From Bryobacterales bacterium (lineage in GTDB: Bacteria; Acidobacteriota; Terriglobia; Bryobacterales; Bryobacteraceae): a stretch of DNA of 45,743 nt. The DNA lies in assembly GCA_947467395.1 (NCBI GenBank), contig CANIIC010000013.1:1-45743 (forward strand). The letters are read 5' to 3'. Below, piece after piece: positions 1 to 45,743 of this stretch (position 1 is its first letter; each line of letters begins with the position of its first letter). The notes beneath the pieces are model-generated. The model was not told where the DNA came from. It saw only the letters and a program-made list of their open reading frames with translations, and searched no databases. The translations under genes were made by a program, and so were the position numbers.

Positions 1-159
1 CGTGCCGTTGAGCGTGGCGCCGTCTGCTTTCAAGCTATAGCCGACGGTGACTGCACCATTGGGCGTGTCTACGCTGCCGGACCACTTGCCATCGATGTCG
101 GCGGCAAAAGCCGAGACTGCCGTCAGGACGAGCGCGCACATCAGGAGACGAATCTTCAT
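1..159 (-). CDS. Secreted hypothetical protein, N-terminal 53 residues only
   Basis: Reading frame open from ATG at 159 to the window edge, so the C-terminus lies outside. The first 20 residues form a clear signal peptide (MKIRLLMCALVLTAV, then SAFA-A), followed by DIDGKWSGSV and a beta-rich start, as in small secreted acidobacterial proteins whose mature part begins with a D-G-x-W motif. A TAGACT hexamer lies 6 bases before the ATG and the bases between are CAGGGG, so either a leaderless start or a very close ribosome site is possible. The function is not recognisable from this fragment. Confidence 0.7.
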   Translation of the reverse strand, partial: MKIRLLMCALVLTAVSAFAADIDGKWSGSVDTPNGAVTVGYSLKADGATLNGT

Positions 160-165
160 CCCCTG

Positions 166-171
166 AGTCTA
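166..171 (-). promoter_or_regulatory. Possible -10 element close to the start codon
   Basis: On the minus strand this reads TAGACT and ends 6 bases before the ATG at 159. It fits the short -10-to-start spacing seen at several genes in the window. No convincing -35 is visible. Confidence 0.3.
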
Positions 172-206
172 GTACAGCGCTGCTTGTAATTTGAGGTGGG
201 TCCGAA

Positions 207-1469
207 CTACTGCTGGTATTCGATCTCGGCCTGCACGTCACGCCAGTCAGGGGCATCCAGGGGCCGATTGAGGCGCTCGATCGAGCTGATCATTTCTCTG
301 GATTCATACGGCCCCAATCGAGGCGCGCGGAAGGAGAACTGAGAGAGGGGCGGCTGATTCGCAGCCGCCCGGAGAGTGACATTTACTACAACACCACTGA
401 GAGAACCATGGGTGTGATTCACCACCAGGTAGTGAATCTGCGGTGGCCGGTCCGGAAGGTCGGTCACGAAGCGGACTCCAGTGACCTCGATCTCCGCGGG
501 TGCCCTGTGCTCCACACGCGCGGGGGCAGGCTCGGGTACGGATGCCGGTTCCACCGCCTTCGCCACAGGCTTGGTGTCCGGTGCATTCGAGCGGGCCAGT
601 GTGGGCATGGCATAGAAGACTCCGGCGATCGCCACTGCCAGGAATCCTGATGCTACGGCGATGCTGACGAATGTTCCGGACCTGCGCTGGGCCTGCAGCC
701 GTCCCCCGAGCGGCAGCATCTTAGCGATGCCGGCCGCGTTGAGCGAGGTGAGCTCGAAGGGAAGGGTTGGGCCGGGCAGGCCGATCTGTTCGACCGGATC
801 AGAGGAAGCCAGACTGAGATCGCCCTTGGCGACACGAATCGCGGACGGAGAAAGGGTTGGGTTGTGCACTGCGGCCGCGAGCGGAGGTTCACCGGAGAAC
901 GGCGAGGCGAGCTTGGGCAGTTGCGCCTCCCATTGGGTCAACAGCGGCTCGACCGCGATCTGCGGTGCTCCGGACTGGATTTGCGCTAGAGCGCGGGCCT
1001 GCGGGTCGCGCAGGGGAGCATGCGGCAGTTCGGTGGCGAGGGATGGCTCCGGCTGGGAGAACTGGGCGTCGGCCTCCGGCAAGCGCACGGACGCAGGCGC
1101 GGCGCTCAGTGGCTCGGTGGGCAGGACCAACGGTTGCGGTATGGAGGCCGCAAGAACGGACTTCGACCGCGGATTATGTGGCATGCGCGGCTGCAGGTTC
1201 GGCTCAGCCGTTGTGGTTGTCGCCGGTGGCAGTAGCGCCACGGGTGCGGTTGGGGCGGTCAGTAATAGAGGTTCGGCGGCTATGACTGGGGCGGGTGCCG
1301 GGGCTGCCACCACCTCCGCCGTGAGGATCTTCGGCGCGGACGGAGGCTCAGTGGCAACGCTTACGGTGGGGACCGCTTCCGTCGCGATCGCGGAGGGGTC
1401 GCATGCGGAACATTCCTTTGCCGTCGGGGCGATTTCGCGCCCACACTCCGGGCAGATCCAATGGAACAT
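207..1469 (-). CDS. Zinc-ribbon, Pro/Ala-rich single-pass membrane protein
   Basis: 420 residues. It opens with a zinc-ribbon of the form CPEC (C6, C9) and CSAC (C20, C23). A long low-complexity stretch rich in Ala, Pro and Leu follows (about 30-250). One hydrophobic segment (about 267-287) is preceded by basic residues, and a compact beta-rich C-terminal domain (about 320-420) contains a conserved-looking ITYLVVNHT-like strand (actual IHYLVVNHT). The zinc ribbon would be cytoplasmic and the C-terminal domain outside. The C-terminal part could be an FxLYD-like beta sandwich, but I cannot prove this. TATAGT lies 6 bases before the ATG. The gene appears to be its own transcription unit behind feoB. 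Function unknown. Confidence 0.75.
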   Translation of the reverse strand: MFHWICPECGREIAPTAKECSACDPSAIATEAVPTVSVATEPPSAPKILTAEVVAAPAPAPVIAAEPLLLTAPTAPVALLPPATTTTAEPNLQPRMPHNPRSKSVLAASIPQPLVLPTEPLSAAPASVRLPEADAQFSQPEPSLATELPHAPLRDPQARALAQIQSGAPQIAVEPLLTQWEAQLPKLASPFSGEPPLAAAVHNPTLSPSAIRVAKGDLSLASSDPVEQIGLPGPTLPFELTSLNAAGIAKMLPLGGRLQAQRRSGTFVSIAVASGFLAVAIAGVFYAMPTLARSNAPDTKPVAKAVEPASVPEPAPARVEHRAPAEIEVTGVRFVTDLPDRPPQIHYLVVNHTHGSLSGVVVNVTLRAAANQPPLSQFSFRAPRLGPYESREMISSIERLNRPLDAPDWRDVQAEIEYQQ

Positions 1470-1475
1470 GCAGCT

Positions 1476-1481
1476 ACTATA
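1476..1481 (-). promoter_or_regulatory. -10 element (TATAGT) next to the start codon
   Basis: Minus-strand TATAGT, five of six matches to TATAAT, separated from the ATG at 1469 by six bases. A transcript begun from it would have almost no leader. No good -35 hexamer is seen at 16-18 bases upstream. Confidence 0.4.
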
Positions 1482-1567
1482 AACTGACTAGTCCCAATAG
1501 GCCGTCCGATACAAACCTTAGGTGCGATCAGGATTCAATCTCAGGTGAGTACTGAGGGTACGTCGTC

Positions 1568-3466
1568 TTAAGACCACCACAACGAGACTAGACGGTTGGC
1601 CAGAAACGCACAGCCATAGGCCATGGACGTCATGTACGCCCATTGGATGGCGGGCCATTTCCAACTGCCGGTCTCGCGGCGAACGACGGCACTCGTGGAC
1701 ATGCACTGCATGGCGAAGGCGAAGAAGACCAGCAGCGCGACGGCGCCGCCCAGGGTCAGGTCGCTTTGCAGCGCTTGTTGCAGGCCAACGGTTTCAGGCG
1801 TTCCCTCGATGCCATAGATTGTGCCCAGCGTGCCGACGATCACTTCGCGCGCGGCGAGCGAGGTGATCAGGCCGATGCCAATCTTCCAGTTGAAGCCCAA
1901 CGGCCGGATGAGCGGTTCAACGAAGTGCCCGATCTGTCCGATGAAGCTCTGGGCGATCTGCGGCGCTTGGCCATTCTGCAACGGAAGCGACGACAGAATC
2001 CACAGCACGACAGCGATGCCCAGGATCACGGTACCGGCCCGTCGCAGGAAGACCTTCGAGCGGTCCAGCAGGCGCAGCACGATGGATTGTACGGTGGGCC
2101 AGCGATAGGGCGGCATTTCGAGGACGAACGGCGAACGGGCGCTCTTCAAGACCGTCGACTTCAAGACCCGTGCCGTTAGGATCGCGGCGACGAAGCCCAG
2201 TAGGTACAGACCCAGCATCATGGCCGTGCGCGAACTCAGCAGCGGACCCAGCAAGGGCCGGTCCGGGATGAAGGCGTTGATCACCAGCGCGTACACCGGC
2301 AGGCGTGCCGAGCAGGTCATGAACGGAGCGATCAGGATCGTCGCGATGCGGTCGCGTTTGTTCTCAATGGTGCGCGTTGCCATGATGGCGGGCACCGCGC
2401 AGGCGTAGGCCGAAAGCAGCGGGATGAAGCTCTTGCCTTGCAGGCCAAAGCGGGCCATGGTGCGATCGGCGATCAGTGCCGCGCGGGCCAGGTAGCCGGA
2501 GTCTTCGAGGATCCCGATGAAGAAAAACAACAGCAGGATCTGCGGCAGGAATACCAGCACACTGCCGACGCCGCTCCAGATGCCGTCGATGAGCAACGAC
2601 TTCAGCATGGGGTTCGTGATCTGCGTGCCGAGCCACATACCGGACGCTTCGATGATTTTTGAGACGCCGTCCATCAAAGGCGTGGCCCAACTGAAGATGG
2701 CCTGGAAGACGGCCAATACGACCAGAGCGAAGACCAAGGGTCCGGCGACGGGATGCAGGAAGACACCATCCAGACGGCGTGTCCACAACGGCGGGGCGGG
2801 GGGCCGATATTTGCCCTTCGCGCCAATGTTAGCCGCCCATTCGCGGCAGCGCGGGATGTCTTGGAGGACCGGCAGTTGAACTTTGGCGGCGACCGGATGC
2901 GGCGACACCGTGGCGCCTTCGAGGAACTGCAGAACCTTGTCGACGCCTTCGCCGCGATTCGCACTGGTCATCGCCACCGGAGCGCCCAACTGCGCCCCCA
3001 GCGCGATGATGTCCACGCCGCCTCCGCGCTTGGCGAGGTCGTCGGCCATGTTCAGCACAACCAGCGTCGGGAGACCCAGGGCCAGCACCGGAGCCGCTAG
3101 TACGAGATGTCGTGCGAGGTTCGTCGAATCGAGCACCAGCAGCACGGCGTCCGGCCGCGGCAGGCCGTCCATCTTACCCATCAGAACGTCGTGGGTGACG
3201 CGTTCGTCGTCGGTGCGCGGCTGCAGGCTGTAGATTCCTGGAAGATCGATGGCGGTGACTTCGCGGCCGGAGGCGAGTTGGACTCGGCCCAAGTGGTGCT
3301 CGACGGTGACGCCAGGGAAATTCGCGACCTTCTGGCGCAAACCGGTCAGGCGATTAAAGAGAGAGGATTTGCCCGCGTTGGGCGGTCCGATGAGAGCGAC
3401 AACACGATTCGCGGCACCCGCGGAGGCGGGGATGGTTCCGACCGAGGCGTCGTGGCACTCTGCCAT
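1568..3466 (-). CDS. feoB: Ferrous iron transporter FeoB
   Basis: 632 residues. FeoB is the inner-membrane Fe(II) permease with an N-terminal G domain. Visible are G1 GPPNAGKS (27-34), the switch Thr in PGVTVE (51-56), G3 DLPG (74-77), G4 NMAD (139-142) and G5 SAN (168-170). The C-terminal half has the two gate regions and many membrane helices. Family members are usually 700-800 residues, so this one is on the short side, mainly in the linker after the G domain. The start at 3466 lies 6 bases after the feoA stop, so the two are co-transcribed. The last residues are LANRLVSLWWS, with no Cys-rich FeoC-like tail. Confidence 0.96.
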   Translation of the reverse strand: MAECHDASVGTIPASAGAANRVVALIGPPNAGKSSLFNRLTGLRQKVANFPGVTVEHHLGRVQLASGREVTAIDLPGIYSLQPRTDDERVTHDVLMGKMDGLPRPDAVLLVLDSTNLARHLVLAAPVLALGLPTLVVLNMADDLAKRGGGVDIIALGAQLGAPVAMTSANRGEGVDKVLQFLEGATVSPHPVAAKVQLPVLQDIPRCREWAANIGAKGKYRPPAPPLWTRRLDGVFLHPVAGPLVFALVVLAVFQAIFSWATPLMDGVSKIIEASGMWLGTQITNPMLKSLLIDGIWSGVGSVLVFLPQILLLFFFIGILEDSGYLARAALIADRTMARFGLQGKSFIPLLSAYACAVPAIMATRTIENKRDRIATILIAPFMTCSARLPVYALVINAFIPDRPLLGPLLSSRTAMMLGLYLLGFVAAILTARVLKSTVLKSARSPFVLEMPPYRWPTVQSIVLRLLDRSKVFLRRAGTVILGIAVVLWILSSLPLQNGQAPQIAQSFIGQIGHFVEPLIRPLGFNWKIGIGLITSLAAREVIVGTLGTIYGIEGTPETVGLQQALQSDLTLGGAVALLVFFAFAMQCMSTSAVVRRETGSWKWPAIQWAYMTSMAYGCAFLANRLVSLWWS

Positions 3467-3472
3467 GGGTAG

Positions 3473-3721
3473 TTACGACCGTAAGATCAGATGCTGAGCG
3501 GTTTCACGCCGCAGGGCCACTTCGGAACCGTCCACCCGGAAGACCCGGGGATCGCCACCGGGGGCCTGATGCGCGGAAGTGACCGTGTGTCCGGGCACAA
3601 ATCCGAGTTCCATCAGCCGCCGAGCGTCGTCTTCCGGCAGTTCCAAGCGATCCAAAACGCCGCTCTCGCCCCGTTTGAGGTGGGTGAGATTGAGCGGTCC
3701 GTTCTTGACAATGGCTTGCAT
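3473..3721 (-). CDS. feoA: Ferrous iron transport protein A (FeoA)
   Basis: 82 residues, an SH3-like small cytosolic partner of FeoB. The FeoA pattern is visible: L-T-H-L-K-R-G-E near the N-terminus, RRLMELGFVPGHTV in the middle and VALRRETAQHL at the end. The reading frame stays open further upstream, to about 3922, but those residues do not look like FeoA. I chose ATG 3721 because it gives the usual family length and because a promoter-like pair (TTGACT, 17 bases, GATACT) ends 9 bases before it. The gene is first in the feoAB operon. Confidence 0.93.
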   Translation of the reverse strand: MQAIVKNGPLNLTHLKRGESGVLDRLELPEDDARRLMELGFVPGHTVTSAHQAPGGDPRVFRVDGSEVALRRETAQHLILRS

Positions 3722-3730
3722 CTCGATATC

Positions 3731-3759
3731 AGTATCAGACCACAACTGATTGAAGTCAA
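3731..3759 (-). promoter_or_regulatory. feoA promoter, possibly overlapping an iron-regulator site
   Basis: On the minus strand TTGACT (3759-3754), a 17-base spacer and GATACT (3736-3731) form a plausible sigma-70 promoter with the start codon 9 bases further on. GATACT is followed directly by GATATC, two hexamers that resemble the GATAAT unit of Fur boxes. Upstream of the -35 is a small inverted repeat, CCCTT-TGCG-AAGGG (3760-3773). Iron control by Fur is a guess from these hexamers and the gene function. Confidence 0.4.
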
Positions 3760-3884
3760 CCCTTTGCGAAGGGCTCAGTACCACTAATTGCTTGCATCTG
3801 GCGGTCTGTGGCAAAAGTATAACACAATAGAGGACCGAAAGAGTCCACTTTGAGCCTGGGCTCAAATCTAGCATCATAGTCAGG

Positions 3885-5285
3885 ATGGAATTACACTTAC
3901 CGGCTCCGGTCGCCCGAACCATCCGCGATTTGCGGACGGCGGGGCATCGAGCGGTAGTGGTCGGTGGCGCTGTTCGGGATGGATTGCTGGGGCTGGAACC
4001 GAAAGATTTCGACGTCGAGGTCTACGGCATCCACTACGACCAGCTGGCCGGGTTGCTCTCCACTCAGGGGCATGTGGATCTGGTGGGCAAGAGCTTCGGC
4101 GTGGTGAAACTGCACACCGCCGATGGCGATTTCGATTTTGCTGTGCCACGCCGGGACAGCAAGTTCGGGCTGCATCATCGCGACTTCCGCGCTGAGTTCG
4201 ATCCGGCGATCACGCCGCAGCAGGCGGCTAGCCGTCGCGACTTCACGATCAACGCGATGGCGTGGGACCCGATCGATGGCGCGCTGCTCGATTTCTTCGG
4301 CGGCGCGGCGGATTTGGAGTCTGGGTTGCTGCGCGCGACCAGCCACGCGTTTTCTGAAGATCCACTGCGCGTCCTGCGTGGCTTGCAGCTCGCTGCCCGG
4401 TTCGACCTGAGCCTAGAGTCGAACACCGCAGCCATGTGCCAGTCGATCGCGGACCAATACGGCACCATCGCCGTCGAGCGCGTGGGCGACGAGTTCATGA
4501 AGTGGGCGGTGAAGGGCCGGACGCCGGGCACCATCGCTGGGTATCTGAAGGCCAGCGGTTGGGATGTGCACTTTCCCGAGATCACGGCCTTGGCCGGAAC
4601 GCCGCAGGATCCCGACTGGCATCCGGAAGGGGACGTCGGCACGCATACGATGTTGGTCTTGAACGCTGCAGCGCGGGTCGCCGAGCGCGAGCAACTCGAC
4701 GACGAGGAGCGCGCGATTCTGGTGTTCTCCGCGCTGTGCCACGATTTCGCCAAGCCGAAGACCACAATGCTGCGCGAGCGCGATGGCAAGATGCGCTGGA
4801 GTTCGTGGGGGCATGAACCCGAAGGTGGCCCCATGGCACGTGAGTTCCTGCGCCGGATCCACATCAAGGCGGCGATCGTGGACCGCGTAGTGCCGTTGGT
4901 GGAAAATCATCTGGCCCATTCGAACATCGCGAAGGGCGAAGTCACGCCGCGGGCCGTTCGCCGCCTGGCGATACGTCTTGCTCCGGCCAATATCGAACAG
5001 CTCACGCGGTTGGTGGAGGCGGACCACTCTGGACGTCCGCCGTTGCCTCCGGGCTTGCCGCCGGGTGCGCTCAAGATCCGCGATGCGGCGCGCGCGCAAG
5101 CCGTCGAACAAGGTCCGCAGCCGCCACTGCTGTTGGGCCGTCACGTCTTGCCGTATTTCGAAGGCAAGGCCGGCAAGCACATCGGGGAAGTAACGGCAGC
5201 AGCTTACGAAGCGCAGGCTGACGGTCTGTTTTCAGACGAAGCAGGCGCGCTTGACTGGCTTGATGAATACATGCAGCGGCCCTAG
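3885..5285 (+). CDS. cca: CCA-type tRNA nucleotidyltransferase/poly(A) polymerase with HD domain
   Basis: 466 residues. The N-terminal nucleotidyltransferase domain has GGAVRDGLLG (27-36), the metal-binding pair D41-F-D43 and RRDFTINAM (117-125). Together these define the class II CCA/poly(A) polymerase head and neck. An HD phosphohydrolase domain follows, with GTHTMLV and the HD pair H286-D287 in ALCHDFAKP. Such enzymes repair or add the 3'-CCA of tRNA, and the HD part can carry phosphatase or phosphodiesterase activity. Whether this one adds C as well as A cannot be told from sequence alone. The gene is divergent from feoA across a 163-base gap and convergent with the small gene that follows, the stop codons overlapping. 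Confidence 0.87.
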   Translation: MELHLPAPVARTIRDLRTAGHRAVVVGGAVRDGLLGLEPKDFDVEVYGIHYDQLAGLLSTQGHVDLVGKSFGVVKLHTADGDFDFAVPRRDSKFGLHHRDFRAEFDPAITPQQAASRRDFTINAMAWDPIDGALLDFFGGAADLESGLLRATSHAFSEDPLRVLRGLQLAARFDLSLESNTAAMCQSIADQYGTIAVERVGDEFMKWAVKGRTPGTIAGYLKASGWDVHFPEITALAGTPQDPDWHPEGDVGTHTMLVLNAAARVAEREQLDDEERAILVFSALCHDFAKPKTTMLRERDGKMRWSSWGHEPEGGPMAREFLRRIHIKAAIVDRVVPLVENHLAHSNIAKGEVTPRAVRRLAIRLAPANIEQLTRLVEADHSGRPPLPPGLPPGALKIRDAARAQAVEQGPQPPLLLGRHVLPYFEGKAGKHIGEVTAAAYEAQADGLFSDEAGALDWLDEYMQRP

Positions 5286-5530
5286 TTGCGCTTCGCTTTC
5301 TGTTTCAACATCCGGTCAATTTCACTATCGCGGCCTTTCATCCTCTCGCGTCGTTTGTCGATGCGTTCGGACTCCTGTGCAGGCGTGTTGGGGCGGGTGG
5401 GGAGGACAGGCTTCACCACACGAGGGCCGGGCGCGACGTGAATGGGGAGAGCCTGTGCTTGATGCGGTTGCTGGGCGGAAAGCGGCAGGCCGATGAGAAC
5501 CGTTGCTGCGAGTTGTCCAAGAGAGCGCAT
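5282..5530 (-). CDS. Small secreted basic protein, unknown function
   Basis: 82 residues from ATG 5530, chosen because AGAGG lies 8 bases before it; ATG 5536 is an alternative. A signal peptide (MRSLGQLAATVLIGLPLSAQ) precedes a Pro-rich segment. The C-terminal third is highly charged, rich in Arg, Lys and Glu and probably helical (SERIDKRRERMKGRDSEIDR). The gene overlaps the stop codon of the nucleotidyltransferase on the other strand. No family is recognised. Confidence 0.6.
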   Translation of the reverse strand: MRSLGQLAATVLIGLPLSAQQPHQAQALPIHVAPGPRVVKPVLPTRPNTPAQESERIDKRRERMKGRDSEIDRMLKQKAKRN

Positions 5531-5601
5531 GTGCATCACCTCTCGCTTATCGGATGATGCGCGGGGGATGTGCGTTTCATCTTTGGCGCGGCTGAAGCCG
5601 A

Positions 5602-5607
5602 TAGAAT
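5602..5607 (+). promoter_or_regulatory. Possible -10 element of the S9 peptidase gene
   Basis: TAGAAT, five of six to consensus, ends 7 bases before ATG 5615. It overlaps another in-frame ATG (5606), which supports 5615 as the used start if the message is leaderless. Confidence 0.35.
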
Positions 5608-5614
5608 GAATGTG

Positions 5615-7657
5615 ATGCGTCCCACAGCATTGGTACTATTTTTGTTCCTTCCTGCGCTCTGGGCTCAACCCGGCGCGACGGCCACGCGGCCCGCGTTCAC
5701 CGTGGAGACGATGTTGAAGCTGGCGCGCGTCAGCGAACCGACCATTTCGCCCGACGGATTGCAGGTGGCGTTCAGCGTGCAAACGGTGGACATCGCGAAC
5801 AATACGAAACCCACTCAGATCTATGTCGTGCCGGTTGCCGGCGGTACGCCGAAACAGTTGACGCGCGAGGGCTCGCAGAACGGCCGCCCGCGGTGGTCGC
5901 CGGATTCGAAGCGGCTGTACTTCGTTTCCAATCGAAGCGGTTCATCGCAGATCTGGGCCATGAATGCGGATGGCGCGCAGCAGAAGCAGGTCACGAAGCT
6001 CGCCTCGGAAGCCAGCGGGGTGACGGTAGTTCCGAATGGAGAACGGCTGTTGTTCCTCTCCAACGTATTTCCTGAATGCGCCGCTGACGACGCCTGTAAT
6101 GCGCGCAAGATCGATGAAGAAAACAAGAGTAAGGTGAAGGCTCGCATCTACACGTCGTTACTGTTCCGTCACTGGAACGAATGGCGGGGCGAGCGTCGGC
6201 AGCATCTGCTGACCGCAAAGACGGATGGTTCCGATGTGCGGGATCTCACGCCCGGGCAGTACGACGTGCCGCCGTTCTCGTTGGGCGGTCCCGAGGGCTA
6301 CGCGGTTTCGCCCGATTCCACGGAAGTGGCGTTCGTGATGAACGTGGATGTGGATGCGGCCTCCAGCACGAACTCGGATATTTACACGGTGCCGCTCGCA
6401 GGCGGGGATGCTCGCAAGATCACCAATGGTTTGGGTGCGGATAACGGACCGTCCTATTCTCCAGACGGCCGCATGCTGGGGTTCCTGTCCCAAGCTCGCC
6501 CGGGCCTGGAAAGCGATCGCTGGCGCTTGATGGTGCTCGACCGCGCCACGGGCCGCGCCAGCAGTGTGACCGAAGGCTTGGATCGTTGGGTGAACAGCTT
6601 CACTTGGTCACCGGATTCCACGCGTTTGTTCTTCACGGCTGAAGATCGAGGTCGAACGGGTGTGCAGATGGTACAGGCGACCGGCGGCGGGCTTCGGAAT
6701 ATCATCACCGGCGCCTCCAGTCTGGATGATGTCCAGTTCAGCCCGGACGGCCGCACTATGATCTATAGCGAGATGAGCGGCTCGCGGCCTACGGAGTTGT
6801 ATCGCGTCAGTTCCACGGGCGGCACGGCTGCCGCACTCACGCATTTGAACGACGGCGTGCTCCTGTCCACGCAGCTGACGGCTCTCGAGGACTTAACCAT
6901 CGATACGGCAGATCGCTCGCGGATACAATCCTTCATTGTGAAACCGCCCAGTTTCGATCCGTCGCGGCGGTATCCGGTGATGGTCCTGCTGCACGGTGGT
7001 CCGCAGGGATCCTGGGGCGAGGCATGGAGCTATCGCTGGAATGCGCAGGTGATGGCCGGCGCGGGCTTCGTAGTGGTGATGCCGAATCCTCGCGGTTCCA
7101 CCGGTTATGGCCAGCGCTTTATCGATGAAGTCAGCAATGACTGGGGTGGCAAGGCGTATGACGACATCATGGCCGTAGTGGACCGCGTGGCTACGCTGCC
7201 TTATGTGGATCGAGATCGCATGGTGGCCGCCGGTGGTTCCTATGGTGGCTACATGACCAACTGGCTGCTGGGTCATACGAATCGTTTCAAAGCGCTGGTA
7301 TCCCACGCGGGCGTGTTCGACCTGAAGAGCATGGCCGGGGAAACCGAAGAGCTATGGTTCGTGAAAGCCGAGTTCGGCGGGATGCCGTGGGACAGTACGC
7401 TTGCCTACGACCGCTGGTCCCCCAGTAACTTTGTCAAAGACTTTAAAACGCCCACGCTGGTCATCCACGGAGAACTCGATTACCGGGTTCCGGTGACGCA
7501 GGGTCTGCAACTCTTCACCGCTCTCCAATCGCAGAAAGTGCCCTCTCGATTGTTGCTATTTCCTGATGAAGGGCACTGGATCATGAAGCCGCAAAACACG
7601 CTTTTGTGGTATTCGCAATTTCTGGGATGGATGGACGAGTGGGTCAACAAAATGTAG
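5615..7657 (+). CDS. Secreted S9 family (prolyl oligopeptidase-type) peptidase
   Basis: 680 residues from ATG 5615 (683 from ATG 5606). The signal peptide is MRPTALVLFLFLPALWAQ. Residues about 30-400 form a beta-propeller with repeated P-D-G/S and W-S-P-D motifs (PD40/TolB-like). The C-terminal alpha/beta hydrolase carries the triad: S542 in GGSYGGYM, D622 in GELDYRVP and H654 in DEGHWI. This matches dipeptidyl peptidase/acylaminoacyl peptidase enzymes that trim short peptides outside the cytoplasm. The next gene starts inside its last codons, so the two are likely translated together. In-frame GTG codons further upstream were rejected because they would precede the signal peptide. Confidence 0.93.
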   Translation: MRPTALVLFLFLPALWAQPGATATRPAFTVETMLKLARVSEPTISPDGLQVAFSVQTVDIANNTKPTQIYVVPVAGGTPKQLTREGSQNGRPRWSPDSKRLYFVSNRSGSSQIWAMNADGAQQKQVTKLASEASGVTVVPNGERLLFLSNVFPECAADDACNARKIDEENKSKVKARIYTSLLFRHWNEWRGERRQHLLTAKTDGSDVRDLTPGQYDVPPFSLGGPEGYAVSPDSTEVAFVMNVDVDAASSTNSDIYTVPLAGGDARKITNGLGADNGPSYSPDGRMLGFLSQARPGLESDRWRLMVLDRATGRASSVTEGLDRWVNSFTWSPDSTRLFFTAEDRGRTGVQMVQATGGGLRNIITGASSLDDVQFSPDGRTMIYSEMSGSRPTELYRVSSTGGTAAALTHLNDGVLLSTQLTALEDLTIDTADRSRIQSFIVKPPSFDPSRRYPVMVLLHGGPQGSWGEAWSYRWNAQVMAGAGFVVVMPNPRGSTGYGQRFIDEVSNDWGGKAYDDIMAVVDRVATLPYVDRDRMVAAGGSYGGYMTNWLLGHTNRFKALVSHAGVFDLKSMAGETEELWFVKAEFGGMPWDSTLAYDRWSPSNFVKDFKTPTLVIHGELDYRVPVTQGLQLFTALQSQKVPSRLLLFPDEGHWIMKPQNTLLWYSQFLGWMDEWVNKM

Positions 7658-9009
7658 CACTGGCCGCGATGGCGGCTCTGATTTTGGTGTCGTGTTCCCC
7701 TGTGCCGCCCGAGGTGTCCGTTCGGGAAGCCCTTGCCAAACAAAGTATGGGTGTGATCCGTCTGCCGTCGGGCGATATCGTGCTGACCACTCCTTTACGC
7801 TTGCCTGTCGGGGGCAGGGATCTGGAAGTGCGCGGCTCGGATTCCACGCGCATTGTGGCAGGACCTGGGTTTCAGGGGAAAGCGTTGATCATCGTCGAGA
7901 ATGCCAGGAATGTGACCTTGGCTGGTTTTGAAGTGGTCGGCAATCGAGATGCTGTGGCTAAGCCGCTCGAATTGGCGCCGCCTGAAAATGCGTTCCGCGT
8001 CTGGTATGAGAACAATGGAATACTTGCGGATCAGGTAGAGGGCCTCACGTTGGAGCAGGTCACGTTTCGGCAGGTGGGCTCGTTCCCGATATTGGTCAGC
8101 CGTTCGTCCGGCGTTCACATTCGTGATGTGAATGTGTTTGATTCCGGCTCGGTCGATGCCAAAGGCAAGAACAATGCTACTGGTGGCATCCTGCTTGAAG
8201 AAGGTACGTCTGATTTTGAAGTACGCAATTCCACGTTCCGGAACATCCGCGGAAATGCGCTATGGACGCACTCCCTGCTGACATCGCCGCAGTTGCAGGA
8301 CGGCGTGTTCTCCAGCAATAAGTTTGAACGTATCGGTCGCGACGCCATCCAGGTGGGGCACGCCAAGCGGGTCAAGGTGGAAGATAATACCGGCCGGGAG
8401 ATCGGGTATCCGTTTGAGATCGTTGACGTCGAGCATGGCGGGACTCCGGTGGCGATTGACACGGCCGGGGATGTGGAAGGAACGCAATATACGCGCAATG
8501 AATTCGACGAGATCAATGGCAAGTGCATGGACCTCGACGGCTTCCACGATGGAGTGATTGCCGACAACAGCTGCGTCAATCGCGGCAAGGCCACGGATTA
8601 CCCGCACGGGCATTTCGGAATCGTGATGAACAATACCAATGCCAACGCGCATTCGAATCACATTCAATTGACCGGCAACCTCATCGATGGTGCGAAGTAT
8701 GGCGGGCTGTTCCTGATGGGTTCCGATAACACGATCGCCAATAACCGCTTCCAGAACGTGAACCTCGCCTTGTGCAACGAGAGTTCGAAAGACTGCGTGT
8801 ACAAGGCGGATGAACCGAACATGTTGCAATCCGGCATCTACATTGGTTCCGGCGTGGCTCGTAAGGAAGAGGCCAAGGGCAATGTCATTCGCGGAAACAC
8901 CGTCACGGGGCACAAGATGTCCGCCCGCTGCGTGATGGCTGGGCCCGGCGTTTCGCTCGCGGCGAATACCATCCAGAACAATACCTGCCGCGACACTGTT
9001 GGACAGTAG
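7627..9009 (+). CDS. Right-handed parallel beta-helix lipoprotein
   Basis: 460 residues from ATG 7627, which overlaps the peptidase by 31 bases in another frame. The N-terminus is a lipoprotein signal with one Arg, a hydrophobic run and lipobox L-V-S-C23. The body is a series of beta-helix coils with repeated N-x-x-F, D-A-I-x-V and G-N motifs, as in pectate-lyase-like folds (NosD/Pec_lyase/PL6-like). It is likely a surface-anchored polysaccharide-binding or -cleaving protein; no catalytic set can be named with certainty. GTG 7639 is another possible start. It precedes the Wzt-like gene by 23 bases. Confidence 0.8.
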   Translation: MDGRVGQQNVALAAMAALILVSCSPVPPEVSVREALAKQSMGVIRLPSGDIVLTTPLRLPVGGRDLEVRGSDSTRIVAGPGFQGKALIIVENARNVTLAGFEVVGNRDAVAKPLELAPPENAFRVWYENNGILADQVEGLTLEQVTFRQVGSFPILVSRSSGVHIRDVNVFDSGSVDAKGKNNATGGILLEEGTSDFEVRNSTFRNIRGNALWTHSLLTSPQLQDGVFSSNKFERIGRDAIQVGHAKRVKVEDNTGREIGYPFEIVDVEHGGTPVAIDTAGDVEGTQYTRNEFDEINGKCMDLDGFHDGVIADNSCVNRGKATDYPHGHFGIVMNNTNANAHSNHIQLTGNLIDGAKYGGLFLMGSDNTIANNRFQNVNLALCNESSKDCVYKADEPNMLQSGIYIGSGVARKEEAKGNVIRGNTVTGHKMSARCVMAGPGVSLAANTIQNNTCRDTVGQ

Positions 9010-9017
9010 TTTGGCGC

Positions 9018-9023
9018 TATCCT
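9018..9023 (+). promoter_or_regulatory. -10-like TATCCT before the Wzt-like gene
   Basis: TATCCT followed by GAAGACTTC and then ATG 9033. Nearly the same arrangement (TATCCT, then GAAAAGACGC, then ATG) is found at 30327-30345. It may be a -10 element for a leaderless message, or part of a GAAGA-type ribosome site. Confidence 0.3.
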
Positions 9024-9032
9024 GAAGACTTC

Positions 9033-9971
9033 ATGTCCATCGATTTCCGGAATGTGGTCCTGGCTCCTCTAAACGGCTTCTCGGCATCGGCTCCGGCCGG
9101 CGCCATCATCGGCTTGATTGGAGAAAAGGGCTCGGGGATTCCCGAGCTTCTGCGCCTGGCTGGCGGAGTTGTGCAGCCCGCCAATGGAACGGTGCAGGCC
9201 GGAGCTGAACGCCGCTTTGTGGGGCAGGGCGAGGCGCTCAATCTGGCTCCTGCGGCCGTCATCGCTCTGGATCAGGCCCTGGCCACGCAGGATGCCGTAG
9301 TGCGCTCACGCACGCTGGCGGGCCTTGATCGGCTGCGCCGCTCTGGTTCCACAATTCTGCTGTCCTCACACGAATACCAGCTGCTCGAGCAGTTGTGCGA
9401 CGAGGTCTGGTGGCTGGATCAGGGCTCCCTGGCCGCCAAGGGCGATCCCAAGGCGACGCTGGCTAGCTACCGCCGCCATGTTGCGGAGAAGGTCCGGGAA
9501 TGGGGCGAATCGATCCCGGCGCGTTTGACGCCGTCCTATCGTCGCGGCGATGGACGGGCAGAGGTGCTCTCGATCGAAACACTGGGCGCGAACGGGCACC
9601 CGACCATCGTCTGGAAGAGCGGTGAGATGGTCACCGTCCGGGCCACGGTTCGCTATAACGAAGCCGTGCCGGAGCCGGTGCTGGGCCTGATGCTCCGCAC
9701 GCAGATCGGTTTCGAAGTTTACGGGACGAACACGGAGCTGGAGCGCGTGGCCATCGGCTCGCGCAAAGCGGGCGATACGATCGTGGTCAGCTTCCAGTTC
9801 CTGTGCGATCTCTGCCCGCACGCCTACACGCTCACCATGGCGTCGCACGATCCGGACGGCACGGCCCATGACTGGTTGGACGACGCCGTCGCGATCAGTG
9901 TGACCGACGATCGCTATACGGCCGGTGTGGCGAATTTGCGGGCGAAGGTGACGGTCGAGGAACCGAAGTAG
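9033..9971 (+). CDS. Wzt-like protein with degenerate ABC ATPase domain and intact glycan-binding domain
   Basis: 312 residues. The N-terminal about 145 residues follow an ABC-ATPase outline (GLIG at 27-30, AGGVVQPANG, SSHEYQLLEQ with H113). The Walker A site reads G30-E-K-G-S-G35-I-P, so the catalytic Lys and Ser/Thr are lost. Walker B ends D80-Q81 instead of D-E. The whole helical region with the LSGGQ signature is missing: only about 45 residues separate Walker A and B, against about 120 normally. Residues about 170-305 resemble the C-terminal domain of Wzt, which recognises the capped end of O-antigen chains. No permease gene is adjacent. It is probably a non-hydrolysing glycan-binding protein. 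Confidence 0.75.
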   Translation: MSIDFRNVVLAPLNGFSASAPAGAIIGLIGEKGSGIPELLRLAGGVVQPANGTVQAGAERRFVGQGEALNLAPAAVIALDQALATQDAVVRSRTLAGLDRLRRSGSTILLSSHEYQLLEQLCDEVWWLDQGSLAAKGDPKATLASYRRHVAEKVREWGESIPARLTPSYRRGDGRAEVLSIETLGANGHPTIVWKSGEMVTVRATVRYNEAVPEPVLGLMLRTQIGFEVYGTNTELERVAIGSRKAGDTIVVSFQFLCDLCPHAYTLTMASHDPDGTAHDWLDDAVAISVTDDRYTAGVANLRAKVTVEEPK

Positions 9972-9975
9972 GGAA

Positions 9976-11322
9976 CTATTTGCCTTCCAGCAGGAAGGTG
10001 GGCGCCAGCCCGGTCAGCGTCGAGAAACCGGACGTTCCGGCCATCCCCAGCCAGCATGATGCACCCTGCATTTCGCCATTGAAGGCGTGCGGGTAGATGT
10101 GGGTGACCATGTCCTTCATCATCAGGCTGCCGTATTGCATCAGAGGGAACACGGCGTGTGCCTGATCAACGGTTTCCTGCACGACAAAGGGTGAACGCAT
10201 GGCTTGGCGCAGCGCCTTTTCCCAGGTGGCATCATCCACTTGAGCCCCGTAAACCGGATGAATGTCGGAGGTCTCGTCGTTCGGGCGCAGCACCAGCTTG
10301 GCGCGGTGCTTGGTCACGTGTTCCAGTAGATCGACGGTTTTGGTGCCAAACGTCGTCTTACTAGGTTGGACGAAGCGCGTCCAAGGTAAGTGGTCACGGA
10401 TGGCGTTGCGTTCAGCGGCAGGGAATTTAGCGGTCAGTCTCGGATCGGTGAGCAGATCGAACATGGTCCGCTTGGAGCCGATGTCGGCGCGGAAATTGTT
10501 AATCATGCAAACGGCGCGATCTTTGTAGGCGCGGATCAGCGGATGGTTCAGATCATAGCGGACCAGGAACTCCTGCAGCCGCAAGCGCCGGATCACGATA
10601 TCGATGGTGAAGTCGCCGTTGCGCAGCACATCGCCGCGGTATTCCAGTTGTTCGGGAGAAACGATTTGCGTGGCGTAGCCTTCGCCGGAGAGATACTTCG
10701 CGAGCACGGCGTGTTCGCTGGCGCCGGATTGGAACGGCAACCGGGCTTCCACAATCGCGATGTTCGGGCGCTTCTGCTTGCCCTTCGACTCTTTGTACGC
10801 CTTGAGGATTGCGGTCAGTAGAGGCTTCTGGCCGGGCAATTTCTTGAGCTTGTGCTTCTTGCGGAATTCCTTCACCAGCGGGGCGTCGAAGTACATCTCG
10901 GCAAGTGAGTCACCTTGGAGCACGCCGTCCGGAAGATCCGAACTGTGCCCGGTGAACTTTAACGATTTTTCGGTGAGCGCCGTGTCCAGGACGGAACTGA
11001 CGTTGCAGGTATACCCAGGATCCACGGCGGCCAGCATGCGCTCAGCCGGTAGGAGTTGCATCCTGGAAAGCAGGGAGGGCGTAGTCAGGACCAGCTTCTC
11101 CATGCGCGCAATGGCGGAGAGGATAGTTTCGGTAGCTTTCGTCAATGCGGCGTAGTCGCGCTTCGTGACGAAGTGCGGCCGCAAAACGGGAGAAACAGGC
11201 CGTCCATCCAGCTTTTCGGCCTGTACGCGTTCTTGCAGCGTCTGGGCCCAAGCCAAATCGATGTAGGGCTCGCTCTCAATCAGCTTGTGGTATCGGGCTA
11301 CTGCCTCGCTTACCAAGGACAT
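9976..11322 (-). CDS. Circularly permuted ATP-grasp-like protein
   Basis: 448 residues, no signal peptide. Middle-to-late motifs fit the permuted ATP-grasp family related to glutathionylspermidine synthase: N-N-F-R-A-D followed by SKRTMFDLLTD, then DHLPWTRFVQP, then KLVLRPNDETSD and FVVQETVDQ. A CWLGMAGTSGF stretch lies near the end. Such enzymes ligate a carboxylate to an amine using ATP, but no partner amidoligase or alpha-E gene is next to it, so the substrate is unknown. It faces the Wzt-like gene tail to tail with only four bases between. The start at 11322 is the only good ATG at the N-terminus. Confidence 0.6.
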   Translation of the reverse strand: MSLVSEAVARYHKLIESEPYIDLAWAQTLQERVQAEKLDGRPVSPVLRPHFVTKRDYAALTKATETILSAIARMEKLVLTTPSLLSRMQLLPAERMLAAVDPGYTCNVSSVLDTALTEKSLKFTGHSSDLPDGVLQGDSLAEMYFDAPLVKEFRKKHKLKKLPGQKPLLTAILKAYKESKGKQKRPNIAIVEARLPFQSGASEHAVLAKYLSGEGYATQIVSPEQLEYRGDVLRNGDFTIDIVIRRLRLQEFLVRYDLNHPLIRAYKDRAVCMINNFRADIGSKRTMFDLLTDPRLTAKFPAAERNAIRDHLPWTRFVQPSKTTFGTKTVDLLEHVTKHRAKLVLRPNDETSDIHPVYGAQVDDATWEKALRQAMRSPFVVQETVDQAHAVFPLMQYGSLMMKDMVTHIYPHAFNGEMQGASCWLGMAGTSGFSTLTGLAPTFLLEGK

Positions 11323-11383
11323 GGGATTTGAAAGTCAGTATCGCACGCCATGTCTAATTGTCAAACGCGGCGATTTGGGGAAA

Positions 11384-11416
11384 ACAACCCTAACGCTTTG
11401 AAAACGTTAGGGTTGT
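11384..11416 (-). terminator. Rho-independent terminator of bipA
   Basis: A perfect 12-base inverted repeat (11384-11395 with 11405-11416) with a 9-base loop. On the minus strand the hairpin is followed by TTTT then CCCC, so it ends transcription arriving from bipA, whose stop lies 17 bases before. The T run is short, so ending may be partial. Confidence 0.75.
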
Positions 11417-11432
11417 CATAAAACAAATTCCC

Positions 11433-13229
11433 TTAGCGCTGATTCATTTTGAGGATCTTCTTGCGCAAACGGATGGATTTGGGGGTCACTTCCACCAATT
11501 CGTCCTCACGAATGAACTCCAGAGCCTGCTCCAGATTCAGCAAGCGAGGCGGCACCAGGCGAATGGCTTCGTCGGCGCCGGAGGAGCGCATGTTCGACAT
11601 CTTCTTTTCCTTGACGATGTTGACGTCCAGGTCAGAATCGCGGGCGTTCTCGCCCACAATCATGCCTTCATAGACGTCGGCACCGGAGGAGATGAACATA
11701 TCGCCACGTTCCTGAATGTTGAACAGCGCGTAGCCGGTGGCTTTGCCCGCGCGGTCGGAGATCAGTGAGCCCGTGGGGCGCGTCGGGATCTCGCCCTGCC
11801 ATTCGATGTAACCGTGGAACAGCGAGTTCATGATCGCGGTGCCCTTGGTATCGGTCAGCATCTCACTGCGGATGCCGATGAGGCCACGCGACGGCACCAG
11901 GAATTCGATACGAACGCGGCCGGAGCCGTGGTTCACCATCTTTTCCATCTTGCCCTTGCGGCGGCCCATCTTTTCGATGACCACGCCGACGAATTCTTCC
12001 GGGCAATCGACCGTCAACATTTCCAGCGGTTCGCTGGTGACGCCGTCGATTTGCTTGGTCAGAATTTCCGGCTTGCCCACGCCCAGCTCGTAGCCTTCAC
12101 GGCGCATCATTTCGATCAAGATGGCCAGCTGCAGTTCGCCGCGGCCCATGACCTTGAACGCATCCGGCCCGCCAGCTTCTTCGACGCGAATCGAAACGTT
12201 GGTCAGCAGTTCTTTGTCCAGGCGATCGCGTAGATTGCGCGAGGTGACGTACTGGCCTTCGCGGCCGGCGAACGGCGACGTGTTGATGGTGAACGTCATC
12301 GCGATGGTCGGCTCGTCGATCTGAATCAACGGCAGCGGCATCGGGGTTTCCGCACTGGTCAGCGTCTCACCGATGGTGATGCCTTCCACGCCCGCGATCG
12401 ACAGAATGTCGCCCGGCAGACCGATGGTTTCGTCGACGCGCTTCAGGCCCTCAAACGAATACATCTTGGTGATGCGCGTCTTCTGGAACGAACCGTTCAG
12501 CTTCGCGATCGAAACTTCGTCGTTCAGCCGCAGGGTGCCCTGCGTCACGCGACCGATGGCCAGGCGGCCCAGATAGTCGCTGTAATCCAGGTTGGCCACC
12601 TGCATCTGCAGGATGGCATCCGGATCGCCCTTGGGGGCGGGAACGGTCGCGAGGATCTGCTCGAACAGCGGCTTGAGGTTCTGGCTGTCGTCCCCGGGAT
12701 CGTTCTTCGCGATGCCGGCCTTCGCGTTGGTGTAGATTACCGGGAAGCTCAGCTGATCTTCGGAGGCGTCCAGATCGATGAACAAGTCATAGACTTCGTT
12801 CAGCACTTCCTGAATGCGGGCGTCGGGACGGTCAATCTTGTTGACCACCACGATCTGCGGCAGCTTCTGCTCCAGTGCCTTCATCAGCACGTAGCGCGTC
12901 TGGGGCAGGGGACCTTCGCTGGCATCGACCAGCAGGATCACGCCGTCCACCAATTTCAGGGCGCGTTCCACCTCTCCACCGAAGTCAGCGTGACCCGGCG
13001 TGTCGACAATGTTGATCTTGGTATCGCCGTAGCGTACACCTGTAGCTTTGGCAAGAATCGTGATGCCGCGCTCGCGTTCTAGTTCATTCGAGTCCATGGC
13101 GCGTTCCGCCACAGCCTCGTTTTCCCTGAAGATTCCGCTTTGACGGAACATAGCGTCGACCAGGGTAGTTTTCCCGTGGTCAACGTGCGCAATGATAGCG
13201 ACGTTACGAATGGAGGGGTTTAAAGACAT
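11433..13229 (-). CDS. typA: Ribosome-associated GTPase BipA/TypA
   Basis: 598 residues from ATG 13229, which has AGAGG at a normal distance. The frame runs open to 13427, but those extra residues are antisense to der and unlike the family. Visible are G1 AHVDHGKT near the N-terminus, [28 protein letters not shown], and the C-terminal EF-G-like domains III and V with the BipA-specific end domain. BipA is a translation factor that helps late 50S assembly and growth under stress. It is divergent from der over a 70-base gap and closes with a strong hairpin terminator. Confidence 0.97.
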
Positions 13230-13299
13230 GCAAACCTCTATTGTGAGGCATTTGGCATGCCTTGTGCTTGGTTGCGTAAAGAAGCGATCATAGAGACAG

Positions 13300-14622
13300 G
13301 TGCAATCTCTTCCTTCAGTAGTCATCGTCGGCCGCCCGAATGTGGGCAAGTCGACCCTGTTTAACGCCATCGTGAAGATGCGCCGCTCGATTGTCGGCGA
13401 TGAGCCGGGAATCACGCGGGACCGCATTTACGGTGAAGCGGCACATCATGGCAAGCGTTTTACCCTCGTCGATACCGGTGGCATCATCACCAACGACGAG
13501 GACATGATTCCGAGTCAGATCCTCAAGCAGGCGCGCGTTGCGTTGACCGGCGCGTCTTCGATCATTTTCGTGATCGACGGCCGTACCGAGATCACGGGCG
13601 CCGACCGCGACTTGGCAAAGATGCTGCGCAAGCTGGGTAAGCCCGTCGTGCTGGCCGTGAATAAAATGGACAGCGAACGCCGTCAGGAGGAACTGCTGCA
13701 TGAGTTCCACAACCTGGGCTTCACGGATATGTTCCCGGTTTCGGCCGAGCATCATCTGGGCGTGGCCGACTTGCTGGATTTCATCACCCGCGACTTTGAG
13801 AAGTCCGGACCGGAGCCCGAGCCTGCCGAAGACGAAAAGAAGATTACCAAGATCAAGGTGGCCATTATCGGCCGCCCGAACGTCGGCAAGTCGACACTGC
13901 TGAACGCGCTCACCGGCATGGATCGAGCCATCGTCTCGCCCGTCGCTGGCACCACGCGCGATGCGGTGGATGAAACCATCCGCTACAACAACATCGACTA
14001 CGTGCTGGTCGACACCGCGGGTATTCGACGAAAGGGCAAGACCAAGCAGATGGCGGAGAAGCTCAGCGTCGTGATGGCCCGCCGCCACCTGCGCATGTCG
14101 CACGTCGCGGTGATTGTTATCGATGCCACCGAGGGTGTGCTGGCGCTGGATGCCACCATTGCCGGATACGCACACGAAGAAGGCCGCGCCCTGATCCTGT
14201 GCGTCAATAAGTGGGACACGGTCGAGGGGCCGGGCAAGCGTAAGTTCATGGAGCAGGTAAAAGAACGCCTGAAGTTCCTGGAATACGCCAACACCGTCTT
14301 TATTTCCGCGAAAACCGGCGAAGGCGTGAAGGACTTATTCCCGCGCATCCGCAAGGCGTACGAAGCGGCCAGCCGCCGTGTGACCACGGGTGAGCTGAAC
14401 CGCTTCATCGAGAACCTGAAGTGGGAGTACGAGCCCAAACTGAAGTACATCACCCAGGCCTCCATTCGTCCGCCTACATTCATCGCCTTCACCGCCAGCA
14501 AGGGCGAACTGCACTTTTCCGCCGAACGCTTCCTGATCAACCGTCTGCGCGAGCAGTTCGGTTTCGAGGGAACGCCTGTCGTGGTGAAGCCGCAGCGTCA
14601 CGCTCCGCAGAGCGGCCGCTAA
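13300..14622 (+). CDS. der: Tandem-G-domain ribosome assembly GTPase Der (EngA)
   Basis: 440 residues, starting at GTG 13300. Two G domains in a row are visible: first G1 GRPNVGKS (11-18), DTGG, NKMD; second GRPNVGKS near 190, DTAG, NKWD. A KH-like C-terminal domain follows (about 355-440) with the usual [17 protein letters not shown]-type segment. Der acts in maturation of the 50S subunit. Together with bipA it makes a divergent pair of ribosome-related GTPases. It ends one base before the TonB-type gene on the other strand. Confidence 0.97.
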
Positions 14623-14623
14623 C

Positions 14624-15367
14624 TCAATTCAGCTGGAAGTGGACCTCGATCGGAGCCTCCACTTCCACCGGCTGTCCACCGAGCAACGTCGGTGCATACA
14701 TCCACTGTCTGACGGCGTCGAGCGCGGCCTGTCGGAGAAGCGGTGGCCCGTCGAGCACGCGTAGGTCCCGCACGCTGCCATCGCGGGCGATCACTCCAAG
14801 CAGTCGGACTGTGCCGGAGACGCGCGTCTGCCGCGCCAGCGTCGGATACTTCGGCACGATCTGCGTAATCAACTTCGCCGCCAACACGCCTCCGCTGATG
14901 CGCAGTGGCTTTGTGATTTCCGGAGGCTGTGTGACCACAGTGCGCGCGATCGGTGGTGCAGGTGTGCCGATGATCGTAGCAATCCCTGGAGTGTCCGCCA
15001 TGGGGATTCCTTCGGGCACGCTGATGCCGGGAATGTCGATGGACGATGGTCCCAGGTCGAGTGTGACCTCGCTTACTCGAGGCGAGCCTTTGGGGATCGA
15101 CGTCGGGATGAAGACACGTGAGGGAACGCGCGTCGGGGTCGAGGAGGTGGAGGTTTCGACAATTGTGCTCGTGGGTGGCTGGGGCGCCTGGGCTCTGGTG
15201 AGCACAATGCCTGGCATCCGCGCCGCGATGAACGGCAGCGTCTGCGTGTAAATGAGAGGCGCTACTACTAAGACACCGGCGACCAGCATTTGTGCCATGA
15301 AAGACACCGCAATCGCACCAGTTTTTCTCGCCGAGGCCGGCTGTGTGAGAAGCGTTTGCTCGAACAT
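14624..15367 (-). CDS. TonB family energy-transducing protein
   Basis: 247 residues. A cytoplasmic N-terminus is followed by one transmembrane helix (about 18-40), then a periplasmic linker rich in Pro, Thr, Ser and Ile (about 50-160) and a TonB C-terminal domain (about 165-247) with the typical VSGTVRLLGVIARDGSV and AVRQWMYAPTLLGGQPV stretches. It could couple the proton-motive force to an outer-membrane receptor. No exbBD or receptor genes are near, so the partner is unknown. It lies at the end of a long minus-strand run, 57 bases after the MBOAT gene, and is convergent with der. Confidence 0.88.
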   Translation of the reverse strand: MFEQTLLTQPASARKTGAIAVSFMAQMLVAGVLVVAPLIYTQTLPFIAARMPGIVLTRAQAPQPPTSTIVETSTSSTPTRVPSRVFIPTSIPKGSPRVSEVTLDLGPSSIDIPGISVPEGIPMADTPGIATIIGTPAPPIARTVVTQPPEITKPLRISGGVLAAKLITQIVPKYPTLARQTRVSGTVRLLGVIARDGSVRDLRVLDGPPLLRQAALDAVRQWMYAPTLLGGQPVEVEAPIEVHFQLN

Positions 15368-15424
15368 GTCACAGTAGACACTGCTCGAAGGAAGAAAGTT
15401 CCGCGGCTCTTTTTGAGTGAACGC

Positions 15425-16828
15425 CTAAAACTGGAAGTAGACGAAGGGCACGGCCTTCTCAGTCACGCCCAGCAGTTCGACGGAGAACAACAGCGCGACC
15501 AGCAGGATCGCGTAAGCCCACGCTGGACCGCGCGGCAGGCGCTCGATCCACTCCCACTTCTCTTCCGCCAGCGCAATCCCGAACGCGATCGCCACGAAGC
15601 AGAACAGCCACACGGGCACCAGGATGCTCGCCGAGTCCCACGATCCGGTGAACATGTTCCGCAGCACGTAGATGCTGTCGGTGAAGGTCGCTGCGCGGAA
15701 GAAGACCCAGCCGATGCACACCAGCACAAATGTCAGCAAGGCTCGAAACGGATACAGCAGTGCTCCTGGCGTCTGCATAAACTTCTTGCGGCCCAGCATG
15801 CGCTCGACGCTCAGCCAAGCCCCGTGATACCCGCCCCAGATGATGAAGTTCCAACTGGCCCCATGCCACAACCCTCCGAGCAGCATCGTCAGCATCAGAT
15901 TGCGATACGTCTTCCAGGATCCGCCGCGATTGCCGCCCAGCGGGATGTACAGATAGTCGCGTAGCCATCGCGACAGGGATACGTGCCAGCGATGCCAGAA
16001 GTCCGTGATGCTGAACGCCAGATACGGGCGCAGGAAGTTCACCGGGAAGTGGAAGCCCAGCAGCAGCGCCATACCGATCGCCATGTCCGTGTAGCCGGAG
16101 AAGTCGAAGAAGATCTGCATCGCAAAGCTGAAGATCCCGCTCCAGGCTGCCGCGGCTCCCGGATGGGCGCTGAGATGCCCAAAGTATTCGTCGGCGATCT
16201 GTGAGAACTGGTCGGCCAGCGCCATCTTCTTGGTCAGCCCCATCAGCATCCACAGGACGCCGCGCAGCACTTCATCCACGTCGGGCTTGCGCCAAGTGTA
16301 GTAGTCCTCGAAGAATTCGGCTGCGCGGACGATGGGTCCGGCCACTAACTGCGGGAAGAAGGCGATGAACAGCGCGTAGTCGCCCAGGTTGCGGACGGCC
16401 TTCTGCTCGCCGCGATACACGTCGACCACGTAGGAGATGCTCTGGAACGTATGGAAGCTGATGCCGATGGGCAGCACGATGGCCGCGGTCCACGAATCAT
16501 CGGGCAGGCCGAGGCCATGCGCCAGGTTCGACGCTGCGAAATTGTAGTACTTGAAGATACCCAGGAAGCCGAGGTTCGCGCCCACGCTGAGGATCAGGAA
16601 CGCCTTGCGCTTCCTGGGTTCGGTGAGCCGCTCCACACCCAACGCGCAGAAGTAATCGAGCAGTGTGATGATGCCCAGTAGCGGCAGGAACTTCCAGTTC
16701 CATGTGCCGTAGAAAACGTAGCTGGCGATCAACAGCAGATACTTGCGCGCAGCGCCGCGCGGCAGCTGATAGAACAGCGCCGTGACCGCGACGAAGAAGG
16801 CAAAGAATTGGATGGTGTTAAACAGCAT
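15425..16828 (-). CDS. MBOAT family O-acyltransferase (AlgI/DltB type)
   Basis: 467 residues with about ten membrane helices. The family signature is visible in FWHRWHVSLSRWLRDYLYIPLGGN and LGGLWHGASWNFIIWG, whose His is the expected active-site residue, and in FFPQLVAGPIVRA and FDFSGYTDMAIG. These proteins move acyl groups, usually acetyl, across the inner membrane to a polysaccharide or other surface acceptor. The gene directly upstream (9-base gap) is an SGNH-type protein, the usual partner that transfers the acyl group outside, so the pair likely O-acetylates a surface glycan. Confidence 0.95.
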   Translation of the reverse strand: MLFNTIQFFAFFVAVTALFYQLPRGAARKYLLLIASYVFYGTWNWKFLPLLGIITLLDYFCALGVERLTEPRKRKAFLILSVGANLGFLGIFKYYNFAASNLAHGLGLPDDSWTAAIVLPIGISFHTFQSISYVVDVYRGEQKAVRNLGDYALFIAFFPQLVAGPIVRAAEFFEDYYTWRKPDVDEVLRGVLWMLMGLTKKMALADQFSQIADEYFGHLSAHPGAAAAWSGIFSFAMQIFFDFSGYTDMAIGMALLLGFHFPVNFLRPYLAFSITDFWHRWHVSLSRWLRDYLYIPLGGNRGGSWKTYRNLMLTMLLGGLWHGASWNFIIWGGYHGAWLSVERMLGRKKFMQTPGALLYPFRALLTFVLVCIGWVFFRAATFTDSIYVLRNMFTGSWDSASILVPVWLFCFVAIAFGIALAEEKWEWIERLPRGPAWAYAILLVALLFSVELLGVTEKAVPFVYFQF

Positions 16829-16837
16829 CGCCGTAAT

Positions 16838-17920
16838 TTAGTGCGCCGGGCCCAGGATTTCTCGCACCTTTCGCGCCAGTATCTCCGTGAATCGATCCAG
16901 GCCGGGCTGCGTCATGTGGTATTCGTCTTTGAAAAATTCAGGAGTTTCCAGTTGGTCGAACAGATGCTCCGGCAGCAGCACCACGTTCGGATACTGCTTC
17001 TCCAGCTGATGCACCGATGAGTTCGGATTCGTGGGCGGCAGGTCCGGGCGGATCCAGGCCGCGCGCGGCAGTCGCAGGAAGATCAGCTTGGTTTGCGATC
17101 GCGCGTAATGCTGAGCGATCTTGCCCAGCCACAGTTGCATGTAATGCGTGTGTCGCCCGATCTGCGGCGGGATGGGCTCCACCATGCGGCGCAAGATGCC
17201 TTCTTCCAGGCCGTGATCCAAGCCTTCGGGGAACTTCACTTTACGATGCTCCCAGTCGACTTCGAGGCCCACCAGGTTCTTCGCGGTGTCCTGGAAATCG
17301 TAGAACCAGGTGTAGGAGTCGCGCCACGATTGCCGCACGGTGCGCGCGCGTTCGATGGGCCCGTGCAGCAGATCCTCGACGTCGCGCTTGTAGCCAAGAC
17401 CGCGAAACAGGATGGTGGACGCTGCGTGCCACTGGCGCTGGCGATCGTGGTAGCTCAGGGCGAATTCATTGAGGTCGCTCAAGCGCAGGCGATTTAGCAG
17501 GTAACTGAGGTCGGTTTCGCGATCGGCCAGATCTTCGAGTGCGTCCTCGTCGTTATAGTTGTCCAGACAGATGACGATGGCACGATAGCGGTCGGCCTTC
17601 GGGTCCGCGTCGCGGAGGATGTAATACCAGACGCGCGGCGTCGCGCCGGCCACGCCGAGTGTGCCGAAGCTGTAGCCGGTCTCCGGCGTCATCGCGTTGG
17701 CGTGTTTCGGCATCAGCGCCATGCGCGAATCGCCGACGCCCACTACTTGATTCGGTCCGTTCTTTGGCCGGATCGACTCGTGATAGAGAATCGTCTCCAG
17801 GTAGCCGGTCGAGGACGAAGGATTCACCCAGTAGGCGTAGAGGCCGGAATGGAACACCAGCGCGTGCAGCCCCAGGAAGACCACCAGGGTTCCCAGCAGC
17901 ACGGGGTACGCGCGTTTCAT
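16838..17920 (-). CDS. SGNH-fold protein, likely partner of the MBOAT acyltransferase
   Basis: 360 residues with an N-terminal membrane anchor (about 5-25, MKRAYPVLLGTLVVFLGLH). A nucleophile-type motif G-D-S65-R occurs at 63-66 and a D332-x-x-H335 pair near the end (DEYHMTQPGL). Both are hallmarks of SGNH/GDSL hydrolases and AlgJ/AlgX-like O-acetyltransferases. The catalytic domain would be periplasmic. Its position directly before the MBOAT gene supports a joint role in glycan O-acylation. Identity between motifs is too low to name a subfamily, so esterase activity is an alternative. Confidence 0.72.
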   Translation of the reverse strand: MKRAYPVLLGTLVVFLGLHALVFHSGLYAYWVNPSSSTGYLETILYHESIRPKNGPNQVVGVGDSRMALMPKHANAMTPETGYSFGTLGVAGATPRVWYYILRDADPKADRYRAIVICLDNYNDEDALEDLADRETDLSYLLNRLRLSDLNEFALSYHDRQRQWHAASTILFRGLGYKRDVEDLLHGPIERARTVRQSWRDSYTWFYDFQDTAKNLVGLEVDWEHRKVKFPEGLDHGLEEGILRRMVEPIPPQIGRHTHYMQLWLGKIAQHYARSQTKLIFLRLPRAAWIRPDLPPTNPNSSVHQLEKQYPNVVLLPEHLFDQLETPEFFKDEYHMTQPGLDRFTEILARKVREILGPAH

Positions 17921-17930
17921 CTCGACGAGT

Positions 17931-18602
17931 CTATTGCACGATGCGGCCGTCGCGCATGGTGACGATGCGGTCGGCGAAGGCGGCGGCTTCGGGGTTGTGC
18001 GTGATCATCAGGATGGTTTGGCCCAGACGCTTGTTGAGATCGCGCAAGACTGCGAGCACCGCGTCTGAGTTTTCCGTATCCAGATTGCCGGTGGGTTCGT
18101 CTGCCAGCAGCAGGGCAGGCTTGTTCACCAGCGCCCGGGCGATGGCCACGCGCTGCTGTTCGCCGCCGGACAACGCGCGAGGCTTGTGATCCAGGCGATC
18201 GGCAATACCCAGGAGCTTGAGCAACTCGATGTAGTCCTGACTCCAGGGCTCTTTACGATTGCCCGCGATATCGCGAGCGATCTCAATGTTGTCGCGCGCC
18301 GTCAGCGTCGGCAGCAGGTTGTACTTCTGGAAGATGAAGCCGACCAGACGCTTGCGCATGTCCGTACGGCCGACGTCGTTCAGATCCGCGAGGTTCTTGC
18401 CTTCGACGGTGACCGAACCGGAGGTCGCCGGAGCTAGCCCGCCCAGGATGTTAAATAGCGTGGATTTGCCGGAACCGCTTGGGCCCACGATCGCCACGAA
18501 CTCGCCCCGTTCGACTTTGAGGTCGACGCCGCGCAGCGCGTGAACGTCCACATCGCCGATCCGGAATGTCTTGGTGAGGCCTTTGATTTCGATCTCAGTC
18601 AT
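17931..18602 (-). CDS. ABC transporter ATP-binding protein (LolD/MacB type)
   Basis: 223 residues from ATG 18602 (MTEIEIKGL), a start overlapping the stop of the permease gene by 8 bases. All motifs are intact: Walker A GPSGSGKST, Q-loop FIFQKYNLLP, signature LSGGEQQRVAIARAL, Walker B LLLADEPTGNLD and the H-switch MITHNPE. The pattern is that of LolD/MacB/FtsE-like ATPases that drive mechanotransmission rather than substrate uptake. It pairs with the upstream permease. Confidence 0.95.
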   Translation of the reverse strand: MTEIEIKGLTKTFRIGDVDVHALRGVDLKVERGEFVAIVGPSGSGKSTLFNILGGLAPATSGSVTVEGKNLADLNDVGRTDMRKRLVGFIFQKYNLLPTLTARDNIEIARDIAGNRKEPWSQDYIELLKLLGIADRLDHKPRALSGGEQQRVAIARALVNKPALLLADEPTGNLDTENSDAVLAVLRDLNKRLGQTILMITHNPEAAAFADRIVTMRDGRIVQ

Positions 18603-19680
18603 ACGCCAAAGCCTCAATTGCGTCCTGCTTCGCGGCCTTCAGGCCGGGGTAAACAGCGCCAATTAATGAGCCGCCCAACGCGATAATCGCGACGGTCAGG
18701 TACCAATCAGGAACGATGATCTGCGGCATGTTCGGAGCCACCGCCGCCATGATGGCGCGTGTTCCGTAAGTCATCGCGATGCCCAGCAGTGTTCCGGCCA
18801 CGGCCAGCACGACGGTCTCGCGCAGCAGGATTCCCAGAATGTAGCCGGGCGACGCGCCCATCGCTTTCAGAATGCCGATCTCGCGGGTGCGTTCCAGTAC
18901 AGCCATATACATCGAAAGGAACACGACCAGGAAGCCGACCAGCGCAGCAACCCCGACCACTACGTTGATGAAGCTCTGCAGGTAGGGCACGCTGTTCACT
19001 GTGAACAAGGAGGTGAACTCTTCCATGCTGTAGATCTTGTAATCCTGCAGTTTTTCCTGCAGCGAAGCGATCACGGGTTGGATGTTTTTCGGATCGTCCA
19101 CCTTCACGTAGACCATGGAGATCTTGCCGGATTCACCGAAGATGTCCTGCAGAGATGTGATGTCCGCGAAGGTCGCCGAAAGTTTGCCTTCCTCGACGAT
19201 GCCCGTAATGTTCCAGTTATGTCCAAAGTTGAACTGGCTGCCAGGCTTCAATTTGCGGCGCTCTGCGAAGACCCGGTCGACTACCAGATCATCTGTCTTC
19301 TCGAAGGCCTTGCCGTCGACGAACACTAAGCCGTTGCTCATTTGGTTGAACTCGTCCAAATGAATGCCGGTGATCGAATCGAAATTGCTGATGGGGTGGA
19401 CCAGTGCGGACGTAGCCAGTGTGACGTGCTCCATGTCGCGCACCAGTTTCACGACGCCTTCCGGCATGTTGCTGGAGAAACTCAGCACGCTGGAATCGGG
19501 CGGGCGAACAATGATGTCGGCGCCGGTGCCTTTCGCGCGTTGCTGCATATTGCCCAGCACGCCGCGGCTGACACCCACAAGGGTCAGAATCATCGTGACC
19601 TGCGCCCCGATCAGCACTAAGCTGAGCAAGGTTCGCACCGGACGATGTTTGAGGTTTTCGAAGATCAGACGGTGGATCAA
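18595..19680 (-). CDS. ABC transporter permease, FtsX/MacB family
   Basis: 361 residues: one N-terminal membrane helix (about 18-40), a large periplasmic domain (about 45-230) and three C-terminal helices with the FtsX-type motif ERTREIGILKAMGAS. This is the usual MacB/LolC topology. It is likely an exporter or lipoprotein/envelope-factor extractor working with the following ATPase. No periplasmic adaptor gene is present. The gene starts 4 bases after rsmE and overlaps the ATPase start, so it belongs to one operon. The periplasmic domain does not reveal a substrate. Confidence 0.93.
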   Translation of the reverse strand: MIHRLIFENLKHRPVRTLLSLVLIGAQVTMILTLVGVSRGVLGNMQQRAKGTGADIIVRPPDSSVLSFSSNMPEGVVKLVRDMEHVTLATSALVHPISNFDSITGIHLDEFNQMSNGLVFVDGKAFEKTDDLVVDRVFAERRKLKPGSQFNFGHNWNITGIVEEGKLSATFADITSLQDIFGESGKISMVYVKVDDPKNIQPVIASLQEKLQDYKIYSMEEFTSLFTVNSVPYLQSFINVVVGVAALVGFLVVFLSMYMAVLERTREIGILKAMGASPGYILGILLRETVVLAVAGTLLGIAMTYGTRAIMAAVAPNMPQIIVPDWYLTVAIIALGGSLIGAVYPGLKAAKQDAIEALAYD

Positions 19681-19684
19681 ATTG

Positions 19685-20407
19685 TTAGTCTACCAGCCAA
19701 GCCGCTTGAATCACAGAGACGGCCGCGATTGCCGCGGTCTCCGCACGCAGGATTGTCGCACCCATGGTCACGCGGGTCCAGCCCGCGGCAATGAATGTCT
19801 CGCGCTCCGCATCGGTCCAGCCGCCTTCGGGCCCGATCAGCAGGGCCACGGTGTCTTCGGCGGAACGCTGTGCGGGCAGGGCCGCCAGCATCGACGCTCC
19901 GCCGGGAACCTCGTCCAGGACGAACTTGTGTTTGGCTTCCTGGCCGACGGCCTTCCGGAACTGCAGCGCGTCGTGAATCTCCGGCAAGAACTGCCTCCGC
20001 GCCTGTTGGCTGGCTTCCAGTCCGATCCTCCGCCAGCGTTCAACGCGCTTCTCGGCGGCCTTGTCCAAGCCTCGATCCGTGCGCGTGGCGATGACCGGCA
20101 CCAATTCCGCGATGCCCAACTCGGTGGTCTTCTCGATCATCCACTCGAAGTGGTCGAACTTGATCAGAGCCGCACACAGCGTCACGTGGACTTTCGCCGG
20201 CTCGGGGGCCAGTTTTTCGATGGTCCGAAACAGCACGTCGCTCTTGCGAGCACTCTCCACCTCAGCCAGATACACGTTCCGGTTGTCGGAGATCTCGTAC
20301 TTCTGCCCGACCTCGACGCGCAAGACATTCGTCAGGTGCTTGGCGTGATCGCCCTCGATGTGCGCTTGTCCATTCCTGACTTCTTCCACGAAAAACCGCC
20401 GCCGCAT
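19685..20407 (-). CDS. rsmE: 16S rRNA m3U1498 methyltransferase RsmE
   Basis: 240 residues, the normal length. It begins MRRRFFV and has the PUA-like N-terminal domain (HAKHLTNVLRVEVGQ), then a SPOUT/trefoil-knot domain with EKTTELGIAELVPV, LLIGPEGGWTDAE and GATILRAETAAIAA. It methylates U1498 of 16S rRNA with S-adenosylmethionine. It is first in the minus-strand operon and divergent from ruvA. The 39-base gap between them is made largely of a short repeat, CTGACTTCTGT, a copy of which also lies inside its own coding sequence. Confidence 0.96.
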   Translation of the reverse strand: MRRRFFVEEVRNGQAHIEGDHAKHLTNVLRVEVGQKYEISDNRNVYLAEVESARKSDVLFRTIEKLAPEPAKVHVTLCAALIKFDHFEWMIEKTTELGIAELVPVIATRTDRGLDKAAEKRVERWRRIGLEASQQARRQFLPEIHDALQFRKAVGQEAKHKFVLDEVPGGASMLAALPAQRSAEDTVALLIGPEGGWTDAERETFIAAGWTRVTMGATILRAETAAIAAVSVIQAAWLVD

Positions 20408-20433
20408 TCTGACTTCTGTCTCCTGACTTCTGT
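20376..20433. repeat. Short repeat CTGACTTCTGT, two full copies and one partial
   Basis: Full copies are at 20409-20419 and 20423-20433 (14-base period), and a partial copy (CTGACTTCT) lies at 20376-20384 inside the start of rsmE. The two full copies fill the rsmE-ruvA gap. The first holds a CTGACT that could act as a -35 for ruvA. Confidence 0.6.
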
Positions 20434-20438
20434 ATTCT
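20409..20438 (+). promoter_or_regulatory. Possible ruvA promoter inside the repeat
   Basis: CTGACT (20409-20414), an 18-base spacer and TATTCT (20433-20438), then 8 bases to ATG 20447. Matches are 4/6 and 5/6. The -35 lies in the repeat copy. Confidence 0.35.
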
Positions 20439-20446
20439 TGTCTCTA

Positions 20447-21049
20447 ATGATCGCGCACCTTCGTGGCACACTTCTTGAAAAACATCCGAACCAGGTGATC
20501 GTCGACGTGGGCGGCGTCGGCTATGAGGTGCTGATCCCGGTGTCGACGTTTTCGTCGCTGCCCGAGACCGGTGGCGAGGTGCGGCTCCACATCCATACGC
20601 ATGTTCGCGAAGATGCCCTGGTCTTGTTCGGGTTCGTGTCGCAGACGGATAAAGCTCTGTTCGAAAAGTTGATCACGGTCAGCGGCGTAGGCCCGAAGCT
20701 TGCGATCACCACTTTAGGTGGTTTAACGGCCCCTGATCTGGCGGCGGCGATCAAGCAAGGCTCGCTGGAGACCCTGACGCGGATCCCGGGTGTCGGGAAG
20801 AAGACCGCGGAGAGGCTGGTGCTGGAACTGCGCGACAAGCTCGACTTGCTGCCGGGAGCGAAGAAGGGCAGTGCGCCGATCGCGCCTCAAGGTTCATTCA
20901 ACGAGACCGAGGAAGACGTCATCTCCGCACTGTCGAACTTCGGTGCCACTCGCGCCGCGGCAGAGGCGGCATTGGTGAAGGCTCGTTCCGCGACTGAGTC
21001 CAACGAGTTCGATGCCCTATTCCGTCGGGCCTTGAAACTGGTTCGCTAG
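20447..21049 (+). CDS. ruvA: Holliday junction DNA helicase subunit RuvA
   Basis: 200 residues from ATG 20447 (MIAHLRGTLLEK), the family length; the frame is open further upstream but antisense to rsmE. The OB-fold start VDVGGVGYEVLIP, two helix-hairpin-helix motifs (SGVGPKLAI and IPGVGKKTAERLV) and the C-terminal RuvB-binding three-helix domain (EDVISALSNFG, then AAAEAALVKA) are visible. RuvA tetramers bind four-way junctions and recruit RuvB; ruvB and ruvC are not in this window. lexA follows 74 bases downstream, so the SOS theme is local. Confidence 0.97.
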   Translation: MIAHLRGTLLEKHPNQVIVDVGGVGYEVLIPVSTFSSLPETGGEVRLHIHTHVREDALVLFGFVSQTDKALFEKLITVSGVGPKLAITTLGGLTAPDLAAAIKQGSLETLTRIPGVGKKTAERLVLELRDKLDLLPGAKKGSAPIAPQGSFNETEEDVISALSNFGATRAAAEAALVKARSATESNEFDALFRRALKLVR

Positions 21050-21086
21050 GTCTTCGTCTTCGAGTTGTTTTCACTTTTGCTTTTTG

Positions 21087-21115
21087 TTTGCGTTGCTCTT
21101 TTTCTTCGCCTATAA
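21087..21115 (+). promoter_or_regulatory. lexA promoter with consensus TATAAT
   Basis: TTGCGT (21087-21092), a 17-base spacer and TATAAT (21110-21115). ATG 21124 begins 8 bases later, so transcription would start at or next to the start codon. The 50 bases before it are almost pure pyrimidine on the plus strand. GTTC, seven bases, then CTTC (21038-21052) resembles the direct-repeat SOS box of alphaproteobacteria, but this is weak. Confidence 0.6.
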
Positions 21116-21123
21116 TGTTGGGC

Positions 21124-21750
21124 ATGGCCCTCACCAAGCGTCAAAAAGACTTCTTGAGCTTCCTGAGCGAGTTTCTCGAAAAGAAGGGCTACAGCCCTAG
21201 TTACGAAGAGATCGCCGAGGGCATGAGTCTAGCGTCGTTGGCGACGGTGCACAAACACATTCTGGCCTTGGAATCCAAGCAATACCTCAAGCGTGGCTTT
21301 AACCAGAGCCGTTCGCTAGAGATCGCGCCCCGCTACTACAGCGAAGAGCGCCAGCACCGTGGTCCGGAGGCCGCGATGGAGATCCCGCTGCTGGGTCGCA
21401 TTGCTGCGGGTCGGCCGGTGGAATCGGCGTCGGGACACGACACCGTGAATTTTGGTGACTTCGTCGGCGACCCGAATACCTACGCATTACAGGTGCGCGG
21501 GCAATCCATGATCGAAGATCACATCTGCGATGGCGACTTCGTGTTGGTGGAAAAAGCCCAGACCGCTCGCGATGGTGAGATCGTCGTGGCTCTGGTCAAC
21601 GGATCGGAATCGACCTTGAAGCGCATCTATCGCGAAGCCAACGGGCAGATCCGCCTGCAACCGGCCAACGCCACGATGGAACCGATTTACGTCGCTGGCG
21701 GCGATGTGCAGATCCAAGGCAAAGTGCTCGCCGTGCTCCGTAAGTATTAG
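21124..21750 (+). CDS. lexA: SOS response repressor LexA
   Basis: 208 residues from ATG 21124. A winged-helix N-terminus (TKRQKDFLSFLSEFLEKKG, then SPSYEEIAEGM) binds operators. The self-cleavage bond is A95-G96 (RIAAGRPV), and the Ser-Lys dyad is S128 (GQSMIEDH) and K166 (STLKRIY). RecA-stimulated self-cleavage lifts repression of DNA-repair genes. An upstream ATG at 21115 lies inside the -10 box and is not used. It overlaps the YdcF-like gene by 4 bases at the stop codons. It sits between ruvA and a repair-related rarA, so it may control this block. Confidence 0.96.
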   Translation: MALTKRQKDFLSFLSEFLEKKGYSPSYEEIAEGMSLASLATVHKHILALESKQYLKRGFNQSRSLEIAPRYYSEERQHRGPEAAMEIPLLGRIAAGRPVESASGHDTVNFGDFVGDPNTYALQVRGQSMIEDHICDGDFVLVEKAQTARDGEIVVALVNGSESTLKRIYREANGQIRLQPANATMEPIYVAGGDVQIQGKVLAVLRKY

Positions 21751-22352
21751 ACGGGAATCCCGATTCGCCACAGTCCGTAGGCCAGTGCTTGACGGACAAA
21801 CGTCCACTGCCGTGTCCAGCCCTCGGTGCGCTTGCGTTCCTCCGGTCGTGGCGAACCAAAGACCTTGAATCCACGATCTTCCAGCATTTTCTTCACGCGG
21901 AAGATGTGGTAGCCGTCGCTCACTACAATGCAGGATTTGAGGCCGAACCGGCGCATGATTTCCGCCGACGCTGCGATGCTGTGGACGGTGCTTTCGCCTT
22001 CCGATTCGACCAGAATCGCCTCGCCGGGCACGCCGTGACGGCTGAGGTAGTTCTGGGAGACACCGCCTTCCGTGAACGTAGGATCGCCGCCCGCGCCGCC
22101 GGTGGTCAGGATTCGCGGAGCCAGTCCGCCCAGGTAGAGATAGAGCGCGTGGTTGAGGCGGGCTTCCAGTACAGGCGATGGCCGACCGCTGTATTCGGCA
22201 GCTCCTAGAACGATGATCACGTCGGCCGGCGCGGCTTCATCCACCAAGGCCTGCTGCTCAATCTCGTGGGAAATGGCCTGCACCCTCGTTACCGCCCAGG
22301 CGGCCACGACAAGGGACAGGATCCCCACTCCGATGAGGTTTGACCGTTTCAT
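21747..22352 (-). CDS. YdcF/SanA-like membrane-anchored protein (DUF218)
   Basis: 201 residues. An N-terminal membrane helix (about 5-25) is followed by a DUF218 domain (about 42-185): ADVIIVLGAAEYSGRPSPVL with R-L-x-H-A next, then ILTTGGAG, ESTVHSIAASAEIM and VVSDGYHIFRVKKML. This family includes SanA, ElyC and YdcF, linked to envelope integrity; the chemistry is unsettled. ATG 22352 is the start with the best signal anchor. It is divergent from the rRNA/tRNA methyltransferase gene over 59 bases and overlaps lexA tail to tail by 4 bases. Confidence 0.88.
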   Translation of the reverse strand: MKRSNLIGVGILSLVVAAWAVTRVQAISHEIEQQALVDEAAPADVIIVLGAAEYSGRPSPVLEARLNHALYLYLGGLAPRILTTGGAGGDPTFTEGGVSQNYLSRHGVPGEAILVESEGESTVHSIAASAEIMRRFGLKSCIVVSDGYHIFRVKKMLEDRGFKVFGSPRPEERKRTEGWTRQWTFVRQALAYGLWRIGIPV

Positions 22353-22411
22353 GTGCCGGGATGCATGCGTTATGCTGGGCGTTCAGCTTCATTGTACGCA
22401 CAAGGCCCATC

Positions 22412-23179
22412 GTGCCGGAACCACTTACTAGCGAAAAGAACCCGTTACTCAAGGAGATCCGGCGCGCCGCGCATCAGGGCTCCCTCACTGCCGATGGCCT
22501 GGCGGTGGCAGAGGGCAGGCATCTGCTGGAAGAAGCCGTACGGAGCGATTCGGAGATCCGGGTCATCGTCGTGGCCGAGTCGGCGAAGGTCGATCTGCCG
22601 GCCAGCGTCACCCGCGTGCTCTACGTGAGCGACGCGGTCTTCGGGGGGCTGTCCTCGACCGAAGCTCCACAGGGTGTTCTTACGTTGGTGAAACCGCCTT
22701 CCTGGAAGTTTTCGGACCTGCTGGGCAAGCGCCCGCTGCTGGTGGTGCTCGACGGCATTCAGGACCCGGGAAACGGAGGCGCGATCCTACGGGCCGCCGA
22801 GGCGTTCGGAGCCTCAGGCGCCGTGTTCCTCAAAGGCAGCGTCAATCCGTACAACCCGAAGTGCCTGCGCGCGTCCGCAGGGTCGGTGTTCCGCTTGCCG
22901 CTGGTGGCTGGATTCTCAACGGAGGACCTGTTTGAGCATGTCCGGCTGCCGCTGTATTCGGCCGAGCCACGGGCTCGGAAGCTGGTTGCCGAAGCCGATC
23001 TGGCACAGCCGTGTGCGCTAATCATCGGCTCGGAAGGGCGGGGTGTCAGCGCCGCGGTTTCGGAGAAAGCGTCGGGCGTTCGAATTCCGACGGCGAACGT
23101 GGAATCGCTGAATGCGGCCGTGGCCGCCGGTATTCTGTTGTATGAGGCCCGCCGGCAGCGCGGGGCCAATTCAGAATGA
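22412..23179 (+). CDS. SpoU/TrmH family RNA 2'-O-methyltransferase
   Basis: 255 residues from GTG 22412, preceded by AAGG at normal distance; in-frame codons upstream give a non-family N-terminus. An N-terminal substrate-binding domain (L30e-like, about 10-95) precedes the SpoU domain: LDGIQDPGNGGAILRAAEAF (motif 1, N121 and R127), IIGSEGRGVS (206-211) and IPTANVESLNAAVA (225-238), a deep trefoil knot. It methylates ribose in rRNA or tRNA; the target cannot be named. It overlaps rarA by 4 bases (ATGA). Confidence 0.92.
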   Translation: MPEPLTSEKNPLLKEIRRAAHQGSLTADGLAVAEGRHLLEEAVRSDSEIRVIVVAESAKVDLPASVTRVLYVSDAVFGGLSSTEAPQGVLTLVKPPSWKFSDLLGKRPLLVVLDGIQDPGNGGAILRAAEAFGASGAVFLKGSVNPYNPKCLRASAGSVFRLPLVAGFSTEDLFEHVRLPLYSAEPRARKLVAEADLAQPCALIIGSEGRGVSAAVSEKASGVRIPTANVESLNAAVAAGILLYEARRQRGANSE

Positions 23180-24468
23180 GTCTCTTTGACACCGCTCCTC
23201 TGGGTTCGTCTGATGCCAGGCGTCCGCTCGCCGAGCGCATGCGTCCGCAGCGCCTGGAAGACTACGCGGGACAGACCCACATTCTGGGGCCCGGCAAGCC
23301 GCTGCGCCGGCAGATTGAGCGCGATGAACTGCAGTCCCTGATTCTGTGGGGTCCGCCGGGTGTCGGGAAGACGACGCTCGCGCAACTCATCGCCAAGATG
23401 ACCAAGTGCGAATTCGTGCCGTTCAGCGCGGTGATGAGCGGGATCAAAGAGATCAAGGCCGTGATGGCCGATGCCGAACGCATTCGCCGCACAGGCCAGC
23501 GAACGGTCCTGTTTGTCGACGAAATCCATCGCTTCAACAAGGCACAGCAGGATGCGTTCCTGCCGTATGTCGAGCGTGGAGACGTGATCCTGATCGGCGC
23601 GACCACCGAGAATCCCTCGTTCGAGGTGGTTTCGGCGCTGCTGTCGCGTGCCAAGGTGTACGCGCTGAAGGCGCTGGCTCAGGATGAACTGATCGCCTTG
23701 TTGGAAAAGGCTTTGCCGGTGGTGGGCGTGACCGCTCCTCGGGACATCCTGTCGCAGATCGCCGTTCATTCGAACGGGGATGCCCGCTATGCGTACAACG
23801 TCCTGGAATTAGCGGCGGGCGTGGCGAAGGATGGGGTGCTAGATCAGGAATCGGTCGAGTCCGTGCTGGGCCGGAAGATGCTGCTCTACGACAAGTCGGG
23901 CGAGGAGCACTTCAACCTGATTTCGGCCCTGCACAAGAGCGTGCGGTCGTCGGATGTGGATGCGACCTTGTACTGGCTGGCGAGGATGCTGGCGGCGGGT
24001 GAAGACCGTATGTACATCGCGCGTCGTCTGGTGCGGATGGCGATTGAGGACATCGGGCTGGCCGACCCCCGCGCCATGGAGCAGGCCATCGCGATGCAGC
24101 AGGTCGTCCATTTCCTGGGAACGCCGGAAGGCGATCAGGCGTTGGCGCAGGTGGCGATCTACCTGGCCGTGGCTCCCAAGTCCGACGCCGCCTATCGCGC
24201 GCTGAAGGACGCGGTGAAGGTGGCCGAGACCGAAGTCGCCGAGCCCGTCCCCATGAATCTGCGGAATGCGGCCACGAAGGCCATGAAGCAGTGGGGATAT
24301 GGGGAAGGCTACCAGCATGCCCATCAGTTCGAAGGCGGTCTCAACAACATGGAGTGCCTGCCCGAACATCTTCGCGACCGGACGTTCTACGAGCCGACGG
24401 ATCGGGGCGCGGAGCAGCGGATCACGCAGAGATTGGCGGAATTGCGGGCACGGCGAAAGCAGCAGTAG
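23176..24468 (+). CDS. rarA: Replication-associated recombination protein RarA/MgsA
   Basis: 430 residues, family length. Clamp-loader-type AAA+ ATPase: LAERMRPQRLEDYAGQ near the start, Walker A GPPGVGKT (59-66), Walker B VLFVDEIHRF (111-120), sensor 1 GATTENPSF and the arginine finger region LLSRAK. The C-terminal MgsA tetramer domain contains YIARRLVRMAIEDIGLADP and WGYGEGYQHAHQFEGG. RarA works at stalled forks. It is translationally coupled to the methyltransferase gene before it. Confidence 0.96.
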   Translation: MSLFDTAPLGSSDARRPLAERMRPQRLEDYAGQTHILGPGKPLRRQIERDELQSLILWGPPGVGKTTLAQLIAKMTKCEFVPFSAVMSGIKEIKAVMADAERIRRTGQRTVLFVDEIHRFNKAQQDAFLPYVERGDVILIGATTENPSFEVVSALLSRAKVYALKALAQDELIALLEKALPVVGVTAPRDILSQIAVHSNGDARYAYNVLELAAGVAKDGVLDQESVESVLGRKMLLYDKSGEEHFNLISALHKSVRSSDVDATLYWLARMLAAGEDRMYIARRLVRMAIEDIGLADPRAMEQAIAMQQVVHFLGTPEGDQALAQVAIYLAVAPKSDAAYRALKDAVKVAETEVAEPVPMNLRNAATKAMKQWGYGEGYQHAHQFEGGLNNMECLPEHLRDRTFYEPTDRGAEQRITQRLAELRARRKQQ

Positions 24469-24572
24469 GCGGTTTTTCCACAGGCCTCGCGTTTCACGCA
24501 AACTATCTTCCTAGCTGATCGGTCTACCTCGGGGGTACACGGGTACTGTCACCAAATAGCCCTCGGAACCTA

Positions 24573-24601
24573 TTGTTACAACAGCGCAACCCCGGCAGAA
24601 T
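24573..24601 (+). promoter_or_regulatory. Possible promoter of the PilZ gene
   Basis: TTGTTA (24573-24578), 17 bases, CAGAAT (24596-24601), each 4/6. The 163-base gap from rarA otherwise shows no gene; it includes a single TTTTCCACA at 24474. Confidence 0.3.
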
Positions 24602-24631
24602 GAGTGTGTAAGGTCACTGAGGATAAAGCCC

Positions 24632-24985
24632 TTGAGCTCTCAAAACACTGCAAACTCCGAACGCCGGCACGCTGACCGGTTCCCGATCGAACGAGAAGTC
24701 CGCTACCGCGTCTTGAATAAGCGCGGCGGCGATGAGGCCGGTGACGGCAAGACGGTCAACATGTCGAGTGCGGGGATTCTATTTACGACCGACGCGATGG
24801 TGCTGCCGGGCCGGAGGCTGGAAATCGCGGTGAACTGGCCGGCGCAGCTGAATAATCAGTGCGCTCTCAAGCTAGTGGCCCGTGGCCGTGTCGTCCGCTT
24901 TGAAGGCGGCCGTGCCGCGATGGAAATTCAGCAGTACGAGTTCCGCACGGCGGCGACGGCTGAACCGGCCGCTGCTGCGGTGTAG
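24632..24985 (+). CDS. Single-domain PilZ protein (c-di-GMP binding)
   Basis: 117 residues starting at TTG 24632, with GAGG about nine bases before it. The PilZ signature is complete: R11-R12-x-x-x-R16 (RRHADR) and N43-x-S45-x-x-G48 (NMSSAG), the two motifs that clamp cyclic di-GMP. A beta-barrel follows and an Ala-rich tail of about 12 residues ends it. It likely transmits the c-di-GMP level to some partner; the neighbours do not say which. A strong terminator lies 58 bases after the stop. Confidence 0.9.
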   Translation: MSSQNTANSERRHADRFPIEREVRYRVLNKRGGDEAGDGKTVNMSSAGILFTTDAMVLPGRRLEIAVNWPAQLNNQCALKLVARGRVVRFEGGRAAMEIQQYEFRTAATAEPAAAAV

Positions 24986-25043
24986 TGACACAAGTTTTGT
25001 AGTTGTTCGTTGTAGTTGTCTTCTCTCTACCTCCTCCTTCTAT

Positions 25044-25083
25044 AGCGCGCCTGGGTATGTCCCTGGCGCGCTTTCTCTTTTCT
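25044..25083 (+). terminator. Rho-independent terminator after the PilZ gene
   Basis: An 8-base GC-rich stem, AGCGCGCC (25044-25051) with GGCGCGCT (25065-25072), extended inside by GGG/CCC around a TATGT loop, then a T-rich tail, TTTCTCTTTTCTT. It points on the plus strand; the minus side lacks a T run, so sthA is probably not ended by it. Confidence 0.85.
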
Positions 25084-25105
25084 TGCGGGAGGAAGCTTCG
25101 AGCGA

Positions 25106-26488
25106 CTACTTGCCGAGTCGATTGAGGCCGTTAAAGGCTGCGGCTTTGTAGCATTCGGCAAGCGTCGGGTAGTTGAATACGGTGTCGACGAAATACTGCA
25201 CGGTGCCTTTAAGAGCCATCACGGCCTGGCCGATATGCAGCAGTTCGCTGGCGCCTTCGCCGATGATGTGGACGCCCAGGATCTCGCGTGTTTCTCGATG
25301 GAAGATCAGCTTGAGGCGGCCGGTGGTGTCGCCGCGGATCTGGCCGCGGGCGATTTCGCGATAGTAGGCGACGCCCACTTCGTAGGGCACGTCCTCGTCC
25401 GTCAGTTTCTCTTCGGTCTTCCCGATGAAGGAGATCTCAGGAATCGTGTAGATGCCGTATGGGTAGGTCTCCGGGTTGGAGTGCACCGGGAGATTGTAGG
25501 CGCGGCCGGCGGCGATTCGGCCCTGTTCCATCGAGACCGAAGCCAAGCTGGGGAAGCCCGTAATGTCGCCGGCGGCGAAGATGTGCGGGACCTTGGTGCG
25601 GTAATCCTGATCGACCGAGATTCGGCCGCGTTCGTCGGCGTCGAGTCCAGCAGCGGCCAGATTGAGGGTGTCCACGTTGCCCTGACGACCGACGGCGTAG
25701 AGCAGGGCATCGCCCACGATCTTCTTGTTGCTCGCCAGGTTCGCGATTACCTGTCCGTCCTGATCTTCCACGGAAGCCACTTCTTCGTTCAACCGCAGCG
25801 TGACACGCCGGTCGCGCAGGTGGTAACAGAGTGCCTCGACGATTTCGCCGTCGGCAAATTCCAGCAGACGAGGCCGGCGTTCGATCAGAATGCAGCGCAC
25901 GCCCAGCGCGGCGAACATGCAGCAGTATTCGACGCCGATGACGCCGCCGCCGACGATGATGAAGGTTTTGGGGACGTCCTTCAGCGCCAGAACCTGATCA
26001 CTGTTGATGATATTGCGGTCGTTAAACGGAACCTTGGCCGAACTCGCGGGCTTGGTTCCGGTGGCGATGACGATGGTTTCTGCCTGGTAATCGGCCGTGC
26101 GCGTCAAGCTGGTGACACGAATGGTATGCGGATCGACGAAGCTGGCCGCGCCCCACAGCGTTTCGACACCGTTGCGCGATAACTGGGCCTGCGTGACGTC
26201 GATCTCGGTCTTGATCACATGCTGGACGCGGAAGCTGAGGTCCGCCATCGAGATCTTTTCTTTGACGCGGTAATTAACCCCGTAGATGTTCTGGTAGTTG
26301 TAGCCGGACAGGTGCATCACGGCTTCGCGCATCGTTTTGGACGGAATCGTCCCGGTGTTGATGCACGCTCCGCCGACGACTTCCCGCTGTTCGACGATGG
26401 CTACTTTTCGTCCGGATTTGGCTGCCTGGATGGCCGCTCGCTGGCCCGCCGGTCCGGAGCCGAGCACAATCATGTCAAAGGTCTGCAT
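25106..26488 (-). CDS. sthA: Si-specific NAD(P)(+) transhydrogenase (SthA)
   Basis: 460 residues. Flavoprotein disulfide reductase fold: FAD-binding GSGPAG (11-16), NAD-binding IIVGGGVIGVEY, YAVGRQGN, and the FAD-closing PHIFAAGDITG. The site that holds a Cys pair in lipoamide or glutathione reductase reads G-G-A-C42-I-N-T-G-T47-I-P-S, so only one Cys remains. This is typical of soluble transhydrogenases, which move hydride between NADH and NADPH. The start is ATG 26488 with a roughly 60-base leader from a TATACT box at 26554-26549. Confidence 0.93.
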   Translation of the reverse strand: MQTFDMIVLGSGPAGQRAAIQAAKSGRKVAIVEQREVVGGACINTGTIPSKTMREAVMHLSGYNYQNIYGVNYRVKEKISMADLSFRVQHVIKTEIDVTQAQLSRNGVETLWGAASFVDPHTIRVTSLTRTADYQAETIVIATGTKPASSAKVPFNDRNIINSDQVLALKDVPKTFIIVGGGVIGVEYCCMFAALGVRCILIERRPRLLEFADGEIVEALCYHLRDRRVTLRLNEEVASVEDQDGQVIANLASNKKIVGDALLYAVGRQGNVDTLNLAAAGLDADERGRISVDQDYRTKVPHIFAAGDITGFPSLASVSMEQGRIAAGRAYNLPVHSNPETYPYGIYTIPEISFIGKTEEKLTDEDVPYEVGVAYYREIARGQIRGDTTGRLKLIFHRETREILGVHIIGEGASELLHIGQAVMALKGTVQYFVDTVFNYPTLAECYKAAAFNGLNRLGK

Positions 26489-26548
26489 GCGCTAGGTTGG
26501 GGTAAAGAAGCGGTACCGCGCACGCGGCGTGACACACTTCTACCCTCC

Positions 26549-26554
26549 AGTATA
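26549..26554 (-). promoter_or_regulatory. -10 element of sthA
   Basis: Minus-strand TATACTGGAG; the same ten bases occur at 40916-40925 on the plus strand before the GT83 gene. A palindrome GCGGTACCGC (26510-26519) lies within the resulting leader. Confidence 0.45.
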
Positions 26555-26585
26555 GTGCGTTCGCAGAGATGAACTGCTCAAAGAT

Positions 26586-27599
26586 TTACTTGAAAAGTTC
26601 CAGTTCGGGTTCCGCAGCTCCGGCCTGACCGATCTTCTCGATGTGGCTCTTGATGACGGCGGCATCCTCGGCATCCGGAACCAGCTCCAAGTAGCGGTTC
26701 ATGTGTTGCTTGGCTCCTGCGGTGTCGCCTTTCGCTTCGAGGATGCGCCCCAGTACGTATTTCGCGCGGTTCGCGGACTGTTTTGCCTTGGGATTGAGAG
26801 CCGCGTTGGCGCTGGCTTCGGCAGCGGCCAGATCTTTGAGCTTGTATTGGGCCACCGCCAAGTGCAGGTGCATTTCCGGGAAAATGATGGATTTGTCGAG
26901 TGGCAAGAAACTGGCGACAGTTTTGCCCAAACCGGGCCAGTCGCCTTGGCGCGTCTGGACACGGGCTAGGGCTACATACGGCGTCAGCATCTTCGGATTC
27001 GCCTCGATCGCGCTGGTGTAGGCTGAGATGGAGTCAGCGTAATTACGCTGAAAATCGTTCAGGACGCCGAGATTGTGCCAGGCTAGCGCGAACTTGGGAT
27101 TGACGGCCGTAGCAGCCTTGAGTTGACTCATGGCGGTCGCGACATCATTTACGTTGATCGCCTTCATGGCGTTCTTCCATTCGACGCTACCTTTGGCCGG
27201 GACGTCCTTGTCGGCGCCACCCAACTGGTAGGGATCCCCGCCGGTGACCGAGAGCTTGATCGGAGCCAGATCCACGTTCACACCCGTGGCCGGGTTTACA
27301 TTGGAGATCTCCACCTGCGTGGAGTCGAAGCCGTTGAGCGTCGCGAGAATATAGCAGCGGCGCGAGCCCATGAAATTCACGTCCATTCGCCAGGTGTACT
27401 TGCCATCTTTGTCGGTGAGTGGTCCGGGCGCGTTGCCGTAACCATCCGTGCACATTCGTTGCGTGCCGACCGACTTGCCCGGAGCCGAGCCATCGGCCAT
27501 CGTTACCCGGCCTCGGAAAATGACAGGTGTGCTGTCGGCAAATACAGGAGCGGAGACCGCGAGAAGCAGGAATGGCGAAAGCGAAGTTAGCTTGAGCAT
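26586..27599 (-). CDS. Secreted TPR-repeat protein with carboxypeptidase-regulatory-like domain
   Basis: 337 residues from ATG 27599, which has TAAGG at a good distance; the longer frame to 27653 lacks a signal peptide start. The signal peptide (MLKLTSLSPFLLLAVSAPVFA) is followed by a beta-sandwich domain of the kind that resembles carboxypeptidase-regulatory folds (about 25-125, VIFRGRVTMADGSAPGKSV). Helical TPR-like repeats then run to the end (about 140-330, FALAWHNLGVLNDFQRN, ANPKMLTPYVALARVQTR). It probably acts as an exported scaffold. It is divergent from the AAA+ gene. Confidence 0.8.
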   Translation of the reverse strand: MLKLTSLSPFLLLAVSAPVFADSTPVIFRGRVTMADGSAPGKSVGTQRMCTDGYGNAPGPLTDKDGKYTWRMDVNFMGSRRCYILATLNGFDSTQVEISNVNPATGVNVDLAPIKLSVTGGDPYQLGGADKDVPAKGSVEWKNAMKAINVNDVATAMSQLKAATAVNPKFALAWHNLGVLNDFQRNYADSISAYTSAIEANPKMLTPYVALARVQTRQGDWPGLGKTVASFLPLDKSIIFPEMHLHLAVAQYKLKDLAAAEASANAALNPKAKQSANRAKYVLGRILEAKGDTAGAKQHMNRYLELVPDAEDAAVIKSHIEKIGQAGAAEPELELFK

Positions 27600-27670
27600 A
27601 TTCGCCTTAGGACGGTTCAAAACCACCTTAGAACAAGCAGATTTTGAGAACAACCGGAGGACCTCTTTGA

Positions 27671-27676
27671 TAGAGT
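27671..27676 (+). promoter_or_regulatory. -10-like TAGAGT before the AAA+ gene
   Basis: TAGAGT, then GAAGACTGC, then ATG 27686. The tail TGAAGACNNC before the start matches that at the Wzt-like gene (9023-9032) and resembles the one at 30343. Confidence 0.3.
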
Positions 27677-27685
27677 GAAGACTGC

Positions 27686-28507
27686 ATGATTGTGGAAATC
27701 GAAGGCGTTCCGTTGCATCTCGCGCATCCTGATGAGTTGTCGGTGCGTTGGGTGGGCCAAGAAGAAGTCATGCGGCAGTTGTTGGCTGCATGGCTGGTGG
27801 TGGATCCGCAAGATCTGCCCATGAATCCGCGATTATTGGGTAAGCCCGGCGTGGGGAAGACCACGCTGGCGTATGCGGCAGCGCAGCGCTTGGAGCGCGA
27901 GGTATACATCCTCCAAGCCACAGTCGATACGAGGCCCGAAGACCTGTTGATCACGCCCGTGATCGAAGGCTCCTCACACTTGCGGTACGTAGCTTCGCCC
28001 CTGGTGACGGCAATGCTGCGCGGTGGGATTGTGATTCTCGACGAAGGCAACCGGATGAGTGAGAAGAGCTGGGCCAGTTTGGCTCCGCTGCTCGACAACC
28101 GCCGCTATGTGGAATCGATCGTCGCGGGCATCAAGATTAAGGCCCATCCGTTGTTCCGGCTGGTCGCGACGATGAACGATGACGCCAGCACCTTTGATCT
28201 GCCGGAGTACATCCACTCGCGCTTGCAGCCGCAGATCCTGATCGATTTCCCGGAGCGCCAGGAAGAATTCGCGATCCTCAAGGAGAATCTACCGTTCGCC
28301 GACGATCACATCCTGAATTACGTCACGGAATTTCTACAGCAGGCGCACGCCGCCGAAGAGCGGTATTCAGCTCGCGACGGAATCAATATTGCGAGGTTTG
28401 CGATGAAACTGGCGCACGATGGCGCGTTGCTGGATCAGGCATTGATGCGCACGGCGATCGTGCAGACGCTGGGCGAAGAGGCTCTGCGGTATGTCGGACG
28501 TCTCTGA
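27686..28507 (+). CDS. MoxR-like AAA+ ATPase
   Basis: 273 residues, a single AAA+ domain. Walker A is G52-K-P-G-V-G-K-T59, Walker B is IVILDE (115-120), sensor 1 N164 lies in VATMNDD, and the arginine region is YIHSRLQPQILIDFPERQEE. This is closest to MoxR/AAA_5 (CbbQ, dynein-type) ATPases, which remodel partner proteins, usually a VWA-domain protein. Here no VWA gene follows; instead the next gene, overlapping by 17 bases in another frame, encodes a 608-residue protein of unknown kind. The pair is therefore likely a functional unit. Confidence 0.87.
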   Translation: MIVEIEGVPLHLAHPDELSVRWVGQEEVMRQLLAAWLVVDPQDLPMNPRLLGKPGVGKTTLAYAAAQRLEREVYILQATVDTRPEDLLITPVIEGSSHLRYVASPLVTAMLRGGIVILDEGNRMSEKSWASLAPLLDNRRYVESIVAGIKIKAHPLFRLVATMNDDASTFDLPEYIHSRLQPQILIDFPERQEEFAILKENLPFADDHILNYVTEFLQQAHAAEERYSARDGINIARFAMKLAHDGALLDQALMRTAIVQTLGEEALRYVGRL

Positions 28508-30317
28508 GATCCAGGTAGGCAGTCTTGAGCGCGGCCGGTGTCGCTACTTCCCGGTAGTGCCCGGACGTGTTGAGTTCGCGATTGCACTGAGGCGTTTGTT
28601 GCTGGAGCAACGCCCGGCCGTCGTGGCCGTTGAACTCCCGGAGTTCCTGTCGGACGCGTATCGCAAGGCGGTCGCGAGACTGCCGGAAATGTCGGTGATC
28701 CTTTATACGGCCGACGATGAGGACCGGGCTGTCTACATCCCAGTAGAGCCTGCGGACCCCTTTACGGAGGCTCTGCGAACGGCGGATGAGATCGGCGCGG
28801 AAATTCTGTTTCTGGAACCCGATACCCAGGAGCGGCCGCATCTTCACGACGCGTTCCCAGACACATATGCGGTGCAGCGCATCGGGCTCGATCGCTACAT
28901 TGAGGCGTATCGCGTCTACCCGCAGTCCCGCACCGATGAGATCCAGTCGCACGCGGCGGCCATGGCGTGGAAGCTGCAGGGTGCCGATCCGGAAGCTAGG
29001 GTGGTGGTGGTGGTGTCGCTCAACCTGCTCGATCCCTTACTGGATGCGATGGAGATGCCGCAGGAAGCCCCCGAGCGTCGGCGCTCGGCCGTCCCGCTCG
29101 ACGTGCAGTTGGTGAATCCGCATCCGGAGAGCCTGACCGAGATCACCATCGAGTATCCGTATTTGCAGGAACGCTACGAGTTCTTCCGTCTGGAATTGTC
29201 CGGTGAGGAAAAGCTCGACCGGCCACGCGTGCAGTTTGAGTTGTTGCGCGAGGCCGAGGTGAAATACAAAGAGTCGACGGGCGACGTGCTGGCGCACTGG
29301 CATCGTCGGGCGATCGCCCGTTACACCCGGAATCTAGCGCACGTGAGCGGTGATCTGGTCGCCGGAGCCTACGATCTGGCCTTGGGGGCGAGGTCGATTG
29401 TCGATGACAACTACGGCTGGGAAGTGTGGCAGATGGCGAACCGTTATTTGGCGCAGTCGGAACATTCCAGCCTGGAGACCGTGCGACTCAGTGCGGGCGA
29501 GATCTGGCTGAACACCAAGCGCCTGCGCATCCGTCGCCGTCTGCCGCGCGCCAAACAACGCCGGATGCCCACCGGGCTGAAGCCGCGCAAGAAAGAGAAA
29601 TTCGCAGGCGAGTGGGCGCAGCAGACCTCGGGCGAGGCGATCTGTTCGTATCCTCCCGAAGATCTGGTCATCGAAGAGTACGGGCGCTTTTTGAAGAAAA
29701 AGGCCAAGGCGCTGCTGTCCGAAGAACGTGTGCGCGTGGAGCCCTTCACGACGTCGATCCTCGATGGCGTGGACATTCGAGAAACGATTCGGAACTGGCA
29801 CCAGAAGAAGATCTACGTCCGTCAGGCGGATCGCTTGGCTGGTGAAGTCGGCAGCGTCGTGGTGATTTTCGATGAAGACGAGGAGAATCGCTGCGACTAC
29901 CTGACAACGTGGCTGGGCGAGCATCAGAACGAATCGGACATGGCGTTTTACTCTACGCATCCGTTCGAACACATCGTAGGGCCGGGCATCGGTCGAGCCG
30001 AATACGGCGGGTTCCTAATGACCTTGCCCGCGCGGCGCATGTTCGATGTTTGGTCTGACTCGGACTATGACTTTGCTGAGTCCAAGTCTGAGCGGCTGTT
30101 GATGGCCGCGCTCGACTATTCGGTGGAGCGGTTTGTCGTCTACGTCGCCGCTAAGCCGCCGCGTTCCATATTCCGCTCCATCGCGTCGCACTTGAATCGC
30201 AAGATTCTTTACGTGCCGATCGGGCAGCTGTCTCCCACCAAGATGAAACGGCTTCGCGTGGTCCACGTCCTGGATAATTACGATCGCCGGGCCGACGCCA
30301 AAGACTACATTTATTGA
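28491..30317 (+). CDS. Unassigned 608-residue partner of the MoxR-like ATPase
   Basis: 608 residues; ATG 28491 lies inside the end of the ATPase gene (17-base overlap). No signal peptide or membrane segment. Residues about 15-215 alternate strands and helices with RPAVVAVELPEFL and ARVVVVVSLNLLDPLL, which recalls the TraB/ChaN/EreA-like fold, though the His motifs of that group are not seen. A middle part (about 250-380) has a notable VDDNYGWEVWQMANRYL stretch and a very basic patch (KRLRIRRRLPRAKQRRM). The last about 190 residues form another mixed alpha/beta domain. Lacks a VWA MIDAS motif. Function unknown; it may be the client or adaptor of the ATPase. Confidence 0.8.
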   Translation: MSDVSEIQVGSLERGRCRYFPVVPGRVEFAIALRRLLLEQRPAVVAVELPEFLSDAYRKAVARLPEMSVILYTADDEDRAVYIPVEPADPFTEALRTADEIGAEILFLEPDTQERPHLHDAFPDTYAVQRIGLDRYIEAYRVYPQSRTDEIQSHAAAMAWKLQGADPEARVVVVVSLNLLDPLLDAMEMPQEAPERRRSAVPLDVQLVNPHPESLTEITIEYPYLQERYEFFRLELSGEEKLDRPRVQFELLREAEVKYKESTGDVLAHWHRRAIARYTRNLAHVSGDLVAGAYDLALGARSIVDDNYGWEVWQMANRYLAQSEHSSLETVRLSAGEIWLNTKRLRIRRRLPRAKQRRMPTGLKPRKKEKFAGEWAQQTSGEAICSYPPEDLVIEEYGRFLKKKAKALLSEERVRVEPFTTSILDGVDIRETIRNWHQKKIYVRQADRLAGEVGSVVVIFDEDEENRCDYLTTWLGEHQNESDMAFYSTHPFEHIVGPGIGRAEYGGFLMTLPARRMFDVWSDSDYDFAESKSERLLMAALDYSVERFVVYVAAKPPRSIFRSIASHLNRKILYVPIGQLSPTKMKRLRVVHVLDNYDRRADAKDYIY

Positions 30318-30326
30318 TGCCCGCGT

Positions 30327-30332
30327 TATCCT
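30327..30332 (+). promoter_or_regulatory. -10-like TATCCT before the ornithine cyclodeaminase gene
   Basis: TATCCTGAAAAGACGC then ATG 30343. It mirrors the sequence before the Wzt-like gene at 9018. It may allow separate transcription of the three downstream genes. Confidence 0.3.
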
Positions 30333-30342
30333 GAAAAGACGC

Positions 30343-31560
30343 ATGCAACACGAAGTTGTCGAGACGCAGGGCCACCTGATCGATTCGCATCTGATGGAGC
30401 GGATCTTCGATACAGTGGTCGAATATCGCGGGAAGTTTGAAGTCGAAGAGTTTCGCATTGGCAAGACCAACGCGGATCCTTCGTATTTGCGGCTGAAGGT
30501 CGAAACCCCGTCGGCCAAGGCAATGGAGGATGTTCTTAGCAACCTCCTCGATCTGGGCTGTACTCCCGTTCATACAGGCGACGCCCAGTTGGAGACCGTC
30601 GAACGCGATAGCTGCGCTCCGGAGGACTTCTACTCCACTACCAATCACAAGACCTTGGTTCGGCACGGCGATCAGTGGCTGGAAGTCGAGAATCAGCGCA
30701 TGGACGGCATGCTGGTGGTCACTCCTGGTCATGCGGTCTGTCGCCGTTTGCGGGATCTCAAAAAGGGCGATCGCGTGGTGGTCGGTATGCGCGGGATTCG
30801 CGTGGTTCCCGAAGCGAAGGAGCGCGATCGCGAGTCGTTCGCCTTCATGAGCAACGAGATTTCGTCGGAGCGTCAACTGCGCACGGCCGTGCGACAAATC
30901 GTGTCATTGATGCGCGAGGCCAAGGCCGAGAATAAGAAGATCGTGGTGGTGGGCGGCCCCGTGATCATCCACACAGGCGGCGTCCCGGCGCTCGGTAAGC
31001 TGATCCAGACTGGTTGGGTGCAGGCACTGCTCGGCGGGAACGCGGTGGCGGTGCACGATATCGAAGCGTCGCTGCTGGGTACGTCGCTGGGTGTGCGCCT
31101 CACGGACGGGCGTCAGGAAGAACACGGCCATCGCAACCACATGCGCGCGATCAACGCGATCTACCGTGCAGGCGGCATCAAAGGCGCCGTGGAATCGGGC
31201 AAGCTGACCAGCGGCGTCATGTATGAGTGTGTGAAGGCCGGCGTGCCGTTTGTGCTGGCGGGCAGCCTTCGCGATGACGGGCCGCTGCCGGATACGATCA
31301 CCGATATGAACCGGGCGCAGGACGCCTACGCGGAACAACTGCGCGGGGCCGGTGTGGTGTTGTGTCTGGGATCGATGCTGCATTCGATCGCCACAGGCAA
31401 CATGCTGCCCAGTTGGGTGAAGATCGTGTGTGTGGACATCAACCCGGCCGTCGCGACCAAGGTCAGCGATCGCGGAACGGGCCAAGCTTTGGGCGTCGTG
31501 ACCGACGTGGGACAGTTCCTTCAGACGTTGGCCGCAGCCCTTGAGGAGAATTCGAAATGA
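30343..31560 (+). CDS. Archaeal-type ornithine cyclodeaminase (TIGR00300, LOR/SDH region)
   Basis: 405 residues. The N-terminal about 180 residues match the LOR/SDH bifunctional conserved region (EVVETQGHLIDSHLMERIFD, YSTTNHKTLVRH). The rest is a Rossmann-like part with VVVGGPVIIHTGG, ALLGGNAVAVHDIE and DINPAVATKVSDRG. This family includes the methanogen ornithine cyclodeaminase and the C-terminal half of cyanobacterial AgrE/ArgZ; it converts ornithine to proline with NAD+. It is unrelated to the common bacterial mu-crystallin-type enzyme. The arginine dihydrolase half of AgrE is absent. It overlaps queF by 4 bases. Confidence 0.82.
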   Translation: MQHEVVETQGHLIDSHLMERIFDTVVEYRGKFEVEEFRIGKTNADPSYLRLKVETPSAKAMEDVLSNLLDLGCTPVHTGDAQLETVERDSCAPEDFYSTTNHKTLVRHGDQWLEVENQRMDGMLVVTPGHAVCRRLRDLKKGDRVVVGMRGIRVVPEAKERDRESFAFMSNEISSERQLRTAVRQIVSLMREAKAENKKIVVVGGPVIIHTGGVPALGKLIQTGWVQALLGGNAVAVHDIEASLLGTSLGVRLTDGRQEEHGHRNHMRAINAIYRAGGIKGAVESGKLTSGVMYECVKAGVPFVLAGSLRDDGPLPDTITDMNRAQDAYAEQLRGAGVVLCLGSMLHSIATGNMLPSWVKIVCVDINPAVATKVSDRGTGQALGVVTDVGQFLQTLAAALEENSK

Positions 31561-31955
31561 AGCGTCAATATACGGATGAACACGCAGAAGCCGGCGTAAA
31601 CGCGCCGCTGCCGGAGATCGAAGTCTGGCCGAATCAGTACAACACTGGTTACGAGATTGAGATCGGGATGCCGGAGTTTACCTCGATTTGCCCCAAGACC
31701 GGACTTCCCGATATGGGCACGCTGACGCTGACCTATGTGCCCGACAAGTTCTGTCTGGAACTGAAATCGCTCAAGATGTACACGATCGAATACCGCAACC
31801 TGGGCATCTTCCAGGAGAATATCGTGAATCGCATGTTGGCTGACATCGTGAAGGCCTGTAAGCCGCTCGAAGCGACGCTCGAGGGCGACTTCGTGCCTCG
31901 CGGTGGCATCTCGACACGCGTCGTCGCGCACTATAAGCGAGGCAAGAAGAAGTGA
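31557..31955 (+). CDS. queF: NADPH-dependent 7-cyano-7-deazaguanine reductase QueF
   Basis: 132 residues, the short (type I) form. The nucleophile C45 lies in EFTSICPKTGLPD, with D52 as the proton donor; the QueF signature ELKSLKMY follows. It reduces preQ0 to preQ1 for queuosine in tRNA. The other queuosine genes are not here. Its start overlaps the previous stop by 4 bases, and the next gene's GTG overlaps its stop, so three genes are tightly coupled. The C-terminal Lys-rich tail (KRGKKK) is normal. Confidence 0.96.
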   Translation: MKRQYTDEHAEAGVNAPLPEIEVWPNQYNTGYEIEIGMPEFTSICPKTGLPDMGTLTLTYVPDKFCLELKSLKMYTIEYRNLGIFQENIVNRMLADIVKACKPLEATLEGDFVPRGGISTRVVAHYKRGKKK

Positions 31956-33325
31956 CCGAACAGGAACTCACGGCGACTATCCGCGAAGTTCGCGAGCGGG
32001 CCCGGGCGAATGCGCCGCAGGGTGCGTTGGGTCCGGAAGGCGTCTACGCAGCAGATCTGATGCCGCTGGTGCATGCTCGCGATGCAGCGGAGGCCAAAGT
32101 TGCCGCTATCGGCACCGTGAATCCGCGGCCGCCGGGGTTCAAGAATTCGATCGCGCAGGGCTTCAAGAAGTTGATCGCGCGTGCGCTCGACTGGCATGTG
32201 CGGGAGCAGGTGGAATTCAACCGGGCCGCGATGGAATGCGTACAGGCGTCTCTGGACGCGATGACGCAAATGACCCGAAGCATGGCCCAGCTGGCCGCGC
32301 GCCACGAGGAACTGCGTCAGGAATTGGATGCGGCCAAACTCACCAAAGAGAGTCTGGCTGAGTTTGAAGACCGGAATCTCCGCAATGAAGTTCGCATCCT
32401 TCGGACGATCTCTGAACTTCAGGCTGCGTACGCGCACCGCCTGACCGTTTCCGAACAATCCCACAAGGATCTGATGCGGGCGCAGCATCAGGATTACTTG
32501 AGTGCCCTGGATCGCAGCACTTTGGATGTGCAAAAGCGTCTATGGGATGACTTGGCCAAAGCCCGTGTGGAGTTCGAGCGCTTGATTCACAATGAGCTGC
32601 GCATCCTGCGTCAGCGGCCACTGCAGCAGGTGACGCTGGCGGCTCCGGCAGTCGCGAGTATGGCTGCGCATCCGGTGCAGGCCGAGATCCCGATCGATTG
32701 GCAAGCGTTCGCGACGCGGTTCCGTGGAAGCGAAGAGCGCATCCGCCAGCAGCAGGGCCGTTACATCGAACGCTTCAAAGGAACCTCGGGTGAGATTCTC
32801 GATATCGGCTGTGGTCGTGGCGAGTTTCTCGAAGCCGCGCGTGAGGCCGGACTGTTGGCGCGGGGCATCGATCTCAGCCAGGAATCGGTGGATGAATGTC
32901 GCGCGAAGGGGCTCGATGCCGAATGTGATGACTTGTTCGCGTATCTGGATGCGCAGACCGATGCGTCGCTTGCGGGGCTCTACTGCTCGCAAGTGGTTGA
33001 ACATCTGACCCCTGCCGCCGTCGCTCGGTTCGCGGAGTTGCTGGGGCGCAAGATGCGCTCCGGGGCACTGGTCGCGATCGAGACGCCGAACCCGGAATGT
33101 CTTGCGATCTTCGCGACGCACTTCTATATTGACCCGACGCACACGCGCCCCGTGCCGTCGATCCTGCTGCGTTACTACCTGGAGGAAGCAGGCTTCGCGG
33201 GGATCGAAGTGGAGTATCTGGAGCCGGCAGTCGATTCGATGCCGGAGCTGAAGGAGTTGCCGACGTCCGTTCGCGAGAAGTTCTTCGGTGGCCTCGATTA
33301 CTCAATCTTTGGGCGCAAGCTGTAG
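31952..33325 (+). CDS. Class I methyltransferase with long N-terminal coiled coil
   Basis: 457 residues from GTG 31952. Residues about 65-215 are strongly helical and charged with heptad character, predicted coiled coil. The C-terminal half has SAM-binding motif I (L-D284-I-G-C-G-R-G-E-F), acidic G-I-D-L-S, and later VEHLTPAAV and ETPNPECL. Similar architecture (methyltransferase plus coiled coil) is used by polysaccharide chain-end methyltransferases such as WbdD, but here the coil precedes the enzyme and no kinase domain is seen. The gene faces a glycosyltransferase gene, overlapping its end by 24 bases, so a glycan substrate is plausible. Confidence 0.82.
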   Translation: MTEQELTATIREVRERARANAPQGALGPEGVYAADLMPLVHARDAAEAKVAAIGTVNPRPPGFKNSIAQGFKKLIARALDWHVREQVEFNRAAMECVQASLDAMTQMTRSMAQLAARHEELRQELDAAKLTKESLAEFEDRNLRNEVRILRTISELQAAYAHRLTVSEQSHKDLMRAQHQDYLSALDRSTLDVQKRLWDDLAKARVEFERLIHNELRILRQRPLQQVTLAAPAVASMAAHPVQAEIPIDWQAFATRFRGSEERIRQQQGRYIERFKGTSGEILDIGCGRGEFLEAAREAGLLARGIDLSQESVDECRAKGLDAECDDLFAYLDAQTDASLAGLYCSQVVEHLTPAAVARFAELLGRKMRSGALVAIETPNPECLAIFATHFYIDPTHTRPVPSILLRYYLEEAGFAGIEVEYLEPAVDSMPELKELPTSVREKFFGGLDYSIFGRKL

Positions 33326-35854
33326 CAGCTCGCGATAGAGTTGCTTTTGAACGGTGGCCATTGCTGGCCACCCATAGACACGCTCGGCGCTTGCACGCGC
33401 GTGTGTTTCCAAGGCCTGACGTTCTGCGGGTGACTGCAGCAGCCGGTTGATGAACTCTGCCAGTTGCTGTGAATCATCTGAGACCAATACATCTGCGCCG
33501 CGTTCTAACTCCAGCCCGTGAATTCCAGCTTCGGTAGATACGATCGCCTTGCCCATGGCCATCGCTTCCACGATCTTCACGTTCGTGCCTGCCGATGCTA
33601 CCAGCGGCGCGATCACCACCGTAGCGTTTCGATAGGCGGGCCGGACGTCGGAAACAAAGCCCTCGACCTGGACCCCGGGCTGCTGCAAGTCCCAGAATCG
33701 CGTGTGGTTCTGCCCGGCGATGACGTGAAGCGTCACGTCGTGCAACTGCGGGAAGACCTCTTTCAAGAAGAACTCCAGGGCCAGCACGTTGGGCTTGTGG
33801 GCGAAGGATCCGATGAACAGCAGGCGGCGCGGTTGGGGCGCGTCTGGTGAGGGCTGGAAGCGCACCAGATCGACTCCGTTGCCGATCGTGATCGCTTTGT
33901 CTCCTACGACGGCTCGGTCCTTCTCGGACATCGTGACAACCCGCGTCACGTTGCGCCATGCTTCCGTCTCAAACCCGAGCCATAGATCGTGCTGGCGGCG
34001 CGTCTCCCAATCGCTGGTTTCAGGCCGCGCGAGCATCTGCGCGTAGAGGTCGTAGGTGATGTCGTGTTCCACCAGGATCGTCGGCACGCGGCAATCCTTG
34101 GAGTAGGCGGCCATCTGCGTGAACTCCAGTTGCACGGTCTGCGGGCTCCACTTCGCGATGGATTGCTTGAGTGCCGCATGGAAGGTCGGTGTGTCGAATT
34201 CTTCCACCGTGTCGGGCCTGCCGCGCGAGACCACTGCATGCGAGCCCTTGCGATGAACTGTGACTACTTCGACGCACAGGTCCAGAAGCTCCCGCGGGAC
34301 CGGGCGTGGCTCTTCGACGAAGGCGACCAGGATCACCTCGAACTCGTCCACCGTCTCACGAATCAGGTTGTAGATGCGGACGGCGGCTCCGTGCGAGAGC
34401 GGGAAGGGAAGATACGGGCTGGCGATCAGGATGCGCGGCTTGTTCGATGCTCCGCGGCCCGGAAACACAGCCACTTGTCCATTGAGCAGATCAAGGAACG
34501 CACAGTCGCTCTTGATTACGGGCAGCGGTGCCATCTCCGCGGCCTCGGCCAATACTTCCGAGTTGCCGAGTGCCTTCAGTCGCAGCACCTGATGGTTCCA
34601 CATCGCCTCGAAGCGATTCGGGTCACTGATCGCACGCGCCAGGAAGCGCGTGTAGTTTACTTCGAGAGCCAAATTCAGTTCGTCCGACGTGAAGTATCGC
34701 GATGTGGTCGTGCGATGTTGATGCAGGACGCGAGCCCCGGCGCAGTACACGCTGGGCCAGTTACGCGACCAGCCGCGCACGCCCAGGTCCAGATCTTCTA
34801 CGTAAGCCGGCGTGTAGACTTCATCGAATCCGCCAAGCGCGGCGAGCTTCGCTCCGTCGTACAGCGAACAACCGCCGCTGCCATAGAGCACGTAGCTCTG
34901 ATCCTCGCCTTCCATGGGAATATCGCAGCGGAGGGGAAGGTCAGTCACTCCGGGTTCCGGATCCAGCACTGTCTTGCCGGTTTCTTCGCGACGCTGGCCT
35001 TCAGGCAGGAAGATCTGGGCAGAGGCACAAAACAGCTCCGGGACTTGGTCAAACGCCGCACGCAGAGCTTCGAGAAAGCCGGGCTCTACCTCCATGTCGT
35101 TATTGAGGGCGCAGATGTGAGAGTAACTGGCGCGCGCGATGCCCCGGTTCATAGCGACGGCGAACGACAACGGCTCCGGATTGAATTCGACGACAACGGT
35201 TGGGTACAACTGCCTGAGCCAGTCAGTGGTTCCGTCGGTCGATCCGTTATCGACGACGATCACCTCGTCGGCGGTGGCCAAACCCGGCAGGCACTTTGCC
35301 AGCAAGTCGCCTCCATCGCGCGACGGGATCACCACGGAGATGCCTGGCCGTTTCGGTTGCGCGGGCTTCGGTAGCTGCGCGATCGGTCGAGTCGCCACTA
35401 ATTCCCGACCTCGCGCCAATGCACGGCGATAGAGGAGCGACAAGCGGAACTGTTCGGGGTTCAAGAGCCGGACAGCCGTATTCAGCTTCGCTTTCAGCCC
35501 CTGTTTCTTCTGTCGCGCGCGATGCTGTGCCACGGTGGTCGCGCCGGTTTCATCGAACCAGTCCACATCCTCGCCCAAGACTGTCTCACCAATGGAACGC
35601 AAAGCGTCGTACGGGGCACTGGGGTCCAGCAAGATCGCCCCGACCAGAATCTCGCGATCTCCCAAACGGGAGCCGAGGAGTTCCAGGTTTTCCTGTTCCG
35701 ACCGTTTGATGTGGAACGGGATCCACTCTCCGTGTGTGGGCGCAAACTCCGAGAACACGACCAGCGGCAAGTCCTGCGGAAGGCGCGCGATCGTATCCTC
35801 AATCAGCCTCGGAGAGCCTGAGCCAAACAGAATACGGATGGGCGGCTGCTTCAA
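33302..35854 (-). CDS. Two-domain glycosyltransferase, GT2 fused to GT4
   Basis: 850 residues. Residues 1-165 form an N-terminal region I cannot assign. A GT2 domain follows with ISVVIPSRD (172-180), VDNGSTDGT (201-209) and the acidic NND (251-253, the usual DxD place). From about 475 a GT4/GT-B domain begins with ILIASPYLPFP, later FIGSFAHKPN (about 681) and EAMAMGKAIVST (about 766). Two transferase activities in one chain suggest assembly of two sugars in sequence on a surface polymer or protein. Its start overlaps the toroid gene by 4 bases, so they are co-expressed. Confidence 0.9.
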   Translation of the reverse strand: MKQPPIRILFGSGSPRLIEDTIARLPQDLPLVVFSEFAPTHGEWIPFHIKRSEQENLELLGSRLGDREILVGAILLDPSAPYDALRSIGETVLGEDVDWFDETGATTVAQHRARQKKQGLKAKLNTAVRLLNPEQFRLSLLYRRALARGRELVATRPIAQLPKPAQPKRPGISVVIPSRDGGDLLAKCLPGLATADEVIVVDNGSTDGTTDWLRQLYPTVVVEFNPEPLSFAVAMNRGIARASYSHICALNNDMEVEPGFLEALRAAFDQVPELFCASAQIFLPEGQRREETGKTVLDPEPGVTDLPLRCDIPMEGEDQSYVLYGSGGCSLYDGAKLAALGGFDEVYTPAYVEDLDLGVRGWSRNWPSVYCAGARVLHQHRTTTSRYFTSDELNLALEVNYTRFLARAISDPNRFEAMWNHQVLRLKALGNSEVLAEAAEMAPLPVIKSDCAFLDLLNGQVAVFPGRGASNKPRILIASPYLPFPLSHGAAVRIYNLIRETVDEFEVILVAFVEEPRPVPRELLDLCVEVVTVHRKGSHAVVSRGRPDTVEEFDTPTFHAALKQSIAKWSPQTVQLEFTQMAAYSKDCRVPTILVEHDITYDLYAQMLARPETSDWETRRQHDLWLGFETEAWRNVTRVVTMSEKDRAVVGDKAITIGNGVDLVRFQPSPDAPQPRRLLFIGSFAHKPNVLALEFFLKEVFPQLHDVTLHVIAGQNHTRFWDLQQPGVQVEGFVSDVRPAYRNATVVIAPLVASAGTNVKIVEAMAMGKAIVSTEAGIHGLELERGADVLVSDDSQQLAEFINRLLQSPAERQALETHARASAERVYGWPAMATVQKQLYRELLQLAPKD

Positions 35855-36936
35855 ATCAGTTCCGCGAGCGCGAAGTTCCAGCGGTTGTTTTGATGGTCAT
35901 CCCACAGAGCGAGTGCCTGCACGCAGAACCCGGTGGACACCGGATTCGAGAACGGCAGGATCTCCGAACCCTTGCGCCCGAACCAGAAGCCGCCGTTCAA
36001 GTGAGGATCGTTCGAGGTTGCCTGGAATGATGCCGCCCGCGCGGCTTCGTCCGCAGCTGCCGCTTCATTCAGGGGAACGATGCCCATGTGATGCGCCGTC
36101 AGCCGAACGCGAAGGATCTGCGCGCTGACGTCGGAGCGTTCGAACACCGGTGCGATCTGGCGGAGCAGCGTGCCGGCGCGATCGAGCCCCCAAGCCAGTG
36201 CGGCCCGGGCCTCAGCATGTTCGGTAGCCGCCAGCAGCGCTTCCAGGAAGTAGCTGTAGGCGTGCAGGCGATCCATCACCTTTTCCTGATTGGGCTCGTC
36301 CGATAGAAACGTTTCATGTGTCGCGAGCGCCATTGCCAGCGCGACGTTGAACATGCGCGCGGCATGTTCGTCATCCATCTCACGCCAAATCAGTGCTGAC
36401 TTCAGCTGGTAGCATCCCGGCTGGCGGGACCACCGGGGCTCCTCCGCCAGTGGCTCCTTCATCGGAACGGAGATCACCGGATAGAAACTGCTGTCGCCCA
36501 GGAAATCGAACCCCAAAGAGAGCGCTGCGTCCTGAGCGCGGGAGCGGAAGCGCTCGTCACCCGTCGCGCGATACACCGCCATCAGCCCGCGAGCAATGAT
36601 GCCCAAGTCGAAGAAGTAGGCTAGATCGGAGCCCGGCTCAAAGGGGAAGGTGTTCGCGGCCTCATCCCAAGCGATGTTGGTCAGAAAGTTCGCGGAGCGC
36701 ACGGCCGCATCCAGATACGCCTGTTCGCCCGTCCGCTTGTACAGATAGACGAGGGTGCTCGCGGCGTAGCCGGTGATTTCACTGGAGACCGGGAGATTGG
36801 CGTGTTCCGCTGCGCGATAGTACCGAGCGACGCCGCCGTTGGGTTCCTGGATGCCGGATCGGAGAAACCACGTGCCGGCCTGCTTCTGGACAACTTCGAT
36901 AGGTGCCAACTCACGATTGTATAATGAGGGCGCCAT
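35851..36936 (-). CDS. Alpha/alpha-toroid protein, glycan-related
   Basis: 361 residues, all-helical with repeated aromatic and small-residue motifs (YYRAAEHANLPVSSEITGY, YAASTLVYLYKRTGE, DLGIIARGLMAVYRATGDE). This is the pattern of (alpha/alpha)6 barrels seen in N-acylglucosamine epimerases, unsaturated glucuronyl hydrolases and thioredoxin-linked YyaL-type proteins. Catalytic residues cannot be fixed. The ATG at 36936 shares bases with the ATG of the divergent gene at 36935 and lies beside its -10 box, so a downstream start such as TTG at 36909 is possible. Likely works with the GT2-GT4 protein. Confidence 0.7.
   Translation of the reverse strand: MAPSLYNRELAPIEVVQKQAGTWFLRSGIQEPNGGVARYYRAAEHANLPVSSEITGYAASTLVYLYKRTGEQAYLDAAVRSANFLTNIAWDEAANTFPFEPGSDLAYFFDLGIIARGLMAVYRATGDERFRSRAQDAALSLGFDFLGDSSFYPVISVPMKEPLAEEPRWSRQPGCYQLKSALIWREMDDEHAARMFNVALAMALATHETFLSDEPNQEKVMDRLHAYSYFLEALLAATEHAEARAALAWGLDRAGTLLRQIAPVFERSDVSAQILRVRLTAHHMGIVPLNEAAAADEAARAASFQATSNDPHLNGGFWFGRKGSEILPFSNPVSTGFCVQALALWDDHQNNRWNFALAELI
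36920..36925 (+). promoter_or_regulatory. Consensus -10 (TATAAT) in a possibly two-way promoter
   Basis: TATAAT, preceded by G and followed by GAGGG; ATG 36935 begins 9 bases after it. On the minus strand the same bases give TTATACAAT, also -10-like. The 12-base string GTATAATGAGGG occurs again, on the minus strand, at 40922-40911. Confidence 0.5.
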
Positions 36937-37573
36937 GAGACTGCACGGGTTGGCGTGGATTTTCGCGACCGTTGCTTGCGCTTCGGAGATGCCGACGGGC
37001 TACTTTCACGGCACGATGGTCGGCTGGACGGGTACTCCGAAGGCTGGTGTGCTCTCGGCGAAGGCCGCAAACGGTGACGTCTTCGAGTGCCGTTACGACG
37101 CCAAGACCTACCTGGAATACGAGAAACATCGCGTCACTGCCGACAAGTATCTCGAAGGGGATCCGCTCGAACTGCTGGTGCATCGGCGTCCCGGCGAAGC
37201 GGTCTGCTACATTCTGTCCGGAGAGTTTGTTCCGCCGGCGAAAGTAGTTCGCCCCACCAAGCAGCAGGAGCTGAAGGCCGCGAATATGGCGCGGGCGGCC
37301 CGTCCGCCTGTGGAACGCCACGGCACGCGCCGCGTCGCCGGAGTGGTGGCGAAGGTGACGGATCGTTCTGTCGTGATTCACACACGCGAAGGGGATGAGG
37401 AGACATTTGTCTTCCGTGTGGACACGCGGTTCGTGGGGAATGGGTTCCGGCTGGAGCGATCCGACGTGAAGGTGAATCAGCGGTTGGAAGTAGAGGCGGG
37501 TAGGAACGTAGACGGTGAGTTGGAGGCCTTCCAACTCACTTGGGGAACTCTATCTGTACCGAGCAGGCCCTAA
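36935..37573 (+). CDS. Secreted beta-rich protein with two OB/DUF5666-like repeats
   Basis: 212 residues from ATG 36935; the frame extends upstream to 36839 but that part lacks a signal. A signal peptide (MRLHGLAWIFATVACASE) precedes two beta-barrel-like halves. The second half (about 130-210) reads GVVAKVTDRSVVIHT, FRVDTRFVGNG and DVKVNQRLEVEAG, the rhythm of DUF5666-like domains; the first (about 25-105) has a similar layout. They may be an internal duplication. It shares its start region with the divergent toroid gene. Function unknown. Confidence 0.72.
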   Translation: MRLHGLAWIFATVACASEMPTGYFHGTMVGWTGTPKAGVLSAKAANGDVFECRYDAKTYLEYEKHRVTADKYLEGDPLELLVHRRPGEAVCYILSGEFVPPAKVVRPTKQQELKAANMARAARPPVERHGTRRVAGVVAKVTDRSVVIHTREGDEETFVFRVDTRFVGNGFRLERSDVKVNQRLEVEAGRNVDGELEAFQLTWGTLSVPSRP

Positions 37574-38199
37574 GCCCACTCGCGTTCCAGCATCCGCGAG
37601 TATTCGCCCGATGCGTAGATCTCGTAGATGAAGCCGCAGTCTTTGATTTCGGTGAACGTCGCCGCGCCCTGCTTGCACTGGAAAATCTGGTCGGCGAAGC
37701 GATAGTAGTTGCGGATGAAATCGTCGGTCAGCATGTCGCGCGAAGGGATGTCCGCAAACAGGGCATTCAGGCCCAGTGCGCGGCCGAAGATGGCGCGGTA
37801 ATCGATGACGCCCCACTTGCGCAGCTTGGCTTCCACGTCAGGCGGCGCGCATTGAATCAGGTGCGCGGCGAAGCTCTGTTCCTTGATGCCGCAATGTTCC
37901 AGTTCCGGCTGGCGCTTCACGAATTCCATGCACTGTTCGATCCAGCGCACCAGGTCGCGGCCCACATAGTAGAGCATGCGGATTTCCTGGTAACGGCCAT
38001 CGAGCAACGCGCGATCCAAGGCGATCTTGTCCCGGTCCCCGGAAGGCAACAGACCCTGCAGCATCAGGCTGGCGCGCGAGCTTTCGACCAGCTTGCCCGG
38101 GCCGTTGGCGTCCGCAAACGGATGCAGAATCAGCGGGGGCAGCTTGTAGCTATTTTCGGTCGGGATGCTGGGGTTCGGGACTGTCGTTCGGGTCATCAT
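37570..38199 (-). CDS. Conserved-looking hypothetical cytosolic protein
   Basis: 209 residues from ATG 38199; ATG 38196 and TTG 38226 are alternatives. No signal or membrane segment; mostly helical with several aromatic clusters (RMLYYVGRDLVRWIEQCMEF, DDFIRNYYRFADQIFQ). It is basic and Cys-containing (four Cys) without a spaced metal motif. I recognise no family. Its stop codon overlaps that of the secreted protein on the other strand, and it is 42 bases downstream of the M28 peptidase gene on the same strand. Confidence 0.6.
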   Translation of the reverse strand: MMTRTTVPNPSIPTENSYKLPPLILHPFADANGPGKLVESSRASLMLQGLLPSGDRDKIALDRALLDGRYQEIRMLYYVGRDLVRWIEQCMEFVKRQPELEHCGIKEQSFAAHLIQCAPPDVEAKLRKWGVIDYRAIFGRALGLNALFADIPSRDMLTDDFIRNYYRFADQIFQCKQGAATFTEIKDCGFIYEIYASGEYSRMLEREWA

Positions 38200-38241
38200 T
38201 TCGCTCGTCTTGCGCCTTGATCGCAAGGCAAGTATGACAAA

Positions 38242-40041
38242 TCAACGGCGTTCAGTGAGTAGTACTTTGGCCTCAATTGTTTGATCACCCCTAAGTACTT
38301 GCACTAGTACTTCGTCTCCAGCCTTATGGGACTGGAGTGCGTAGGTAAAGTCGTATAAGTTACTGATTTCTTTGGAGTCAAACCGAATCAGGATGTCCCC
38401 GGGGCGTAGTCCTGCTTTTGCCGCCGGAGTACCATCTCGGACGTCGGCGAAGCGAACTCCTTTGGGCGGCTCGTTGAAGTCTGGGACGCTTCCGAAGTTT
38501 GGTCCATAACCGCTGCTCACAGGAGTACCACCCGAATGTGGGTCGGCCGATTTCTCCGCGACACGCTGGAATACCGGCCGCTCGGGGGCGTTCACAATGG
38601 CAGTGGCGATATCGGCAACGTAGTCCACAAGGTCAGCTGCGCGAGGCGCATCAATCTTATCGGAGGTGTCGCTCGGTTTGTGATAGTCGCCGTGCAGTCC
38701 GGAGAAGAAAAACACCACCGGGATCTGTTTGCCATTGAAAGAAATATGGTCGCTGCCGCCGTACCCTGTCGACTCAGACAGATCCACATTCAGAGACGTG
38801 GGAACTTTCACGCCGGCCACCAGTGCGTCTAGCGTCGAGCCCGTACCCGTCCCGTTCACGTAGATCTTGCCTTCGCGGATGCGGCCGATCATATCCATGT
38901 TCAGCATGGCGACAGCCTTATCCAGCGGCAGCAACGGGTGTGCCGTGTAAAACGCGCTGCCCAGTAGTCCCAATTCTTCGCCGGCGAAGGTCATCAGCAG
39001 GATGCCGCGCTTCTGCTTCGGTTGCTTCGAGAACCACCGAGCCAGTTCGATGACGCCAGCCGTGCCCGACGCATTATCGTCGGCGCCGTGATGAATCTGC
39101 CCGATCTGCGACGGAGCCAGGGAGTGTTCGTCGCCCAGCCCCAGATGATCGTAGTGCGCGCCAATCACAACGTATTCGTCGGTGGTGCCGGGAATGTAGC
39201 CGATCACGTTGTGCACCGACTTCGATTCATGCACGATGTTCACCGTCATGCTCGCCGTCAGGTTCGTCAGCGGGAACGATTGCGGCTTCAGATCCTTGTC
39301 GATGCCGTCGATGATCGCGCGCAGGTCCTTGCCGGACGCCTTCAGCCAGGTTTCCGCTGTTTCGGCAGTCACTTGGACGAAGAACAACCCCGCGTCGGTG
39401 GGACCGCTGACCTGTCCGAACGCCATCATGGCGTCGCGTTCGCCCGGATGGTGAAATGTGTCGTTGATCAGAATCACGCCGCGAGCGCCGTGGTTCTTGG
39501 CGTTGATCGCTTTGTTGGTAAATGTCGCGTGGACGGTCGTTTCCTTGCCGTTGAAAACGCTCTTGGCATCGTCTTCCTGCGGCTCATGGCGCAGGATCAG
39601 GACATACTTGCCCTTCACGTCCAGACCTGCGTAATCGTCGTATTTCAGATCCGTGGCGGTGATGCCGTAGCCGCCGAAGACCACGGGAGCCGTCGGGCCC
39701 ACTCCGGTGCTAGAGAAGCTGAACGGGATGAAGCCCGTATTCAGTGCATACGTCTGTCGCTTCCCGTTGAGCGTCGACCGCAGCTGGTTGTTCGCGCTCA
39801 GTTTCGCGCCGAGGTTGGCGGTGAACGCCTGTTGATACGGCTTACCGGGGATCGGCTTCACGCCGAACGATTCAAATTGCGACTGGATGTATTTGGCCGC
39901 CTGCTCCAGTTCGGGGGAGCCGGTGGCGCGCCCCTTCATCGCATCAGAGGCCAGGAATTCGACATGCTTCTGATACGCGGCCGGGTCGACGTTTGCCGCC
40001 AACCCGAGGGTCGAAACGAGTACGAAGGCCGCGAGGCGCAT
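38242..40041 (-). CDS. Secreted M28 zinc aminopeptidase with C-terminal PDZ domain
   Basis: 599 residues from ATG 40041 (the open frame to 40203 is antisense or out of frame with the next gene and lacks a signal). Signal peptide MRLAAFVLVSTLGLAA. The M28 catalytic core has H296 (IGAHYDHLG), D321 (HGADDNASG), E355-E356 (TFAGEELGLLG), D383 (LNMDMIG) and H454 (GDYHKPSD), the full two-zinc set. A PA-like insert (about 110-250) and a PDZ domain (about 525-595, GLRPGDILIRFDS) are added. It probably removes N-terminal residues from peptides in the periplasm. It is one base behind the DsbA-like gene. Confidence 0.93.
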   Translation of the reverse strand: MRLAAFVLVSTLGLAANVDPAAYQKHVEFLASDAMKGRATGSPELEQAAKYIQSQFESFGVKPIPGKPYQQAFTANLGAKLSANNQLRSTLNGKRQTYALNTGFIPFSFSSTGVGPTAPVVFGGYGITATDLKYDDYAGLDVKGKYVLILRHEPQEDDAKSVFNGKETTVHATFTNKAINAKNHGARGVILINDTFHHPGERDAMMAFGQVSGPTDAGLFFVQVTAETAETWLKASGKDLRAIIDGIDKDLKPQSFPLTNLTASMTVNIVHESKSVHNVIGYIPGTTDEYVVIGAHYDHLGLGDEHSLAPSQIGQIHHGADDNASGTAGVIELARWFSKQPKQKRGILLMTFAGEELGLLGSAFYTAHPLLPLDKAVAMLNMDMIGRIREGKIYVNGTGTGSTLDALVAGVKVPTSLNVDLSESTGYGGSDHISFNGKQIPVVFFFSGLHGDYHKPSDTSDKIDAPRAADLVDYVADIATAIVNAPERPVFQRVAEKSADPHSGGTPVSSGYGPNFGSVPDFNEPPKGVRFADVRDGTPAAKAGLRPGDILIRFDSKEISNLYDFTYALQSHKAGDEVLVQVLRGDQTIEAKVLLTERR

Positions 40042-40042
40042 G

Positions 40043-40900
40043 TTATTTGGCTCCTGTGACTGCCGAAATCTCCAGCTTGAGTAACTGCTCCAGCACTTCC
40101 CACTGCAGGGTGCCTTCCAGCTTGCGGCCGTTGATGAACGAGGTGGGCGTTGCGTTGATGCCGAGTGACTTGCCCTCGGCGATGTTTGCGGCGACTTCGG
40201 CATCCGTAGCCTTCGTATCGATGCAGGTCTTCAGTGCCGCTGCATCCAACTTGTTCTCGCCCGCCCAGGTCAGGATCTTCTCGTTGAGCGTCTCCGGCTT
40301 GATGTCCTGCTGTGCTCCGTAGATCCAGTCGTGGAAGCCCCAGAACCCTTGCGCGTTCTGTTTGTAGACGCAGCGACCTGCATCCGACGCCGCGCGAGCC
40401 CACGGGTGAATCGATTCCAGAGGGAAATCCTTGAAGACCACTCGTACCTGATCGGTGAACGTCTTCTCCACGTTCTTTCGCACGATCTCAGCCTCGGCCT
40501 TGCAGTACGGGCACTGGAAGTCCCCGTAAATCGCCATGGTCACCGGAGCCTTGGCCCCACCACCGAAGCTCGGTTGCCCGTCGAGCTTCATCTTGTCGAG
40601 GTTGCCTTGAAACGGGTTGCGTGTCAGGTCGTAGGGTTCGCCCTTCACCATGCTGGTGCCGTCGGCCGACACGTAATAGCGCTCTTCCTTGCCTTGCCCG
40701 CTATAGGACAGGTGCACCACCACCTCGTTGAAGCCCTTCAAATACGGCGACGGCTTGGGGTCGTCGATCTGCACGGCGACCTGCGGGATCCACATTTCCA
40801 TGTGCCGCAAATACGCCTCGAAAGCAGCCTTATCGAAAGCCTTGGGCGCCTGTGCGAAGGCGGCCGTAGCACACAGCAGGAGCGTCGCAAGTTTCTTCAT
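40043..40900 (-). CDS. DsbA/DsbC-like periplasmic thiol oxidoreductase
   Basis: 285 residues from ATG 40900 (MKKLATLLLC signal peptide); ATG 40915 is inside the -10 box and not likely used. An N-terminal half (about 50-100) with SADGTSMVKGEPYDL resembles the DsbC dimerisation domain. The thioredoxin-like C-terminal half has C130-P-Y-C133 in GDFQCPYCK and a cis-Pro (NATPTSFING). A probable disulfide oxidase or isomerase of the Thioredoxin_4 group. It comes directly before the M28 peptidase gene, which may be its client since both are exported; that is an inference. Confidence 0.88.
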   Translation of the reverse strand: MKKLATLLLCATAAFAQAPKAFDKAAFEAYLRHMEMWIPQVAVQIDDPKPSPYLKGFNEVVVHLSYSGQGKEERYYVSADGTSMVKGEPYDLTRNPFQGNLDKMKLDGQPSFGGGAKAPVTMAIYGDFQCPYCKAEAEIVRKNVEKTFTDQVRVVFKDFPLESIHPWARAASDAGRCVYKQNAQGFWGFHDWIYGAQQDIKPETLNEKILTWAGENKLDAAALKTCIDTKATDAEVAANIAEGKSLGINATPTSFINGRKLEGTLQWEVLEQLLKLEISAVTGAK

Positions 40901-40913
40901 GTGGGTGACCCTC

Positions 40914-40921
40914 ATTATACT
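40914..40921. promoter_or_regulatory. Overlapping divergent -10 boxes
   Basis: Plus strand: TATACT (40916-40921), followed by GGA and GTG 40925. Minus strand: TATAAT (40919-40914), followed 13 bases later by ATG 40900. One short A/T patch can thus serve both directions, as at 36920. Confidence 0.5.
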
Positions 40922-40924
40922 GGA

Positions 40925-42382
40925 GTGTTGCAGAAGCTCTGCCTCATCGCGGCACTCGTTCTCCTCTATCTGACCAACCTGGGCGGAGTCGGTTTCCTTG
41001 GTCCGGACGAGCCGCGCTATGCCTCCATCGGCCGTGAGATGGCGCAGTCCGGCGACTGGATCACACCTCGCCTAGACGGCCAGCCGTGGTTCGAAAAACC
41101 GCCGCTGCTGTACTGGACGACCGCCGCAGGGAATCGGCTCGGTTTAGAGGATGAGTGGGCGGCTCGCTTGCCCGTCGCCTTGATCGGACTGCTGTTCCTG
41201 TTGTTCTTCTACAACACGCTGGAACGCGAGTTTAACCGCAGAATCGCGCTCACCGGGACCGCAATCCTCGGGACCTCGGCAGGCTGGGCGTCGCTGAGCT
41301 TCGCCGCCGTCACCGACATGCCGATGGCTGCGACGATGAACGCCGCGATGCTGATTGCGCTGTTCGGGCCGCAGGCGCTGGGTGCCCGCAGCACCGGCGG
41401 TCGTGAATCCCGCTACGGGGCGCAGGGCTACCTGGCGGGCTTCTTATTGGGGCTCGCTGTACTCGCCAAAGGCTTCGTGCCGATCGTGTTGATCGCTCCG
41501 GTGTTCCTGGTGGCACGTGGCAAGCGCATGCGCATGATCCTGACCTGTATCGCCACAGCCGCCCCGTGGTACATCCTCTGCTACCTCCAGAATGGTGCGG
41601 CCTTCTGGGATGAGTTCTTCTGGAAGCATCACGTCTCCCGCTTCTTTAGCCCCGCGCTCGAACACGTGCAACCCTTCTGGTTCCCGACCGCTGTGCTGCT
41701 GGGCGGGTTGTTCCCGTGGATTCCGCTGGTGGGCCTGATCGGCAGACGCCGGTCGCTGGACGATGAGCGAGTCCGCTTCCTGGGCCTGTACCTGATCTAT
41801 GGCCTGATCTTCTTCTCTGTATCCACCAACAAACTGCCCGCTTATGTGCTGCCCCTGATGCCTGCGCTGGCCGTGGTTCTGGCCGTCGCGCTCGAAAAGA
41901 CCCGAGCGGCTGCTTCCTGGCTGGTCGCGTGCGCCTTACTGCTGGGCTTGATCCCGCTGATTTCCGCCATTTTGCCCGAGGCGCTCAATACCGGCATCAC
42001 GCACGTGCAGTGGAATGGGGGATTTGGCTGGCCCCTGCTGCTGCCCGCTGCCGTAGCGGTCGCCGCTTGGGCGCTGGCGAAGGACGACGCCGACCAGGAA
42101 TGGAGCGACCGCCGTCGCTGGGCGGCCCTGGTGATCGCCATCGGCTCCGTGGCGTCCGTCATGTATCTCAAGTCTTCGGCCTTTCCCGTCATGGATCGCA
42201 CCGTGTCTGTCCGGGCCTTCTGGCGCGAGCATGGCTCCGAAACACAAGGCGCTTGCGTCGACCAGGTTAAGCGAGCCTGGGTCTACGGCCTGAACTACTA
42301 CGCCCATCGGGGCATCCCCGATTGCATCGCCGGAGCCTCGCCGCGCATCGTAACAAAGGCGGGTTCGCTCGCCGTCGAATAA
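40925..42382 (+). CDS. GT83/GT39-type membrane glycosyltransferase (ArnT/PMT-like)
   Basis: 485 residues from GTG 40925 (or TTG 40928). The long upstream frame to 40331 is antisense to the DsbA-like gene and is not part of it. About a dozen membrane helices; the conserved GPDEPRYASIGREM loop with the catalytic-type D-E pair near residue 25, and WFEKPPLLYW follows. Such enzymes transfer a sugar from a polyprenyl phosphate donor to lipid A, protein or another acceptor outside. Which acceptor is unknown. A GC hairpin lies right after the stop. Confidence 0.92.
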   Translation: MLQKLCLIAALVLLYLTNLGGVGFLGPDEPRYASIGREMAQSGDWITPRLDGQPWFEKPPLLYWTTAAGNRLGLEDEWAARLPVALIGLLFLLFFYNTLEREFNRRIALTGTAILGTSAGWASLSFAAVTDMPMAATMNAAMLIALFGPQALGARSTGGRESRYGAQGYLAGFLLGLAVLAKGFVPIVLIAPVFLVARGKRMRMILTCIATAAPWYILCYLQNGAAFWDEFFWKHHVSRFFSPALEHVQPFWFPTAVLLGGLFPWIPLVGLIGRRRSLDDERVRFLGLYLIYGLIFFSVSTNKLPAYVLPLMPALAVVLAVALEKTRAAASWLVACALLLGLIPLISAILPEALNTGITHVQWNGGFGWPLLLPAAVAVAAWALAKDDADQEWSDRRRWAALVIAIGSVASVMYLKSSAFPVMDRTVSVRAFWREHGSETQGACVDQVKRAWVYGLNYYAHRGIPDCIAGASPRIVTKAGSLAVE

Positions 42383-42383
42383 A

Positions 42384-42397
42384 CGGGGCTTGCCCCG
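42384..42397 (+). other. GC-rich hairpin with CTTG tetraloop
   Basis: CGGGG-CTTG-CCCCG, just after the stop of the GT83 gene and 20 bases before trxB. No T run follows, so it is not a normal terminator; it may protect the message 3' end or weaken read-through. Confidence 0.4.
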
Positions 42398-42417
42398 CTT
42401 GCTACCATAGGAAAATC

Positions 42418-43341
42418 GTGCAAAACGTCATTATTCTGGGCTCCGGCTGCGCCGGAAACACTGCTGCCATCTACACCGCTCGCGCCGGCCTGAAGCCGCT
42501 CGTGATCATCGGCCACGAACCCGGCGGTCAGTTGTCGATCACCTCTGAGGTGGAAAATTTCCCCGGCTTCCCGACAGGCATTAACGGCCCTGAGTTGGTC
42601 GAAAACATGAAGCAGCAGGCCGAACGCTTCGGCGCCGAGTACATGTACGGCACCGTCGATGCGGCTGACCTGAGCAAACGCCCGTTCCGCATCTCCATCG
42701 ATGGCGAGTGGCATGAAACCCGCACGCTGATCGTCGCCACCGGAGCTTCGGCGCGCTGGTTGGGCCTCGAGAACGAACAGAAGCTGATCGGCCGCGGCGT
42801 GTCGTCCTGCGCCACCTGCGACGGCGCGTTCTACAAGGACAAGAAAATCATGGTGGTCGGTGGTGGTGACTCCGCTATGGAAGAGGCCAATTTCCTCACG
42901 CGCTTCGGCCGTGAAGTGACCTTGGTCCACCGTCGCGAAGAGTTCCGCGCCTCGAAGATCATGATCGATCGCGCCAAGGCCAACCCGAAGATCAAGTGGC
43001 TGCTGAACACCGGCATCGAAGATGTCTATGACGTCACCAAGGGAGAAGTCACCGGCGTGAAACTGAAGAACCTGAAGACCGGCGAAACCTGGGATCAGGA
43101 AGTCGACGGCTTCTTCCTGGCTATCGGCCACATCCCGAACACTAAGCCTTTTGTCGGTCAACTCGACCTGGACGCCGACGGCTACATCGTGTCCCACGGC
43201 GGTGCGCGCACCAATATTCCGGGCGTGTTCCATGCCGGCGACGTCGAGGATCGTATCTACCGTCAGGCGATCACGGCTGCGGGTGCGGGCTGCAAGGCCG
43301 CCATCGAAGTCGAGCGCATGCTCGAAGCCGAAGGCCACTAA
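42418..43341 (+). CDS. trxB: Thioredoxin reductase
   Basis: 307 residues from GTG 42418; the frame is open upstream but those residues are not family-like. FAD motif GSGCAGNTAA, the redox pair C131-A-T-C134 (SSCATCDG), NADPH motif VVGGGDSAMEEA with HRRE, and the closing GVFHAGDVEDRIYRQAITAAG. It reduces thioredoxin with NADPH. The Gly-rich motif contains a Cys (GSGCAG) where most members have GPAG. It is 35 bases behind the GT83 gene and convergent with the AlkA gene. Confidence 0.95.
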   Translation: MQNVIILGSGCAGNTAAIYTARAGLKPLVIIGHEPGGQLSITSEVENFPGFPTGINGPELVENMKQQAERFGAEYMYGTVDAADLSKRPFRISIDGEWHETRTLIVATGASARWLGLENEQKLIGRGVSSCATCDGAFYKDKKIMVVGGGDSAMEEANFLTRFGREVTLVHRREEFRASKIMIDRAKANPKIKWLLNTGIEDVYDVTKGEVTGVKLKNLKTGETWDQEVDGFFLAIGHIPNTKPFVGQLDLDADGYIVSHGGARTNIPGVFHAGDVEDRIYRQAITAAGAGCKAAIEVERMLEAEGH

Positions 43342-43344
43342 AGA

Positions 43345-43947
43345 CTAGAGCGCGGCCTGACCATCCAGGCTGCGCCACAAATACCAGCTGGCGACGGTGC
43401 AGTACGGCCGCCACGGTTCGGCGATTCGTTCCATCTCTGTGGGCTTGGGGAGCTCCTCAAGCCCATACGCTTTTTTCATCGCCATCCGAATCCCCAGGTC
43501 TCCGGTCGGCAGCACATCCAGGCGCCGCAAGGCGAACATCAGGAACATCTGCACCGTCCACACGCCGACGCCTTTGACTCGCGTGAGGTGCTCAATGACC
43601 GCCGCGTCGTCCAGTTCCAGGCAGCGCTCGAAATTGACCTCGCCATCTCGCGTCATCCTGGCCAGTTCCCGAATGTAGTCCGTCTTCTGGTTCGACAACC
43701 CCAGCGTCCGCATCCGGGTCCGTCGCAGCTTTAAGACGGATTCGGGCGTCAACGGGTCTGACGCCGCAGCCAGTAGTCGCCCAAAGATTGTCCCGGCCGC
43801 CTTGCCGCTCAACTGCTGATACGTGATGGACCGCGCCAGGTTGTGGAACACCGGGTCAGAATGCTGCATCGCGTACGGACCGACGCGCGTGATGATCTCC
43901 GCCATTACGGGGTCCGACCGCTTCAAATGGTTGATCGCCTTGCGCAT
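43345..43947 (-). CDS. AlkA-type DNA-3-methyladenine glycosylase (HhH-GPD)
   Basis: 200 residues. HhH-GPD superfamily: hairpin VKGVGVWTV (124-132), catalytic D150 in LPTGDLGIRM, and an early LARSITYQQLSGKAA. No iron-sulfur Cys cluster. It removes alkylated bases from DNA, leaving abasic sites. It lacks the N-terminal TATA-like domain of E. coli AlkA and is thus the short form. It is divergent from the VWA gene by 51 bases. Confidence 0.92.
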   Translation of the reverse strand: MRKAINHLKRSDPVMAEIITRVGPYAMQHSDPVFHNLARSITYQQLSGKAAGTIFGRLLAAASDPLTPESVLKLRRTRMRTLGLSNQKTDYIRELARMTRDGEVNFERCLELDDAAVIEHLTRVKGVGVWTVQMFLMFALRRLDVLPTGDLGIRMAMKKAYGLEELPKPTEMERIAEPWRPYCTVASWYLWRSLDGQAAL

Positions 43948-43985
43948 GGGGAAAATCGGGTGAAACCGCCCGGCCGCCCGAGCGT

Positions 43986-43998
43986 CATACTCTATAGT
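43986..43998 (+). promoter_or_regulatory. -10 boxes next to the VWA gene start
   Basis: CATACT (43986-43991) lies 7 bases before ATG 43999, and TATAGT (43993-43998) touches it. The first fits a leaderless start. Confidence 0.35.
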
Positions 43999-44934
43999 AT
44001 GGTCCGGAAACTATTGCTCGGCTGTGTGCTTCTCACTTCGGCGGCGATGCTGGTCGTGGCCCAGGACGATCAGGTCATCCGCGGCGGCGTCGATATCGTC
44101 AATGTCCTGGCTACTGTGCGCGGCAAGAACGGCGCACTTATCCCCGACCTCAAGCAAACCGACTTCAAGGTCTTTGAGGACGGCAAGGAACAGGAGATCA
44201 AGTACTTCACACGGGAAACGGATCTCCCTCTGACCATTGGCATGCTGATCGATGTCAGTGGCAGTATGGATGGCCTGATCCCGATGGAGCAACGCGCCGG
44301 GGGACAATTCTTCGAGCAGGTCCTGCGCAAGAACGATCTCGCCTTCATCATCAGCTTCGGCAAGGATTCGGAGCTGCTACAGGACTCCACCAATTCTCCG
44401 CGCCTGCTACAGCGCGGCTTGAATGAACTGAAGCTCAATACCCGCGTGGGCGGCATTCACCCCGGTCCTGTCCCGACCGCGAACAATCAGGCCGGTACCG
44501 TGCTGTACGACGCCGTGTATCTCGCCGCTGACGAGCGTCTCCGCAAGGAGAGTGGCCGCAAGGTCATCATCCTGATCACCGACGGCGAGGACACCGGGAG
44601 TCAGGTCTCCAAGCAGAAGGCGATTGAGGCGGCGCAGAAGTCGGACGCCATCATCTACGGCATCTTCTACTCTCAGGGCGGCTTCGGCGACAAAGGCACT
44701 CTGACCAAGATGGCCGAGGAGACGGGAGGACGGGTCTTTGACGTGGGCCGTCGCGGCAACCTCGACGACATCTTCAAGCAGATCCAGGAAGAAATGCGCA
44801 GCCAGTATTCGGTGTCTTACTCGCCCACCAACGCGGTCCGCGATGGCAGCTATCGCAAGCTGGACTTTAAGATGACGAACAAAGATTACAAGGTCCAGGC
44901 GCGTAAGGGCTACTACGCCATCGAGCAAGAGTGA
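43999..44934 (+). CDS. Secreted VWFA-related protein, acidobacterial type (first of two)
   Basis: 311 residues from ATG 43999; the frame open from 43843 has no signal peptide. Signal peptide MVRKLLLGCVLLTSAAMLVVAQ, then a short beta domain (VIRGGVDIVNVLATVRGKNG, LIPDLKQTDFKVFEDGK) and a von Willebrand A domain with MIDAS D85-x-S87-x-S89 (LIDVSGSM) and the later TDGED. This matches the VWFA-related domain abundant in Acidobacteriota (TIGR03436). It is probably a surface or periplasmic adhesion or assembly protein. The next gene starts at GTG in its last codon and is a paralogue. Confidence 0.92.
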   Translation: MVRKLLLGCVLLTSAAMLVVAQDDQVIRGGVDIVNVLATVRGKNGALIPDLKQTDFKVFEDGKEQEIKYFTRETDLPLTIGMLIDVSGSMDGLIPMEQRAGGQFFEQVLRKNDLAFIISFGKDSELLQDSTNSPRLLQRGLNELKLNTRVGGIHPGPVPTANNQAGTVLYDAVYLAADERLRKESGRKVIILITDGEDTGSQVSKQKAIEAAQKSDAIIYGIFYSQGGFGDKGTLTKMAEETGGRVFDVGRRGNLDDIFKQIQEEMRSQYSVSYSPTNAVRDGSYRKLDFKMTNKDYKVQARKGYYAIEQE

Positions 44935-45743
44935 AGCGACGACTCTCCATCCTGATGCTGGCGGTGCTCGGCTTGGCGGCCGCGCAGGAGCCCGTCATAC
45001 GTGGCGGAGTGGATCTGGTGGATCTCCTCATCACGGTGCATGACAAGAAGGGTGCCTTGGTGAAGGATCTTCAGCAGTCCGACTTCACTGTGCTCGAAGA
45101 TGGCAAGTCTCAAGAAATTCGCCGCTTCGCCCGGGAGACGGATCTTCCGTTGACCATCGGCATGCTGATCGATACCAGCGGCAGCGTGGCCACCGAGCTG
45201 GCCGAAGAGCGCCGCGCCGCCCGTCAGTTCTTTGAACAAGTGCTGCGTAAGCAGGACAAGGCCTTCGTGATCAGCTTCGGCCGCGAAGCCACGCTGGAAC
45301 AGGATGTCACCGATTCGCTGCGCAAGCTAGAAGACGGTCTGGATTCGGTGCGAGCCGAAGAGATCAACATCCGACCGCGTCAGGTCGTCAGCCAGAACCA
45401 GTTTCAATTCCCGTTTCCCGGAGGAGGTGGAGGTGTCGGCGGTCGAGGGCGCAGTCGTTTCCCGATTCCCACTCCAACGCCGCAGCCTCGCCGCAACCCT
45501 CCGGGCGGTGGACGCGGCGGACAGATCACGCTCGGCGGAACGGTCCTCTATGACGCGATCTTCCTGGCCTCCGACGAAGTCCTGAAGCCGCAGTCCGGCC
45601 GCAAGGCGATCATCCTGATCACCGATGGCGAAGACCGTGGGAGCAAGCTGCGCCTATCCGATGCCATCGAGGCCGCGCAGAAGTCCGACACCATGATCTA
45701 CAGCATCTTCGTGAAGCCGGATCGCCGTGGTTCCGGTGCTGAA
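44931..45743 (+). CDS. Second VWFA-related protein, C-terminus cut by window end
   Basis: 271 residues visible, from GTG 44931, which overlaps the previous stop by 4 bases (GTGA). The signal peptide is MKRRLSILMLAVLGLAAAQ. The layout repeats the first copy: VIRGGVDLVDLLITVHDKKG, then MIDAS D81-T-S83-G-S85, then ILITDGEDRGS. It differs by a Gly/Pro/Arg-rich insert (about 160-203, GGGGGVGGRGR, PIPTPTPQPRR) within the VWA domain. Same signal and domain order, so tandem duplication is likely. The last part is missing because the window ends here. Confidence 0.9.
   Translation, partial: MKRRLSILMLAVLGLAAAQEPVIRGGVDLVDLLITVHDKKGALVKDLQQSDFTVLEDGKSQEIRRFARETDLPLTIGMLIDTSGSVATELAEERRAARQFFEQVLRKQDKAFVISFGREATLEQDVTDSLRKLEDGLDSVRAEEINIRPRQVVSQNQFQFPFPGGGGGVGGRGRSRFPIPTPTPQPRRNPPGGGRGGQITLGGTVLYDAIFLASDEVLKPQSGRKAIILITDGEDRGSKLRLSDAIEAAQKSDTMIYSIFVKPDRRGSGAE

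Follow-up and report, generated by a model that had tools for sequence, protein, structure and literature searches.

What does a MoxR-type AAA+ ATPase act with when the gene beside it does not encode a VWA protein? The VWA partners are what MoxR ATPases are usually understood by, while the locus considered here, on contig C13 of genome G000 (4.07 Mb, 278 contigs), joins such an ATPase to a 608-residue protein, P608, which the initial annotation had described as an unknown partner. The window, i.e., the whole stretch of DNA that was analysed, is 45,743 nucleotides long, and the coordinates of both open reading frames (ORFs) within it were confirmed.

27686 to 28507, forward strand: gene for a MoxR-type AAA+ ATPase, 273 aa (Pfam AAA_5 E 4.3e-20 and AAA_3 E 2e-9, both above cut-off; nearest solved chains).
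27839 to 27862, forward strand: Walker A motif GKPGVGKT, ATPase residues 52-59 (motif position; invariant in alignment A2).
28491 to 28507, forward strand: overlap of the two genes, 17 bases, in different frames (46 of 78 relatives have this -17 overlap too).
28491 to 30317, forward strand: gene for the partner protein P608, 608 aa (ORF and relatives).

The ATG of P608 lies inside the codons of the RYV tail of the ATPase, and a GAGG ends 10 bases upstream of it. An overlap of some length was found in 74 of the 78 relatives with a measurable junction, the exact lengths, including the 17 bases counted above, depending on the choice of start because the script picked start codons near that of the window; an exception is L071, where 230 bases separate the ATPase from P608. 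Compared with three relatives, both genes have changed mostly at third codon positions (P608 and its relative L031 show 87, 34 and 301 differences at codon positions 1, 2 and 3), and both ORFs are therefore real genes.

The nearest named relatives of the genome are mostly Bryobacterales or other Acidobacteriota. Among the best 80 of the 209 relatives found in the named genome collection, which were the loci kept, the ATPase lies upstream of P608 in 78, and the remaining two, L096 and L097, start at contig ends that lie 188 and 2 bases, respectively, ahead of the P608 match. Of 61 near relatives, 41 carry P608, 40 the ATPase at E<=1e-40, 38 both and 18 neither, and across 297 genomes of the phylum P608 (E<=0.001) and the ATPase (E<=1e-60) occur in the identical 15, all others having neither at those thresholds, which for the ATPase could overlook short fragments in both samples. 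Such co-occurrence would arise by chance with a probability of 1.5e-25 if genomes are treated as independent and kinship is ignored; the 15 genomes span 10 family labels and are not fully independent. One of the pair-bearing genomes, G278, has two copies of P608 and two of the ATPase. Counted against obligate pairing are the five near relatives with one partner alone: P608 without the ATPase in G016, G017 and G039 (all partial matches), and the ATPase without P608 in G009 (a partial match) and G053 (a stop codon inside). The two genes are both present but unlinked in G123 and G326 of the phylum sample, the ATPase match of the latter being interrupted by one TGA, and in G029 and G030 of the near relatives, and since both are kept although apart, the bond exceeds mere neighbourhood. 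In G297, about 2 kb with opposite-strand ORFs lie between ATPase and P608. The pairing is not due to chance, and the two-gene unit proposed by the initial annotation, which was to be given up if homologues of P608 were not kept beside the ATPase in other genomes, is upheld by the neighbourhood survey and by the shared occurrence alike.

The ATPase itself belongs to the MoxR AAA+ ATPases, as its profile scores (AAA_5, 72.6 bits against a cut-off of 22; AAA_3, 37.9 bits against 27) and its Walker motifs indicate. Besides the Walker A motif GKPGVGKT, Walker B (ILDEGNR, from residue 117) and sensor 1 (ATMND, from residue 161) are followed by HSRLQP from residue 177; residues 52-59, E120 and N164 are invariant in the 15 rows of alignment A2. 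The closest solved chains are midasin (8.7e-20), NorQ (2.1e-9) and CbbQ (3.3e-7). Twelve other ATPases partnering P608, that of Neochlamydia included, are 61-80% identical to that of the window, and nine distant partners together with that of Neochlamydia still 61-72%, while YehL-type, CoxD-type and RavA sequences and one other MoxR protein of the same genome reach only E 7e-5 or weaker by BLAST (best YehL-type 6.9e-5, E. coli YehL 0.064, CoxD-type 9.4e-5). By these BLAST scores, the ATPases found with P608 appear to constitute a distinct MoxR-type subfamily.

P608 is less readily placed, as the protein alone gave no match at E<=1 to Pfam, NCBIfam, PADLOC, PHROGs or PDB sequences. Its parts, as delimited by comparison among relatives, are as follows, where A3 is an alignment of 72 rows and A5 one of 20 diverse members, 13 of them distant.

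28539 to 29402, forward strand: N-terminal domain, residues ~17-304, homologous by profile-profile comparison to YehM ~2-325 (DUF5682).
28551 to 28562, forward strand: first GxxH-like site, residues 21-24, reading PVVP, His lost (His in 13/13 distant A5 members and 0/72 A3 rows).
29016 to 29027, forward strand: second GxxH site, residues 176-179, reading SLNL, His lost (GxxH in 13/13 distant A5 members, His in 0/72 A3 rows).
29400 to 29429, forward strand: VDDNYGWEVW stretch, residues 304-313 (all 72 A3 rows share D305, N307 and W313).
29439 to 29639, forward strand: region of low conservation, basic in part, residues 317-383 (27% identical between clades, with none of its columns invariant over 20 rows).
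29640 to 30314, forward strand: C-terminal domain, residues 384-608, the most conserved part (39 columns invariant across 20 diverse rows).
30297 to 30314, forward strand: extreme C-terminus, residues 603-608, AKDYIY (66 of 72 A3 rows end in W).

In profile-profile comparison (hhalign), the 20 P608 proteins of A5 aligned to seven DUF5682 proteins with Prob 98 and E 1.4e-13 (1.8e-13 in a repeat), compared with E 0.08-0.38 for five column shuffles and 0.08-0.55 for shuffled and reversed controls together. The kinship rests on the distant members of P608, which alone reach E 1.1e-14, while the clade of the window alone gives modest values (A3, Prob 61, E 8e-5; A1, Prob 50, E 1.7e-4). With the DUF5682 profile (PF18934, cut-off 26 bits), L128 scores 26.2, L116 19.7, L194 13.3 and the Neochlamydia protein 13.2 bits, L193 and the P608 of the window giving no match, and 3 of the 20 A5 members match at E<=5; the profile hits P608 in G036 alone among the 41 P608-bearing of the 61 relatives, and in G119 and G205 when 149 genomes were searched. 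Residues 330-608 gave no alignment to DUF5682 (E 0.67), and the homology is thus confined to the N-terminal half, which, judged by profile comparison, is a diverged DUF5682/YehM domain. The partner called unknown is accordingly so in its C-terminal half, which is without a family match, and no longer in its N-terminal half. Likewise, the TraB/ChaN-like front part suspected at the outset stands in the form of this DUF5682 homology, the profile check of which held against its controls, although by single-sequence Pfam comparison L128 alone passes; the direct match to TraB does not, as TraB_PrgY_gumN stays under its cut-off in L194 (E 0.028) and in 2 of 20 A5 members (best 0.25), and no TraB family was found in 21 genomes. 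The comparison with ChaN and EreA was limited to the Pfam scans.

TraB, TIKI, ChaN and EreA are grouped in one superfamily, of which GxxH motifs are the mark. Both histidines are kept in all 13 distant A5 members, where the first motif reads PxxH, as well as in Neochlamydia and L194, and both are absent from all 72 rows of A3, the P608 of the window among the proteins concerned, and from L193 and the protein of G044. Because both GxxH histidines are lost, the N-terminal domain in the clade of the window is more likely a binding domain (pseudo-enzyme) than an enzyme.

With a DUF5682-type domain adjoining a MoxR ATPase, the pair might simply belong to the YehL-YehM-YehP-YehQ system, its neighbours having been lost, and L128, a distant member, does pass the DUF5682 cut-off narrowly (26.2 bits against 26). 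Yet the ATPase is no closer to YehL-type than to CoxD-type sequences, the DUF5682 likeness ends before residue 330, and VWA domains were found in only 2 of the 95 neighbour ORFs of 14 distant loci, among the 25 of 109 families listed, so that we consider this origin very improbable. Of six regions fetched around DUF5682 genes, five do have a YehL-type ATPase nearby (L186, L187, L188, L190 and L191; not L189), and in L188, from G111, DUF5682 is naturally fused to a YehP-like VWA protein. Since DUF5682 occurs both with YehL, in some cases with a VWA protein, and with the ATPase-P608 pair, there are at least two ways in which it combines with MoxR.

Could a VWA partner nevertheless be present? 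Pfam VWA profiles gave no match in P608 or in the two genes downstream of it, which together were the extent of the Pfam scan of the window's neighbours, and none in the 20 P608 members, so that in the genes scanned the usual, if not strict, mark of a MoxR ATPase, a VWA gene beside it, is missing. VWA_CoxE has three matches in the genome and none on contig C13; two further MoxR genes score above cut-off, each with a VWA_CoxE match in its vicinity, at about 4.4 kb on contig C66 and 0.7 kb on contig C36, the latter match scoring under the family cut-off. The earlier claim that the ATPase is paired with something other than a VWA protein is borne out as far as these profiles reach. A third conserved partner was not seen either, no family, ORFs antisense to P608 aside, reaching more than 17 of the 80 loci, and the commonest, in those 17, occurring on either strand; the power of this survey is limited, as many loci are short, and a partner could be overlooked because mechanical ORF picking caught the ATPase itself in 47 of 80 only.

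A VWA domain might also hide in P608 itself, its C-terminal domain being a cryptic VWA with a broken MIDAS and the locus an ordinary MoxR-VWA pair fused to DUF5682, of the kind that the DUF5682-YehP fusion of G111 shows to occur in nature. When compared with YehP alone, the segment LDGVDIRETIRNW...KIYVR of P608 was aligned to the stretch just before the YehP VWA domain, but with Prob 2.4 and E 0.02, and against five YehP/CoxE-type proteins together the match dropped to Prob 0.2 and E 0.32; this single weak alignment was not upheld with more VWA proteins. Strands and helices alternate in the topology of VWA domains, while the model of the C-terminal domain, of moderate quality, has three consecutive strands with a short helical turn between, and no VWA entry appears among the 50 of 368 fold matches listed. 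Together with the absence of profile matches, this makes a cryptic VWA distinctly unlikely.

In 20 diverse rows, residues 384-608 contain 39 invariant columns compared with 13 in residues 17-235, and the clade of the window is 54% identical to distant members over the former compared with 30% over the latter. Many of the invariant residues are polar or charged (e.g., C385, D425, D428, E431, E477, E481, D483, E534, D542 and H592). The tail is conserved as well, the P608 of the window ending in Y, unlike the W of most A3 rows. The VDDNYGWEVW stretch and the basic patch pointed out at the start are both in the sequence, D305, N307 and W313 of the former not being invariant in distant relatives, and the distinct C-terminal domain proposed with them is suggested by conservation and structure models together. 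The full AlphaFold model of P608 has a mean pLDDT of 74 and is weak over residues ~331-520, where most blocks lie below 70, block values within the region 317-383 being pLDDT 32-66 from residue 331 on; modelled separately, residues 366-608 reach pLDDT 74 and pTM 0.68, in the order three strands, helix, strand, helix, strand. Nothing was found at E<=0.001 when the full and C-terminal models were searched against PDB or the C-terminal model against BFVD, and among PDB sequences the C-terminal profile had no match at E<=10 and the full profile seven, the best at E 0.11. Pfam gave no meaningful match to the C-terminal half. At E<=1, four NCBIfam families matched among the 20 members, none in more than two of them; all were taken as chance, including the best, precorrin methyltransferase (8.6e-4, one member).

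The main alternative to a docking role is that this domain is an enzyme, perhaps an RNase H-like nuclease switched by the ATPase, as in a McrBC-like machine or a conflict (defence) system. The many polar or charged residues among the invariant positions and the modelled order of strands and helices would suit an enzyme, and a slight hint in the same direction is that several RNase H-like entries recur among the insignificant fold matches (the SPARTA, SPARSA and SPARDA complexes, RNase H, RuvC, DDE transposases, terminases); no match attains E<=0.001. A defence role would fit the mobile copies of the pair and its scattered distribution across the phylum. In the Neochlamydia sp. S13 plasmid, the two genes, annotated as an AAA family ATPase and a hypothetical protein, lie 5 bases apart, and outside Acidobacteriota the distribution is known from this one plasmid only. 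With the A5 profile, P608 was also found in two IMG/VR contigs of unassigned host, L193 and L194. In L193 the pair adjoins a phage-type integrase and a gene weakly portal-like, under cut-off, and in L194 P608 stands close to the beginning of the contig, next to genes that by eye resemble those for phage structural proteins. Searches of viral contigs (IMG/VR) with the window protein and of phage records with the Neochlamydia protein gave no match. Against defence stand the lack of any PADLOC or PHROG match to P608 at E<=1 and of any PADLOC family in more than two of the 95 neighbour ORFs, among the 25 of 60 families listed, as well as the presence of P608 in all but one of the 37 genomes with family label f1 (36 of them), presence in nearly all genomes of a family not being expected of defence genes. 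On this balance, an enzymatic or defensive C-terminal domain is unlikely.

The reading that we consider probable is an obligate two-protein AAA+ machine, in which a distinct MoxR-type ATPase works with P608 and the C-terminal domain of P608 stands in for the VWA adaptor. By analogy with NorQ-NorD, a hexameric ring would be formed by the ATPase, and P608 would settle on this ring with its conserved tail and C-terminal domain, likely the docking part; ATP hydrolysis could then turn or pull the docked P608. The N-terminal DUF5682-type domain may hold a client or ligand, the presumed catalytic histidines being gone in the clade of the window, and the outcome would be remodelling of such a client. 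A more far-reaching version, to which we give somewhat less than even credence, is that the pair represents a MoxR class whose VWA adaptor was replaced by a C-terminal domain of new fold, its 39 invariant residues probably forming a catalytic or ring-docking site, with a fused DUF5682 domain turned pseudo-enzyme in the clade of the window. That MoxR ATPases have partners and that DUF5682 lies beside MoxR was already known; the open-licence papers searched, which included none on the ATPase-P608 pair and none assigning a function to DUF5682/YehM, describe neither the ATPase subfamily nor the C-terminal domain, nor a two-gene form that lacks VWA. With an obligate, conserved pair in which no VWA is detectable, one could test which parts of the MoxR mechanism need such a domain, and the pair would offer a first handle on DUF5682/YehM, which occurs in E. 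coli, while the invariant C-terminal residues make mutational tests straightforward.

Among known systems, E. coli yehL-yehM-yehP-yehQ (MoxR, DUF5682, VWA and SWIM proteins) shares with the pair a MoxR gene beside a DUF5682-type N-terminal domain and differs in its MoxR subfamily, the ATPase of the window not being of YehL type by BLAST, in the C-terminal half of the partner and in the VWA gene, which the pair has not kept. BLAST with YehQ, the SWIM protein, found none in L168-L191 and none at the DUF5682 loci, a weak test because the DUF5682 loci themselves gave none. In the VMAP ternary conflict systems, the MoxR ATPase is likewise associated with a further protein, and the account by Kaur et al. 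2020 (PMC7159879) gives the vWA protein as a core component; no vWA gene was found beside the ATPase-P608 pair, which hence falls outside the combination of vWA, MoxR and VMAP proteins. NorQ-NorD and CbbQ-CbbO resemble the pair in uniting a small MoxR ATPase with a larger partner, and NorQ and CbbQ belong to the solved chains closest to the ATPase of the window; their adaptor is a VWA protein, whereas P608 has no detectable VWA domain. The likeness to NorD extends to a conserved C-terminus, as NorD requires its last residues to stay attached to the NorQ ring, the pore of which is entered by a finger (PMC13036017). The same paper describes McrC, the partner of McrB with its similar ring, as having no VWA domain and a finger-in-pore assembly like that of NorQD, so that a VWA-less partner has a precedent, and McrB-McrC resembles the pair, by analogy, as a ring ATPase with a partner that lacks VWA.

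Immediately downstream of the pair, formed by the MoxR-type ATPase gene and the overlapping gene for its partner protein P608, the window carries two mutually overlapping genes (30343-31955), one of the ornithine cyclodeaminase type (ArgZ-like) and the other QueF-like. Further along, an 850-residue ORF on the minus strand (33302-35854) looks, as judged by eye, like two glycosyltransferase modules within one protein.

Genes sharing 63-92% identity with the pair's Acidobacteriota-type genes were found in two related loci, L031 and L087, from records titled Bordetella parapertussis and Acidimicrobiia, and these MAG titles look wrong. On an IMG/VR contig (L193, 368-4583), the pair is directly followed by a phage-type integrase and lies close to a weakly portal-like gene; this location is perhaps a provirus edge. 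In one compared genome (G053), an ATPase of the pair's subfamily (contig C90, 24660-25466) contains an in-frame stop and P608 is absent, as if both were undergoing joint loss.

Finally, a 1224-residue single ORF at locus L188 (6786-10460; G111, contig C116) comprises a DUF5682/YehM-type region, the type to which the N-terminal half of P608 is homologous, and a YehP-type VWA protein, and is a natural fusion of two proteins of the yeh operon, known from E. coli as yehL-yehM-yehP-yehQ.
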